A stretch of DNA of 43,088 nt from a virus, in the IMG/VR virus record IMGVR_UViG_3300045136_000164, positions 1 through 43,088 of that record; one strand, written 5' to 3'. Below the pieces are notes generated by a model. The model saw nothing but the letters and a program-made list of their open reading frames with translations. It was not told where the DNA came from and searched no databases. Both the position numbers and the translations under genes were made by a program. How positions within the stretch are numbered: the stretch's first letter is position 1; each line of letters opens with the position of its first letter. Shown here in pieces: positions 1 through 43,088 of the stretch.

Positions 1-1
1 T

Positions 2-223
2 CAGGTGGCCCACGCGGCCGCCGGCGCGGCCCTCCAAGCGGCCCGCAAGGCCCAGTCCGACGCGGCCAAGGTCCACGACGCCACCCGCCGGCGGGCTGAA
101 ACGGCTCGCGTGAATCTATGGCGGGCCTCTGACAGTCCCGACACGACGCCCGACCCGTCCGCCCCTCTCCCTTCTCCGGTTCCCGACCATGAGCAACCCG
201 CCGACGCCCTCCCCTCTGCCTGA
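2..223 (+). CDS. 3' part of a small coiled-coil-like protein, cut by the window edge
   Basis: An open frame enters from the left edge and stops at TGA 221-223. A GTG at 5 could be a start, but there is no room to see a ribosome site, so it is more likely the tail of a longer gene. The first 40 residues are Ala/Arg/Lys-rich and look helical (AAAGAALQAARKAQSDAAKV); the last 30 are Pro/Ser-rich and probably disordered. It overlaps the next gene's ATG at 189 by 35 bases. The right-edge fragment starting at 43022 has a similar style and could be its N-terminus if the genome is circularly permuted, but direct joining of the two ends puts them one base out of frame. No function recognised. Confidence 0.55.
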   Translation, partial: QVAHAAAGAALQAARKAQSDAAKVHDATRRRAETARVNLWRASDSPDTTPDPSAPLPSPVPDHEQPADALPSA

Positions 224-1490
224 AGATGCCGGGCCCGCCGGGTCCGCCGCATCCGGCCCCGCATCCGGCTCCGCATCCGGCTCCGCATCCGGCCCCGCGT
301 CCGACCTGACCGGTCCGCCGGGCCCGCCCCACCCGTGGCTGAACGTGCGGGCGCTGGCGTCATCCAACGCCGACCCCGCGACGCATCCCCACCCGCCCCG
401 GGCGTCCCGCCCGGTCACGGTCGGCGGCGGCCGGCCGGTGCGAGTGGTGGACGTGGCGCGCGCGGACGTCCGGGACGTCATGGAGTGCGGCGGGGAATCG
501 TTCTCGCTGGGCTCGCCCGGGGCGTGCGACTGTGACGCGCGGCTGGACCGGTTCGCGGCCGTCGTGCGCGCGGACGCCTTCGACGTGGCCGCCGGCGTGT
601 CCGGGTCGGACCGCGACTTGACCCGGCGCTGGATGGAGGCCGCCATGGCGCTGGACCCGGCCGGGCCCGCCGGGGTGGCCTTCACGTTCGACCCGACGAA
701 CCCGGAAGTGTTCGTCCACGCCCGCCGGCCGATGCTGGACGCGCTCCGGCGCGCGGCCGCGACGCCCAAGCCGCCGGCCCCGACGCCGGACGGGACGGCC
801 ACGGCCACGGCGCTCCGGGCGGAAATGCGCGACCCCGACGCCACGAAGGCGGAACTGGCCCGGCTCCGGGCCCGGCTCGCGGACGACATGACCGTCCGGG
901 ACGAACTCCGCCGGGACTGTCGCCGGCTGGCCGACGAACTGGCGGACGAACGCCGGGCCCATCGGCGGGCCCGGGGGCTGGTGGCGTGGGATGCGAACTC
1001 GACCCGGGCGCGCGGCGGGGCCGGGCTGCGCGGGGATGACCTGTACCGGCTCTGTATGGACCGGGTGGAGTATCTGGCCGGCACGCATCCCCACCCGGCG
1101 ACCCGGTGGGGGCGCGAACTGGACGCCCTGTCGAAGATGGTCCGGTTCTGGGCGAACGCTTGGGACGGCCCGGTGACCACGGCGGAGGCCACGCCGGCGA
1201 CCCCGCCGGACGCGGAAAGCCCGCCTGTTCCCCCTGTCCGGGCCCCACGCGCGCGGGGGCTGGCCGACCCCATCGTCCCGAATCCGGCCGGGCCCGCCGA
1301 CCCGGTCGGCGCGACGACGTCCGGCGCCCGGTTCGACTTCGCCGGGTTCCTGACCACGCGGCCCGCGTCCATGACGGTCGGGGCGTCGCACGACCCCGGC
1401 GTCATCGTGAAGGCGTTGCGCGGGTGGGCCGGTATGCGTGGCCTGTCGCTGGCCGGCGCGCGCGTCGAAGACTGGGAGCGGTCGCTGTGA
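189..1490 (+). CDS. Hypothetical 433-aa protein with Gly/Ser/Pro repeats and a central coiled coil
   Basis: Reads ATG 189 to TGA 1488-1490. Residues about 18-40 are a low-complexity Ser-Gly-Pro-Ala stretch made from four near-identical 12-bp repeats (249-296). A Cys pair (CDC, about residue 117) lies in a compact region, and about residues 215-260 (AELARLRARLADDM, RRLADELADERRAHRRAR) look like a strongly charged coiled coil. A Pro-rich linker precedes a short C-terminal domain (about 375-433). The next gene starts inside its stop codon (TGATG), so the two are translationally coupled. It lies upstream of the packaging genes. I do not recognise the family. Confidence 0.8.
   Translation: MSNPPTPSPLPEDAGPAGSAASGPASGSASGSASGPASDLTGPPGPPHPWLNVRALASSNADPATHPHPPRASRPVTVGGGRPVRVVDVARADVRDVMECGGESFSLGSPGACDCDARLDRFAAVVRADAFDVAAGVSGSDRDLTRRWMEAAMALDPAGPAGVAFTFDPTNPEVFVHARRPMLDALRRAAATPKPPAPTPDGTATATALRAEMRDPDATKAELARLRARLADDMTVRDELRRDCRRLADELADERRAHRRARGLVAWDANSTRARGGAGLRGDDLYRLCMDRVEYLAGTHPHPATRWGRELDALSKMVRFWANAWDGPVTTAEATPATPPDAESPPVPPVRAPRARGLADPIVPNPAGPADPVGATTSGARFDFAGFLTTRPASMTVGASHDPGVIVKALRGWAGMRGLSLAGARVEDWERSL
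249..296 (+). repeat. Four tandem 12-bp repeats (GCATCCGGCYCC)
   Basis: Four consecutive 12-bp units at 249, 261, 273 and 285 differ at one C/T position; a degenerate fifth unit begins at 297. They encode the ASGP/ASGS repeats of the gene at 189 and are in frame, so copy-number change would lengthen or shorten the linker by four residues. Confidence 0.85.
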
Positions 1491-1957
1491 TGGCCCCGGA
1501 GGACGTCGTGGCGCTGGACGACGCGCGCTGGTGCGCGTGGATGGCCCAAGAGGCGCGCGGCCGCGCGGACGCCACGCCGGCCAGTGGCCGCGCGCGCCAT
1601 CTGGCGGACGCCGACCGGTACGACCGGCTGGGCGGGCTGGCCGACGCGACCGTTATTGCTACGCCCGCCCTCGCGGCGCTGGCGAAGTTCGGGGCGCTGG
1701 TCCTGTCGTATATGCTGGACCACGAAATGTGTGGCCCGGACGAAGCCGACCCGCAAGAGTTCGCGGTGGCCGCCGGGGCGCTGGTCGTGGAGCGGCGGGC
1801 CATACCGTGCGGGCCGTCGTGCGGGTGCGCGGAATACTACGGGTCGGAGGACGCGGTGGCGGACTGCTGCCGTCCGCCGGCGGACGTCTCCGCCCTGCTG
1901 GCCCGCCTGACGGCGCCGCTGACTCTCCCGGCCGGCGGCCCGGACCGGGGGTCGTGA
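1490..1957 (+). CDS. Hypothetical 155-aa protein with a Cys-rich cluster
   Basis: The ATG at 1490 overlaps the previous TGA, and the stop overlaps the next ATG at 1957, so it sits in a coupled run of three genes. An in-frame GTG lies at 1487. The N-terminal half is Ala-rich and helical. Residues about 105-125 contain CGPSCGC followed about 12 residues later by CC, a pattern compatible with a small metal-binding knuckle. No catalytic motif or known family recognised. Confidence 0.75.
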   Translation: MAPEDVVALDDARWCAWMAQEARGRADATPASGRARHLADADRYDRLGGLADATVIATPALAALAKFGALVLSYMLDHEMCGPDEADPQEFAVAAGALVVERRAIPCGPSCGCAEYYGSEDAVADCCRPPADVSALLARLTAPLTLPAGGPDRGS

Positions 1958-2208
1958 TGGCACCGACGACCCGTCACGCCATGGTGGCCCGCGTGAAGGA
2001 TGGTCCGTACGGCGGGTGCCACGGGTGCGACCCGAAGGCGGCCCGGACGGCGCTCCGGCACCCGGAGACGTTGCGCCTCTGTGCGGTCTGTGAAGTCGAA
2101 TGGCGCCGGCGGGTGGCGTGGACGCGGGACCCGTTGCCGGCCCCGGAACTGGTCGCCCGGGCCCAGTCGGCCGCGCCGAAGCTGGCGCGCGTGCTGCGCG
2201 GGTGGTAG
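1957..2208 (+). CDS. Small zinc-ribbon-like protein (83 aa)
   Basis: ATG 1957 overlaps the preceding stop (TGATG). Two CxxC pairs, CHGC (about residues 21-24) and CAVC (about 43-46), are spaced as in a small treble-clef or zinc-ribbon fold; a basic stretch (EWRRR) and a C-terminal helix follow. Such proteins in phage genomes often bind nucleic acid or act as adaptors, but nothing more specific can be said. The metal site is inferred from spacing only. Confidence 0.75.
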   Translation: MAPTTRHAMVARVKDGPYGGCHGCDPKAARTALRHPETLRLCAVCEVEWRRRVAWTRDPLPAPELVARAQSAAPKLARVLRGW

Positions 2209-2211
2209 GCT
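2183..2211 (+). promoter_or_regulatory. Weak candidate promoter (TGGCGC-17-TAGGCT)
   Basis: TGGCGC at 2183-2188 and TAGGCT at 2206-2211 are 17 bp apart and resemble the phage promoter set, but the TAG is also the stop codon of the upstream gene, so this may be chance. If real, transcription would start at about 2217-2218, on the ATG itself. Confidence 0.3.
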
Positions 2212-2216
2212 CGCCC

Positions 2217-2615
2217 ATGTTCGCCACGCTCCGGGCCCGGCTCGCGCGCTGGGCTCTCGCGCTCTACGTCTCCCACCGGTGGGTCCGTCGCATGGTCAAC
2301 CCCCTACTTCTGTCGTTCCTCCAAGCGAAGCCGCAAGCGGCCGCTGAACTGCTGGTCGGGTTCGGCGTCCCGGGCCTGACCGCCCGGGGCGTCCCGGTGG
2401 CCCAGATTGCGCCGTTCCTGTCGGCCGTGGCCGACACGATGGCCGGCAAGGCGCCGGCCGCGACCGCCGACAAGTACGTCAACCTGTCCGCGAAGGGCGG
2501 GGCCGACGCCCTGCGCTGGCTGCTGGCCAGCTACGGCCTGTCGGACCCGGCGAACGCGGCGGCCGTGGACGCGGCCGTGGCCGACGTCCTGTCCCGCGCG
2601 GCCCCGCTGGTGTAG
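2217..2615 (+). CDS. Hypothetical 132-aa helical protein
   Basis: ATG 2217 lies 8 bases after the previous stop. The N-terminus is basic (RARLARW) with a hydrophobic-aromatic stretch (ALALYVSHRW); the rest is Ala/Leu-rich and predicted helical, ending near the sequence AAAVDAAVADVLSRAAPLV. A second ATG at 2292 is possible. It closes the unassigned leftmost gene group and is followed by 207 bases of regulatory DNA. No family recognised. Confidence 0.7.
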   Translation: MFATLRARLARWALALYVSHRWVRRMVNPLLLSFLQAKPQAAAELLVGFGVPGLTARGVPVAQIAPFLSAVADTMAGKAPAATADKYVNLSAKGGADALRWLLASYGLSDPANAAAVDAAVADVLSRAAPLV

Positions 2616-2689
2616 GGGCGGCGCCCGCCGGCGGCCCGTCCATCGGCGCCGGCGGGTTCCCGGGTCGTGATTCCGGGCCAGTTCACCCC

Positions 2690-2718
2690 TTGCGCGCACC
2701 CCCGCCCGCGCCTACCAT
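2690..2718 (+). promoter_or_regulatory. Promoter, TTGCGC-17-TACCAT
   Basis: TTGCGC 2690-2695 (extended TTGCGCGCAC) and TACCAT 2713-2718 with 17 bp between. It lies in the gap before the membrane protein/terminase operon and drives genes from 2823 onward. The expected start at about 2725 is followed by GTCTGG-CGTGG (2727-2737), which can pair with CCACG-CCAGAC (2785-2796, one bulged T), giving a long 5'-terminal stem. Confidence 0.75.
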
Positions 2719-2822
2719 GCGGGTGCGTCTGGCGTGGGCGGGGACGCGGCCGGGTTCCTCTCAGGGTTGCCGTCCGCCAACCGTCCACGTCCAGACTTCC
2801 CTCTTTCCGCGAGGCCGCCCCG

Positions 2823-3134
2823 ATGCTCCACCCGCCCCCGCTGTCGTCCGCGCGCCATTGGGCGCTCCGGCTGGTCATCCTCTTATGTGTGCTGGCCGCC
2901 GTGGGCGCCATGCGGCTGGCCATGACGGGGGGCCAGACGTTCCGGGTGATGGTCGGGGCGGGAATCGGCTGTCTTGCGGTGGTCGTGGCCCTGTCGGCCC
3001 TTGCCCAGTTGGGCGCGGCCCAGACGACGTCGGACCCGGCGGACTTTGACGACGGCCCGGGCGCCCCGGCGCCGGCCGGGGACGGTGAGGGGCTGTCCAC
3101 CGGCCGCCCCGGCGGGGCTCCGAAGCCCCGATAG
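2823..3134 (+). CDS. Small two-helix membrane protein (103 aa)
   Basis: ATG 2823 is chosen because the promoter at 2690-2718 lies upstream; earlier in-frame codons would overlap it. Two hydrophobic segments, about residues 13-33 (LRLVILLCVLAAVGAM) and 42-65 (VGAGIGCLAVVVALSALAQL), are separated by a short polar turn. The C-terminal 40 residues are Asp/Pro/Gly-rich and soluble. It is the first gene of the packaging operon, one base before the small terminase start. Function unknown. Confidence 0.7.
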   Translation: MLHPPPLSSARHWALRLVILLCVLAAVGAMRLAMTGGQTFRVMVGAGIGCLAVVVALSALAQLGAAQTTSDPADFDDGPGAPAPAGDGEGLSTGRPGGAPKPR

Positions 3135-3135
3135 T

Positions 3136-3822
3136 ATGGCGGCCCGCAAGTCCAACGGGTCCGGTAGCGGCCGGGGGCCGGGCAAGACGCCCGCTCCCGG
3201 CCCTGTCGTCGTGGGGAACATCCCCAAGGCCGGGAAGACTCCGCCGGCGGGGCGTTCGGCCCGTGGCGGGGCCGGCGCGGCCCCGGGCGGGCCCACCACG
3301 GGCGGCCGCACGGACGGGAAGCGGCGGAACGTGTCGAAGGCGGACGCCCTGACCGGGCGCCGGCCCGGGGCGCGGCCGTCGCTGGCCACGGACAAGCTGG
3401 TCCGGAAGCTCTTGGGTCTTATCCGGGTCGGCCTGACGTTCGAATCCGCCGCCGCCGCCGTGGGCATCACGTCCCGGACGCTCCGCCGCTGGCGGAAGCT
3501 GGGGGCGGACCCGGAATCCGCCCTGACGTACCGGGAGCTTCGGGCGAAGGTCACGGAAGCCGTCTTCATGTCGGAGGCCGCGCTGGTCGAGAACGTGTCC
3601 CGTCAGTCGCGGACCGACTGGCGCGCGGGGATTGCCCTACTGGAACGCCGGTTCCCGGAGCGGTGGGCGCCGCCGGCGGTCACGCTGAAGGGCGACAAGG
3701 ACGCGCCTCTGTTCGACGGCCCGGTGACGGTGCGACTGGTGGCCCCGCACGTCGCGCGCGACGCGGCGGAGGCGGCCCGGAAGGCGACGGAGACGGCGAC
3801 GGCCGACCCGTCGGCGCCGTAG
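3136..3822 (+). CDS. terS: Terminase small subunit (228 aa)
   Basis: The protein has a long basic Gly/Pro-rich N-terminal tail (about residues 1-85), then a helix-turn-helix of the kind used by small terminases (about residues 96-125: IRVGLTFESAAAAVGITSRT, then LRRWRKLG), then a helical segment (ALTYRELRAKVTEAVFM) and a C-terminal portal/large-subunit interaction region (ERRFPERWAP). This architecture and the position immediately before tRNA and large terminase support small-subunit identity. It would recognise the packaging start site and recruit the large subunit. ATG 3136 follows the upstream stop by one base. Confidence 0.85.
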   Translation: MAARKSNGSGSGRGPGKTPAPGPVVVGNIPKAGKTPPAGRSARGGAGAAPGGPTTGGRTDGKRRNVSKADALTGRRPGARPSLATDKLVRKLLGLIRVGLTFESAAAAVGITSRTLRRWRKLGADPESALTYRELRAKVTEAVFMSEAALVENVSRQSRTDWRAGIALLERRFPERWAPPAVTLKGDKDAPLFDGPVTVRLVAPHVARDAAEAARKATETATADPSAP

Positions 3823-3839
3823 GCTGGCGGTCGCCATGC

Positions 3840-3910
3840 TCCCCTATCGTCTATCGGCAAGACTCCGGGCTTTGGACCCGGGAAAGGTGGTTCGAATCCA
3901 TCTAGGGGAA
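3840..3910 (+). tRNA. tRNA-Gln (anticodon TTG)
   Basis: A full cloverleaf can be drawn by eye: acceptor TCCCCTA 3840-3846 with TAGGGGA 3903-3909; D stem GTCT 3849-3852 with AGAC 3860-3863; anticodon stem CCGGG 3865-3869 with CCCGG 3877-3881 and loop CTTTGGA, anticodon TTG at 3872-3874; variable loop GAAA; T stem GGTGG/CCATC around TTCGAAT. The weak T-A first pair is typical of bacterial tRNA-Gln. The discriminator A is base 3910, CCA is not encoded, and 3910 is also the A of the ATG at 3910-3912. It reads CAA, a codon used unusually often in this GC-rich genome. Confidence 0.93.
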
Positions 3911-5232
3911 TGACCGTGTCCGACCGCGTGGCGCCCCGCCGGCGCGCGCCCGGCCGCCGGCGCCGGCCCAAGACGGTCGAGTGGCAACGGCCGTACTACT
4001 ACCCGGCTCAGTCCGCCTTTCTGCTGGACCCGGCCCGGTTCGTCATGGTCGAGGCGTCCACGAAGACGGGGAAAACGTCCGGCTGCATTGCGGCCCAGAC
4101 GGAGGACGTCCTGTTTCTGGGGGCCGCCGGCCGGTCGTTCTGGTGGGTGGCGCCGGTCTATGGGCAAGCCGAAATCGCCTATAACCGATTGCGCCACATG
4201 GCCACGCCGGGCCTGTTCCGGTTCAATGACTCCAAGCTGAAGGCGACCTGTGCGGTCAACGGGGCCGACTGGTTCTTCCGGTCGGCGGAGAAGCCGGACA
4301 ACCTGTATGGAGACGACGTCTGGGGGGTGACCGTGGACGAAGCCTCCCGCGTCCGGGAAGCGTCATGGACGGCCCTGTATTCGACCCTGACCGCCACCGG
4401 GGGGCGCGCGCGCATCATCGGGAACGTGAAGGGGCGCCGGAACTGGTTCTACAAGCTCGCCCGGCGCGCGCAAGCCGGCGAACCTGACCACGCCTACCAC
4501 AAACTGACGGCGTGGGACGCGGTCGCCGGCGGCATCATTGAGCGGTCCGTGGTCGAGGCCGCCCAACGGGACTTGGCCCCGGACGTCTTCGCGGAACTCT
4601 ACTTGGCCGAAGCGTCGGCCGCCGGCGCCAACCCCTTCGGGACCGACGTGGTCGCGCGCCTCTGCCGGCTGGCCCCGCCGGGCCCGGACGGTCGCGTCCC
4701 GGGGACGGACACCCCGGTCGTCTTCGGCGTGGACTTGGGCAAGGTGACCGACTCGACCGTGGTCACGGGGTTGGACACGGCTGGCCGGACGGCGTACTGG
4801 GAGCGGTTCCGGCTCCCGTGGACGGAAACGGTCGTCCGGCTGGTGGACATTCTCCAACGGTTCCCGGGGGCGTTCGCCCTGACGGACGGGACCGGCGCCG
4901 GCGACGCCCCGTCCGAGTTCGTGTCCCGGAAGCCGGGGCTGGCCGGCCGGGTCGAGTCCTTCCAGTTCACGGGCCGGAGTCACCAACAGATTTACGAAGG
5001 ACTGGCGCTCGACATGGGGTCCGGGTCGCTCCCGGCCCTGACCCGGGGCGTCGGGGACTGCCTGTTCGAAGAACTGGATAACTTCACCTTCGAACATCGG
5101 CGGACCGGCGTTCACTACACGGCCCCGGAGGGGATGCATGACGACGCGGTGGCGTCGCTCGCCCTCGCGGCGGAGGCCCGCCGGCGGGCCCGGCTCCGCC
5201 CCTCTGGTCTTTCGGCGCTGGTCGCCTTGTAG
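3910..5232 (+). CDS. terL: Terminase large subunit (440 aa)
   Basis: This is the ATPase-nuclease motor that fills the prohead with DNA. Walker A is ASTKTGKT (residues 49-56) and Walker B is VTVDEAS with D143-E144. The C-terminal RNase H-fold nuclease shows FGVDLGK with D275, then DGTGAGD with D326, and HDDAVASLALA with D411/D412, the expected metal-binding acidic set. ATG 3910 begins on the last base of the tRNA; GTG at 3916 is an equally good start and sits about 8 bases after AGGGGA, itself the 3' acceptor arm of the tRNA. Length is normal for a compact large terminase. Confidence 0.95.
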   Translation: MTVSDRVAPRRRAPGRRRRPKTVEWQRPYYYPAQSAFLLDPARFVMVEASTKTGKTSGCIAAQTEDVLFLGAAGRSFWWVAPVYGQAEIAYNRLRHMATPGLFRFNDSKLKATCAVNGADWFFRSAEKPDNLYGDDVWGVTVDEASRVREASWTALYSTLTATGGRARIIGNVKGRRNWFYKLARRAQAGEPDHAYHKLTAWDAVAGGIIERSVVEAAQRDLAPDVFAELYLAEASAAGANPFGTDVVARLCRLAPPGPDGRVPGTDTPVVFGVDLGKVTDSTVVTGLDTAGRTAYWERFRLPWTETVVRLVDILQRFPGAFALTDGTGAGDAPSEFVSRKPGLAGRVESFQFTGRSHQQIYEGLALDMGSGSLPALTRGVGDCLFEELDNFTFEHRRTGVHYTAPEGMHDDAVASLALAAEARRRARLRPSGLSALVAL

Positions 5233-5238
5233 TACCTT
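5211..5238 (+). promoter_or_regulatory. Weak candidate promoter before the portal gene (TTCGGC-16-TACCTT)
   Basis: TACCTT at 5233-5238 equals the -10 box at 24678; the upstream TTCGGC at 5211-5216 is a poor match to TTGCGC. The 48-base gap before the portal gene holds nothing else recognisable. Confidence 0.25.
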
Positions 5239-5280
5239 GGCCGCGACGCCCGGCCGCCCTCCCTTCCCTCTGCCGCCCCC

Positions 5281-6972
5281 ATGACCGCACCCCCGATTGT
5301 GCTTTCCGGTTCCTCCGGGCAAGGGCTGGGACCGGCCCGGCCCGGCGCCGGCGAACCGACCCCGACCGGGACGTGGCTGGACTACGTCCACCCGGACGTC
5401 AAGCGGTACGCGACCCGGTGGCGCTACGTCTGGGACCTCTACACGGGGGAGTGTGTGGACCCGGGCAACGTGCCGAACTATCTGGTCCGGCGTGCGACCG
5501 GGGAACACGCCGATTCCTACGGCGAGCGGTGCCGGATGGCCGACTACACGAATCACCTGTCGGCGCTGGTGGATTCGCTGTCGGGGATGCTGGCGGCGGT
5601 CGAACGGTCGGCGGTCCGGAAGTGGATGGGGGCGGAGGGCGAGCCCGCCGGCGTGCTGGGGGACCCGAAGGTCCCCGGGACCCTCGCGGAGCGACTGACC
5701 CGGAACGCCTCCGGCGACGGCGACGGGTGGGCGACCATCTGGCGCCGGGTGTCGCCCATGCTGTTCCTCTTGCGGCGGTCGTGGGTCCTGACGGACACGG
5801 CCGCCCCCGGCGTGCCCATGGTCCGGCTCCTGTCGCCGTGGGCGGTCCGGAACTGGATGGAGGACGACAAGACGGGGGTTCTGACGGAGGCCCTACTGGT
5901 CGAGGACGCGGACGCGCGCGCGTCGCTCCACGACGAACCCGACGGCGGCCGGACCTACCTGTATCTTCGGGTCGAGGGGTGGCAACGCCTCCGGCCGGTG
6001 AAGGACTCCGCCGTCGAGGTGGTCGAGGAAGGCCCGTGGTCGTACGTGACCCGCGACGGGACCCCGACCATTCCCTTGTCGTTCGGGTCGCTCCCGATTG
6101 CCCGGGACGTGGGCTACGTGATGGCCCGGAAGTGCAACGCCATCTTCAACAAGGAATCCGAGCGGGACCATCTGTTGCGCTATGGCAACTCCCCCCGGTT
6201 CATGCTGGACGCCCCCGACGAAACGCAATTCAACAAGCTAGTGGACTCGCTGGTCAAGGGGTCGTCCGTGCTTCAGGGCGTGACCCACAAGTGGGTGGCG
6301 CCCGACGTCGGGCCGGCGGAAGTCGCCTCCAAGGTGCTGGAACGGAAGGTCGAGGAGTTCTACCGGACCGGGTTCCGCGAATACGCGGACTCCGCTGCCC
6401 AGAAGACGGCGACCGAAGTCCGTCAGGACGTGGCCGCCGGGCTGGGGGCGGTCCTGTCGCTGGCCCGGACGGCGCTGGATGACTTGGAAAACGACGTCCT
6501 CTGGTTCTTGGAGCAAACGGTGGCGCCGGCGAACCGGGCGAACTGGGGCGTGGCGCACGTCATCCGGTCCGACGACTTCGCGGCCCCGAACCCCGACGAA
6601 GCGGCCGACAAGCTGGTGGCGTCCGCCTTCGGGACGGCCGACGGGGTTCCGATGGGGGCGACGGCCCGGGTCGCGGCCGCCCGCCGCTACGCGGACGCCC
6701 ATGGGCTCGCCTTTGACGAATCGGAGGCGACGGCCGCCGTGCGCGCGGCCATGGTGTCGTCGGCGCTGGCCGCGAACCCGGTCCTGACCATGCCGGCGAC
6801 GGTCCGGGCGGACTACGCCGTGGACGTGGCTATCGCGGCCGGCTACGTCAAATCCGAAGACGTCGCGGGGGTCGCGGCCCTGAAGGCGGAGGCGCTGGCG
6901 CTCGCCCGGGTCGCGGACGAATCGGCCCGCCGGGCCACGGAGGGGTTCCCGGGGCCCAGCCTGACCGGCTGA
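5281..6972 (+). CDS. Portal protein (563 aa)
   Basis: Position directly after large terminase, length, and the sequence support a portal: an N-terminal helical region (YVHPDVKRYATRWRYVWD) resembling DUF4055/SPP1-gp6-like portals, a wing-type mixed region, the stretch YGNSPRFMLDAPDE, and KTATEVRQDVAAGLG followed by a long helix (about residues 375-400), where portals carry their clip/stem. Twelve copies would form the ring through which DNA enters and on which the neck assembles. ATG 5281 lacks an obvious ribosome site. The next gene starts one base after the stop. Confidence 0.85.
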   Translation: MTAPPIVLSGSSGQGLGPARPGAGEPTPTGTWLDYVHPDVKRYATRWRYVWDLYTGECVDPGNVPNYLVRRATGEHADSYGERCRMADYTNHLSALVDSLSGMLAAVERSAVRKWMGAEGEPAGVLGDPKVPGTLAERLTRNASGDGDGWATIWRRVSPMLFLLRRSWVLTDTAAPGVPMVRLLSPWAVRNWMEDDKTGVLTEALLVEDADARASLHDEPDGGRTYLYLRVEGWQRLRPVKDSAVEVVEEGPWSYVTRDGTPTIPLSFGSLPIARDVGYVMARKCNAIFNKESERDHLLRYGNSPRFMLDAPDETQFNKLVDSLVKGSSVLQGVTHKWVAPDVGPAEVASKVLERKVEEFYRTGFREYADSAAQKTATEVRQDVAAGLGAVLSLARTALDDLENDVLWFLEQTVAPANRANWGVAHVIRSDDFAAPNPDEAADKLVASAFGTADGVPMGATARVAAARRYADAHGLAFDESEATAAVRAAMVSSALAANPVLTMPATVRADYAVDVAIAAGYVKSEDVAGVAALKAEALALARVADESARRATEGFPGPSLTG

Positions 6973-6973
6973 C

Positions 6974-9481
6974 GTGGCGCCCCGGCCGAACTACCGCACG
7001 GTCCAAGAGTCGGCCCGGGCGCGCGTCGAAACGCTGGCGACCCGGGCGGCGGCGGAGATTGCCGCCGACTTGCGCCGCATGGCCGACCAACTGGCCGGCC
7101 GGCTGTCGGCGCTCCCCGGGGGCGCGGCCGGCCAACGGGCGGCGCTGGAAGCGTCCCGCCGCATCGTCGCGGCGTCGGCGGCGGACTTCGAACGCCGGGT
7201 GGCGGCGGCCACGGCCCGGGCCCGGGACCTGTCCTTTCAGGAAGTCCGGGACGTCTGGCTGGCCGCCCAACGCGCGGCCGTCCAAGCGGCCGGCATCCCC
7301 GGGGAGGCGTTGCCGGCGTGGCTGGATGGCGTCGGGGCGGTCGAGGGCGCCACGTTCGGCCGCGCGCTGGTCCCCCGGGTGACCATGGCGGCGGCGTACG
7401 CCCGCCTGTCGCCGGCCGCGACGTGGCAAACGGCCCTGAAGGGCCACACGGCGAACGCGGCGGCGGACTTGGACCGCATCGTCCGGGAGGGGATTCTGGG
7501 GGGCGCCGACCCCTTCGAACTCGCGCGCCGGCTCCGGCCCTACGTCCAAGGGGCGGAGTCGTTCGAACGCGCCTTCCCGAAGACGGACGACCGGTTCGCC
7601 CGGCTCCACGACTTGCGCGGCGTCCCGGCCGACCTGAAGGGCGCGGCCCGCCGGCTGAACTACAACGCCACCCGGATAGCCGTCACGGAGACGTGGAACG
7701 CCCGGGCGGAGGCCGAACTGGAAGCGTTCGCCGTGGACCCCATGGTGTACGCGGTGAAGTGGACGCTGGCCCCGAACCGGGGCGCCCTCCGGAAGCCGGA
7801 CGTGTGCGACGCCTACGCCGGGACCGACTGGTACGGGCTGGGGGTCGGCGTCTTCCCGCTGGACGCGGTCCCGCTCCCGCCCCACCCCTTCGACCGTTGC
7901 ACCCGCGTCCCGCTGCTCCGGTCCCCGAACGACTGGCGGAAGCCGAAGCCGGCCGGGCTCGCCCGGAAGCGCCAAGTCACAGACGCCGGCGGGTTGGCGT
8001 CGCCGTACCTGCTGCCCGAGCAACGCCTGTCCCCGGTGGACGTGGACGCCGTGAAAGCGGCCCTGACGCGCGGGTTCCGCCCCGGGAAGGTGGCGGACCC
8101 GGCGCGCGTGGCCATGTCGAAGCTGGTCACGGCCGGCGACGCGGCGGCGGTCGAACTCGCGGACGTCCTCGCGGGGGTCGAACTGCCGGTCCTCCCGGAC
8201 CCGGGCCCCATCGTGGACCCGGAACCGATTGTCCCGCCCCCGCCCCCGCCGGACCCGGTCGTGGTCGCGCCCACGCCGGCGCTCCCGCCCCCGGTGCCGG
8301 AACCGCCGGCGCTCCCCACGGACCCGCTGGACCGGGCGCTGGCGGAGGCGGCCGCCGTGCGCGCGAAGCTGGCCGAGTTCAAGGCGTTGACCGTGGAGGA
8401 GGCACTGGCCCTGCCGTCGGGCCCGCGCGGCCGGTCCCTCCGCGACAAGTTCGAATCCATCCGGACCCGGCTGGTCGAGGGCGAACGGGCCATCATGGCG
8501 GACCCCCGGTTCGCGGCCCGGGACGAACTGTGGACCAAGATGTTCCGGGCGGAGGCGGACACGTCCCAAGCGTTCGCCTACTGGAACCGGCTGGACCATC
8601 AAGTCGGGGACGCCAAGCGGGCCATTGCCCAGTACGGCCACGCCCACGGCCTGACCACGGAGGAAGTGGAGCTACTGAAGCGTCAGGCGGCGGAGGCGCT
8701 GGCGGAGTATCAAGAACTGTCCCGGTTCTCGACCCGGCTCCGCGCGGAATACACGGCGCTGGACCGGGCCCTAGAACCCCTCATTACGAAGGTGGACGCC
8801 CTCCGGGAGCGGCTCCGGAAGGTCGGGGCCGCCGGGACCGCCCGGGCCAAGGCGCTGGCGGAGGCCAGCCGGGCCAAGGGCCGCGCGCTGGTCGAACGGC
8901 CGGCGGCGGAGTGGGGGACGCTCGCCCCCGAGTTTTGGGCCGCGAAGGGCGGTCCGGCCGGGAGGGTGGACCCCCGGTTCGCGGCCAAGGCGGCCGAAGG
9001 GTTCGCGGCCTTTAACCGGATGGTCGGCAAGGTGGGCCACTCGCCGGTTCAACGGGTCATCCGGAAAGCCGGCCGCGCGAACGCCTCCGTCTTCGAAGGC
9101 GCCAACGGCCCGATTAACATGGCCCTGACCGACGGGGTCGGCGTCTGGGCCCACGAATTGTCCCACTTCTGGGAGTTCAACGAACCCGAAGTTTGGAAGG
9201 CGTCCCAGCGATTCCACGCGCGCCGGACCGCCGGCGAAAAGCTCCAAAAAATCTACCCCGGGTCCAAGGGCAAGATGGGGCGGGAAGTCGCCCGGTTCGA
9301 CAAGTACCGGAGCCCCTACGCCGGCAAGGAATACACGTTCAACAATGCGAACCGTGGGACTAACGAAATCGTGGCGATGGGCGTGCAATGGATGGTCGAG
9401 GACGCGGCCGCGTTCGCCCGGGAGGACCCGGACTATTTCGACTTCATCTTCGCCCTAATCCGCACCCGGACCGGCAAGTAG
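6974..9481 (+). CDS. MuF-type head morphogenesis protein fused to a zinc-metalloprotease-like domain (835 aa)
   Basis: Residues about 200-315 carry the MuF signature (TRIAVTETWNARAEAE; AVKWTLAPN from residue 260; VCDAYAG with C278; PPHPFDRCTRVPLL). A Pro-rich linker (about 405-453) separates a second half: a helical region (about 455-660) and a C-terminal domain with HELSH (H727, E728, H731), then GTNEIVAMG (E798, possible third ligand) and DPDYFDFIFALI. HExxH is the zincin motif. MuF proteins sit next to the portal and some are known to carry C-terminal effector domains injected with DNA; use of this one as a virion-delivered protease is inference. The start is GTG 6974; no better start exists near it. 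Confidence 0.85.
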   Translation: MAPRPNYRTVQESARARVETLATRAAAEIAADLRRMADQLAGRLSALPGGAAGQRAALEASRRIVAASAADFERRVAAATARARDLSFQEVRDVWLAAQRAAVQAAGIPGEALPAWLDGVGAVEGATFGRALVPRVTMAAAYARLSPAATWQTALKGHTANAAADLDRIVREGILGGADPFELARRLRPYVQGAESFERAFPKTDDRFARLHDLRGVPADLKGAARRLNYNATRIAVTETWNARAEAELEAFAVDPMVYAVKWTLAPNRGALRKPDVCDAYAGTDWYGLGVGVFPLDAVPLPPHPFDRCTRVPLLRSPNDWRKPKPAGLARKRQVTDAGGLASPYLLPEQRLSPVDVDAVKAALTRGFRPGKVADPARVAMSKLVTAGDAAAVELADVLAGVELPVLPDPGPIVDPEPIVPPPPPPDPVVVAPTPALPPPVPEPPALPTDPLDRALAEAAAVRAKLAEFKALTVEEALALPSGPRGRSLRDKFESIRTRLVEGERAIMADPRFAARDELWTKMFRAEADTSQAFAYWNRLDHQVGDAKRAIAQYGHAHGLTTEEVELLKRQAAEALAEYQELSRFSTRLRAEYTALDRALEPLITKVDALRERLRKVGAAGTARAKALAEASRAKGRALVERPAAEWGTLAPEFWAAKGGPAGRVDPRFAAKAAEGFAAFNRMVGKVGHSPVQRVIRKAGRANASVFEGANGPINMALTDGVGVWAHELSHFWEFNEPEVWKASQRFHARRTAGEKLQKIYPGSKGKMGREVARFDKYRSPYAGKEYTFNNANRGTNEIVAMGVQWMVEDAAAFAREDPDYFDFIFALIRTRTGK
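8797..8865 (+). repeat. 69-bp segment with a perfect inverted copy at 40833-40901
   Basis: Bases 8797-8865 (within the MuF-protease gene, coding LRERLRKVGAAGTARAKALA) are identical, as reverse complement, to 40833-40901. The match stops sharply at both ends. See the partner entry. Confidence 0.95.
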
Positions 9482-9508
9482 CCCGGTCGGCGCCGGCCGG
9501 CTCCGGCA

Positions 9509-9537
9509 TTGCGCGCGACGCTGGCCCGCCGTAGCTT
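9509..9537 (+). promoter_or_regulatory. Promoter, TTGCGC-17-TAGCTT, apparently giving a leaderless mRNA
   Basis: TTGCGC 9509-9514 (extended TTGCGCGCGA), TAGCTT 9532-9537, spacer 17. The next ATG is at 9544, only six bases after the -10 box, so the transcript would begin at or next to the start codon. Confidence 0.65.
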
Positions 9538-9543
9538 GCGGGT

Positions 9544-9957
9544 ATGGCATCCCAGCCCCGCCTCCTGTTCCCGCTCCCGGCCGTCCTCCCGACGGGCGGG
9601 ACGTTCGCCGTGCCCGGGGCCGGGAACATCGGGGTCCCGCTGACCCTGCTGGCCCGGGGTGCCGATGCACGCGGGCTCGCGCTCCGGGTGGGCTGCTGGT
9701 CGGACCCGGACGGGACGCCGTGGCATCTGGACCCCATCACGGCGGAGCGGGAGGCGTACCTGTCGTTCCTCTGGCGCGAAGTCCACGCCCAGTTGGCCGA
9801 GTTCACGGCCCTTCAGGCGTTCACGCGGAGCTTCAGCCCCGAGTATTACCCGGAGTCGGTCGCCTACGCGACGGCCCGGCTGGTGGCGGCGGCGCTCCGG
9901 GTGCCGGTGGACGAATCGGAGGCGGGCCCGGACCCGCCGGACGACACGGTGTTCTAA
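9544..9957 (+). CDS. Hypothetical 137-aa protein
   Basis: ATG 9544 follows the promoter almost immediately. The first half is hydrophobic and beta-like (LLFPLPAVLPTGGTFAVPGA), and the second half is helical with aromatic residues (EAYLSFLWREVHAQLAEF; SFSPEYYPESVAYATARLVAA), ending in an acidic tail. It lies between the head protein and the scaffold with three other accessory genes. No family recognised. Confidence 0.75.
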   Translation: MASQPRLLFPLPAVLPTGGTFAVPGAGNIGVPLTLLARGADARGLALRVGCWSDPDGTPWHLDPITAEREAYLSFLWREVHAQLAEFTALQAFTRSFSPEYYPESVAYATARLVAAALRVPVDESEAGPDPPDDTVF

Positions 9958-9970
9958 CGGGGGTGGCGAC

Positions 9971-10207
9971 ATGGCCGCGGCGGTGCGGGACGGGTTCCTT
10001 CGGTGGGTGCGGACGGCGCGGAGCGTGGCGGAGTGTCGCCACGCCCGCGCGCTCGCCGTCTCCGAGCCCGCCCTGTCGCCGGCCGACGTGGCGGCGGTCG
10101 AGGCGGCCGCCCTCGCGCGCGCCGGCGCCGTCCTGACGGAGACGGCCCGCCTCCGCCGGGCCCGGGAGGCGAACGCCCAGCCCGACTTCTGGACGCCGGC
10201 GGAATAG
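9971..10207 (+). CDS. Hypothetical 78-aa protein
   Basis: ATG 9971 follows the previous stop by 13 bases, with GGGGGTGG just upstream as a possible ribosome site. The protein is Ala/Arg-rich and nearly all helical (GFLRWVRTARSVAECRHAR), with a single Cys. It probably shares the transcript from 9509. No function recognised. Confidence 0.65.
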   Translation: MAAAVRDGFLRWVRTARSVAECRHARALAVSEPALSPADVAAVEAAALARAGAVLTETARLRRAREANAQPDFWTPAE

Positions 10208-10220
10208 TTGCGGGCCCCCC

Positions 10221-10249
10221 TTGCGCGCAACCGGTGGGCGTGGTAGTAT
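10221..10249 (+). promoter_or_regulatory. Promoter with palindromic -35 (TTGCGCGCAA), spacer 17, TAGTAT
   Basis: TTGCGC 10221-10226 lies in the perfect 10-bp palindrome TTGCGCGCAA (10221-10230); TAGTAT is at 10244-10249. The bases TTGCGGGCCCCCC before it (10208-10220) also occur before the promoter at 40932. It drives the winged-helix gene at 10299. Confidence 0.85.
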
Positions 10250-10301
10250 TCCTCTGTGGCCGGCGTGGTGCCGGCCCGCAACCCTGAGGAACCGCCCCAT
10301 G
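10243..10301 (+). repeat. 59-bp leader block, copy 1 (exact copy at 10605-10663)
   Basis: From the base before the -10 box to the ATG, 10243-10301 is identical to 10605-10663. It contains the -10 box, a 5' hairpin, the AACCCTGAGG ribosome leader and the start codon. Shorter, diverged copies precede the genes at 41009 and 42711. Confidence 0.92.
10258..10276 (+). ncRNA. 5'-terminal mRNA hairpin (7-bp stem, 5-base loop), copy 1
   Basis: GGCCGGC 10258-10264, loop GTGGT, GCCGGCC 10270-10276. The transcript should start at about 10256, so the hairpin forms its extreme 5' end. A stable 5'-terminal stem is known to protect bacterial mRNAs from decay; that role here is inferred. Confidence 0.7.
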
Positions 10302-10553
10302 TCCATCACCCCGCCGACCGACGAAGACGTCCTTCGGATGCTGGCCGGACGCATCCTCGCGCCGTCCGTCCTTGCGGAATGGTTGGGCGTCTCGACCGCC
10401 CGCATGACCGCCCAGCTTCGCCGGCTGGAAGCGGCCGGCCTTGTCGCCCGCCGGCCGAACCCGCGTCTGGTCCGACACAACGCCAACGGCGCCCCGGTCT
10501 TCCGGGACGGCGTCGGGTTCGCCGTCATCCCCCCGATGGAGCCCGCCGAGTAG
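10299..10553 (+). CDS. Small winged-helix DNA-binding protein (84 aa)
   Basis: ATG 10299 follows AACCCTGAGG (10280-10289) by 9 bases. Residues about 8-50 match a winged helix-turn-helix: DEDVLRMLAGRI, then LAEWLGVSTARMTAQLRRLE as helix-turn-recognition helix, then AAGLVARR and a wing with PNPRLVRHNANGAPVFR. It is an MarR/ArsR-like reader of DNA with no visible effector domain. Being autonomous and under the palindromic promoter, it is a candidate regulator of the TTGCGCGCAA set, possibly of itself. Specificity is unproven. Confidence 0.8.
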   Translation: MSITPPTDEDVLRMLAGRILAPSVLAEWLGVSTARMTAQLRRLEAAGLVARRPNPRLVRHNANGAPVFRDGVGFAVIPPMEPAE

Positions 10554-10569
10554 GTCACCCGCCCCCACG

Positions 10570-10611
10570 TTGCGCGCTCCCCTTGCGCGCAATCTGGGGG
10601 CGGGGTAGTAT
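10570..10611 (+). promoter_or_regulatory. Promoter with two TTGCGCGC boxes; TTGCGC-17-TAGTAT
   Basis: The functional pair is TTGCGC 10583-10588 (within palindrome TTGCGCGCAA 10583-10592) and TAGTAT 10606-10611, spacer 17. A second TTGCGCGC begins 13 bp upstream at 10570, giving tandem boxes that could bind two regulator dimers on one face of the helix. It drives the gene at 10661. Confidence 0.82.
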
Positions 10612-10663
10612 TCCTCTGTGGCCGGCGTGGTGCCGGCCCGCAACCCTGAGGAACCGCCCCATG
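10605..10663 (+). repeat. 59-bp leader block, copy 2
   Basis: Exact copy of 10243-10301, 362 bp downstream. The two genes that follow the copies are unrelated, so only the regulatory cassette was duplicated or shuffled. Confidence 0.92.
10620..10638 (+). ncRNA. 5'-terminal mRNA hairpin, copy 2
   Basis: GGCCGGC 10620-10626, loop GTGGT, GCCGGCC 10632-10638, placed two bases after the expected transcription start (about 10618). Confidence 0.7.
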
Positions 10664-11071
10664 ACCGCCCAGCCCCTCCCCGCGCCCTACGGCGCCACCG
10701 CTCCCGATGCCTTCGCCGTCGGGGACGTGGTCGAAAACTTCGGTGTCCGGGCCATCGTGGCCGCCCCCTTCGACCCGGCGCGCGGCCTCCTGTTGACCCG
10801 CCCGGACTGGACGGAAGGCCCGTCGTGGATGGCGAACCCGGCGCTGTGCCGGCTGCTGGCGCGCGCGGCCGACGTTCCGCCGGGGTCGGCGGACTTCGCC
10901 TGTGCCTTGGGCGGCCCGGCGGTCTTCGCCGGCGCGGCCGAACGCTGGGACGCGAAGGCCGTCATGGACCCGTCGTTCGAAGGGAAGGCCCTCGCGGCGT
11001 GGTCCGTCGTGGGCGTAGCCGTGCGGGACCAGTGGGCGGCCGGCCCGCTCCCGCTCCCGCCGGCCCGGTGA
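10661..11071 (+). CDS. Hypothetical 136-aa protein
   Basis: ATG 10661 follows AACCCTGAGG (10642-10651). The protein begins with a Pro/Ala-rich stretch, then alternating strands (AFAVGDVVENFGVRAIVAAPF) and a Trp-rich middle (RPDWTEGPSWMANPALCRLL). Two Cys residues (CRLL, CALG) are too far apart for a zinc knuckle. It is the last of four accessory genes inserted between portal-side and capsid genes. No family recognised. Confidence 0.72.
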   Translation: MTAQPLPAPYGATAPDAFAVGDVVENFGVRAIVAAPFDPARGLLLTRPDWTEGPSWMANPALCRLLARAADVPPGSADFACALGGPAVFAGAAERWDAKAVMDPSFEGKALAAWSVVGVAVRDQWAAGPLPLPPAR

Positions 11072-11090
11072 CGGGCCCGGCCGGGCCCCC

Positions 11091-11118
11091 TTGCGCGGGG
11101 CGCGGCCGCGTGTAGTAT
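11091..11118 (+). promoter_or_regulatory. Promoter for the capsid operon, TTGCGC-16-TAGTAT
   Basis: TTGCGC 11091-11096 and TAGTAT 11113-11118, spacer 16. The -35 box lacks the palindromic second half (TTGCGCGGGG), so if the palindrome is an operator this late promoter would be regulated differently. Expected start about 11125. Confidence 0.72.
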
Positions 11119-11131
11119 GGGACACACATAA

Positions 11132-11216
11132 CCCGCCGGCTCCGGCTGGCGGGCTCCGGGAAGGGGATGGGCCCGGCTGGGGCGTCATACGTGACGCGCT
11201 GGCCGGGCCCTTCCCG
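11132..11216 (+). ncRNA. Structured 5' leader of the capsid operon (two hairpins)
   Basis: Hairpin 1: CCCGCC 11132-11137 with GGCGGG 11148-11153. Hairpin 2: CGGGAA 11157-11162 with TTCCCG 11211-11216, a bulge, GGGCCCGGC 11169-11177 with GCCGGGCCC 11202-11210, an internal loop, then GCGTCA 11182-11187 with TGACGC 11192-11197 closing a TACG loop. No T-run follows, so it is not a classical terminator. It lies in a 170-base leader before the scaffold gene; control of stability or late expression is possible. Confidence 0.7.
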
Positions 11217-11298
11217 TAACCGAGGGCATGGAACGGACCGGCGGCCGACTCCGCCGAGAACGGACCGGGGCCGACTCCCCGAGTAGAGGGGTGACACA

Positions 11299-12216
11299 AT
11301 GACGTGGCGACGGATGGTCCACCGGGACGCGGGCGCTGGTGACGGCGGCGGAACGGGCGGGACCGGTGGGACCGGAGACGGGACTGGGGCCGGCGGGGCC
11401 GGCGGGTCGAAGTTGACGGTGGTCGTGGATGGGAAGTCGGTGGAGATTGACCGGCCGGCCGGGCTGCTGACGGAAGCCGAGTTCTCCGCCCGTTTCGCCA
11501 AGGAACTGGGGCGCCGGACGTCGGCGCTCTCCGATAAGGCCGTGGAAAAGTTCACGGAGACGTTGCGGAAGGACGAAAACGCCCGGGCCGGGTTTCTGGC
11601 GTCGCTGGGCATCCAGACGGGAGAACCGGGCGCCGGCGACGGCGGGGCCGGGACCAACCCGAAGGCGGCCGCCGCGCTCCGAAAGGAACTGGAAGCGGAG
11701 TTCGGGAAGCAACACGTCGAACCGCTGAAGGGCAAGCTGGCCGCGACCGAGTCGCGGCTGGGCAAGCTGACGGAGCGGGTGCTGGTGTCGGAAATTACGC
11801 GCGCGGCGGCGGAACTGGGGGTCCGGAAGGCGTACCTGAAGCCGACGGTGTCGGGCGGGCTGCCTCCCATCGTGGCCATGTTCCGCGACACGTTCGCGTA
11901 CGACACGGAAACGGAGTCGTGGTACGTGCGGAAGGGAGACGGGTTCGCGTTTTCGGCCAAGCCGGACGACGGGGCCCCGTACAAGACGGTGGCGGAGTTC
12001 TTCGGGGACCTTGCGGGGTCCAAGGAACACGCCGATTTCTTCGAAGCCGGCGGCGGCCAGACGGGCCCCGGGGCGCGCACGGGCGGGATGGGCGGGAATG
12101 GACGGGGTGGGGAAGTCCGGATTACCCGGGCTGACGCCTCCATCAAGTCCAAGTACGACGCGGCGGAGAAGCGGGCGACCGAAACCGGTGGTCGGCTCGT
12201 CATCGTGGACAACTAA
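11299..12216 (+). CDS. Scaffolding protein (305 aa)
   Basis: It sits directly before the major capsid gene, the usual place for a scaffold. A Gly-rich N-terminus (about residues 14-36) leads to a strand pair (KLTVVVDGKSVEI), then long charged helices (about 55-80 and 115-160, e.g. AAALRKELEAEFGKQHVEPL), a middle region with aromatic residues, a Gly-rich linker and a short C-terminal helix, often the coat-binding part. It would organise coat subunits into a prohead and leave or be degraded before packaging. ATG 11299; GAGGGG (11285-11290) lies 8 bases upstream. No protease motif is seen. Confidence 0.8.
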   Translation: MTWRRMVHRDAGAGDGGGTGGTGGTGDGTGAGGAGGSKLTVVVDGKSVEIDRPAGLLTEAEFSARFAKELGRRTSALSDKAVEKFTETLRKDENARAGFLASLGIQTGEPGAGDGGAGTNPKAAAALRKELEAEFGKQHVEPLKGKLAATESRLGKLTERVLVSEITRAAAELGVRKAYLKPTVSGGLPPIVAMFRDTFAYDTETESWYVRKGDGFAFSAKPDDGAPYKTVAEFFGDLAGSKEHADFFEAGGGQTGPGARTGGMGGNGRGGEVRITRADASIKSKYDAAEKRATETGGRLVIVDN

Positions 12217-12261
12217 GTCGGACCACGGGGTCCGGCTCAACTCTGAACGGGAGACTGGTCC

Positions 12262-13392
12262 GTGACCAACGTTCTTTCCGACTACAACCCGATTTGGTAC
12301 GCGCAGAAGGCGCTGACGCGGCTGGAAAAGCTGCTCACCTTCGTGCCGACCATCGGACGCCAGTACGAAAAGGACCCCAAGGAGCGGGGTTCGGTTATCA
12401 GCATCAAGACGCCGTCCACCTTCACGGCAACGACCATGCCGCAAGGGACGACGTTCCAAGGCGTCAACGCTGAGTCCCAGCAAATGACGCTGGACCAGTG
12501 GTGGGGCGTCCAGTTCGCCATCCGGGACGACCAGATGGCCTACACGGGCGAGGAAATCATCCGGAGTCACATTGACCCGGCCATGCAAGCCCTCGCGGAG
12601 CGCATCGAGACGTGGGGAACGTCCCTCTACGCCGAAGTCCCGTGGTTCGCGGCCATTGACGGCACGACGCCCACGAACGACTTCATCAACACGCGCAAGA
12701 TTCTGGCGGACAACTTCGTCCCCCAGAACGGCCGCTATGCGGCCATCACCACGACCCGGTCGGCCGTCTATCTGGGTCAATCCCTGTTCGTGTCGGCGCT
12801 GAACGCCGGCGACGGCGGGGCGGCCCTCATGTCGGGCCAACTGGGCCAGAAGTTCGGCTTCGAACGCATCTTCGAAAACTTCTCGCTGCCGACCCACGTC
12901 CCGGGGGCGCTGGTCGGCTCCCCGACGGTCGGCACCGGCGCCGGTGTCCTCCGGGCCCGGACGATGGTCTGGTCCGCCGGCGCCCTGACCGGCACGGTCG
13001 CGCGCGGCGATACGTTCGTCATCGCCGGCAACACGCAACGCTACGCCGTCACGGCGGCGGCCACGGCGGCCGGCAATGCCATCACGGTGTCGTTCACGCC
13101 GTCGCTGGTGCAAGCGTACGCCAACGGCGCGGCCATCACGGTCCGCCAGTCGGCGCTCGCGGTGTCCCTGATGTACCACAAGGACGCCTTCTCCATGGCC
13201 ATGGCGCCGCTGTCCGACGCCGGGAACAACCGGGGGGCCGAAGTCGGCTACGCGGTGGACGACCAGACGGGGCTCGCCATCCGGGTCATGCGCTGGTTCG
13301 ACCCGGGCGCCAAGCAACACGCCATGTCGTTCGACGCCCTCTGGGGCGGCCGGTGCGTGGACCCGAACAGGGCCGTCCGTCTGGAAGGCTGA
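12262..13392 (+). CDS. Major capsid protein, P22-coat-like (376 aa)
   Basis: GTG 12262 has GGGAG about 9 bases upstream. The C-terminal part fits the P22 gp5-like coat family: MYHKDAFSMAMAPL, then DDQTGLAIRVMRWFD, FDALWGG and a terminal RAVRLEG. N-terminal features include KALTRLEKLLTFVPTI and a strand-rich region. Residues about 215-290 (TVGTGAGVLRARTMVW to GAAITVRQSALAV) resemble an inserted beta domain, as in P22 coat. It forms the icosahedral shell. Gln codons are nearly half CAA (9 of 19 by my count). Confidence 0.88.
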   Translation: MTNVLSDYNPIWYAQKALTRLEKLLTFVPTIGRQYEKDPKERGSVISIKTPSTFTATTMPQGTTFQGVNAESQQMTLDQWWGVQFAIRDDQMAYTGEEIIRSHIDPAMQALAERIETWGTSLYAEVPWFAAIDGTTPTNDFINTRKILADNFVPQNGRYAAITTTRSAVYLGQSLFVSALNAGDGGAALMSGQLGQKFGFERIFENFSLPTHVPGALVGSPTVGTGAGVLRARTMVWSAGALTGTVARGDTFVIAGNTQRYAVTAAATAAGNAITVSFTPSLVQAYANGAAITVRQSALAVSLMYHKDAFSMAMAPLSDAGNNRGAEVGYAVDDQTGLAIRVMRWFDPGAKQHAMSFDALWGGRCVDPNRAVRLEG

Positions 13393-13399
13393 CCGACCC

Positions 13400-13428
13400 G
13401 GCGCCGGCGGGGTTCACCCCCCGGCGCC
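13400..13428 (+). terminator. Strong hairpin just after the capsid gene
   Basis: GGCGCCGG 13400-13407 pairs with CCGGCGCC 13421-13428, extended inside by GGGG/CCCC around TTCA. It lies 8 bases after the capsid stop. No T-run follows, so it may be a high-GC terminator, a processing site or a 3' stability element that sets a high capsid level relative to downstream genes. Confidence 0.6.
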
Positions 13429-13433
13429 ACCTA

Positions 13434-13474
13434 CCCGTTCGGCTCCGGGCGTCATCGTCCCGGGGCCGTTCGGG
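13434..13474 (+). ncRNA. Second long hairpin in the capsid 3' region
   Basis: CCCG 13434-13437 pairs with CGGG 13471-13474; after a TT/TT internal loop, CGGCTCCGGG 13440-13449 pairs with CCCGGGGCCG 13459-13468 (one T-G pair), loop of 9 bases. It directly follows the first hairpin and ends 11 bases before the AACCCTGACG leader (13486-13495) of the next gene. Confidence 0.6.
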
Positions 13475-13502
13475 TCCCACCTTGCAACCCTGACGGTGTT
13501 CG

Positions 13503-13826
13503 ATGCCCGAAACGAAGACGGTCCGTATCCAGCCGAACCCGGTCTATCCGGACGGCGCCGTGGTGAACGTGGAGGACTTCGACCCGGCCACCATGGCCCC
13601 GGCCACGGCGGAAGACGCGGCGCTGGTCGAGGGCGTGAAGGCGGCGGACGCGGCCGCGAAGGCGGCGGCGGAGCCCCCGGCCATCCTGTCGGCCGACGAC
13701 GTGGCGGCCCTCGCGGCCGCGCGCGCCAAGGCGGACGCGCTGGAAGCGAAGACGGCCGAACTGGAAGCGGCGCTGGCGGAGGCGAAGGCCGCCGCGAGCG
13801 CGAAGAACGCCAAGGCCGGCAAGTAG
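13503..13826 (+). CDS. Small head-region protein with a C-terminal coiled coil (107 aa)
   Basis: ATG 13503 is preceded by AACCCTGACG at 13486. The first 30 residues are strand-like (KTVRIQPNPVYPDGAVVNVE), followed by Ala-rich helices (ALAAARAKADALEAKTAELE). Small proteins of this style often follow the coat gene as decoration or auxiliary head proteins; this one is not specifically recognised. Confidence 0.7.
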   Translation: MPETKTVRIQPNPVYPDGAVVNVEDFDPATMAPATAEDAALVEGVKAADAAAKAAAEPPAILSADDVAALAAARAKADALEAKTAELEAALAEAKAAASAKNAKAGK

Positions 13827-13832
13827 TCCGCC

Positions 13833-14297
13833 GTGCCGGCTCCGTACTTCGACCCCGAAGACGCGGAGTGCGCGTCCCTGCTCCCGCCGGACCTCCGGCG
13901 GGACGGGGATACGCTGACGGACCTTGCCCGGTCGGCGGAAGCCGACGTCGTCGGCCACTACACGCTCCCGTTCACGTTGGATTCGGCCTTGCCGGCCCCG
14001 CTACTCCCGGACGTCGTCACGTTGACGGACGGCCGGCGGGTGGGGCTCGCCGGCTACAAGGAAGACGCGGCGCTGGCCAGTCTCCCGTTCCGGAACGCCA
14101 TGCGTCGGGAGATTGCCGACGTCATCGTCTGGCGCCGCGCCCAGTGGGACCGGAAGCCCGGGGTGAAGTCGGAGACGAAGGGCGACCCGGTCCAGTCCGT
14201 GACCTATAACGACCGCGTGGCCGAACTGGTGGTCCCGCCCGGCTTCGGCCGGTGGCTCCGCCCGTTCGACGTGCGCCCGGTCGCGTGGGGCGTCTGA
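13833..14297 (+). CDS. Head-tail connector / adaptor-like protein (154 aa)
   Basis: GTG 13833 is six bases after the previous stop. The protein is helical at the N-terminus (LLPPDLRRDGDTLTDLARSA) and ends in strands with aromatic/basic residues. Order after the coat gene and size fit the gp6/gp15-type adaptor that binds the portal. Assignment is mostly by position. Confidence 0.6.
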   Translation: MPAPYFDPEDAECASLLPPDLRRDGDTLTDLARSAEADVVGHYTLPFTLDSALPAPLLPDVVTLTDGRRVGLAGYKEDAALASLPFRNAMRREIADVIVWRRAQWDRKPGVKSETKGDPVQSVTYNDRVAELVVPPGFGRWLRPFDVRPVAWGV

Positions 14298-14298
14298 C

Positions 14299-14883
14299 AT
14301 GGACAACACGCTAGGCGGCGCCCCCATCCAGTTGGGCGCCGTGGTCCGCATGGCGGAGGCGGACGCCTTTCTGGCCCGGCTGAAGGGCAAGGCGGCGGAC
14401 TTGCGCCCCGTCTTCGCCGGCGTAATTGACCCGAGTGTCACCCGCGCGCTCCGCGACCAGTTCGAAACGTCCGGGCGCGCGCTGGGGACCCCATGGCAAG
14501 CCCTGTCACTGGTCACCCGCCGGCTCCGGTCCCGGCCGGACCCGCGCCGGGGTGGCCGGGCGTCCACGTCCAAGGTCGGTCGCGCCAAGTTCGGCTTTGC
14601 GGCCATCCTCCGCGACACGGGCCGGCTCGCCCAGTCGCTCGTCTCCCCCGGGGACCCGGAGGGCATCCGGGACATTGGGGTCCAGCGATACGCGCGCGGG
14701 TCGTCGGTGCCGTACGCGGCCCTGCACCAAGAGGGGTTCACGGTCACCCAAATGTTCGGCCGGCCGCTCCGGTCGCCCAAGCGGGTGGCGCCCCGGCCCA
14801 TCATCCCCGAGAACCTGCCGGCGCCGCTCATTGCGTCGTGGGAAGGGGCGGTCGTCCAATACCTGACGTCGGGGACCCTCTAG
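14299..14883 (+). CDS. Virion morphogenesis / tail completion protein, Mu gpG-like (194 aa)
   Basis: ATG 14299 begins one base after the previous stop. The pattern TSGRALGTPWQALSLVTRR, then AILRDTGRLAQSLV, then VPYAALHQEGF and a conserved RP(I/L) near PKRVAPRPIIPENLP matches the phage virion morphogenesis family (Mu gpG, HK97 gp10-like). Such proteins complete the head-tail joint or tail. The start of the next gene lies immediately after its stop. Confidence 0.8.
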   Translation: MDNTLGGAPIQLGAVVRMAEADAFLARLKGKAADLRPVFAGVIDPSVTRALRDQFETSGRALGTPWQALSLVTRRLRSRPDPRRGGRASTSKVGRAKFGFAAILRDTGRLAQSLVSPGDPEGIRDIGVQRYARGSSVPYAALHQEGFTVTQMFGRPLRSPKRVAPRPIIPENLPAPLIASWEGAVVQYLTSGTL

Positions 14884-15426
14884 GTGCATCTGGAAGTCGT
14901 GCGGGCGCTGACGGCGTGGCTTCGGGACCCGGTGACGGGCGCGAACGCCCAACTGGGGGCCATTCCCCGGGACGCTGACCACGCGGCCGGGTCGGTCCCG
15001 GCGGCCGTGGCGACGGTGACGTGTCCGTACGAACCCGACGCGGACGGGGACGCCTGTGCCAAATGGCTGGCGCCGTCCCAGTTGCCGGCGCTCTACGTCA
15101 CCCCGGACGGCCCGGTGGTCGCGGAGGGCGAAGTGGCGACCGTCAACCGCCAGTCGGAGGACGTCGCCGTCGTGGTGCGGTTCCTCGCACCCGGGGACGA
15201 CGCGGCCAGTCGGGCCGCCTCCGCCTACGCCCTCCGGGCCGTGATTCGCTCCCTTCGGGGGTTCAACGCGGACACGGCCGCCGGCCGCGCGGCCCGGAGT
15301 CGCAACGGTATCCAGATTTTGACCTGTTCCCGTATTACCTTCGGCCCGTGGAACGAAACCGTGGGCCAGTCGCGCGCGGTGGCCATCGTCGGCGCCGAAT
15401 TCGTCGTCCGCGACGTCCTTCCCTGA
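14884..15426 (+). CDS. Tail terminator-like protein (180 aa)
   Basis: GTG 14884 follows the previous stop directly. A helix (LEVVRALTAWLRD), a central strand-rich region and a terminal mixed part (IQILTCSRITFGPW) are compatible with gpU/gp17-type tail terminators, which sit between the gpG-like protein and the tail tube gene. Assignment is by gene order and size; no diagnostic motif seen. Confidence 0.55.
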   Translation: MHLEVVRALTAWLRDPVTGANAQLGAIPRDADHAAGSVPAAVATVTCPYEPDADGDACAKWLAPSQLPALYVTPDGPVVAEGEVATVNRQSEDVAVVVRFLAPGDDAASRAASAYALRAVIRSLRGFNADTAAGRAARSRNGIQILTCSRITFGPWNETVGQSRAVAIVGAEFVVRDVLP

Positions 15427-15445
15427 CTTTCTCCCCTTCCTGACC

Positions 15446-15748
15446 ATGGACACCCCGACCAACGTTCCCACCCCGGACCCCATCGGGTCGTACGTTTCCG
15501 TGGGCCCCGGGAAGTACGTGCCGATTCCCCAGTCCGTCGAAGCCCAAGGCGGCGCCGTGGTCGAAGACTACGTCCGCGCCAACGCCGACAAGGCCGTGGA
15601 CGCGCCGGCGGCCGGCGCTCCCGGCGTGCTGGCGGCCGCCCACGCGGCCATTCTGGCGAACCCCACCCCGGAGGCCGCCCCGGCCGCCGATGCGGCCGCC
15701 ACGGGCCCGCTGGACGCGCCGGCGGCCCCTTCCTCTGACGTGGAGTAA
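15446..15748 (+). CDS. Small Ala/Pro-rich protein before the tail tube (100 aa)
   Basis: ATG 15446. N-terminal half contains GSYVSVGPGKYVPIPQSVEA, a short beta segment; the C-terminal half is Ala/Pro-rich and probably disordered. It lies six bases before the tail tube gene. Unassigned; probably structural by context. Confidence 0.65.
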   Translation: MDTPTNVPTPDPIGSYVSVGPGKYVPIPQSVEAQGGAVVEDYVRANADKAVDAPAAGAPGVLAAAHAAILANPTPEAAPAADAAATGPLDAPAAPSSDVE

Positions 15749-15754
15749 CCCAAG

Positions 15755-16783
15755 ATGACCGCTCCCCGCCTGACCGGGGCCCGTTACGGGTTCCTCGCGG
15801 CGCTGGAATCCGCCTATGGAACGGCGTTCACGCTGGCCGACGCCACCCATGGAATTCTGGTGGCCGACGAACCGGACGTGAATGTCGAGTACGCGGACGA
15901 CGGCCAACGGAAGTTCAACGCCCCGGCGACCGGGGCGAAGTGGCGCAACACGACCAAGTCCGGCCGGTTCGCCAAGTTCACGGCCTTGGCCGACCTCGCG
16001 GGGTTCGGCGCGGCCTACTCCGCGTCGAACCTCCCGCTGGCGGACGCCCTTATCCGCGCGTCCGGGTTCGCCCGGACCGTGGTCGTCACGGGCGGGTCGG
16101 AGTCGGTCACCTACACGCCCTCCCCGCTGAACGCGCTGGCGTCGGTCACGGCGCGCGTGTACCGCCGGGGGCTTCAGTACGACCTTCGGGGCGGACTGGC
16201 GACGTTCAAGGTCGGAGGGGAGACGGGGACCATCCCCCGGGCCACGTTCGACCTTCAGGGCGTCATGGACGCGCTCCCCACGGACCTGACGTTGCCGGCC
16301 ATCACGTACGCCGGCCCGAACGCGGCCGCCATCGTCCCGCCCAAGGCGGAGGCGCTGACGCTGACCATGGGGACGAACGTGCCCACCCGCGTCCGCGAGT
16401 TCGAATTCACGGCGGACCGCCCCATCGTGGCCCGCCGGCTGGACAACTCGACCGGCGGTCACGGCGGGTTCAACTCCGGCGCCGGCCGGTCGTTCATGCT
16501 CCGCGCCGTGGTCGAGGCGCAAGCGTTGGCGACCACGTCGCCGTGGCACACGTCCACGACGCTCAACCCCTTCCAGTTGGCGGAGACGGCGGGCCTCATT
16601 TCCACGCTGTCGCTGAACGTCGGGGCCACGCAATACAACCGCTGGCGCCTGTCGGCCACCAACGCCCAGCTTCAGGACTTTTCGGAAGTCGAGGACGGCC
16701 CCACGGGCCTGTTCGAACTCCGCTGGGAACTGAAGCCGTCCAGCTTCACGGCGGACGACGAAGTGTCCTTCATCTTCAACTAG
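15755..16783 (+). CDS. Major tail tube protein (342 aa)
   Basis: It has the size and strand-rich composition of siphovirus tail tube proteins and the right position, before the tail chaperone pair and tape measure. N-terminal GARYGFLAALESAYGTAF is typical of tube proteins; later repeated strand motifs include ARVYRRGLQYDLRGGLATFK and the terminal FELRWELKPSSFTADDEVSF. Hexameric rings would stack to form the tail tube. ATG 15755 follows AAG-rich spacer after the previous stop. Confidence 0.8.
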   Translation: MTAPRLTGARYGFLAALESAYGTAFTLADATHGILVADEPDVNVEYADDGQRKFNAPATGAKWRNTTKSGRFAKFTALADLAGFGAAYSASNLPLADALIRASGFARTVVVTGGSESVTYTPSPLNALASVTARVYRRGLQYDLRGGLATFKVGGETGTIPRATFDLQGVMDALPTDLTLPAITYAGPNAAAIVPPKAEALTLTMGTNVPTRVREFEFTADRPIVARRLDNSTGGHGGFNSGAGRSFMLRAVVEAQALATTSPWHTSTTLNPFQLAETAGLISTLSLNVGATQYNRWRLSATNAQLQDFSEVEDGPTGLFELRWELKPSSFTADDEVSFIFN

Positions 16784-16787
16784 GCCC

Positions 16788-17252
16788 ATGGCGCGCGGGA
16801 CCCGGCTTTTGCTCAACCCCGACACGGCCCACGGCTTCGACGTCTTCGACGCCGACGCCGTGGTGGACGCGCTCGCGGCGCCGGCCGTCAAGGTCGGCGG
16901 CCGCGTGTACGTCGGCGTGGTCCTGTCGTATCTGGAACACGCCCGCGTCATCGGGTTGGCCAACGCGGCCCGGCAATCGAACCTGACCGAAGCCCAGTCC
17001 CTCGCGGCTATGCGGGCGGTCCTGTCGGCGTTCTTCCCCCGGCCGTGGTGGGCGTTCTGGCGCCCGGACGTGCCGGGCCGCATCCTCCGGACGGTCCCCC
17101 TGTCGGGGGTGGCGGACCTTGTCGCCCATTTCTTCGCGTCGCTCACGGCCCCGGGCGTGGCGACGACGGCGGTCCCCGGGGCGAGCGCGACCGGGCCGTC
17201 CGCGACACCGGCCGGCGGGTCCCCACCGGATTCGTCTGGGCCCGGGCGCTGA
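16788..17252 (+). CDS. Tail assembly chaperone, short form (154 aa)
   Basis: ATG 16788. The first 120 residues form an Ala-rich alpha/beta domain (PAVKVGGRVYVGVVLSYLEH; LTEAQSLAAMRAVLSAFFPR). The C-terminal tail after about residue 123 is low complexity (ATGPSATPAGGSPPDSSGP), as in upstream chaperones whose frame is normally left by some ribosomes. It precedes the tape measure gene and would keep the tape measure soluble during tail assembly, like lambda gpG. Confidence 0.75.
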   Translation: MARGTRLLLNPDTAHGFDVFDADAVVDALAAPAVKVGGRVYVGVVLSYLEHARVIGLANAARQSNLTEAQSLAAMRAVLSAFFPRPWWAFWRPDVPGRILRTVPLSGVADLVAHFFASLTAPGVATTAVPGASATGPSATPAGGSPPDSSGPGR

Positions 17253-17509
17253 ACGCCGGGCTGGGGCCCATGCTCTACGCCCCGGGCCTCTGGCCCACGG
17301 CCGACGGCGCCATGCCGGTCCGGCTGTTCGCGCGACTCGCGGAACAACTTGACGCCTTGGAGGCCGGCGCCCAAGTTCGGGGCGTGATGGTCGCGCAAGT
17401 CGCGGCCGTGCTGGCTACCGACCCGAAGTCCCACGACGCCCAAGCGGCCGTCCGCCGCATGGAACGTCGAGCCCGGCCCCGGTCCGCCGGGCCCGCCGGC
17501 CTGACCTGA
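17150..17509 (+). CDS. -1 frameshift extension of the tail chaperone (long form 16788-17509, about 240 aa)
   Basis: The canonical slippery heptamer CCCGGGC lies at 17150-17156 in the frame C CCG GGC of the short chaperone. A -1 slip joins it to an open frame ending at 17509 that is clearly protein-like (TGFVWARALNAGLGPMLY; LFARLAEQLDALEAGAQVRG; VAQVAAVLATD). That frame has no good start of its own. The arrangement is the G/GT pair of lambda-like phages. A GC-rich region follows that could fold and stimulate slipping. Confidence 0.7.
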   Translation, partial: PGRGDDGGPRGERDRAVRDTGRRVPTGFVWARALNAGLGPMLYAPGLWPTADGAMPVRLFARLAEQLDALEAGAQVRGVMVAQVAAVLATDPKSHDAQAAVRRMERRARPRSAGPAGLT

Positions 17510-17522
17510 ACCCGACGACGTC

Positions 17523-19553
17523 ATGGCGAACCGCGCGCGGGTCCTACTGGAAATCGTCGGGAAGAATCTGGTGGGGCCCGCCGTCGCCGGCGCGAAGGCG
17601 GAACTGTCGGGCCTCCTGTCGTCCCTCTCGACCCTCCAAGGGGCGCTAGGGACCGCGATTTCGACCGCCGCTGTCGCGGCCGCGCTGGACCGGGCGTTCG
17701 ACGCCTCCGACAAGGCCGTCAAGTCGCTGACCCTGCTGGACGGGACGGCCAAGCTGACCGGGCTGTCGCTCCGGGACTTGGACGCGGCGGCCACGGACTT
17801 TCAAGCGAAGTTCGGGGTGTCGGCCGACACGGCCAGCGAGTTCGCGGCCCAACTGGGACGCCTGACCGCCAAGGCCGGCGACACGACGAAGCTCCGCGAC
17901 GCCATGGCGGCGTTCCTGAACCTTGCGGCCGCGCGCGGCTACTCCGCCCAAGAGGCGCTAACGGCCGTCTCCCAAGCGATTCTGGGCATTGACGAAGGGA
18001 CGGACAAGCTGTTCGGGAAGAACCCGTCCGTCATCTATGACGAATGGGCGAAGGCGGCCGGGACGACCGCCGGCAAGATGACCGACCAGCAAAAGGCGCT
18101 GGCCCTCCTGACGGCCGGCCTGACCGATGCCAAAAAGGTCGGGGACGCCTACGGGAAGATGCTGGAAACGACGGCCGGTATGTCCCAGAAGTGGGGGACG
18201 GAAATCGACCAACTGTTTGCGACCATCGGCCGCGCGCTCGACCCGCTCCGGCGGGCCTTCCTGTTCATGGCGACGGATACGGTCCGGGCCCTCCGCGAGT
18301 GGCTGACGTTCGCGGAGTTCACCACGGCCGCCTTCGTGGGGCTGGTGTCGGACTCCCTGACGCGGGTCCTGAACGCCGGGAAGTCGTTTGTGTCCCTCTG
18401 GGGGGACGTGTGGAACACGGCGCTGAACGTGGCCGGCGTCATCACGAACGACGAACTGAAAAAGCGGAATCTGGCCAGCTTCAAGTACCGCAAGGACTTG
18501 GAGGCGGAGACGCGCGCCGAACTGAAGGCGACCGCCGACGCGCTGGCGCAATACAACCGCGACCAACTGGGTATCAAGGACGGCCTGTCGGACAAGACGT
18601 CCCTTCCCGGGAAGACGCCCCCGCCGAAGGAAGACGACAAGGCCCGCGCGGCCCGGTACGCGGCGCTGACCGAAGCGGCGGACGTGGCGCTGGCGGCCCT
18701 GAAGATGGACAGCCTTCGCACGGAGGGGGTGCTGGCGGCGGTCGCGGCGGAGACGGCGCTGGCCAAGGTGCTGGAACGGGAAAACCTGTCGCTGGCGGAG
18801 AAGGTCCAACTGGAAGGGAAGTTGCTGGCGCTCCGCGAGGCCCGGCCGCTGGGGACCGGGAAGCCCCCGGGCATCATTTCGACCCCGGGGTGGTCCGACC
18901 CGAACGTGACGCCGAACCCGGCGGCCATGTCGGCTATCGAATTCAAGGAGCCCCAAGGGATTCGGGCGTTCCTCTTGCGGCTGGACGACACGGTCAGCCG
19001 GACCCGCCGGGGACTGGTGGGGCTCCGGGACGTGCTGGACGACATTGCGGTGGACGGACTGGGGGCCTTCCGGGACGCCACGGAAGGCGCCTTCGCGGCC
19101 GTGGTCGAGGGCTCCGCGTCCGCCGGCGACGCTATCGCCTCCGTCTTCGCCGGCGCCGTCCAGTCGGCCGCGCGCAAGGTGGGCGACTACTTCATGGCGC
19201 AAGCGATTGCGAACGCCACGGCCGCCTTCGGCGTCCCGCCCGTGCCGAACGCGGCCGTGGCCGCCGCCGGCTATCTGGCGGGCGCCACGGCCATGTACGC
19301 GGTCGCCGGCGCGGCCGGTGGGACGTCGCGTCGGCTGGGGGGCGGCGGGGGTGGGGGCGGCCAGTCGCTCCAACGGACCGACGGGTTCCGGGATAACTTC
19401 AACCTGCCCGGCACGAAGGGCGACGCGACCGTCAACATTGAAGGCGGCTTTCTCGACATGGGCGACCCGCGCCAGAGGGAAAGTCTCCGGAAGGCGCTGG
19501 AACAACTCTCTGGCCGCCGGGTGACCATCCGGGGCGACGTGGGGGGGGGCTAG
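17523..19553 (+). CDS. Tail tape measure protein (676 aa)
   Basis: ATG 17523, long helical protein after the chaperone pair. N-terminal LLEIVGKNLVGPAVAGAKAE and central long helices (LRDLDAAATDFQAKFGVSAD; LTAVSQAILGIDEGTDKL) match phage minor tail / tape measure proteins; hydrophobic stretches occur near residues 235-285 and 580-605, followed by a poly-Gly linker (GGGGGGGG near 610). At about 1.5 angstrom per residue it predicts a tail near 100 nm. The next gene starts two bases later. Confidence 0.88.
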   Translation: MANRARVLLEIVGKNLVGPAVAGAKAELSGLLSSLSTLQGALGTAISTAAVAAALDRAFDASDKAVKSLTLLDGTAKLTGLSLRDLDAAATDFQAKFGVSADTASEFAAQLGRLTAKAGDTTKLRDAMAAFLNLAAARGYSAQEALTAVSQAILGIDEGTDKLFGKNPSVIYDEWAKAAGTTAGKMTDQQKALALLTAGLTDAKKVGDAYGKMLETTAGMSQKWGTEIDQLFATIGRALDPLRRAFLFMATDTVRALREWLTFAEFTTAAFVGLVSDSLTRVLNAGKSFVSLWGDVWNTALNVAGVITNDELKKRNLASFKYRKDLEAETRAELKATADALAQYNRDQLGIKDGLSDKTSLPGKTPPPKEDDKARAARYAALTEAADVALAALKMDSLRTEGVLAAVAAETALAKVLERENLSLAEKVQLEGKLLALREARPLGTGKPPGIISTPGWSDPNVTPNPAAMSAIEFKEPQGIRAFLLRLDDTVSRTRRGLVGLRDVLDDIAVDGLGAFRDATEGAFAAVVEGSASAGDAIASVFAGAVQSAARKVGDYFMAQAIANATAAFGVPPVPNAAVAAAGYLAGATAMYAVAGAAGGTSRRLGGGGGGGGQSLQRTDGFRDNFNLPGTKGDATVNIEGGFLDMGDPRQRESLRKALEQLSGRRVTIRGDVGGG

Positions 19554-19554
19554 G

Positions 19555-20001
19555 ATGCGCGGCGCACTGGTCAAGTTCGTCTGGGGGGCGGCCTACGCCA
19601 ACACGCTGACCGTGGAGTTCCCGCTGGACGACGCCCGGGCGTACACGCGGCCCCGGGACGGGTCCGAAATGCGCCAGTGGACGTCCGGGGTCGAAGACGC
19701 ATGGCTGACCGGGCTGGACGGGTATCTGGACGGCGTGGTCCGATTCATCCCCGGCACGACGACCGGGTCCGCGACCGGCTGGGACGGCGCGACCGGCTGG
19801 GACGAATTCTTGCGCTGGTGCTGGGCCAAGAACGTCCCCCGGTTCTACCCGGACCGGGTCGCGGCGCCTTCGACCTTCCGGACCGTGTATCTTGTCGCCC
19901 CCGACGGGACCACGGACCCGACGGAGCGCGAGGCGGATTTCACCCGACGGCTCCGGCTGTCGCTCCGCGCGACCGACGGCCTAGCCTTCCCGAACTACTA
20001 G
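19555..20001 (+). CDS. Distal-tail-type minor tail protein (148 aa)
   Basis: ATG 19555 almost touches the tape measure stop. Small, strand-rich and aromatic (KFVWGAAYANTLTVEFPLDD; TGWDEFLRWCWAKNVPRFYP). Its place between tape measure and the large tail-tip protein fits a Dit-like or lambda gpM-like tail tip component. No decisive motif seen. Confidence 0.6.
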   Translation: MRGALVKFVWGAAYANTLTVEFPLDDARAYTRPRDGSEMRQWTSGVEDAWLTGLDGYLDGVVRFIPGTTTGSATGWDGATGWDEFLRWCWAKNVPRFYPDRVAAPSTFRTVYLVAPDGTTDPTEREADFTRRLRLSLRATDGLAFPNY

Positions 20002-20007
20002 ACGCCC

Positions 20008-23000
20008 ATGGCTCGCCCCATCTATCGCGCGACCGTCTATCAGCCCGATTCGGTCGGGTCGGCCGTCCTGACGCCGGCGGCCGGGGCGCCGCACACGGAC
20101 GGGTTCAAGGTCGCGTCTGTGGCCGGCGTCACGGGATTCCAGCCCTACTTGGACGCCACGGTTGTCCGGTCCCGCCGGCTCGACCCCATGACCAAGCGGG
20201 TGGAAGTCGGGACGGTGCGGCTGACGGTGCTGGACTACCGGGTCGGCACGACGAACGCGGACCGCTGGGTCACGGCCTTCACGGCCGACGCCTCCGGGCT
20301 CCCGAACGTGCTGGGGTGCCGGGTCGTGGTGGAGCGGGAGCCCACGGGGAACCCGGCCGGCACCTTCGTCCCGTGGTTTGAAGGCCGGGTCGTCAGCCGC
20401 GCGCTGGACGGCCGGCTGGCGCTGGTGCTGGACGTCGCGGAGCGGGCCCGGGACCTGAACGACATGGTCTTCGTCGGGCCGCCTCACGCCTCCGTGGCGT
20501 ACGCGGCCCTGCCGCAACTCTGGCCGGTCGGGTCGGCCTTTGACGATGACCTGAGACTGGGCCCGCTGTCGTGGTGCTACGCGAAGTCGAATCTGGGTAT
20601 TGGGACGGCCGGCCGGACGCTGTCCATGATGGAGCTTCCGCCCCAGACGAACAACATTCAAACGCAATTCCTGTACGACTGGCTGACGCGGAACCGCCGG
20701 CCGGCGGGGTCGTTCGCCGGCTCTGGGTATGACAGTCAGGTTGTTTTGGACTACACGAACCCGCCCGTGTACGCCCAAATTCTGTCGGGGCCGTCGTGGA
20801 ACGAATCGTACACCCGCCGGGTCCGGTCGGTGTCGTTCGAAGGCGCCAAGGGGTCGGGCGTCGCGCGCGTGAAATACATAGACGTCTTTTCGGATTCCTA
20901 CCCGGCCACGACGGACGCGGTCGGCATCTTCGGCCGGACCGGCGCCGTCCCCGGCGCGGCCACGGCGGAGACGCTGCTGGTGCGGCTGGTGCTGGGGGTC
21001 GGGGCGGTCGCGTCGAAGGACAACCCGCTGACCATCCGGCACGTTCACCCGCTGGTGTACCTCCGGGACTTGCTGGACGGGAAGTTCTCCCGCCTGTCGT
21101 CGGCCGGGGCCGTCACCCGGACGATTCCCTACAACGCCACGGAGTTCTCCGACGCCATCGGGACCACGGGGTCGGCGCCGTGGGACTTGCCGGTCGTGCG
21201 GTTCGTGGAACCGAAGCCCCGGAAGCTGTTCGACGTCATCGAAAACGACATTCTGGCGCCGCTCCATCTGGGCTACCGGTGGGACGACTCCGGCAAGTTC
21301 CGCATCGTGGACCTTCGCCGGCGCGCGGCGCTCCTGTCCGCCGCGCAAATCACGTCGGCCGCCGTGAACCCGGCCGTGGCCCCGACGTGGTCGGAGGATG
21401 CGTCCACGGCGTTCGAATCCATGACGGTCACCTACCCCACGGACCGCCTAGTCCCGGCGGTCGAGGCCGCCCGGCAAGCGGCGAGCGACGGCGGCCGGCT
21501 GAAGCTCCCGTCCACGGGGTTGGAGGAACTGGACGACGCCACCCCGTTCGTGTCGCTGTCGGATGCGCGCGGGCTCGACATTGCCCGGCGGAACGAATCG
21601 CTGGAAGCCCCCGGGTTCCGCCAAGGGCTCCCGTGGGACTTGGACGCGGTCCGGTGGTCGCAACGCCTCACGGACGAACTCCGGCTACTCTACGGCTGGG
21701 GGGCGGTCACGGTGACGCTCAACCTGAACCCGACCGACTCCGCCGTGGCCGGCATCCTCCCGGGCGACTGGCGCCGGGTGAACGTGGACGAACTGCCCAG
21801 CCGGGACACCAACCGGCGCGGCGGGGAACGCCTCATGTTGGCGGTCGGCGTGACCGACGGCCAAGGCCCCGACGTGGTCGTGGAGTTTCTGGACGCGGGC
21901 CCTTCGACCGGCGCCGTCGCGGCGCCGACGCTGGGGACGCCGGCCGCGACCGGGGACACCATGTTTGTCACGGTCACGCTGGGGGGTGCCGGCGACCCGG
22001 TCGAAGTGAAGTCCTATCTGGCCCCGGTCGGCGCGGCTACGCCGTCCGCCGACGCCCCGGGGTGGATGCCGCAAGGGACCGTCACGGCGACGGGCTCCAA
22101 GGCGGTCGGCCCGCTCCCGGTGCGCGGTCGGTTCTTTGTGGCCGCCCGCTCCATCCCCATCCGGACCGCCGCCGGGACCCGGATGCCGTCGGCGTGGGTC
22201 GTGTCGTCGGGCGCGGACTTCACGTCGTCTATCGTGTCGGCCCTGACGTCCACGACGGGCGACCGGCCCCCGTATGACCGACGGCTGGCGTGGACCAACG
22301 CGGACCCCCGCTGGCCCCTCCGGGTGACGGCCCGCCTGACCGGGGCCCCCCTGTCGCAAGCCTTCGTCAAGGCCGACCACGCGGCCGGCTCGACCCGGGC
22401 GGACTTGCCGGCCGTCTTCGGCCCCTCGACCGGCTACACGGCCCGCGTGGAGCCCTACGGGTGGCCTCAGGGGGTCGTGGCGGAGGGCGTGGACCTGTCC
22501 GTGGAAGTGGCGTGGACGTCCGGGGTCGCCATCGTGTACCCCCCTCCCGTGGCCTACCCGGCCGCCGCGCCCGTGGTCGGGAACCGGGCGAACCCGGGCG
22601 ACCGGGTCGGGGTCATGTTCGCGCTCGCGCCGGCCTACGCCGGCCGGCCGGTGAACGTCCAGCGAGCCCCCGACGTGTCGGGCTCGCCGGGGACGGTGGA
22701 CCTGTTCGTGACCCTCCCGCCGGATACCACGGAGTTCGTGGACGAACTCCCCGACGACGGGTTGGCGCGCTGGTACAAGTTCGGGCAAGACGGGACCTAC
22801 TCTAGCTGGGTGGCGGCTACCCCGTTGGGGATTCGGTCCTACTCGCCGGTCTTCGCCGGCGCGGCGCCCTTCGTGCCGGAAACGGCCGTCCGGGTCGCGG
22901 GCGCCACGTACGAACGCCTGACCGCCGGCTACACGCTGGTATCGGACCCGGTCACGGCGTCGGGCCTCCTGACGGCCGGTCGCATCCCCAAGGCGACGGC

Positions 23001-24117
23001 CGCCCGCGTGCTGGCGGACTCCCTGCTGTCGGAGTCGGGGACGAACGTCTTCCTGAACGCGGCGGGGGACTTCGTCGCCACGGTGTCCGGGAACGGGATG
23101 GCCAATTCCGCGAACGGGACCCGGCTCTACGGCCGGCCGAACGGGTGGCAGATTGACGGCGACACGTCCACGGACGCGGCGGGGCTGGGCCTCTACAGTC
23201 GGGCGGGCACCCCGCGCACGCTGGGCTACCTGTGGTCGAACGCGGGCGGTATTGGGATACTGGACGACACGGGCGCCAAGTGGGTGATTCGCGGGAACCC
23301 GTCGCTGGCTGGCGGCGGAGACGGTATCAATGTTTACGCCGGCCAAGCGCACTATTTTTACGACCGGGCGTCCGGGACGTTCTTCGGCCAGTGGGCGTCG
23401 GACGGCGTCCGCCCGGGCGCCTCCGGGTCGTTCGACTTGGGCAGTACGGCGACGCGCTGGCGCACCCTCTACGGCCTCTCCGCCGACCTGACCGGGGCGG
23501 CGTCCCAGTTGACCATGGGGTCCGGCGCCGGCGCCCCCGGACAAATCACGGTCCGGTCCGCCAAGTCCCCGTACGGTTCGACGTGGACGTTTGGCGCGAC
23601 GGGCGCCATCGCGGACGACTTTATCGTCTATGACCGGACGTGGGGCGGGTCGCGGCTGGTCCTGTCGTCGGCCGCCACGGCCGGCGGGTCCACGGCGACG
23701 TGGGCGAGTCACCACGTCCCGAACGCGGCCAACACGTACGACCTTGGGAGCGTGTCGGCGGCGTGGCGGACCATCTACGCCACGGGCCAAGCGGTCACCC
23801 CGGCGTTCGTGGCCCTGACCGCCTCCGGGATGACGGCCGGACTGGGGGTTCTCCGGACGGGGGACGCGGCCTTCCGGGCCTACCTGACGGAGTCGGCCCT
23901 GTCCTTCGGCCCCGGCTCCGCCGGCCAAGACGTGACCCTGACCCGGACCGCCGCCGGCGTGCTGACGATGGGCGGCGCCTTCGCCTCCCTGCTCATTGCG
24001 CGCGGGTCGTTCACGTTCGGGTCCGGCGACTACAACGTCCCGCCGATTGCCTACAAGTCCGGCACCGGGGCCCCGACCGGGACCGCCCCGGACGGGATGC
24101 TGGTGGTCGCCTACTAG
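20008..24117 (+). CDS. Tail tip / central fibre protein (1369 aa)
   Basis: ATG 20008. About residues 1-450 are a tip/baseplate-hub-like region (ATVVRSRRLDPMTKRVEVGT; VLDVAERARDLNDM), about 450-950 strand-rich domains (FN3/Ig-like by look), and the C-terminal 350 residues a fibre: two repeats of the form YDLGS-x-W-R-T-x-Y (SFDLGSTATRWRTLYGLS and TYDLGSVSAAWRTIYATG), common in phage tail fibres, then GAPTGTAPDGMLVVAY. It would contact the host surface and close the tube. Fusion of hub and fibre in one chain is the notable point. Confidence 0.82.
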   Translation: MARPIYRATVYQPDSVGSAVLTPAAGAPHTDGFKVASVAGVTGFQPYLDATVVRSRRLDPMTKRVEVGTVRLTVLDYRVGTTNADRWVTAFTADASGLPNVLGCRVVVEREPTGNPAGTFVPWFEGRVVSRALDGRLALVLDVAERARDLNDMVFVGPPHASVAYAALPQLWPVGSAFDDDLRLGPLSWCYAKSNLGIGTAGRTLSMMELPPQTNNIQTQFLYDWLTRNRRPAGSFAGSGYDSQVVLDYTNPPVYAQILSGPSWNESYTRRVRSVSFEGAKGSGVARVKYIDVFSDSYPATTDAVGIFGRTGAVPGAATAETLLVRLVLGVGAVASKDNPLTIRHVHPLVYLRDLLDGKFSRLSSAGAVTRTIPYNATEFSDAIGTTGSAPWDLPVVRFVEPKPRKLFDVIENDILAPLHLGYRWDDSGKFRIVDLRRRAALLSAAQITSAAVNPAVAPTWSEDASTAFESMTVTYPTDRLVPAVEAARQAASDGGRLKLPSTGLEELDDATPFVSLSDARGLDIARRNESLEAPGFRQGLPWDLDAVRWSQRLTDELRLLYGWGAVTVTLNLNPTDSAVAGILPGDWRRVNVDELPSRDTNRRGGERLMLAVGVTDGQGPDVVVEFLDAGPSTGAVAAPTLGTPAATGDTMFVTVTLGGAGDPVEVKSYLAPVGAATPSADAPGWMPQGTVTATGSKAVGPLPVRGRFFVAARSIPIRTAAGTRMPSAWVVSSGADFTSSIVSALTSTTGDRPPYDRRLAWTNADPRWPLRVTARLTGAPLSQAFVKADHAAGSTRADLPAVFGPSTGYTARVEPYGWPQGVVAEGVDLSVEVAWTSGVAIVYPPPVAYPAAAPVVGNRANPGDRVGVMFALAPAYAGRPVNVQRAPDVSGSPGTVDLFVTLPPDTTEFVDELPDDGLARWYKFGQDGTYSSWVAATPLGIRSYSPVFAGAAPFVPETAVRVAGATYERLTAGYTLVSDPVTASGLLTAGRIPKATAARVLADSLLSESGTNVFLNAAGDFVATVSGNGMANSANGTRLYGRPNGWQIDGDTSTDAAGLGLYSRAGTPRTLGYLWSNAGGIGILDDTGAKWVIRGNPSLAGGGDGINVYAGQAHYFYDRASGTFFGQWASDGVRPGASGSFDLGSTATRWRTLYGLSADLTGAASQLTMGSGAGAPGQITVRSAKSPYGSTWTFGATGAIADDFIVYDRTWGGSRLVLSSAATAGGSTATWASHHVPNAANTYDLGSVSAAWRTIYATGQAVTPAFVALTASGMTAGLGVLRTGDAAFRAYLTESALSFGPGSAGQDVTLTRTAAGVLTMGGAFASLLIARGSFTFGSGDYNVPPIAYKSGTGAPTGTAPDGMLVVAY

Positions 24118-24121
24118 GCCC

Positions 24122-24643
24122 GTGGCCCTCTACTGGCGGAATCCCACCCTCCCGTCGTGGGACCTTATCAGTGACCGCCAGTCCACGGGGCTGGGGCTCT
24201 ACGTGATGGCCGGCGGGTCGTGGCGGCAAGTCAAGGAAGTCTGGGAACGCCGGTTCGGTAGCTGGGGGCTGGCGTACCGGCTCCAACCGCCGCCGTCGTC
24301 CCCGTCGCTCACGTCCTGTTCGCTGGTCTTCCTGTCGAACGACGACTTGTCCGACGCGGGGTCCTTCGTGTGGAGCGCCAACGGGACCAACGAATTTTCA
24401 TACTACCGGGTCCGCCGGCGGATTAACGGCGGGGCGTGGAATGACACCTACAAGTCCGGGTCCGGCTACTTCAACTCGTTTTCGTGGGCGGCCGGCGACT
24501 TCATCCGGGGGACTCCGCCGCCGGCCGGATGCGTGACCGACTTCGAATTTCAGGTGAAGCGGGAGAACGACCAGACGGGCGAGCAAACCGGCTGGGTGCT
24601 GCTGGCCAGCTTCACGAAGGCGTGGCCCAACGCCATCCCCTGA
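24122..24643 (+). CDS. Minor tail / fibre-associated protein (173 aa)
   Basis: GTG 24122 starts 4 bases after the fibre stop; no ATG lies near the N-terminus. Trp/Tyr-rich and strand-rich (LYWRNPTLPSWDLISDRQST; FVWSANGTNEFSYYRVRRRI), with single Cys residues. Composition and position suggest a fibre-tip or adhesin accessory protein. Family not recognised. Confidence 0.7.
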   Translation: MALYWRNPTLPSWDLISDRQSTGLGLYVMAGGSWRQVKEVWERRFGSWGLAYRLQPPPSSPSLTSCSLVFLSNDDLSDAGSFVWSANGTNEFSYYRVRRRINGGAWNDTYKSGSGYFNSFSWAAGDFIRGTPPPAGCVTDFEFQVKRENDQTGEQTGWVLLASFTKAWPNAIP

Positions 24644-24654
24644 CCCCCGCCGGG

Positions 24655-24683
24655 TGGCGCGGCCGCGCGGGCCGTGCTACCTT
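24655..24683 (+). promoter_or_regulatory. Promoter before the lysis cassette, TGGCGC-17-TACCTT
   Basis: TGGCGC 24655-24660 and TACCTT 24678-24683, spacer 17. The -35 box differs from TTGCGC at one base and has no palindrome. AACCCTGACC follows at 24689-24698, and the first ATG is at 24720. Confidence 0.6.
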
Positions 24684-24719
24684 CGCGCAACCCTGACCCT
24701 CGCCCGGAGACGCTAGGCT

Positions 24720-24944
24720 ATGCTGACCATCCCCGTCGTGTACGTCGGCTTTCGGCTGGACGGCGCCGACACGGCGCGCGTGCTGCTGGAAATCCCCACC
24801 GCACCGGCGGACGCGGAGGCCGTCCCCGGGGCGCTCCCCACGCCCGCCGGCCGCATGGTCGAACTGCCCGCCGTCCCGGTCGTGGACGTGGCCGGGCTGG
24901 TCCCGGGCGCGGCGCTCACCCTGACGCTGACGCCGGCGCCGTGA
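24720..24944 (+). CDS. Hypothetical 74-aa strand-rich protein
   Basis: ATG 24720, with GGAGACGCTAGG a few bases upstream as ribosome region. A small beta-like protein (IPVVYVGFRLDGADTARVLL) with a Pro/Ala-rich middle. It overlaps the next GTG start by four bases (GTGA). First gene after the promoter at 24655. Function unknown. Confidence 0.65.
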   Translation: MLTIPVVYVGFRLDGADTARVLLEIPTAPADAEAVPGALPTPAGRMVELPAVPVVDVAGLVPGAALTLTLTPAP

Positions 24945-25408
24945 CGGCTCGCCTGACCTTCGCCGGCGTCCCGGCGCCGACCCGCGAGGACGAAGAAATC
25001 GGCCACACGTCGGCCGCCATCTTCCACGCCCTCCGGACGGCGGTCGAGGGGACCCGGGAGCGGGCCGCCGACGACGGCGAGTTCGCCACCATGGCCGGCC
25101 TCTTGGAGAAGTTCAAGGCCGCGACCGTGCCGGTTACGCTCGCGCGCCCGACGGGCGTCCCGGGCCAGTTCGCCCCCGGCGTCTCCGTCCGGGTTCTGAA
25201 CCCCGCCGGCGCCACGCTCGACCTGTCGCCCGGGGAGGCGGCGCTGGTGTGGCGCCTCTGGGCGTCGTACGAACGGACCGGCCTGTCGCTGGCGGAGGCC
25301 CCGCTGGTGCTGGCCGTGCGACTGGTGCGCGACGCGCTCCGGAACTGGGACGCCGTGACCGTGGGGGCGGACGGGTCGGTGGGTCGGCCCGTCGCGGTGG
25401 TCGAGTGA
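24941..25408 (+). CDS. Hypothetical 155-aa protein
   Basis: GTG 24941 overlaps the previous stop (GTGA). Helical N-terminal half (EEIGHTSAAIFHALRTAVEG), a strand segment (PVTLARPTGVPGQFAPGVSV), and a helical end (AALVWRLWASYERTGLSLAE). No signal or membrane segment. Sits at the head of the lysis cassette; function unknown. Confidence 0.68.
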   Translation: MTARLTFAGVPAPTREDEEIGHTSAAIFHALRTAVEGTRERAADDGEFATMAGLLEKFKAATVPVTLARPTGVPGQFAPGVSVRVLNPAGATLDLSPGEAALVWRLWASYERTGLSLAEAPLVLAVRLVRDALRNWDAVTVGADGSVGRPVAVVE

Positions 25409-25800
25409 ACGCGACCGTGGTCCGACAAGGGTCCGAACGGGGCTGGCTGGATATTTCCGCCAAGGGCGTGGCCGTCTTCGGCTTCGTCCTGACGGTGCTT
25501 CAGGTGGTCGTGACGGTCGTGGTCGCCTCCGTGCGGGGCGTGGACGCCGGCGCCAAGGCCGCGAACGACGCGCTATCCGCCCACGCCCGGGAATCGGCCG
25601 TCGCCCATACCATCATGGCCGGCCGGGTGGCGGCGGAGTCTTCGACCCGCGTCATCCAAGACACCCTGTTGTTCGCCCGGGTGTCGGCGCTCCACGCGGA
25701 ACTCACCCGCGCGAACCTGAAACTGGACGCCCTGCTGGAAGCTCAGTGTGGCGGGCAGTCCTTGTGCCGGGCCGCCGCCGGCCGGAATCGCCGGCCGTGA
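25405..25800 (+). CDS. Single-pass membrane protein with coiled coil (131 aa)
   Basis: GTG 25405 overlaps the previous TGA (GTGA). A hydrophobic segment at about residues 20-42 (GVAVFGFVLTVLQVVVTVVV) is followed by a long Ala-rich helix and coiled coil (about 48-115). A C-terminal CGGQSLC pair is present. Orientation cannot be told. It lies in the lysis cassette and could be a holin, antiholin or spanin-type protein; similar small membrane coiled-coil proteins are common there. Confidence 0.68.
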   Translation: MNATVVRQGSERGWLDISAKGVAVFGFVLTVLQVVVTVVVASVRGVDAGAKAANDALSAHARESAVAHTIMAGRVAAESSTRVIQDTLLFARVSALHAELTRANLKLDALLEAQCGGQSLCRAAAGRNRRP

Positions 25801-26246
25801 ACCGCCCGCGCCTCCGCCTCCCGGTCCCGCACGTCCCCCGGCCAACGTGGGCCGGGACGACGAAGGCGCTGGGGCTCCGGGACGACGACGCGGAGTCCGG
25901 GGCGTCCTTCTCCAAGGTCGTGGCCGGCTACGTGGCCGCCCTCTGGGGAATGTCGCTGGTCTTCCGGCTGTTCTCGACCCTCTACGTCATCACCAAGTCG
26001 GACAGCCCGCCCCTGACCATCCCCGGGCCGACGTGGCAAGACGTGACGCTGGTGTCGGTCATCATCGTGGCGTCCCACGGCCGGTCCATGGTCCGGTACG
26101 CCCTCTCCCGGTCGTCGGTCGGGGTTGGCGCCCCGGTCACGCCCGGGTCCGACCCGGCGCCGGAATCCGCCAAGCCCCACCGGTTCGCGGCCCTCGCGGC
26201 CGAAGACGAACGCGGCGACCATCCGGACCGGGAACTGGTCGAGTGA
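25797..26246 (+). CDS. Two-helix membrane protein, holin candidate (149 aa)
   Basis: GTG 25797 overlaps the previous stop. Two hydrophobic segments, about residues 43-65 (VAGYVAALWGMSLVFRLFST) and 77-95 (TWQDVTLVSVIIVASHGRS), flanked by a basic, Pro-rich N-terminus and an acidic C-terminal tail. Directly upstream of the endolysin with a GTGA overlap, so a holin role is the simplest guess. Confidence 0.65.
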   Translation: MNRPRLRLPVPHVPRPTWAGTTKALGLRDDDAESGASFSKVVAGYVAALWGMSLVFRLFSTLYVITKSDSPPLTIPGPTWQDVTLVSVIIVASHGRSMVRYALSRSSVGVGAPVTPGSDPAPESAKPHRFAALAAEDERGDHPDRELVE

Positions 26247-26842
26247 CCCCGCCGGCCGTGGACGTGATGCGCGCGAACCCGCGCGCGGGGAAGCCCGGGC
26301 CGTGGAACCTGCTCCGGGAACCCCGTATCGGGGTCATGTTGCATTTCGACCATTCGGCGTCGGACCACGGGGCCGTGGAGTGGCTGCTGGCGGACCCGGA
26401 CTGTAAGGTGTCGTACAACTGGCTGGTGCTGGACGACGGAACCGTCCGGGACATTGCGCCGCACAACGCCCGGGCGTTCCACGCCGGCGCCTGTCGGCCG
26501 TCGCCCACCTTCAAGGCCGGCGGCGTCTTCTCGCGCGCGGCCGGTCGGCCGGACCGGGACGGGTACGTGGACGCCAACTCCGCTTTCTACGGGGTGGCGC
26601 TCGCGGCCAGCCCCGGCGACACGGTCCCCCGGGTCCAGCGATACGCGGTCCGGGACCTTGTCGCGGCGTGCTTCCAGGCGAACGGGTGGAGCTACCTAGA
26701 CGCGGACTTCCGCCTGACGGACCACGCCACGGAGGCGTGGCCCCGGGGGCGGAAGGTGGACCTGTCGGACCTGCTGGTCGGCTTCAGCCTGAAGACGGCC
26801 GTGGCGGACGTACTGGGCCTCTTTCCCACGGGGCGCGCATGA
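26243..26842 (+). CDS. Endolysin, N-acetylmuramoyl-L-alanine amidase (199 aa)
   Basis: It cuts the amide bond between muramic acid and peptide stem in peptidoglycan. The Amidase_2 fold is recognisable: MLHFDHSASDHG (H34, first zinc ligand), SYNWLVLDDGTVRDIA, AFHAGAC (H80), FYGVALAAS, and LTDHATEAWPRGRKVDLSDL with H161 and D173 as the remaining likely ligands and K171 as the catalytic Lys seen in T7 lysozyme-like amidases. No signal peptide or separate wall-binding domain. GTG 26243 overlaps the previous stop. Confidence 0.88.
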   Translation: MTPPAVDVMRANPRAGKPGPWNLLREPRIGVMLHFDHSASDHGAVEWLLADPDCKVSYNWLVLDDGTVRDIAPHNARAFHAGACRPSPTFKAGGVFSRAAGRPDRDGYVDANSAFYGVALAASPGDTVPRVQRYAVRDLVAACFQANGWSYLDADFRLTDHATEAWPRGRKVDLSDLLVGFSLKTAVADVLGLFPTGRA

Positions 26843-27132
26843 CCTTCCGCGCGGACCACGTCGCCCACGCCCGCACCACGGCGCTCCTGACGCTGGCGCT
26901 GGGCTGGCCGTTCGGCTGGTGCGGCGTCGCGGCCGCCCTCGCGCTGGGGCTCGCCCGCGAGGGGGCCCAGTGGGCCACGGCCCGGTGGGCGTGGCTGAAG
27001 GCGCTGGCGAACCGGTGGACAGTGACCCGGTGGGCCATGGTCGGCAACGCGGAGTGGTCGGACATGGTCGCTAACGGCGCCGGCGCGCTCCCGGTCGTCG
27101 TCGTCCTCTGGTTCGCCGGCCGGTTCCAGTGA
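26839..27132 (+). CDS. Small membrane protein, second holin-like candidate (97 aa)
   Basis: ATG 26839 overlaps the endolysin stop (ATGA). A hydrophobic region at about residues 15-40 (LLTLALGWPFGWCGVAAALA) and another at 80-95 (GALPVVVVLWFAGRF) flank a Trp-rich helical part (WATARWAWLKALANRW). The WSDMVANGAGAL motif resembles small inner-membrane proteins common in phage lysis regions. Confidence 0.65.
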   Translation: MTFRADHVAHARTTALLTLALGWPFGWCGVAAALALGLAREGAQWATARWAWLKALANRWTVTRWAMVGNAEWSDMVANGAGALPVVVVLWFAGRFQ

Positions 27133-27791
27133 CCGCCGCCCCGCCGCCCCGCCTTGCCCTCTGGCTAGCCGTCTGTGGCATCATCGGCCTAGCGGTGGGC
27201 CTCTGGCGCCCCGGTCCGCCGGCGGACGTGCCGGGGCTCGCGGCGGCCCGGGACTCGCTGGCGGCCGCGCGCGGCGCGCTGGCGGTCCGGACGGAGGAAC
27301 TGGCGGAGGCCCGCCGGCTGGCGGACCGGGCCGAACTGGCCGCCGCCCGGGCGAGTCGGGCGGCTGACGCGGCCCGCCGGCGCGCGGATTCGCTCGCGGC
27401 CCGGGTCCCCGTGGTCACGGTGACCGGGGACACGTCGGTATCGGTGGACGGCGTCGGCTACACGGCGCCGGCGCCGGTCGTGCGGGCCCTCGCGGCCCTC
27501 GCGGCGTCGGATTCGGCCCGGGGCGTCGCGCTGGTCGCCATGTCGCTGGCGCGCGACTCCGCCCGGGTCGAGGCGGCCGCGCGCACCCGCGAGGCGGCCG
27601 GCGCGGCCGTGGCCCTCGCGGCGTCGGAGCGGGCCCGGCTCGCGGCGGAGGCGGTCGCGGGGACCCTCTCGCGCAACCCGGGGGACCGTTGTACGTTGGC
27701 GCTGGGGATTCCGTGTCCTTCGCGTCCGGTGGCGTTCCTTCTGGGCGTCGCCCTCACCTTGGCCGCCGTCGTGACGGTGGCCGCCAGATAG
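27129..27791 (+). CDS. Rz/spanin-like membrane coiled-coil protein (220 aa)
   Basis: GTG 27129 overlaps the previous stop. N-terminal membrane segment (about residues 9-26, LALWLAVCGIIGLAVGLW), a long Ala/Arg/Glu coiled coil (about 38-95), a short strand region (VVTVTGDTSVSVDGVGY), a second coiled coil, and a C-terminal hydrophobic segment (about 200-219). Anchors at both ends with coiled coil between resemble a unimolecular spanin, though no lipobox is present. No embedded Rz1 was identified. Confidence 0.65.
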   Translation: MTAAPPPRLALWLAVCGIIGLAVGLWRPGPPADVPGLAAARDSLAAARGALAVRTEELAEARRLADRAELAAARASRAADAARRRADSLAARVPVVTVTGDTSVSVDGVGYTAPAPVVRALAALAASDSARGVALVAMSLARDSARVEAAARTREAAGAAVALAASERARLAAEAVAGTLSRNPGDRCTLALGIPCPSRPVAFLLGVALTLAAVVTVAAR

Positions 27792-27803
27792 GGAGAACCG
27801 CCG

Positions 27804-28193
27804 GTGTCTATCAAGACGGACGCTTTCGAAGCCCGCGTTATCAATACCATGCGCGGAACGGCGCTGGCCGCGTGGACGCCGTGGGTCGCGCTCCTGTCGG
27901 CCGTCGCGGACGCGGAAACGCCGTCGGTGACGGAAGTCACGGGCGCCAACGGCCTGACCCGCCAGTCGGCCACGTTCGGCGCCCCGAACACGACCGGCGA
28001 CGCCACGACCACGGCGGACCTGAACTTCGGCACCTACTCCGGCGCCGGCGTGACGGTGACTCACGTCGCCATCTACGACGCTTCGACCGCCGGGGAGGCT
28101 CGCTACATCTTCGCCCTGACCGCCTCCAAGACGCTGGCGACCAGTGACCCCGTCTCCATCCTGACGGGCAACCTGACCGTCGGGGAGCGGTAG
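27804..28193 (+). CDS. Tail fibre-type structural protein (129 aa)
   Basis: GTG 27804 follows GGGAGAACCGCCG (ribosome site GGGAG). The pattern VTGANGLTRQSATFGAP, VTVTHVAIYDASTAGEARYI and ASKTLATSDPVSILTGNLTV matches a widespread phage fibre/virion protein family with a conserved THVAIYDA core. First gene of the receptor-binding block. Confidence 0.72.
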   Translation: MSIKTDAFEARVINTMRGTALAAWTPWVALLSAVADAETPSVTEVTGANGLTRQSATFGAPNTTGDATTTADLNFGTYSGAGVTVTHVAIYDASTAGEARYIFALTASKTLATSDPVSILTGNLTVGER

Positions 28194-28197
28194 GCCC

Positions 28198-28359
28198 GTG
28201 GAAATCTGGGACGACGGTCCGACCCCGACCCCGCCGAAGGCAACGGACGACCGCCCCCGGCCGGCGGAGGGTCCCGCGCACCGGTGGGGGCCGGCGCTGG
28301 TGCTGGCGCTCTTGGCCGTGCTGGCCATCATCCTGTACCGGTCGCCGGGGGCCCTGTGA
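28198..28359 (+). CDS. 53-aa single-pass membrane protein
   Basis: GTG 28198, four bases after the previous stop, ends in TGA 28357-28359 and overlaps the next GTG (28356). A Pro/Asp-rich N-terminus precedes one clear membrane segment (about residues 30-47, WGPALVLALLAVLAIILY) ending in YRSPGAL. Compact overlaps on both sides and the membrane segment support a real gene. Function unknown. Confidence 0.65.
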   Translation: MEIWDDGPTPTPPKATDDRPRPAEGPAHRWGPALVLALLAVLAIILYRSPGAL

Positions 28360-28973
28360 CGTACAAGGTCGCCACCCTGAAGACGGACCCGGCCCGCGTG
28401 ATGCGGGCCGGCGGACCCGCCGACCCCGGGACGTTCGAACTGGTCTATGGCCCCGACGGGCTGGCGCTCCGCGAGGACGGCCCGGCCGGGCCCGGGACGG
28501 GTCCGTACGTCACGCAACCCGCCCGCGACTGGTGGGACGCGCTCGACCCGGCGGACGCGGCGTCACTGGACCTCTGGGACGTGGAGAACCCGCCGGCGCC
28601 CGGCGCCGTCTGGGACCCGGTCGCCCACGACTTCGTGGACCCGCCGGTGGACCCGGCGCCGTTCGGCTGGGTCATCACCCGGACGTCGTTCCGCAAGCGC
28701 ATCCCCTTCCCCGTCTGGGCGAAGGCCCGTCAGTTGGCCGCGCGCATCGCGGACCCGGACCCGGCCGTGTCGGGCGTCGCGGCCATGCTGGCCGAACTGC
28801 TGGCCCGGGTCGAGGAGCGGGCGACCATCACGACGAACGACCCCGACGTCATCGGCGGCGCGGCCGTCCTGTCCGGGATTCCGGACATTGTGGCCGCTGG
28901 ATTCACGGCCGGCGTCGCGGACGCCATGACCGCCCCCGCCACCCCGGAGGAAGTCCCCAGTGGCGGTATCTGA
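28356..28973 (+). CDS. Hypothetical 205-aa protein in the receptor-binding block
   Basis: GTG 28356 overlaps the previous stop (GTGA). N-terminal strand region (YKVATLKTDPARVM), a middle part rich in Trp/Asp/Pro (ARDWWDALDPADAASLDLWD), a basic motif TRTSFRKRIPFPVW, and a C-terminal helical part. Probably a virion or fibre assembly protein by context; no family recognised. Confidence 0.68.
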   Translation: MTYKVATLKTDPARVMRAGGPADPGTFELVYGPDGLALREDGPAGPGTGPYVTQPARDWWDALDPADAASLDLWDVENPPAPGAVWDPVAHDFVDPPVDPAPFGWVITRTSFRKRIPFPVWAKARQLAARIADPDPAVSGVAAMLAELLARVEERATITTNDPDVIGGAAVLSGIPDIVAAGFTAGVADAMTAPATPEEVPSGGI

Positions 28974-29445
28974 CAAGCTCCTGAGCTACAAGACGGTCGT
29001 TACGCCGGCGTGTACCCTGACGTCGCTGGCGAACGGCGCCGGCCGCAACTCCGCGACGATTGACAACACGTCCACGCGCGCCCTCCGGGGCCGCGTCTTC
29101 GTGCGGACGAAGGGGTCGGCCACGGCGCCGACGTCGGGGGCGCCTATCAAGGTGTACCTTATCGCCCGGTCGAACGACGGGACGACGGACTTGGCATCGT
29201 CGGCGGTCCCGACGGGCGACGCGGCCGTGACCACGGAACCCCTGTTCGCCCGGTGTCTGGGGACCTTCAACGCCCCGTCGGCCACGGCGAACCTGACGTA
29301 CGAAGGCGACTTCGACGTCCCCTTTGACTTGCCGGCGAAGTTCTCCATTTGCATCTGGAACGCCCAAGGGGCGTCGGCGTCGCTGTCCGCCACCTCCACG
29401 GACCATATCGTCCAGTTCACGCCCTTTACGGAAGAAAACCAGTAG
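28960..29445 (+). CDS. Strand-rich structural protein (161 aa)
   Basis: GTG 28960 overlaps the previous gene by 14 bases. Almost wholly Thr/Ser/Ala/Val strands (KTVVTPACTLTSLANGAGRN; IKVYLIARSNDGTTDLASSA; KFSICIWNAQGAS). Composition and neighbours suggest a fibre or decoration protein. Two Cys residues but no zinc pattern. Confidence 0.7.
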   Translation: MAVSDKLLSYKTVVTPACTLTSLANGAGRNSATIDNTSTRALRGRVFVRTKGSATAPTSGAPIKVYLIARSNDGTTDLASSAVPTGDAAVTTEPLFARCLGTFNAPSATANLTYEGDFDVPFDLPAKFSICIWNAQGASASLSATSTDHIVQFTPFTEENQ

Positions 29446-29448
29446 CCC

Positions 29449-30801
29449 ATGGCGTTCAACGGCGCCGTGTCGTGGCAGACGGCGGGCGCCGGTAATGGGC
29501 CCTCCACTACGGGCCTGACGGCGCTGGACCTGACCGGCTCCTGTACGTGGGCGTGGTGGTATCGCGGGACGAAGCAAATTGACGTGGTCGTCCATTCGGA
29601 CAACACGAATGGATACCTTATCCGGATGCGGCCGGCGCTGGGGGACTTCCAGCTTCGCTTGACGGCCGCGTCAGTCAGCACGTCGTACGGCCCGCCCGCC
29701 GGGCCCCGGCCGGTCGCGCCGAACCAGTGGCGGCACTACGCCATCGTGTACGACGCGACGGCGGCCGTCATCCTGTTCTACGTGGACGGCCGCCACTTGG
29801 CGACGGTGGCCCGGACGGGTGGCGCTCCCGCGACCCCGACGGCCGCGACCACGCGCATCCTGAACGACGCCGGCACCCCGACGGCCGGGACCGTCGGCCG
29901 GATGTTCGACCTTCAGGTCTTCAACGGGCTGGCGCTGGGTCAGGCGGAAATCTGGCGCCTTATCGACCCGACCCGGACGAACTGGACGGCCACGGCCCGC
30001 TTTGCCCGGTCGTGGGCGAACCCGGGCGTCTCCGGGACCATCCGGGACGAATCCCTGAACGGCTGGGGCCTGACGGCGACCGCCAACCCGGGCGGGTACG
30101 ACGTGTGCGAGTCGCCCGACTGGACCCGCGTGGCCGGCCGGTTCACGTCGCGGCGCGGCGGCATCGGCGCCCCGGCCGCCGGGGCGCCCATCGTGGCCAC
30201 CGGGGCCGCCGGCGCGGCGGGCGTGGCGGTCCTGTCGGTCCGGCGTCGGGCGACCGCCACCGGGGCGGCCTCCGCCGCCGGGACGGCGACGCTCCAAGTC
30301 CGCCGCTCCCTGTTCGGCGTGGGGTCCGCGTCGGCGGTCGGCACGGCCAGTCTCCGCGTCCTCCGGTCCCTGTTCGCCACCGGGGCGGCCTCCGCCGCCG
30401 GGACGGCGACGCTCCGGGCCGGCAATCCCATGACGGCCACTGGGGCGGGCTCCGCCGCCGGCACGGCCAGTCTCCGCGTCCTCCGGTCGCTGGCGGCCGC
30501 CTCCGCCGCGTCCGCCGCCGGCACGGCCAGTCTCCGCGTCGTGCGGGCCCTCGCGGCCGCCGGCGCGGCCTCCGCCGTGGGAACGGCCGTCGCGGCGGTC
30601 CGCCGGCGCCTGACGGCCACCGGGGCGGGCTCCGCCGCCGGCACGGCGACCTTCTCCGCCACGTATCTTCCCGCGAACCTGTCGGCGGACCTGTCGGTCC
30701 TCCCGGCCCTGTCGGCCGACCCGGAGACGACGCTGGCGCTGGGGGGTGGACTGGACGACCCCCAACCGGCCTTGTCGGCCGCGCCCATCATCTTCCAGTA
30801 G
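29449..30801 (+). CDS. Lectin-like (LamG/ConA) receptor-binding protein with eight 20-aa repeats (450 aa)
   Basis: ATG 29449. Residues about 1-190 look like a LamG/concanavalin-type jelly roll: SCTWAWWYRGTKQIDVVV, then WRHYAIVYDATAAVILFYVD and GRMFDLQVFNGLALGQAEIW. From residue 250, eight 20-residue repeats of the type ATGAASAAGTATLxVRRSL follow (30196-30675), then a Ser/Ala/Leu tail. Lectin domain plus regular repeats suggests a sugar-binding head on an elongated stalk; repeat fold is unknown. It would bind the host surface. Confidence 0.78.
   Translation: MAFNGAVSWQTAGAGNGPSTTGLTALDLTGSCTWAWWYRGTKQIDVVVHSDNTNGYLIRMRPALGDFQLRLTAASVSTSYGPPAGPRPVAPNQWRHYAIVYDATAAVILFYVDGRHLATVARTGGAPATPTAATTRILNDAGTPTAGTVGRMFDLQVFNGLALGQAEIWRLIDPTRTNWTATARFARSWANPGVSGTIRDESLNGWGLTATANPGGYDVCESPDWTRVAGRFTSRRGGIGAPAAGAPIVATGAAGAAGVAVLSVRRRATATGAASAAGTATLQVRRSLFGVGSASAVGTASLRVLRSLFATGAASAAGTATLRAGNPMTATGAGSAAGTASLRVLRSLAAASAASAAGTASLRVVRALAAAGAASAVGTAVAAVRRRLTATGAGSAAGTATFSATYLPANLSADLSVLPALSADPETTLALGGGLDDPQPALSAAPIIFQ
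30196..30675 (+). repeat. Eight in-frame 60-bp repeats (20 residues each)
   Basis: Units start at 30196 and every 60 bp; the core ACCGGGGCGGCCTCCGCC and GGCACGGCCAGTCTCCGCGT stretches recur with some identical copies. The conserved protein core is (A/G)xGSAxGTAxL. Near-identical adjacent units suggest recent expansion or homogenisation. Confidence 0.9.
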
Positions 30802-30809
30802 GGGACCCC

Positions 30810-31130
30810 ATGGCCGCCACCAACATTCCATCGTTCACGGCCCCCCGGGCCACGTCGCTGGCCGTCCGCCTCCGCCGCCTTCGGAATCTGGTGGCCGGGA
30901 CAGACGGAACCGGCGCTACGGTCGTGATGACCCTTCGGGACGCGGCCGGCGCGGCCGTCACCAACGCGACGGCGCTTCCCCTGACGCTGGTCGCGGGGAC
31001 CGTGGCCGACTACGCCGGCGTCATCCCCGGGACCCTGACGGTCACGGTGGGCGCTCCGTACCTGCTGGAAGTGACCGCCACGGTCGGCGGATACACCCGC
31101 CTGTGGCCGGTCCGGGTCGTCTTCGCCTGA
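30810..31130 (+). CDS. Small strand-rich virion protein (106 aa)
   Basis: ATG 30810. N-terminal APRATSLAVRLRRLRNLVA is followed by a beta sandwich pattern (VVMTLRDAAGAAVTNATALP; VTVGAPYLLEVTATVGGYTR) ending in WPVRVVFA, like small BppU-type or Ig-like fibre adaptor domains. Last gene of the structural block. Confidence 0.7.
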   Translation: MAATNIPSFTAPRATSLAVRLRRLRNLVAGTDGTGATVVMTLRDAAGAAVTNATALPLTLVAGTVADYAGVIPGTLTVTVGAPYLLEVTATVGGYTRLWPVRVVFA

Positions 31131-31137
31131 GTCCGCG

Positions 31138-31160
31138 AACCCGCCGGCGTCGCGCGGGTT
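31138..31160 (+). terminator. Hairpin after the last structural gene
   Basis: AACCCGC 31138-31144 pairs with GCGGGTT 31154-31160 over a 9-base loop, 8 bases after the last structural stop. No T-run. A terminator role is inferred from position. Confidence 0.5.
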
Positions 31161-31194
31161 GCCCGGAATCGCGTGACGGATGACCGGCGCGCAA

Positions 31195-31310
31195 GGCGAA
31201 ACGATGCAATGGAGGGTGCAAAGCATCTGCAATGCACAAGCAATGCATATGCATATAAAGTAAAGAAAGATAAAGAGAAGCAACAACAACCCGGCCAATT
31301 GTAACGAAAT
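31195..31310 (+). other. AT-rich island with short repeats, candidate replication origin
   Basis: About 115 bases are conspicuously A/T-rich in a roughly 70% GC genome. The left part has GCAATG repeats (TGCAATG 31205, TGCAATGCA 31228, GCAATGCAT 31240) and two ATGCAT palindromes (31243, 31249). The right part has TAAAG repeats (31256, 31261, 31271) and purine-rich DNA. It lies between the structural and replication blocks. Iterons plus an easily melted tract are typical of phage origins; an attachment or regulatory site is an alternative. Confidence 0.5.
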
Positions 31311-31321
31311 CGCGGGCCGCC

Positions 31322-31350
31322 TTGCGCGCAACGCATGGGAGCGGTAATCT
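31322..31350 (+). promoter_or_regulatory. Promoter of the early region, palindromic -35, TTGCGC-17-TAATCT
   Basis: TTGCGC 31322-31327 in TTGCGCGCAA (31322-31331); TAATCT 31345-31350; spacer 17. Directly downstream of the AT-rich island and upstream of the DUF932 gene. Expected start about 31357. Confidence 0.82.
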
Positions 31351-31356
31351 CACGGC

Positions 31357-31377
31357 GTCGGGGGATTGACCCCTGAC
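31357..31377 (+). ncRNA. 5'-terminal mRNA hairpin, different sequence
   Basis: GTCGGGGG 31357-31364 pairs with CCCCTGAC 31370-31377 (one G-T pair) around loop ATTGA. It starts at the expected transcription start. Same stem-loop shape as at 10258 but unrelated sequence. Confidence 0.65.
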
Positions 31378-31403
31378 ACTCACCCAATCCTGAGGCCCGA
31401 CCC

Positions 31404-32477
31404 ATGGCACACAAACCCGACCGCAACACGGAAACCGGCACCGCCACTGTCTCCTCCGTCCTTCAGGATATGTGGCACCGCGAAGGTCACGTCATTTCGG
31501 ACGCGCCGTCGCGCGAGGCCGCCCAGAAGCGCGCCGGCCACGACTTCACGGTGAAGCTCTACCCGATGGCCGTGGAACTCCCGACCGACGACGGCGCGGG
31601 CACCTTCACCCGCCGCGTGGACGGGTCGTTCGCCACGGTTCGCACGGACCGGAACACGGTGCTGGGGGTCGTCGGCCCGGACTACCAGCCCCTTCAGAAC
31701 GACGACGCCTTCGCCGTGCTGGACCCGATGCTGGACGCCGGCCTGTTGACCCTGACCACGGCCGGGACGTTCCGGGGCGGCCGGGACGTCTGGATGCAAG
31801 GCGAGTTTGTGGCGGAGAAGCTGGGCCCCAAGGCGTCGGCGTTCTTCACGTCGGAGGGGATTCGCCCCTACGTGCTGGTGTTGAACAACCACGCCGGCCG
31901 CCGCGCGGCCACGGTCCACTTCACCCCGGTCCGGGTCGTGTGCGCGAACACGCTCCGCGCGGCGCTGGCCCACTTCGGGACCGCCCTGAAGACGGGCAAC
32001 GCGGCCCGCGTCCGCCACACGAAGAACGTGGCCGCGAATCTGGCCGGCGCCACGGCCGGGCTGGTGGCCGCCAGGGGGCTGGCCGACGGGTTCGAAACGG
32101 TCGCGGCGGACTTCCTGACGCTCCGGAACTTCACCCTGAGCCCGGACCAGTTCCGGAAGCTGGTGCTGGACGTGGTCGCACCGGACCCGCGCGACTCCGC
32201 GAAGTTCAACGCCAAGTCCCGGAAGGCCGATTCGTCGGTGGCCCGCGCCGCCGCGCGCCGCACGGAATTGACCCGCCTGTGGACCGACGGCGCTGGCCAC
32301 ACGGGCGACCTGTCCGCGTGGGAGGCGTGGAACGGCGTGGTGGAGGCGCTGGACCACGACGCGGCCGGCCTCTGGCCGACGCGCGGGGAAGACGGCCGCA
32401 TCGCCTCCGAGTTCGGCGGCGCCATCGGGACCGCCAAGACGGACAGCCTTCGCGCCCTGCTGGCGGCCGCGCGCTAG
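31404..32477 (+). CDS. DUF932 / phage-plasmid-like protein (357 aa)
   Basis: ATG 31404 follows AATCCTGAGG (31386-31395) by 8 bases. The motifs LGVVGPDYQPLQNDDAFAVL, VLNNHAGRRAATVHFTPVRV and VCANTLRAAL are the hallmarks of the DUF932 (TIGR03299) family found in phages and plasmids. The biochemical role of the family is not established; it is often near early or defence/regulatory genes and may be abundant. Here it is the first early gene. Confidence 0.88.
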   Translation: MAHKPDRNTETGTATVSSVLQDMWHREGHVISDAPSREAAQKRAGHDFTVKLYPMAVELPTDDGAGTFTRRVDGSFATVRTDRNTVLGVVGPDYQPLQNDDAFAVLDPMLDAGLLTLTTAGTFRGGRDVWMQGEFVAEKLGPKASAFFTSEGIRPYVLVLNNHAGRRAATVHFTPVRVVCANTLRAALAHFGTALKTGNAARVRHTKNVAANLAGATAGLVAARGLADGFETVAADFLTLRNFTLSPDQFRKLVLDVVAPDPRDSAKFNAKSRKADSSVARAAARRTELTRLWTDGAGHTGDLSAWEAWNGVVEALDHDAAGLWPTRGEDGRIASEFGGAIGTAKTDSLRALLAAAR

Positions 32478-32541
32478 GCTCGCCCGCTCCCGCTCCGCCG
32501 ACGCCCCGGGTTCACGCCCGGGGCGTCTGGCGTTTGGGGGA

Positions 32542-32570
32542 TTGCGCGCACGGCCGCGCGCCGATAGGAT
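32542..32570 (+). promoter_or_regulatory. Promoter, TTGCGC-17-TAGGAT
   Basis: TTGCGC 32542-32547 (TTGCGCGCAC), TAGGAT 32565-32570, spacer 17, upstream of the HTH gene at 32598. Confidence 0.78.
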
Positions 32571-32597
32571 GGGCCATACCCTTTCCACGGAACCCCT

Positions 32598-32897
32598 ATG
32601 CCCGCCCGCCGCACCCGTCGCCGTTCCCGTCCCGCCGCGTCCCTTGCCGACACGCCGGCGCCCACCGGTATCCTCTCCCGGCTGGCCATGGAAACGGGCC
32701 GGTCGGAGTCGCACCTGTCCCGGGTCATCCGGGGCGAGCGGGTGTCCAAGGCCCTGACGGCCGAAATTGAGACGGCCGCCGGCCGGCCCATTGCCGAAAT
32801 CCGGGAGCAACTGGCCCGCGACGGCGTGGACCGGGCCGTGGCGTCCGCCCAACGGGCCGGCGTGAACGTCTCCGTGGCCGTCACGCCCGCGCCGTAG
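32598..32897 (+). CDS. HTH regulator, Cro/repressor-like (99 aa)
   Basis: ATG 32598. A basic N-terminal tail (ARRTRRRSR) precedes a helix-turn-helix of the lambda-repressor type: ILSRLAMETGRSESHLSRVI, then RGERVSKALTAEIETAAG. A C-terminal helix and strand (ASAQRAGVNVSVAV) may dimerise it. It is a good candidate for binding the TGCGCGCA operators, including the one in its own promoter. No cleavage (LexA-like) domain, so if the phage is temperate this alone is not proof. Confidence 0.78.
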   Translation: MPARRTRRRSRPAASLADTPAPTGILSRLAMETGRSESHLSRVIRGERVSKALTAEIETAAGRPIAEIREQLARDGVDRAVASAQRAGVNVSVAVTPAP

Positions 32898-32909
32898 AAC
32901 GCCCCGCGC

Positions 32910-32926
32910 GGGGCCGGAATGGCCCC
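32910..32926 (+). terminator. Hairpin after the HTH gene
   Basis: GGGGCC 32910-32915, loop GGAAT, GGCCCC 32921-32926, 12 bases after the HTH stop. No T-run. The alternative CCCCGCGCGGGG (32902-32913) overlaps it. Could separate the HTH transcript from the next gene. Confidence 0.45.
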
Positions 32927-32964
32927 GTGGCGGCCCGAACGCCCCCAACCCTGAGGATTCACCC

Positions 32965-33552
32965 GTGAAGCTCTACGAACTGGCCGCCGACGCGGCCGTA
33001 CTGGACCGCTGGCTGGACGAACACGCCGACGCTATCGCGGCGGCCGATGGCGAAGTCCCGCCGGAACTCGCGGCCCTGCTCGACCAGTCCGACGCGGCCA
33101 TGGCGGCCAAGGTCGCCGGCATTGTCCGGGTGATTCGGAATCACGACGCGGCCGCCGTCGCGGCCAAGGCGGAGGCCGCGCGCCTGTCGGCCGTCGCCAA
33201 GGCCCGGGCCGGGACGGTCGAGTCCCTGAAGCGGTATCTGGCCACGTCGCTGGGTATCGCCGGGATGCCCAAGGTCGTGACCGACGTCGGGACCGTGTCG
33301 GTCCAGAACAACCCGCCCGCCGTGGCGTTCACGGTGCCGGCGTCGCCGGCGCCGGACTTCCCGCTGGCGGAGTTCGTCGTGGAGACGGCGCCGGCGCGCG
33401 GCCCGGAATACGGGTTCGACCGGGCCCGGGCGCTGGCCGCGTGGAAGGCGGCCCACGCGGAGCCGGACCCGGACGTCCGGGAGGCGACACTGGCGACCCT
33501 CCGCGCGGCGGGGCTGGTCGTGACCGTGGGGACGTCGGTCCGGATTCGGTAG
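32965..33552 (+). CDS. Siphovirus Gp157-like protein (195 aa)
   Basis: GTG 32965 follows AACCCTGAGG (32947-32956) by 8 bases. LYELAADAAVLDRWLDEHAD at the start, a long helical hairpin (AAMAAKVAGIVRVIRNHDAA to RAGTVESLKRYLATSL) and a strand pair near VVTDVGTVSVQNNPPAV match the Gp157 family. Family members are linked to early phage functions and phage resistance in streptococci. Often next to SSB/recombination genes, as here. Confidence 0.82.
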   Translation: MKLYELAADAAVLDRWLDEHADAIAAADGEVPPELAALLDQSDAAMAAKVAGIVRVIRNHDAAAVAAKAEAARLSAVAKARAGTVESLKRYLATSLGIAGMPKVVTDVGTVSVQNNPPAVAFTVPASPAPDFPLAEFVVETAPARGPEYGFDRARALAAWKAAHAEPDPDVREATLATLRAAGLVVTVGTSVRIR

Positions 33553-33586
33553 CCGGCCGGCGGGACCGGGAGGACGCCAAGGGGGA

Positions 33587-33600
33587 CGGGCTGTTGCCCG
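33587..33600 (+). terminator. Small hairpin before the SSB promoter
   Basis: CGGGC 33587-33591, loop TGTT, GCCCG 33596-33600. Weak, in the 128-base gap after the Gp157-like gene. Confidence 0.3.
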
Positions 33601-33606
33601 CCCCCC

Positions 33607-33635
33607 TTGCGCGCAACGGTGCGGCCTTGTAGGCT
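33607..33635 (+). promoter_or_regulatory. Promoter, palindromic -35, TTGCGC-17-TAGGCT
   Basis: TTGCGC 33607-33612 in TTGCGCGCAA (33607-33616), TAGGCT 33630-33635, spacer 17. Drives the SSB-like gene; start about 33642. Confidence 0.83.
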
Positions 33636-33642
33636 TGGGCAT

Positions 33643-33661
33643 GGTCGGCATGGGGCCGACC
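33643..33661 (+). ncRNA. 5'-terminal mRNA hairpin, compensatory variant
   Basis: GGTCGGC 33643-33649, loop ATGGG, GCCGACC 33655-33661. Same 7-bp stem and 5-base loop as the element at 10258, but the third pair is T-A instead of C-G on the two arms, so pairing is conserved while sequence changes. Confidence 0.7.
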
Positions 33662-33680
33662 CCTTCCCGGAGTGTGGACG

Positions 33681-34457
33681 ATGGCTCGCACGTTTCCCCC
33701 GAAAGTCTCCCTTGCGATTGACGGCCCCGCCGTCGTCATGCGCGTGACGCGCGTGGACCGCTGGTCGGCCAAGCATGGCCCCAGCGTCACGGTCGAAGGG
33801 ATGCAACGCGACCGGACGATTGTCGCCGTGACCATGGACGAACCGACATGGGACCGTCAGGTGTCGCGCCCGGCCGTGAACCTGACCGACGCGACCGTGG
33901 TCGGCGTCGTGGTGTCCATCTACCGGATTGCCGGCGGCGGCAAGAATGGGTACGTGAACGTGGACCTTGGCATCCGGGGCGACGGCACGCCGTTCCCGGG
34001 CGGCCTCCCTCTCGCGGCGTACGACGCCACGGCGCCGGCCGCGAAGGCGGCCACGCCCGCCCCGGCCCCCACGAAGGCGTCCGCCGGCGCCGCCCGGCCG
34101 TCGGTCGAGGACGCGGCCGCGAAGTGGGCGGACGTCGTGGCCCGGGCGCGCGCGTGCTACGCGGCGTCCCTGAGCATCATGGGCGACGCGGACCCGCGCG
34201 CCACGGCCGCCTTCGCCTCCACCCTGTTTATCAACACGGACCGCGACGCGGTCGGCCAGTCGGGCGCCGTGGCCGCCGGGAAGGCACTGGGGGACCGTCC
34301 TCTGGCGCCGGCTCCCGCTCCGGTCGCGGCGGTCGAACCGCCGCCGGTCCGGACGTTCCCGCCGATGCGCGCGGCGTCCCCGGCGCGGCCGGGTGACGAG
34401 TTCGAAGACTTCCCGCCGGCGGGCCCGGAGGAAGGGGACGACGACCTTCCGTTCTAG
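33681..34457 (+). CDS. Single-stranded DNA-binding protein-like (258 aa)
   Basis: ATG 33681; an upstream in-frame GTG at 33672 is less likely. N-terminal 115 residues are strand-rich and OB-like (VVMRVTRVDRWSAKHGPSVT; ATVVGVVVSIYRIAGGGKNG). A Pro/Ala linker, a helical region and then an acidic tail ending EEGDDDLPF: the DDDxPF-type tip is the hallmark by which SSBs recruit partner proteins. Longer than E. coli SSB because of the inserted helical part. Acts in phage replication/recombination. Confidence 0.8.
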   Translation: MARTFPPKVSLAIDGPAVVMRVTRVDRWSAKHGPSVTVEGMQRDRTIVAVTMDEPTWDRQVSRPAVNLTDATVVGVVVSIYRIAGGGKNGYVNVDLGIRGDGTPFPGGLPLAAYDATAPAAKAATPAPAPTKASAGAARPSVEDAAAKWADVVARARACYAASLSIMGDADPRATAAFASTLFINTDRDAVGQSGAVAAGKALGDRPLAPAPAPVAAVEPPPVRTFPPMRAASPARPGDEFEDFPPAGPEEGDDDLPF

Positions 34458-34485
34458 GCCGCCCGACGACGACACGACGAACGAC

Positions 34486-34508
34486 CCCGCGCGCATGGGG
34501 CGCGCGGG
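34486..34508 (+). terminator. Strong GC hairpin after the SSB-like gene
   Basis: CCCGCGCGC 34486-34494, loop ATGGG, GCGCGCGGG 34500-34508: nine perfect pairs. It directly precedes AACCCTGAGG (34514-34523). It may be a terminator or, since the next gene lacks its own promoter, a regulatory/processing stem-loop with the same 5-base loop size as the 5' hairpins. Confidence 0.55.
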
Positions 34509-34532
34509 CCCCGAACCCTGAGGACTCGACCC

Positions 34533-34655
34533 ATGCTGGACGCTATCCCCGACAAGCCCACCCTTGACGTCATGCCACCGGCGCGCGACTTGCGGCTCGC
34601 GCGCGCCGTGGCCGCCCGGGTGGACAACGCCCGCACCATGGCGGGGTTCCGATGA
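34533..34655 (+). CDS. Very small protein (40 aa)
   Basis: ATG 34533 is placed 9 bases after AACCCTGAGG, the strongest start signal of this genome, and the stop overlaps the next ATG (ATGA at 34652). Sequence MLDAIPDKPTLDVM then a basic helix (ARDLRLARAVAARVDNART). Too short to assign; the start signal is the main support. Confidence 0.62.
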   Translation: MLDAIPDKPTLDVMPPARDLRLARAVAARVDNARTMAGFR

Positions 34656-34918
34656 CCCCGGCCGCCCTTCGGGGCGCCGGGGCGCCCCGGCCCACGTCGC
34701 CCTATGCCGTCGTCATCCGGGCCGCGACCCGGGACGTCGGGGCCGGCGTCTCGACCCGGTGGGTCGAGGCCGGCCTACGGGCCCACTTCGACGGGTCGCT
34801 AGGGGACGTCCCCCTTCACGCCTTCGTGGCCGCCGCCCGGGGAATCGCCCGGTGCATCGTGGACGGGTCGCTGTCCCCGGCCCATCTGGACGCGCTCGCG
34901 GACACCTACGGACTCTGA
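34652..34918 (+). CDS. Hypothetical 88-aa protein
   Basis: ATG 34652 overlaps the previous TGA. A strand start (PYAVVIRAATRDVG), then helices (VSTRWVEAGLRAHF; LHAFVAAARGIARCIVDGSL). Ends before the promoter at 34944. No family recognised. Confidence 0.68.
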   Translation: MTPAALRGAGAPRPTSPYAVVIRAATRDVGAGVSTRWVEAGLRAHFDGSLGDVPLHAFVAAARGIARCIVDGSLSPAHLDALADTYGL

Positions 34919-34930
34919 CGGATTCCCGCC

Positions 34931-34972
34931 GGTGCGCGCACCATTGCGCGCGCCGGTTCCCGCCGCTACCAT
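34931..34972 (+). promoter_or_regulatory. Promoter with a second operator-like palindrome; TTGCGC-17-TACCAT
   Basis: TTGCGC 34944-34949 and TACCAT 34967-34972, spacer 17. Just upstream is the perfect 12-bp palindrome GGTGCGCGCACC (34931-34942), which has the same TGCGCGCA core as TTGCGCGCAA. Drives the replication genes from 34996. Confidence 0.75.
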
Positions 34973-34995
34973 GCCCGCCCCTTCCCTCCCTGTCC

Positions 34996-35415
34996 ATGCC
35001 CAAGTTCGCCCCTGACGACGTCGAAGCGGCCGCGCGCCGGTCGCGCGTCTTCGTCCCGGAACCCGGCTCCCTGTTCGACCTTCCCCCGGGCCCGCCGGCC
35101 CCGGTGGACCGCCCGCCCCTCCCGACCGTGGCCGCCGGCGTGAAAGCCGCGACCGCCGGGAACGCCAACGTCGTGGCCGCGTGCCGGGACGCCATGGTCG
35201 CCAAGTCGAAGGCGGCCGCCGTGCGCGGCGTGAACGGCGAAGTCTCCGGCGACGACGCAACGCTTTGGATTCGCGCCCACGCGCCCCAGTTGGACCCCCG
35301 GGTGCTGGGGGGCGTCTTCCGGTCCGCCGGCTGGGAGTTCGTGCGGTGGGGCCAGTCGGCCCTCCCGGGCCGCCATGCGCGCGGCCTCCGCGTCTGGCGC
35401 TGGGCGGGCCGGTAG
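34996..35415 (+). CDS. Hypothetical 139-aa protein
   Basis: ATG 34996. Pro-rich N-terminal part, central Ala-rich helix (NVVAACRDAMVAKSKAAAV), and a C-terminal winged-helix-looking segment (ATLWIRAHAPQLDPRVLGGV, then FRSAGWEFVRWGQS and GLRVWRWAGR) as seen in phage early DNA-binding proteins. First of the replication genes, ending directly before the next ATG. Confidence 0.7.
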   Translation: MPKFAPDDVEAAARRSRVFVPEPGSLFDLPPGPPAPVDRPPLPTVAAGVKAATAGNANVVAACRDAMVAKSKAAAVRGVNGEVSGDDATLWIRAHAPQLDPRVLGGVFRSAGWEFVRWGQSALPGRHARGLRVWRWAGR

Positions 35416-36255
35416 ATGGCCCGCACGAAGAACCCCGCGCCGAGCGGGGAGGGCGGCGAACTTCCGGAGTCCCTGCGCTACTTCCCGTTCTACGCGGCGG
35501 AGTGGCTGACCGCCCCCGCCATCCGGGTCCTTCCGGCCGCCGCGCGCGGCGCCCTCGCGGACCTGTTGGCGTGGTCGTGGCGTCACGACGATTGCGCCTT
35601 GCCCGGGGATGACGCCACGCTGGCCCGGCTGGGCGGCCTGTCGCCGGCGGAGTGGGACGCGGTCGGCCCACTGGTCCGGGTCCTGTTGCCGGCGATTGCC
35701 GGCGACCCGGCCGGCCGGGTGCGGTCCCCGGTCCTGTTCGCCCGCTGGAAGTATGCGCGCGAGTCGTACGAAGCCCGCCGGGGCGCGGCGGCCGCGCGGT
35801 GGGGCCAGCAACGGCCCGCGCCGGGCCAGAATGGCCCCGTGGCGGGCGCGCGGGACGTGGTCGCGGCCATGTTGGCCGCCCGACCGGCGCTGGCCGCGTG
35901 GGCGGCCGCCGGCGACGTGCGCCGGGCCCTACTGGACGCGCTCGCGGACACCATGGGCGCCCCGCCTGTGGTCACGGAGGCGCTGGCCGACTTGGACGCG
36001 CGCATCCAAGGGATGTACGGCGCCGTGGACCCGGCCGCCGTGGCGGACGCGGTCGCGGACTATCTGGCCAAGCATCACGGCCGCGCCGGCGGCCTCTCCG
36101 CCTTCCGGACCTTCCTGAACGCCACGAAATCGCGCGGGCTCCGGGCGCGACCCGCGACCCGCGAGAACCCCGCCCTGTTGGGCCAGTCTGGCGCGGCGCT
36201 CGCGCGCAAGTACCTTGACGGTGGCCCTTCGACCCTTCCGGAGACTGACGAATGA
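35416..36255 (+). CDS. DUF1376-type replication protein (279 aa)
   Basis: ATG 35416 abuts the previous stop. N-terminal YFPFYAAEWLTAPAIRVLPA, then ARGALADLLAWSW, DCALPGDDATLARLGGLSPA and EWDAV match the DUF1376 family, which is common immediately before DnaC-like loaders and probably acts as an origin-binding or primosome protein. The C-terminal half is helical. Overlaps the loader by four bases (ATGA). Confidence 0.82.
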   Translation: MARTKNPAPSGEGGELPESLRYFPFYAAEWLTAPAIRVLPAAARGALADLLAWSWRHDDCALPGDDATLARLGGLSPAEWDAVGPLVRVLLPAIAGDPAGRVRSPVLFARWKYARESYEARRGAAAARWGQQRPAPGQNGPVAGARDVVAAMLAARPALAAWAAAGDVRRALLDALADTMGAPPVVTEALADLDARIQGMYGAVDPAAVADAVADYLAKHHGRAGGLSAFRTFLNATKSRGLRARPATRENPALLGQSGAALARKYLDGGPSTLPETDE

Positions 36256-37079
36256 CGTCCCTTACTACGGTCCTGCCGGCCGACCCGCCCGTCCGCGCGT
36301 GCCGGTGCGGCGCCCCGCTGGTCGGCGTGGCCATCCCCGATGCCGCCGTGCGCGTCCTCTATCCGACCCAATGCGGCCGGTGTCAGGCCGCCGCCGATGC
36401 CGCCGCCGCCGCCGCCACGGCTCGCCCCAAGGCCGCCCGGGTCCTCCGGGTCCCGGCCCGGTACGCGGAGGCGTCGCTGGCGAACTTCCCGCCGCGCCTG
36501 TCGCCGGCTGCCGGCCGCGAACCGGCCCACGACCCCGCCACGACGAACTCCCGCGACACGGTGGCCAGCCGATACGCCCGCTTGCACCAACTGGCCGTCC
36601 GGTACTGTGGGAACTGGGAGGCGCACCGGGCGCCGGCGACGCGGTTCCCGGCCGTCGTGCTGCTACTGGGCTCGCCCGGGAGTGGGAAGACGTGGCTGGC
36701 GTACGCCATGGCGCGCGCCATCGCGGAGACGACCGGGGACGTCGCGGTCGCCCTGACCCTGTCGGCCGCCGTAAAGGGGATTCGGGAGACGTGGCGGAAG
36801 GACCATCCGACGACGGAGCGCGCGGCCCTCGCGCGCCTGACCCGGCCGCCCCTGCTGGTGCTGGATGACGTCTCGCGCCACGCCTTCACGGGCGACCCGT
36901 GGGGTCACCTGTTCGACATTCTGGCGGAGCGGGAAAGCGAGTTGCGCCCGACCATCATCACGTCGAACGAACCGATGCCCGTCCTCGCGGAGTTTCTGGG
37001 CGCTCCCATCCTGTCCCGCGCCGCCGGCAACGTCTGGACCTTCCCGTCGGTGGACCTTCGCATGGAGGCGACCCCGTGA
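36252..37079 (+). CDS. DnaC-like helicase loader, AAA+ ATPase (275 aa)
   Basis: ATG 36252 overlaps the previous stop. N-terminal zinc ribbon (CRCG about residue 18, CGRC about 41), then RVPARYAEASLANFPPRL typical of DnaC/DnaI, Walker A GSPGSGKT (140-147), Walker B LLVLDDVS with D205/D206, and sensor-like IITSNEP. It would load the host replicative helicase at the phage origin, consistent with no phage helicase or polymerase. Confidence 0.88.
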   Translation: MTSLTTVLPADPPVRACRCGAPLVGVAIPDAAVRVLYPTQCGRCQAAADAAAAAATARPKAARVLRVPARYAEASLANFPPRLSPAAGREPAHDPATTNSRDTVASRYARLHQLAVRYCGNWEAHRAPATRFPAVVLLLGSPGSGKTWLAYAMARAIAETTGDVAVALTLSAAVKGIRETWRKDHPTTERAALARLTRPPLLVLDDVSRHAFTGDPWGHLFDILAERESELRPTIITSNEPMPVLAEFLGAPILSRAAGNVWTFPSVDLRMEATP

Positions 37080-37327
37080 CCCGCGCCGTCCTGTTCGTTC
37101 CCCTGTTCCCGTCGGCCGGCCTTCCGCCGGCCCAGCCCGGCGACAAGGTCCCCTTCGTCGGCGGCCCGCTGGACGGGGCCGACTGGCCGTTCCCGGTGCC
37201 GGTCCCGTCGGACCCGCACGACGCCGGCCGGTACTTCTACGCCACCCGGTACGGCCGCCGCGCCGGCCGGCCCTTCGTGCGGCTGGTCCTCCTGTACCGT
37301 CAGACGGGGGCCCATGTCGCCCGGTAG
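37076..37327 (+). CDS. Hypothetical 83-aa protein
   Basis: GTG 37076 overlaps the previous stop. Small strand-rich protein (FVGGPLDGADWPFPVPVPSD; ATRYGRRAGRPFVRLVLLYR). The VGGPLDG motif occurs in many short phage proteins of unknown function. Overlaps the next gene by 14 bases. Confidence 0.7.
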   Translation: MTRAVLFVPLFPSAGLPPAQPGDKVPFVGGPLDGADWPFPVPVPSDPHDAGRYFYATRYGRRAGRPFVRLVLLYRQTGAHVAR

Positions 37328-38030
37328 GCCGCCCCGGCTGGGTCGGATGCTGGCCGGCCTGAACGCCAAGGCAGAGGGGCGCCGCTTTGAGAAGGACGTG
37401 GCGGAGGCGCTGGGCGTCCTCGCGGAGTGGGGGCTGGTCGTCTCCGCCAAGGCGAACCCGTCCACGGTCGCCGTGGGCGAGCATCGGACGCGCATCTTCA
37501 CGGGCGGGACGGGGGGCGCCGACTTCCACGGGGTTGCGGCCGGCCCCTTCAGTCCGTCGGCCACGGTCCGGACGCCCGGCGTCGCCCTCGCGGTCGAGGC
37601 TAAGACGCTGTCCGACTACCGGGCGACGTGGAGCCCCATAAAGGCGGCGGAGGGGACGCGCCAGTACGACCGCCAGATGCGGCAAGCCCAGTACGTGCGC
37701 GACACGTACGCGCTGGCCGCCGGCGACCCGCTGGCCCGCGTCCGGGTGCCGGTCGGGTATCTGGTCTTCGTCCGTCCCGCTGGCGTCGTGGTGTTCGTGA
37801 CCGGCGGCCGGTCGCTCGACATGGTCGCGGCCGGCGAGAACGCCCCGCTGGGCGCGAAGGCGCGCGGGTCGGACGTCTTCGTCCCGCACCCGGTCCACCC
37901 GTGGGTCCGGTTCGGCCACGGCCGGGTCATCTACGGGACGGCCCGCCGGAAGGTGCTGGATTACAAGGGCCGGCCGATGACGTGGCCCGGTCACCTGCTG
38001 GACTTGCCCACGCTGTTCGGGTGGCCGTGA
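37314..38030 (+). CDS. RecU/Hjc-like Holliday junction resolvase or PD-(D/E)XK nuclease (238 aa)
   Basis: ATG 37314. GRRFEKDVAEAL with E26, GGADFHGV with D70, and LAVEAKTL with E95 and K97 form the PD-(D/E)XK catalytic set of RecU/Hjc-type endonucleases. A basic N-terminus and the stretch TRQYDRQMRQAQYVRDTYAL could bind DNA. It would resolve branched DNA before packaging. Longer than typical Hjc; other PD-(D/E)XK functions are possible. Confidence 0.75.
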   Translation: MSPGRPPRLGRMLAGLNAKAEGRRFEKDVAEALGVLAEWGLVVSAKANPSTVAVGEHRTRIFTGGTGGADFHGVAAGPFSPSATVRTPGVALAVEAKTLSDYRATWSPIKAAEGTRQYDRQMRQAQYVRDTYALAAGDPLARVRVPVGYLVFVRPAGVVVFVTGGRSLDMVAAGENAPLGAKARGSDVFVPHPVHPWVRFGHGRVIYGTARRKVLDYKGRPMTWPGHLLDLPTLFGWP

Positions 38031-38353
38031 CCCCAGACGGTCCCGTACAATCGGACCGCTGGTGGCGCTGGCAACCCGCCGGCGCCCTGACGTGCCCGGC
38101 CGGCCACCGCATCCCCCCGGACGTCCGGTTCGCCGGCCCCGGGGCCGTGCGCTGTCGCCACCGGGGCGCCGTGGGCCGCCGGCGCGGCGCGGCGTGCGGC
38201 CTCTGGCTGGTCGTCCTCCCGTACGACACGCCCGCCGGACTGGTCGTGCCGATGCGCGCCCACGTCCTGACGCTGGCCGCGTCAGAGGCGGACGTGGAGG
38301 CGGTCATCCTGTCGGGCGGGAAGCTCCGGGCGCTGGCGGACGCGACCCGGTGA
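38027..38353 (+). CDS. Zinc-ribbon-like protein (108 aa)
   Basis: GTG 38027 overlaps the previous stop. CPAGH, then CRHRG and a further Cys (AACG) are spaced as a Cys/His metal site (about residues 22-60). A basic segment (GRRRGA) and a strand-helix end (MRAHVLTLAASEADVEAVIL) follow. Function unknown. Confidence 0.65.
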   Translation: MTPDGPVQSDRWWRWQPAGALTCPAGHRIPPDVRFAGPGAVRCRHRGAVGRRRGAACGLWLVVLPYDTPAGLVVPMRAHVLTLAASEADVEAVILSGGKLRALADATR

Positions 38354-38580
38354 CGCTGGCCCCGGTCCGTGCTACGTTCCCCGGCGTGGGCACCGTGGAA
38401 CTGACGCGCGCGGCCGGCGGCCGCTGGGAGCTTCGGGTGGACGTGGCCGCGACCGTGGGCGACTACGCCACGGCACTGGAAGCGTTCCGCCGGGCGTGCG
38501 CCTTCGCGGAGGGCGTCCCGGGGTCGCCGGTCCCCTTCGGGCCGGCCAGTCCCCGCTCCCTTCGGGCCACGTTCGACTAG
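38350..38580 (+). CDS. Hypothetical 76-aa protein
   Basis: GTG 38350 overlaps the previous stop (GTGA). Beta start (GTVELTRAAGGRWELRVDVA) and a helix (DYATALEAFRRACAFAEG). No family recognised. Confidence 0.63.
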   Translation: MTLAPVRATFPGVGTVELTRAAGGRWELRVDVAATVGDYATALEAFRRACAFAEGVPGSPVPFGPASPRSLRATFD

Positions 38581-38597
38581 GTCGGTCGCGCGCACCC

Positions 38598-38626
38598 TTG
38601 CGTGCCGCGCCGCCGTGGGGTAGGTT
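38598..38626 (+). promoter_or_regulatory. Promoter, TTGCGT-17-TAGGTT
   Basis: TTGCGT 38598-38603, TAGGTT 38621-38626, spacer 17. A related GCGCGCAC lies about 12 bp upstream (38588-38595). No 5' hairpin is seen; AACCCTGAGG (38639-38648) follows. Confidence 0.68.
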
Positions 38627-38653
38627 CGCGGACCTTGCAACCCTGAGGCCCGC

Positions 38654-39046
38654 ATGGACGACACGAACCCCCCGGCCGCCGCTCCGCCGGCGGCCACCCC
38701 TTCCGACACGCTCCGCGACATGGTCGCGCGGTGGCAGTTCTTCGACTCCGACCATGACGGGTCGGCGCTGGGACACCGGCTGGCGTCGTCGCTGGTCGTG
38801 GCGGGCCCGCGCGTCGTGGCTGTCATCGTGGCCGTCCAGTTGGCCGATGGGTCGGCCGACGCGACCGTCTCCGCCAGTCAGGCGGTCGCGCTCCACGACG
38901 GCGTGGAGCGGTGGGGGCCGGTGGTCCTTCAGTTGTCGGTCCCGGGGCTCCCGTACGCGGGGCTGGGGGAGTTGGGACGGGCCTTCCGGCGGGTGCGCCA
39001 CGCGGCGGCCGTCATGGAGGCCCGCGTGGGCCGGGAGGCCGTCTAG
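38654..39046 (+). CDS. Hypothetical 130-aa protein
   Basis: ATG 38654, five bases after AACCCTGAGG. Pro/Ala-rich start, then helix (SDTLRDMVARWQFFDSDHDG; the DSDHDG motif resembles a single loose EF-hand loop but lacks a partner), strands (RVVAVIVAVQLADGSADATV), and a basic C-terminal helix. Unassigned. Confidence 0.68.
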   Translation: MDDTNPPAAAPPAATPSDTLRDMVARWQFFDSDHDGSALGHRLASSLVVAGPRVVAVIVAVQLADGSADATVSASQAVALHDGVERWGPVVLQLSVPGLPYAGLGELGRAFRRVRHAAAVMEARVGREAV

Positions 39047-39660
39047 TGGTCGGCCCCCTTATCTTCGGCCCGGACGGCGAACCCCACGGCGCCCCCGCGT
39101 TCGACGCGGAGCGGCTGGCCGGAGACTCCGACCCGGAGGCAATGGCCCGCATCTTGGACGACGTGGCCATGGCCCTTCAGCAACGCCGGCCGCCATCCAT
39201 TCCGCCGGCGCTGGTCGTTATGGTCCTGAGCATGGCCGCCGCCGTGGTGCGCGGGACCGTGCGCCGGACCCCCGCGACCGGCTACGGGAAGACGCCGGAC
39301 GAAGACGTCCTTCGGGACGCGGCCGACCGGCTGGCCGAACCGAGCCCGGGCATGGGTGCGGCCGACCTTGTCATGGCCGCCACGCTCCGCCGCGTGGCCG
39401 ACGAACTGGCGTATGGGATGCTGGCCACCCGGGCCGCGCGCGACGTCTGGGACATGGCCGCGACCCATGCGGCCAAGGGCCTGACCGGCCCGCCCGCCGG
39501 CCGCCAACGGTTCTTCGAACGGATGCGCGCGGAAGGCCGCCGGCGCTGGCCCAACGTGCCGGAGGCGCGCGACGTGGCGACCCTCCCGACGCCGACGGAC
39601 CCGCCGGCACTCGACCCCGACCCCCTGAGCCCGGAGGCGCCCGCCGATGCCGGGACCTGA
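39046..39660 (+). CDS. Hypothetical 204-aa protein
   Basis: GTG 39046 shares its G with the previous stop TAG. Helical with a hydrophobic stretch (ALVVMVLSMAAAVVRGTVRR) that is probably too short and charged for a membrane span. YGKTPDEDVLRDAADRLAEP and a long helical C-terminal part follow. Unassigned. Confidence 0.66.
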   Translation: MVGPLIFGPDGEPHGAPAFDAERLAGDSDPEAMARILDDVAMALQQRRPPSIPPALVVMVLSMAAAVVRGTVRRTPATGYGKTPDEDVLRDAADRLAEPSPGMGAADLVMAATLRRVADELAYGMLATRAARDVWDMAATHAAKGLTGPPAGRQRFFERMRAEGRRRWPNVPEARDVATLPTPTDPPALDPDPLSPEAPADAGT

Positions 39661-40324
39661 CTATCGCGTCGTCCCCCTGACGACCCATTTCCCCGTGTGG
39701 CCGGGCGGGGCGCCGACGCCGGCCGCCATGCGGGTTGGCTCGCCGTTCCGGTCGAACTGGGGGCGAACCCTGAACCTGCTGGGCGCCGAGTTGCGGCGCT
39801 GGCACGGCGCGGCCGCGACGCTCGCCGTGGACGTGGCGCCGGGGATGATTCGTCAGGACGGCGGCTTGCGGGCGGACGCGCGCATCGTGAACCCGGCCGT
39901 GGTGTGGAGCTTCACGGTGGGCGCCGACCGGCTGGACTTCGGCTCCGACGCCTACCGGCACTGGCAAGACAACGTCCACGCGGTCGCGCTGTCGCTGGAA
40001 GCCCTCCGCGCGGTGGACCGCTACGGCGTGGCCAAGGGCCGGCAATACGTGGGGTTCCGGTCGCTCCCGGCCGGCCATCCGGAGCCCCCGGCCGCCGCCG
40101 GGGCGCCCCGGCCCACGGTGGCGTACTGGTGGGCGGAGCTTCGGGCGCTGGCGAACCTGCCCACGGAGCGGTTCGGTGCGGTGCCGGAGACGGCGGAGGC
40201 CGTCATGGACGCCGTCCGTCGCGCCCGGAGCCTCTGCCACCCGGACCGCCACGAAGGAAGTGTCCGGCAGTTCCAACGGGTCGAGGCGTTGCGGGACGCC
40301 CTCGCGGGAGCGGGGTTCCGATGA
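39647..40324 (+). CDS. J-domain-containing protein (225 aa)
   Basis: ATG 39647 overlaps the previous gene by 14 bases. The first 150 residues are a unique strand/helix domain (LNLLGAELRRWHGAAATLAV; NPAVVWSFTVGADRLDFGSD). The C-terminal 65 residues look like a DnaJ J-domain: helix II VMDAVRRARSLC, the invariant HPD (H198-P199-D200), then helix III SVRQFQRVEALRDALA. J-domains stimulate Hsp70 ATPase; this protein may recruit host DnaK to a phage client. Function inferred. Confidence 0.75.
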   Translation: MPGPDYRVVPLTTHFPVWPGGAPTPAAMRVGSPFRSNWGRTLNLLGAELRRWHGAAATLAVDVAPGMIRQDGGLRADARIVNPAVVWSFTVGADRLDFGSDAYRHWQDNVHAVALSLEALRAVDRYGVAKGRQYVGFRSLPAGHPEPPAAAGAPRPTVAYWWAELRALANLPTERFGAVPETAEAVMDAVRRARSLCHPDRHEGSVRQFQRVEALRDALAGAGFR

Positions 40325-40947
40325 CCGCCCCCGACCTGACCCCGGAGGACGTCCCGCCGTTCGTCCCGGTGCCGGTGCCCGGGGCCCATGGGGCGCCCGT
40401 CATGGACGACCGCCAGTTGGACATTCTGGGCGTCCCCGGCGTGGCCCCGGCGCTCCCGCCGGCGCCGCCCGGGCTGTCTCGCTCCGAACTCGCGGACCGG
40501 GTACTGGTGCGCCTGTTCCGCCACGGGGAGGCGCCCCCGACCCGGAAGGAACTGAAGGACGCCTACCCGTTCGGGGACCGCAAGGGCTGGCCGTACAAGG
40601 CGTGGCTGTCGCGCGTCCAGTCGTGGCGGCAAGCCCACGGCGCCGGCTATATCGCCCCGGCCCCGAAGCGAAAGCGGCGGCCGCCCCGGAAGCCCCACCC
40701 GGACCTTCCGTTGCCGGGCCTGACGAACGCCGGCGCCCTCTTGCCGACGCCCCGGAAGCCCCACCCGGACCTTCCGTTGCCGGGCCTGACGAACGCCGGC
40801 GCCCTCTTGCCGACGCCCCGGAAGCCCCGGCCGCCTCCGCCAGCGCCTTGGCCCGGGCGGTCCCGGCGGCCCCGACCTTCCGGAGCCGCTCCCGGAGGGC
40901 GCCCCGCCGGCGGGGTAATTGCGGGCCCCCCTTGCGCGCAAGCGTAA
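40321..40947 (+). CDS. Protein with a helical domain and a rearranged, Pro-rich C-terminus (208 aa)
   Basis: ATG 40321 overlaps the previous stop (CGATGA). Residues about 48-110 form a conserved-looking domain (LSRSELADRVLVRLFRHGEA; YPFGDRKGWPYKAWLSRVQS; AHGAGYIAP). Two identical 22-residue repeats follow (RKPHPDLPLPGL...), then about 23 residues translated from the 69-bp inverted copy of the MuF gene, and an end that runs through the promoter at 40932 to TAA 40945-40947. The native C-terminus has probably been replaced. Unassigned. Confidence 0.68.
   Translation: MTAPDLTPEDVPPFVPVPVPGAHGAPVMDDRQLDILGVPGVAPALPPAPPGLSRSELADRVLVRLFRHGEAPPTRKELKDAYPFGDRKGWPYKAWLSRVQSWRQAHGAGYIAPAPKRKRRPPRKPHPDLPLPGLTNAGALLPTPRKPHPDLPLPGLTNAGALLPTPRKPRPPPPAPWPGRSRRPRPSGAAPGGRPAGGVIAGPPCAQA
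40684..40828 (+). repeat. 66-bp tandem duplication plus partial third copy
   Basis: Two complete 66-bp units (starting at 40684 and 40750) are followed by about 13 bp of a third. They are in frame and add 22 residues per copy. The partial third copy runs straight into the inverted 69-bp segment. Confidence 0.93.
40833..40901 (-). repeat. 69-bp inverted copy of part of the MuF-protease gene
   Basis: Perfect reverse complement of 8797-8865, about 32 kb away. Flanks differ at once on both sides (only CCGG is shared near one junction). It codes a new Pro/Arg-rich tail on the gene at 40321. Confidence 0.95.
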
Positions 40948-40960
40948 GGGGGGCTACTGT
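40932..40960 (+). promoter_or_regulatory. Promoter, palindromic -35, TTGCGC-17-TACTGT
   Basis: TTGCGC 40932-40937 in TTGCGCGCAA (40932-40941), TACTGT 40955-40960, spacer 17. TTGCGGGCCCCCC (40919-40931) upstream matches 10208-10220. Lies inside the 3' end of the gene at 40321. Confidence 0.8.
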
Positions 40961-40968
40961 TCTCCCGT

Positions 40969-40987
40969 GGCCGGCGTGGTGCCGGCC
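40969..40987 (+). ncRNA. 5'-terminal mRNA hairpin, copy 3
   Basis: GGCCGGC 40969-40975, loop GTGGT, GCCGGCC 40981-40987; expected start about 40967. AACCCTGAGG follows at 40991-41000. Confidence 0.7.
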
Positions 40988-41008
40988 CGGAACCCTGAGG
41001 CTCGACCG

Positions 41009-41392
41009 ATGCGCGCATTTACCGCCCCCGTTGACGAACTCCGCTGTATCGCCACGCGCTCCCCGCTGGCGGACGGCTCGCTGGCCCGCTGTATGCGCCG
41101 CCGCGCCGCAAACTCGCCCTACTGTTCGGCCCACGCCGACGGGGGGCCGGTGCTGGCGCCCCGCGCGCGCCGCTACGTCCTTCAGTACGACGGCCCGGAA
41201 GTGCGGTTCGATGACACCCGCGAGTACGTGGCCCGGTCGTGGAAGCCCGGGACGCCGATGGAACACACGGTCGTCAAGGCGGAGGCCCGGTACTTCCGCA
41301 CCTTCGCCAAGGCGGCCCAGTACGTCGCCAGCCGGCCGTTCACGGCGACGCGCTTCCCGTGGCGCTACTCCATCGTCGGGGTGACCCTGTGA
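41009..41392 (+). CDS. Protein with N-terminal Cys/His metal site (127 aa)
   Basis: ATG 41009, eight bases after AACCCTGAGG. Residues about 13-42 (RCIATRSPLADGSLARCMRR, then YCSAH) give a C-x(n)-C-x(n)-CxxH arrangement like a small zinc finger; the rest is strand/helix with basic and aromatic residues (RYVLQYDGPEVRFDDTREYV; YFRTFAKAAQYVASRPFTAT). Unknown function. Confidence 0.7.
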   Translation: MRAFTAPVDELRCIATRSPLADGSLARCMRRRAANSPYCSAHADGGPVLAPRARRYVLQYDGPEVRFDDTREYVARSWKPGTPMEHTVVKAEARYFRTFAKAAQYVASRPFTATRFPWRYSIVGVTL

Positions 41393-41940
41393 TGCGCCTA
41401 GACGACGCGACCCGGTCCCGGGTGGAGAAGCTGCTGGCCCTCGCGGAGCGGGGGGTGGGCGGGGAGCGGGAGAACGCCGAGACGGCGCTGGCTCGCATGG
41501 CCGCGAAGCTGGGCGTCCCGTTGGAGGACTTGCTGGCCCGGACCGGGCTGACCGAACTGGTCGCGGTCACCCTGACGTACGCCGGCGAGGGGGAGCGGGG
41601 GCTGGCGTGCAACGTCGTCGCCTTCGTCCTTCAGACGTCCACCTTCGCGCTCCTGAAGCCCCGTCGCGCCGGCGCGCGGACCCAACTGGTCGTGAAGGTG
41701 CCGGCGCCGATGGCGGCCGAACTCCTGTTGACGTGGGAAGTCCACCGCGACGCCTACCGCCGGACGGTGGAGGCCACCCTGTTGGCCTATATCAGCCGGA
41801 ACGACCTGTACCCGCCGCCGTCCCCGCTGGACCCGGCCCCGCGCCCCCGAGACGCGGCCGCCATGGCGCTGGCCGCGCGGCTCGCCGGCCAGATGGACCC
41901 CACGGCCGTTCGGCGCCGCATCGGCGCCGGGGTGGCGTAG
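41392..41940 (+). CDS. DUF2786-like protein (182 aa)
   Basis: ATG 41392 overlaps the previous stop (TGATG). RSRVEKLLALAERGVGGERE, then NAETALARMAAKLGVPLEDL matches the DUF2786 N-terminal helical motif found in phage and bacterial proteins. A second domain with strands (LACNVVAFVLQTSTFALLKP; RTQLVVKVPAPMAAELLLTW) follows, ending in a Pro-rich tail. Function of the family is unknown. Confidence 0.75.
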   Translation: MRLDDATRSRVEKLLALAERGVGGERENAETALARMAAKLGVPLEDLLARTGLTELVAVTLTYAGEGERGLACNVVAFVLQTSTFALLKPRRAGARTQLVVKVPAPMAAELLLTWEVHRDAYRRTVEATLLAYISRNDLYPPPSPLDPAPRPRDAAAMALAARLAGQMDPTAVRRRIGAGVA

Positions 41941-41944
41941 GCCG

Positions 41945-42220
41945 GTGCAACCCTACCATTTCCGCCGGTACGTGTGCGCCCCGCACCCGACCACGCCGGG
42001 CGCCGCCGTCTGTCTGGTGTGCGCCCGGGAGTTCGTGGGCAAGCCGGGCCGCTGGGGCCGCCCCTCCCGGGGCCCCAGTTCCATGGCCCTACTCTCCCAC
42101 GTCCAGTCCCACGTCCGGAAGGGCGACGTGGTCGAGTATGGGACCGGCCCCGGCCGCTACTGGCGCGCGGCCGTCCCGGCCGCCCCGGCCGTCGCCCCGG
42201 AGGCCGCGCCCGATGCCTGA
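41945..42220 (+). CDS. Zinc-finger-like protein (91 aa)
   Basis: GTG 41945, four bases after the previous stop. C-x2-H, then CLVC and SHVQSHV give a mixed Cys/His set (about residues 11-58) compatible with a zinc finger. C-terminal Pro/Ala tail. Overlaps the next ATG. Confidence 0.65.
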   Translation: MQPYHFRRYVCAPHPTTPGAAVCLVCAREFVGKPGRWGRPSRGPSSMALLSHVQSHVRKGDVVEYGTGPGRYWRAAVPAAPAVAPEAAPDA

Positions 42221-42428
42221 GACGCGGCCGACCATCCTCCGGGCCCCGTGCCGGTGCGCCGGGTGCGGCGCCCCGGTCGCGGCCGGCACGCTGGCCGTCG
42301 CCATCGGCGCCGGCGGCCGGGACGACGACCCGCCCGACGTGGCGCACCCCGGATGCGTCCGACTCCTGTACGCGGCGCCGGCCGCCGCGCGCACCCTTCC
42401 CCCTTCCACCCTCCCCTTCGATGCCTGA
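42213..42428 (+). CDS. Small zinc-ribbon protein (71 aa)
   Basis: ATG 42213 overlaps the previous gene. APCRCAGCGAPVAAG has a CxCxxC knuckle and HPGCVR supplies two more ligands about 30 residues later. Resembles small phage zinc-ribbon proteins of unknown role. Confidence 0.68.
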   Translation: MPETRPTILRAPCRCAGCGAPVAAGTLAVAIGAGGRDDDPPDVAHPGCVRLLYAAPAAARTLPPSTLPFDA

Positions 42429-42621
42429 CGCCCTCCGCCCCAAGCCCGCCTTGCTCGCCAAGGTCGGGGCCATCGTCGTCCACGCGGACGAACTCCTGAG
42501 CCCCGGGGGCCACGCCTTCGACCGGGCCGCCCTTCGGTCCCTGCTGGACGACCCGGACGTGGGCCAGTGGCTTCAGGAAATGCGCCGGATGGCGCTGGTC
42601 CCCCGGAAGCGAACGGAGTAG
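42421..42621 (+). CDS. Hypothetical 66-aa protein
   Basis: ATG 42421 overlaps the previous stop by 8 bases. Helical (KPALLAKVGAIVVHADELLS; AALRSLLDDPDVGQWLQEMR) with a basic C-terminus. Unassigned. Confidence 0.66.
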   Translation: MPDALRPKPALLAKVGAIVVHADELLSPGGHAFDRAALRSLLDDPDVGQWLQEMRRMALVPRKRTE

Positions 42622-42634
42622 TGGCGCGCGCCCC

Positions 42635-42662
42635 TTGCGCGCAAGCGTGGGGGCGCTACTGT
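42635..42662 (+). promoter_or_regulatory. Promoter, palindromic -35, TTGCGC-16-TACTGT
   Basis: TTGCGC 42635-42640 in TTGCGCGCAA (42635-42644), TACTGT 42657-42662, spacer 16. Very similar to the promoter at 40932. Confidence 0.78.
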
Positions 42663-42670
42663 CCTGACGT

Positions 42671-42689
42671 GGCCGGCGTGGTGCCGGCC
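42671..42689 (+). ncRNA. 5'-terminal mRNA hairpin, copy 4
   Basis: GGCCGGC 42671-42677, loop GTGGT, GCCGGCC 42683-42689; expected start about 42669. AACCCTGAGG follows at 42693-42702. Confidence 0.7.
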
Positions 42690-42710
42690 CGCAACCCTGA
42701 GGCTCGCCCG

Positions 42711-43025
42711 ATGCGAACGACGACGACCGCCAACCAGAGAACGCCGGCCGCTATCCGCAACCGCGCCATGCGGTCGGCCGCCGCCCTCCGCGAGAACCGG
42801 ACCATCCCCGACCAGACGCCGGAGGAATGGGCGCTGGTGCTGGACGCGCTCCGCGCGGACGTGCGGCATTTCGTGGCCCACGCGCGCCGCATGGCCCGCC
42901 TGTCGCGGCTCGCGCGCCGCGTGAACTCGCCGGCGTCGGCCGGCCGGTACGCGGCCATGTCGCGCCGCTCCATCGGCGCCGCGCGCGCCGCGAAGCGGGC
43001 GCTGGAACGGGTGGGGGCGCTGTGA
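42711..43025 (+). CDS. Hypothetical basic helical protein (104 aa)
   Basis: ATG 42711, eight bases after AACCCTGAGG. Strongly basic and helical (AAIRNRAMRSAAALRENRTI; EEWALVLDALRADVRHFVAH; RMARLSRLARRVN). Net charge suggests nucleic-acid binding. Overlaps the next GTG. Confidence 0.68.
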   Translation: MRTTTTANQRTPAAIRNRAMRSAAALRENRTIPDQTPEEWALVLDALRADVRHFVAHARRMARLSRLARRVNSPASAGRYAAMSRRSIGAARAAKRALERVGAL

Positions 43026-43088
43026 CCCTCGCCGTCTATCACTTCACGGTCGGCGCCCACCTTCGGGCGATTGCCCGCGCGCGCCGGC
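43022..43088 (+). CDS. 5' part of a gene cut by the right window edge
   Basis: GTG 43022 overlaps the previous TGA (GTGA, as elsewhere). The 22 visible residues, LAVYHFTVGAHLRAIARARR after the first two, are helical and basic. If the genome is circular or permuted, the gene would continue into the frame ending at 223; the literal joint is one base short for that. Confidence 0.55.
   Translation, partial: MTLAVYHFTVGAHLRAIARARR

Follow-up and report, generated by a model that had tools for sequence, protein, structure and literature searches.

A phage that encodes both an initiator and a helicase loader needs an origin of replication, and phage origins of this type combine repeats with an AT-rich element. 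The origin of lambda is reported to consist of repeats and an AT-rich element located inside gene O (PMC7466680). For SPP1, two origins about 13 kb apart are described, of which oriL lies inside the initiator gene, gene 38, and oriR is the exception; the strongest AT islands of that phage are found in transcription-control regions as well as at origins (PMC6316719). The Rac prophage is described as having an active origin, oriJ (PMC3945230). A different kind of recurrent element, SAS/ESAS of the cluster K mycobacteriophages, is described as a short motif that precedes the starts of many genes, often with an inverted repeat upstream.

We compared with these systems an AT-rich island in an unclassified, very GC-rich phage. 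The window analyzed is the whole virus record, 43,088 bases with 73.0% GC, an IMG/VR entry that carries no completeness estimate, and in our own gene list all its plausible genes are on the + strand. At the sequence level the locus consists of an AT-rich, unstable, and apparently noncoding core, a repeat that frames it, and a promoter-like module to the right of the core. We read this as a composite early control region whose core is the phage origin, opened by a DUF1376-like protein together with a DnaC-like loader, and give that reading a probability of roughly 45%. The island is the best, though not a proven, origin candidate of this record.

Composition and short repeats of the AT-rich block

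The earlier note had proposed as a candidate origin a 115-base A/T-rich block in a GC-rich genome, and such a block is indeed there, at positions 31199 to 31313 (no strand assigned). With 40.9% GC it is the lowest-GC 115-mer of the window (z of about -6); the second-lowest has 56.5% GC, and the lowest across 60 first-order Markov simulations had about 52.2% GC. The least stable 50- and 100-base duplexes of the window, by nearest-neighbor energy, also sit in the block (z of 5.4 and 5.2, respectively), which makes it a candidate unwinding region with the AT-rich unwinding element of a theta origin of the lambda/SPP1 type. The gap between genes that holds the block is 58.6% GC overall, and the 22 other gaps of more than 60 bases in our gene list, some of which probably contain uncalled genes, have 60.9 to 80.6% GC. 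Since those gaps are not AT-rich, an intergenic position is insufficient as an explanation of the composition. When 71 further loci, each 10 kb or longer, were compared, one (L148) had a more extreme GC minimum. There, a comparable block at positions 9066 to 9180 has 27.8% GC in a 66% GC contig (an Acetobacteraceae MAG) and precedes a terminase gene by no more than 1 kb.

The window holds no second copy of the island, and the words shared with it are at the chance level (for k=9, 11 versus 11.0). For the same reason a partial copy considered near positions 9361 to 9392, within a gene, was dropped. GC skew across the window was flat and too weak to be informative on the origin position, no DnaA-box or IHF consensus was found in the window, and an Rfam search returned one match, at chance level.

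The short motifs listed earlier are present where they were claimed to be: GCAATG at 31206, 31229, and 31240, ATGCAT at 31243 and 31249, and TAAAG at 31256, 31261, and 31271. Words resembling TGCAATG, possible initiator sites on the + strand (31205 to 31256), begin at 31205, 31217, 31228, 31239, and 31250, that is, in steps of 12, 11, 11, and 11 bases. The self-match at lag 11, judged against dinucleotide shuffles and corrected for picking the best lag among 5 to 30, gave a P value of 0.0375 for positions 31201 to 31262 and of 0.10 when the entire island was taken. No 7-mer family exceeded the shuffle range (P = 0.36 for the largest), and the number of 6-base palindromes was unexceptional (P = 0.09). 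Allowing one mismatch, TGCAATG occurs 4 times versus 0.84 expected (P = 0.006), a value that refers to a word chosen after sight of the sequence. The words described earlier are thus present, but as iterons they are statistically weak, and on the P values for phasing and for the best 7-mer family an iteron-bearing block is no more than possible.

The words are followed by an A-rich purine tract on the + strand (31257 to 31289), a possible melting element. Its score of 17.5 is the best of the window, but 30 random versions of the window reach up to 19. By the same score the lambda origin ranks second in its genome, and the BcepMigl initiator gene lies outside the top six A-rich tracts of the stretch searched. 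In view of the random versions and the two phage controls, the tract is nondiagnostic as a mark of an origin, and so is its likeness to the A-rich tract of lambda.

The recurrent promoter-like module and the framing repeat

Immediately to the right of the block stands one copy of a module that recurs in the window. The layout is TTGCGC, 16 to 17 bases, TAnnnT, a leader hairpin, and usually CCTGAGG ahead of a start codon. Six clear copies are present on the + strand (at 10221, 10583, 31322, 33607, 40932, and 42635), and weaker module-like sites on the same strand were seen at 2690, 9509, 32542, 34944, and 38598. Two components of the module are in excess: the palindrome TTGCGCGCAA has 6 exact and 4 one-mismatch sites versus 1.28 expected, and the start-associated motif AACCCTGAGG, with up to one mismatch allowed, has 10 sites versus 1.78 expected. 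A motif of the latter kind precedes the start codon in five of the six copies, the exception being 33607. The leader following each of the six is predicted to fold into a hairpin, and the hairpin sequence GCCGGCGTGGTGCCGGC is identical among four of them. In three modules the palindrome is preceded, at a distance of 13 bases, by a second half-site, TTGCGSGC (10208 to 10215, 10570 to 10577, and 40919 to 40926), hinting at tandem operator sites.

The copy next to the block comprises, all on the + strand, a predicted early promoter at 31322 to 31350 (TTGCGC at 31322 to 31327, a 17-base spacer, and TAATCT at 31345 to 31350), the palindrome at 31322 to 31331, a predicted leader hairpin at 31357 to 31377, and AATCCTGAGG, a copy of AACCCTGAGG with 1 mismatch, at 31386 to 31395. 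A matrix constructed without this copy ranked it sixth among all positions on both strands (score of 18.5; next, 13.7), and the only five sites above it were the copies used to build the matrix. A scan for the standard sigma-70 consensus (TTGACA/TATAAT) returned no promoter in this half of the window, so the claim of a promoter family rests on recurrence and on placement before genes. The palindromic promoter already proposed at 31322 is therefore retained, as a predicted promoter belonging to the phage's own recurrent module, its palindrome being one of the 10 exact or one-mismatch sites.

The block is enclosed by a perfect 12-base inverted repeat (12 of 12 positions complementary), with a left arm at 31187 to 31198 on the - strand and a right arm at 31318 to 31329 on the + strand, the latter overlapping the promoter palindrome. 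Perfect inverted pairs of 12 bases with a gap of at most 150 bases number four in the window, of which three are independent. The left arm matches the module core, CCTTGCGCGC, which occurs 9 times in the window versus 0.4 expected. Seven of these occurrences are on the + strand and belong to modules or module-like sites; the remaining two are on the - strand. One of the two is the left arm, which is not promoter-like (promoter score of -1.5); the other is a solitary site within a late gene (19170 to 19179). The GCGCGC centers of the two arms are 137 bp apart; with 10.5 bp to a turn this amounts to about 13.05 turns, which is only suggestive of helical phasing. The framing repeat and the recurrent module, neither of which the earlier note had described, are firmer than the iterons.

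Neighboring genes, relatives, and competing explanations

Upstream of the block, the last late ORF (stop at 31130) is followed by a hairpin at 31138 to 31160 on the + strand, a 7-base perfect inverted repeat (31138 to 31144 and 31154 to 31160) with no T-run, which may act as a terminator. The first gene after the promoter, at 31404 to 32477 on the + strand, encodes a DUF932/TIGR03299 protein (Pfam, 120.9 bits; NCBIfam TIGR03299, 153.7 versus a cutoff of 110.7 bits). The titles and opening lines of abstracts on DUF932 contained no functional lead. A 99-residue ORF at 32598 to 32897 resembles, on visual inspection, a small helix-turn-helix protein; it matched nothing in Pfam and is a candidate for the protein binding the recurrent palindrome.

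The genes from which an origin had been expected are a helicase loader and a DUF1376 gene. The former is well supported (DnaC-like, 36252 to 37079, + strand; phrog_50, E value of 6.4e-29; IstB_IS21, 45.7 bits), whereas the latter, at 35416 to 36255 on the + strand, scores below the Pfam cutoff (24.0 versus 30.1 bits) and can be called only DUF1376-like. The predicted structure of its product is of low confidence (mean pLDDT of 51), and we treat it as a candidate initiator. No DnaB was detected among the products of the phage. The block lies outside this gene, about 4 kb before it. The gene itself is in 75 to 79% GC sequence and holds only paired short repeats, with no AT-rich stretch, tandem repeats, or obvious origin signature. 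A literature search for DUF1376 together with a phage origin of replication found no paper. Elsewhere in the window we observed a tRNA-Gln(ttg) at 3840 to 3910, immediately before the terminase large subunit ORF, imperfect 60/120-base repeats at 30252 to 30650 in an ORF with a lectin-like (Laminin_G_3) match, and a 66-base perfect tandem repeat of 2.2 copies at 40682 to 40828.

In the collections searched, the phage is without a close relative. The terminase search was confirmed for 422 of 441 viral contigs, the best 80 of the 422 being at most 50% identical, and for 10 of 34 matches in bacterial genomes (at most 47% identity); for the coat protein, 61 of 75 were confirmed, with the best segments 21 to 36% identical. 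None of the pattern stretches was confirmed for the DUF932 protein (0 of 2), the DUF1376-like protein (0 of 5), or the helicase loader (0 of 4). A looser module pattern matched two viral contigs, which were taken as chance because neither gave a tblastn match to the 44 listed ORFs of the window (2 of them misframed) and because their sequence is unlike the module. A stricter module pattern had no match in genome contigs, nor did the leader-hairpin and island-core patterns in viral contigs, and no copy of the island was found in phages, plasmids, or viral contigs, in collections that may omit records very near the window's own. Among 32 records chosen from the fetched loci, 7 matched DUF932, 5 of them over the cutoff. 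The lowest-GC 115-mer of the stretch retrieved was within about 300 bases upstream of the inferred DUF932 start in one of the five (L156) and was not in the other four distant records, which gives no support to this arrangement as a conserved one.

If the core is the origin, the DUF1376-like product or another early protein would bind the TGCAATG-like words in the left half of the core, the A-rich tract to their right would melt, and the product of the gene at 36252 would load the host DnaB helicase, so that theta-type replication would start beside an active early promoter. A putative protein that recognizes CCTTGCGCGC at the recurrent promoters would bind the core at its two ends and might in this way link early transcription with the opening of the origin. 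We favor this reading because the block is unique in composition and lowest in duplex stability, because neither the other gaps nor the stretches upstream of the other modules are AT-rich, and because a loader gene is present and DnaB was not found. Nor does the DUF1376-like gene itself contain tandem repeats or an AT-rich stretch. The order of repeats and then AT tract, with weak 11-base phasing, may also be counted in its favor, as it resembles known phage origins. It is weakened by repeats barely beyond chance, the flat GC skew, the absence of DnaA-box and IHF consensus sequences, and the lack of a relative showing the element conserved, as well as by the low score and distance of the candidate initiator and by the four DUF932 records with their lowest-GC stretch elsewhere. 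The record may moreover be incomplete, so the origin could lie outside it. The proposal of a replication origin made in the earlier note is thus partly supported, as the best single reading of a unique, unstable, apparently noncoding block in a phage with a loader; its iterons are weak, and the adjoining promoter with its operator-like palindrome could by itself explain the block.

The main rival explanation, which we consider somewhat less probable, is that the core is only regulatory DNA upstream of the early promoter and that the origin has another location, such as within or close to the DUF1376-like gene. The core might then provide a UP-like contact, a bendable spacer between operators 137 bp apart, or the target of a putative host AT silencer. 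The block does abut a recurrent promoter module and has a copy of the module core at each end, the two in inverted orientation, and the AT islands of SPP1 (PMC6316719) present the same ambiguity, as they occur in regions of both types. In Corynebacterium, an AT-rich dip is reported to mark silencer-bound promoters. The lambda origin sits inside its initiator gene. However, upstream of the ten other module or module-like sites the AT content is 16 to 30%, versus 56% at this locus, so this promoter family works without an AT-rich stretch. The core, furthermore, exceeds a UP element in length, and an origin signature is not obvious in the DUF1376-like gene.

We regard as unlikely a stricter form of the origin reading, in which the inverted promoter sites flank the melting core in helical phase and one regulator loops or gates transcription and replication together. 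Still less probable is a small inserted element (MITE-like or otherwise foreign) whose AT-rich core is bounded by terminal inverted repeats of 12 bases and which came to lie beside the promoter without serving any function itself. The perfect repeats lie exactly at the composition boundaries, the composition is foreign to the genome, and matches between island and window are at chance only, but no target-site duplication is visible by eye in the flanks, the phages, plasmids, and viral contigs searched hold no copies, and the arms match the promoter core of the phage itself, so that their sequence is explained without a transposon. Palindrome-bearing, noncoding DNA where the late and early gene blocks meet would suit a site for packaging or site-specific recombination (att, cos, or pac), but such a site is highly improbable, since no tyrosine or serine recombinase (PF00589, PF00239) matched in the record, which also disfavors the attachment site that had been named as the alternative to an origin, and the terminase genes are about 28 kb distant on the record.

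Comparison with known systems

Taken as an origin within an early control region, the element is ordinary in kind, and its operator-framed layout is the interesting part. A defined region of origin and promoter would give a handle on the start of replication in a phage that combines very high GC content and a DnaC-type loader. Should the framing operators also work at the origin, the control of promoters and that of replication would be linked through a single recurring site.

As in lambda, in which repeats lie on one side and an A-rich tract on the other, the possible repeats here stand beside an A-rich tract in the early region, and genes for a candidate initiator and a loader follow downstream on that strand. 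Unlike lambda, in which four annotated 18-base iterons lie inside the initiator gene, the locus has short and weak repeats. The likeness to oriL and oriR of SPP1, which have direct repeats accompanied by an AT-rich unwinding element, lies in possible repeats beside a candidate unwinding region. The differences are that the SPP1 repeats are bound by gp38, whereas the sites here are putative, and that this record lacks a second copy of the island. The ydaU-ydaV genes of Rac are the same type of pair, a DUF1376 gene and one for an ATP-binding protein. In ydaU, visual inspection showed repeated TGTTCAAACA-like words, and the gene also holds an ATAAAG array; both would be compatible with an origin within ydaU. 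Those words lie inside the DUF1376 gene, whereas the AT-rich block here is outside the DUF1376-like gene. With SAS/ESAS the module shares, in layout only, a motif at gene starts that is mostly in one orientation; the sequence is another, and here the motif is part of modules made up of promoter, hairpin, and motif.

Follow-up and report, generated by a model that had tools for sequence, protein, structure and literature searches.

An exact 69-nt inverted copy of a head-morphogenesis gene segment in a distant open reading frame of a tailed phage: a probable long-distance double template switch

Introduction

Long-distance inverted double template switches have been described in E. coli, where they act over tens of kilobases with junction microhomology of 3–30 bp, and where a single inverted switch would give no viable product in the system used (PMC3161906). 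The embedded inverted duplications reported there measure 5–43 kb and were obtained on an F' plasmid under selection (PMC3161906). A four-point template-switch model has also been set out, for switches that are local (PMC7954356). Here we describe a locus in a tailed phage genome at which a short piece of a structural gene recurs in inverted orientation inside an unrelated open reading frame (ORF), weigh how it could have arisen, and compare it with these and other known systems.

Results

The window analysed is the whole of IMG/VR virus record IMGVR_UViG_3300045136_000164 (43,088 bases, 73% GC), a complete contig of a tailed phage, a bacterial virus. No terminal repeat of at least 16 bp was found in the 43,088-nt contig, and circularity is treated as a candidate only. 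The head genes run from terminase (3910–5232) through portal (5281–6972) to the MuF gene that served as donor (Table 1), and a tRNA-Gln (TTG) gene at 3840–3910 ends where the terminase ORF starts (3910). The C-terminal domain of the MuF protein (8990–9478, HELSHFWEF, phrog_33618) is related to domains of other phage proteins, either head proteins or proteins of unknown function, and is possibly a cargo enzyme domain carried on a minor head protein. Elsewhere in the genome, a 60-nt tandem array at 30195–30660, of ~7–8 alanine/glycine-rich units, lies within ORF 29449–30801, and a DUF932/TIGR03299 protein adjoins a Mu Gam-like end-protection protein (31404–33552).

Table 1 Features of the donor gene, the recipient ORF and the junctions (positions in the window).
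Feature	Position	Strand	Details
MuF/SPP1 gp7-type head-morphogenesis gene (donor gene)	6974–9481	+	835 aa; phrog_1657 E=1.3e-22; C-terminus phrog_33618 E=1.9e-21
Second MuF site	8335–8354	+	20 nt; antisense matches 40828–40847
Donor arm inside MuF coding sequence	8797–8865	+	exact reverse complement of 40833–40901
DnaJ-like phage protein	39647–40324	+	phrog_9210 E=7e-26; matches phage DnaJ-like chaperonins
Recipient ORF	40321–40947	+	208 aa; coding-like to ~40828, then disturbed; stop inside cassette
In-frame tandem duplication	40682–40828	+	66-nt unit (22 aa), ~2.2 copies, ends at junction; 81-nt exact direct repeat at offset 66
Junction bases CGGCC before copy	40828–40832	+	with first 15 nt of copy, match antisense of 8335–8354 (20 nt)
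Inverted 69-nt copy at 3' end of ORF 40321	40833–40901	−	69/69 identity
14-nt perfect palindrome CCCCGCCGGCGGGG directly after copy	40902–40915	.	one of 23 of at least 14 nt in the window
TAA adjoining cassette, frame 40322	40916–40918	+	probable ancestral stop, by cassette analogy with 10205–10207
Regulatory cassette before gene at 41009	40919–41008	+	one of five copies
Hairpin at cassette start	40925–40955	+	13-bp stem, GCAA loop; DNA fold z = −3.4, RNA fold z = −3.7

The first-pass annotation had reported an exact inverted duplication with abrupt ends, and both parts of that description hold: the two arms agree without a single mismatch, and on either side of the match the neighbouring bases disagree. 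The longest extension that a repeat search gives is an 81-nt block at 94%, and the 69-nt arm occurs in two places in the whole contig, with no third. The distance of ~32 kb between the arms given earlier is true along the contig, and would be ~11 kb the other way round if the genome is circular. Statistically, the number of 69-nt inverted matches expected by chance is ~1e-27, the longest inverted match in 60 codon-block shuffles was 16–21 bp, and the runner-up in the real window measures 20 bp; a chance origin is thus excluded. The perfect identity also supports the earlier view that the duplication is recent, since a perfect copy implies an event that is seen only while recent, and on this sequence evidence we infer recency.

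To place the repeat in context, exact inverted repeats whose arms are separated by over 1 kb were compared across 155 loci (1.64 Mb) from relatives and controls, a set whose pair space amounts to ~12 windows, and the longest found there is 27 nt. The corresponding maximum for 14 near-complete contigs of related viruses (669 kb) is 23 nt. Three of four isolate phages have repeats of 20 nt at most, and the fourth, Halorubrum phage Hardycor1, has repeats of 83, 42 and 41 nt. In Hardycor1, each of the 83-nt arms (7402–7484 and 35316–35398) immediately precedes a start codon and resembles a regulatory cassette, with a leader or promoter common to the two; long dispersed inverted repeats thus do occur in phages. 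Close relatives of the present phage were found neither in viral contigs (queried with MuF, the recipient ORF, the DnaJ-like protein, capsid and terminase), nor in genome contigs (MuF and terminase), nor in phage records (MuF, terminase, the recipient ORF, the DnaJ-like protein and the junction DNA). Only distant relatives were retrieved, with terminase identity of at most 50% and capsid identity of at most 36%, none of them useful at this locus, the collections searched possibly omitting records very near the window.

Compositionally, the direction of copying is clear, and it runs from the MuF gene to the recipient ORF. In the MuF frame, the GC fractions of the donor arm at codon positions 1/2/3 are 0.87/0.65/1.00, which is coding-like, and with 0.74/0.53/0.91 for the MuF gene as a whole, the arm is typical of the genome. 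In the frame of ORF 40321, the copy gives 0.87/1.00/0.65, which is not coding-like, and the normal pattern upstream (~0.75/0.58/0.96) breaks at about 40810–40828. Because composition is normal at the donor and broken at the recipient, the sequence moved from the former to the latter. The foreign-looking stretch begins at ~40828, the end of the tandem repeat, slightly before the 69-nt match itself.

The recipient ORF overlaps the stop of the DnaJ-like gene with its own start by ATGA, and family searches assigned it to no known family. Its stop now lies at 40945–40947, inside the regulatory cassette that follows. At another copy of this cassette, the gene upstream ends at the matching place (TAG, 10205–10207), and by analogy the TAA that adjoins the cassette beside the copy is probably the ancestral stop of the upstream gene. 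Since the two stops sit at the same place in sister cassettes, the event probably shifted the frame of the recipient's last codons, away from the stop at 40916–40918. The C-terminus of the recipient had been described as replaced by the copy; that it is disturbed is borne out by codon-position GC that is abnormal after ~40828, and the change at the 3' end may be read as either an insertion or a replacement, the old tail being merely extended or truly replaced.

The copy had also been said to run up to a promoter. The phage carries five copies of the cassette that lies there, all on the + strand (10206–10300, 10568–10662, 33592–33685, 40917–41011 and 42620–42714), with a shared layout of CCCTTGCGCGCAA, a possible −10 (TAGTAT/TACTGT) 13 nt on, a CCGGC...GCCGG hairpin leader and a start codon. 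What stands, then, is a five-copy phage cassette with a plausible −35/−10 pair, but a sigma-70 scan gave no site at the cassette beside the copy. The 40.9-kb cassette copy alone was noted with the extra 13-bp-stem hairpin. When two cassette patterns were scanned in contigs, one gave no match and the other matched one unrelated contig.

At the junctions, the bases flanking the match differ, so that any microhomology would be hidden inside the copy, and what can be seen is limited to imperfect similarity and alternative MuF matches. On the left, the tandem duplication occupies the same C-terminal tail as the inverted copy and adjoins it, and the CGGCC that follows could possibly be part of a second MuF-derived patch; the probability of that 20-nt match arising by chance, evaluated post hoc, is 0.0004–0.05 depending on what is held fixed. 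On the right, a 15-nt stretch made of the last 10 bases of the copy and the 5 that follow also occurs in MuF antisense at ~7778–7792. A three-patch mosaic of MuF antisense, likewise devised post hoc, has a simulated probability of ~1e-3 (arm fixed) to ~1e-4 (flanks fixed), and the alternative MuF matches at both ends hint at repeated switches within MuF, which they would fit. A palindrome as long as the one directly after the copy is no rarity in a genome so rich in GC (the window has 23 of at least 14 nt). Taken together, tandem repeat, palindrome and hairpin would form a setting suited to fork stalling.

Discussion

The best explanation of this locus, and in our judgement probably the true one, is a recent MMBIR/FoSTeS-like event in which the template was switched twice, in inverted orientation and over a long distance, in keeping with the template switching during replication that the first-pass annotation had put forward. 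As a template switch predicts, the donor has been retained (MuF is intact) and the insert is its reverse complement (69/69), and codon-position composition gives a donor-to-recipient direction. Mechanistically, we posit that during phage replication a nascent strand ending near 40828–40832 would have left its own template and been extended along the opposite strand of the MuF gene, from ~8865 towards 8797, and that after ~69 nt had been copied it would have returned to the original template at 40902, just upstream of the cassette. The switch would likely have been triggered where the fork stalled, close to the tandem repeat and the palindrome or hairpin. Two inverted switches would be needed, since one alone would give a non-viable rearranged genome. 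The product would be a short inverted insert in the dispensable C-terminal tail of a small accessory protein, with the frame probably shifted at the end of that protein, and such an insert is probably tolerated and neutral. Both the replicative mechanism and the fork stalling are read from the arrangement of the sequence, and should be taken as a proposal.

The rival that survives best, though we consider it unlikely, is an artefact of assembly or amplification, either a chimeric molecule (from multiple displacement amplification, for example) or a wrong path through the assembly graph. The contig does come from a metagenomic virus collection (IMG/VR), no second genome has the feature, and related contigs contain no dispersed inverted repeat longer than 27 bp. 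However, both junctions lie within 69 nt and could be spanned by a single ordinary read, and a repeat-driven misjoin swaps flanks and makes no new copy, although a chimeric template could make one. Moreover, both flanks are this phage's own, with the recipient ORF on the left and the five-copy cassette on the right, and gene order is otherwise coherent. Because the junctions are only 69 nt apart and both flanks belong to the phage, the assembly error raised at first pass is less likely than had been implied.

Next in order, and improbable in our view, is annealing-based recombination, in which a single-stranded MuF fragment would have been paired in by a Red/RecT-like protein via short GC-rich matches. 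The Mu Gam-like end-protection protein that the phage encodes (phrog_253 E=9.8e-17) speaks for this route, as does the efficiency with which lambda Red recombines diverged sequences (PMC2327257), but the matches shared at the borders are only 10–20 nt, and none of the scanned proteins was recognised as an annealing protein. The structure predicted for the DUF932/TIGR03299 protein, a candidate for that role, was too poor to use (mean pLDDT 32.7). Annealing would also lead to the same outcome as template switching, so the sequence hardly separates the two.

A selected antisense function is very improbable. Under it, the transcript of an operon of the DnaJ-like gene and ORF 40321 would repress MuF mRNA early in infection, via a 69-nt duplex and cleavage by RNase III. 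Donor and recipient genes share the + strand, which makes their transcripts complementary, and the computed duplex energy is −187 kcal/mol versus −34 and −39 for the lone arms. Yet the copy lies within coding sequence and disturbs the ORF, there is no evidence of conservation and no known system of such design, and the perfect identity is equally expected from recency. We give just as little credence to the related idea that a switch accident might have made a trans-acting 69-nt antisense to MuF mRNA, and with it a new early-to-late RNA link.

Least credible of all are the readings of the pair as arms of an invertible segment flipping 32 kb or as DGR-like template and variable repeats, since for all the perfect inverted arms and the position of the copy at a gene 3' end, like a DGR variable repeat, the arms sit inside two unrelated genes that a flip would disrupt; the former was rejected because no tyrosine (PF00589) or serine (PF00239) recombinase is encoded in the contig (controls positive, a host enzyme being possible), and the latter because the contig has no reverse transcriptase (PF00078; controls positive) and the copies, being identical, show no adenine-specific differences.

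If real, the double template switch proposed here would be a cleanly preserved case of inverted template switching over a long distance in a phage, and such events can make, in one step, new protein tails from coding sequence together with complementary RNA. Set beside known systems, the locus is unusual but belongs to a known class of mutation, and reveals no new system. With diversity-generating retroelements it shares a copied block at a gene 3' end, but it differs in having no reverse transcriptase or adenine mutagenesis, in its inverted orientation, and in a template that lies in a structural gene. Like Hardycor1, with its arms of 83 bp, it has long exact inverted repeats in a phage genome; whereas the Hardycor1 arms precede start codons, both arms here lie within coding sequence, which is the oddity of this case, and only one of them is native. 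The four-point events of PMC7954356 resemble it in the exact reverse-complement insert, the switch out and back, and the secondary structure nearby, and differ in being local, at one replication fork, whereas donor and recipient here are 32 kb apart in the contig. From E. coli MMBIR (PMC3161906), with its inserts of 5–43 kb on a selected F' plasmid, it differs in the size of the insert (69 bp), in the phage setting and in having no known ancestor, and the event that we propose would share with it two inverted switches, an inverted segment bounded by two new junctions, a retained donor and possibly short junction matches.
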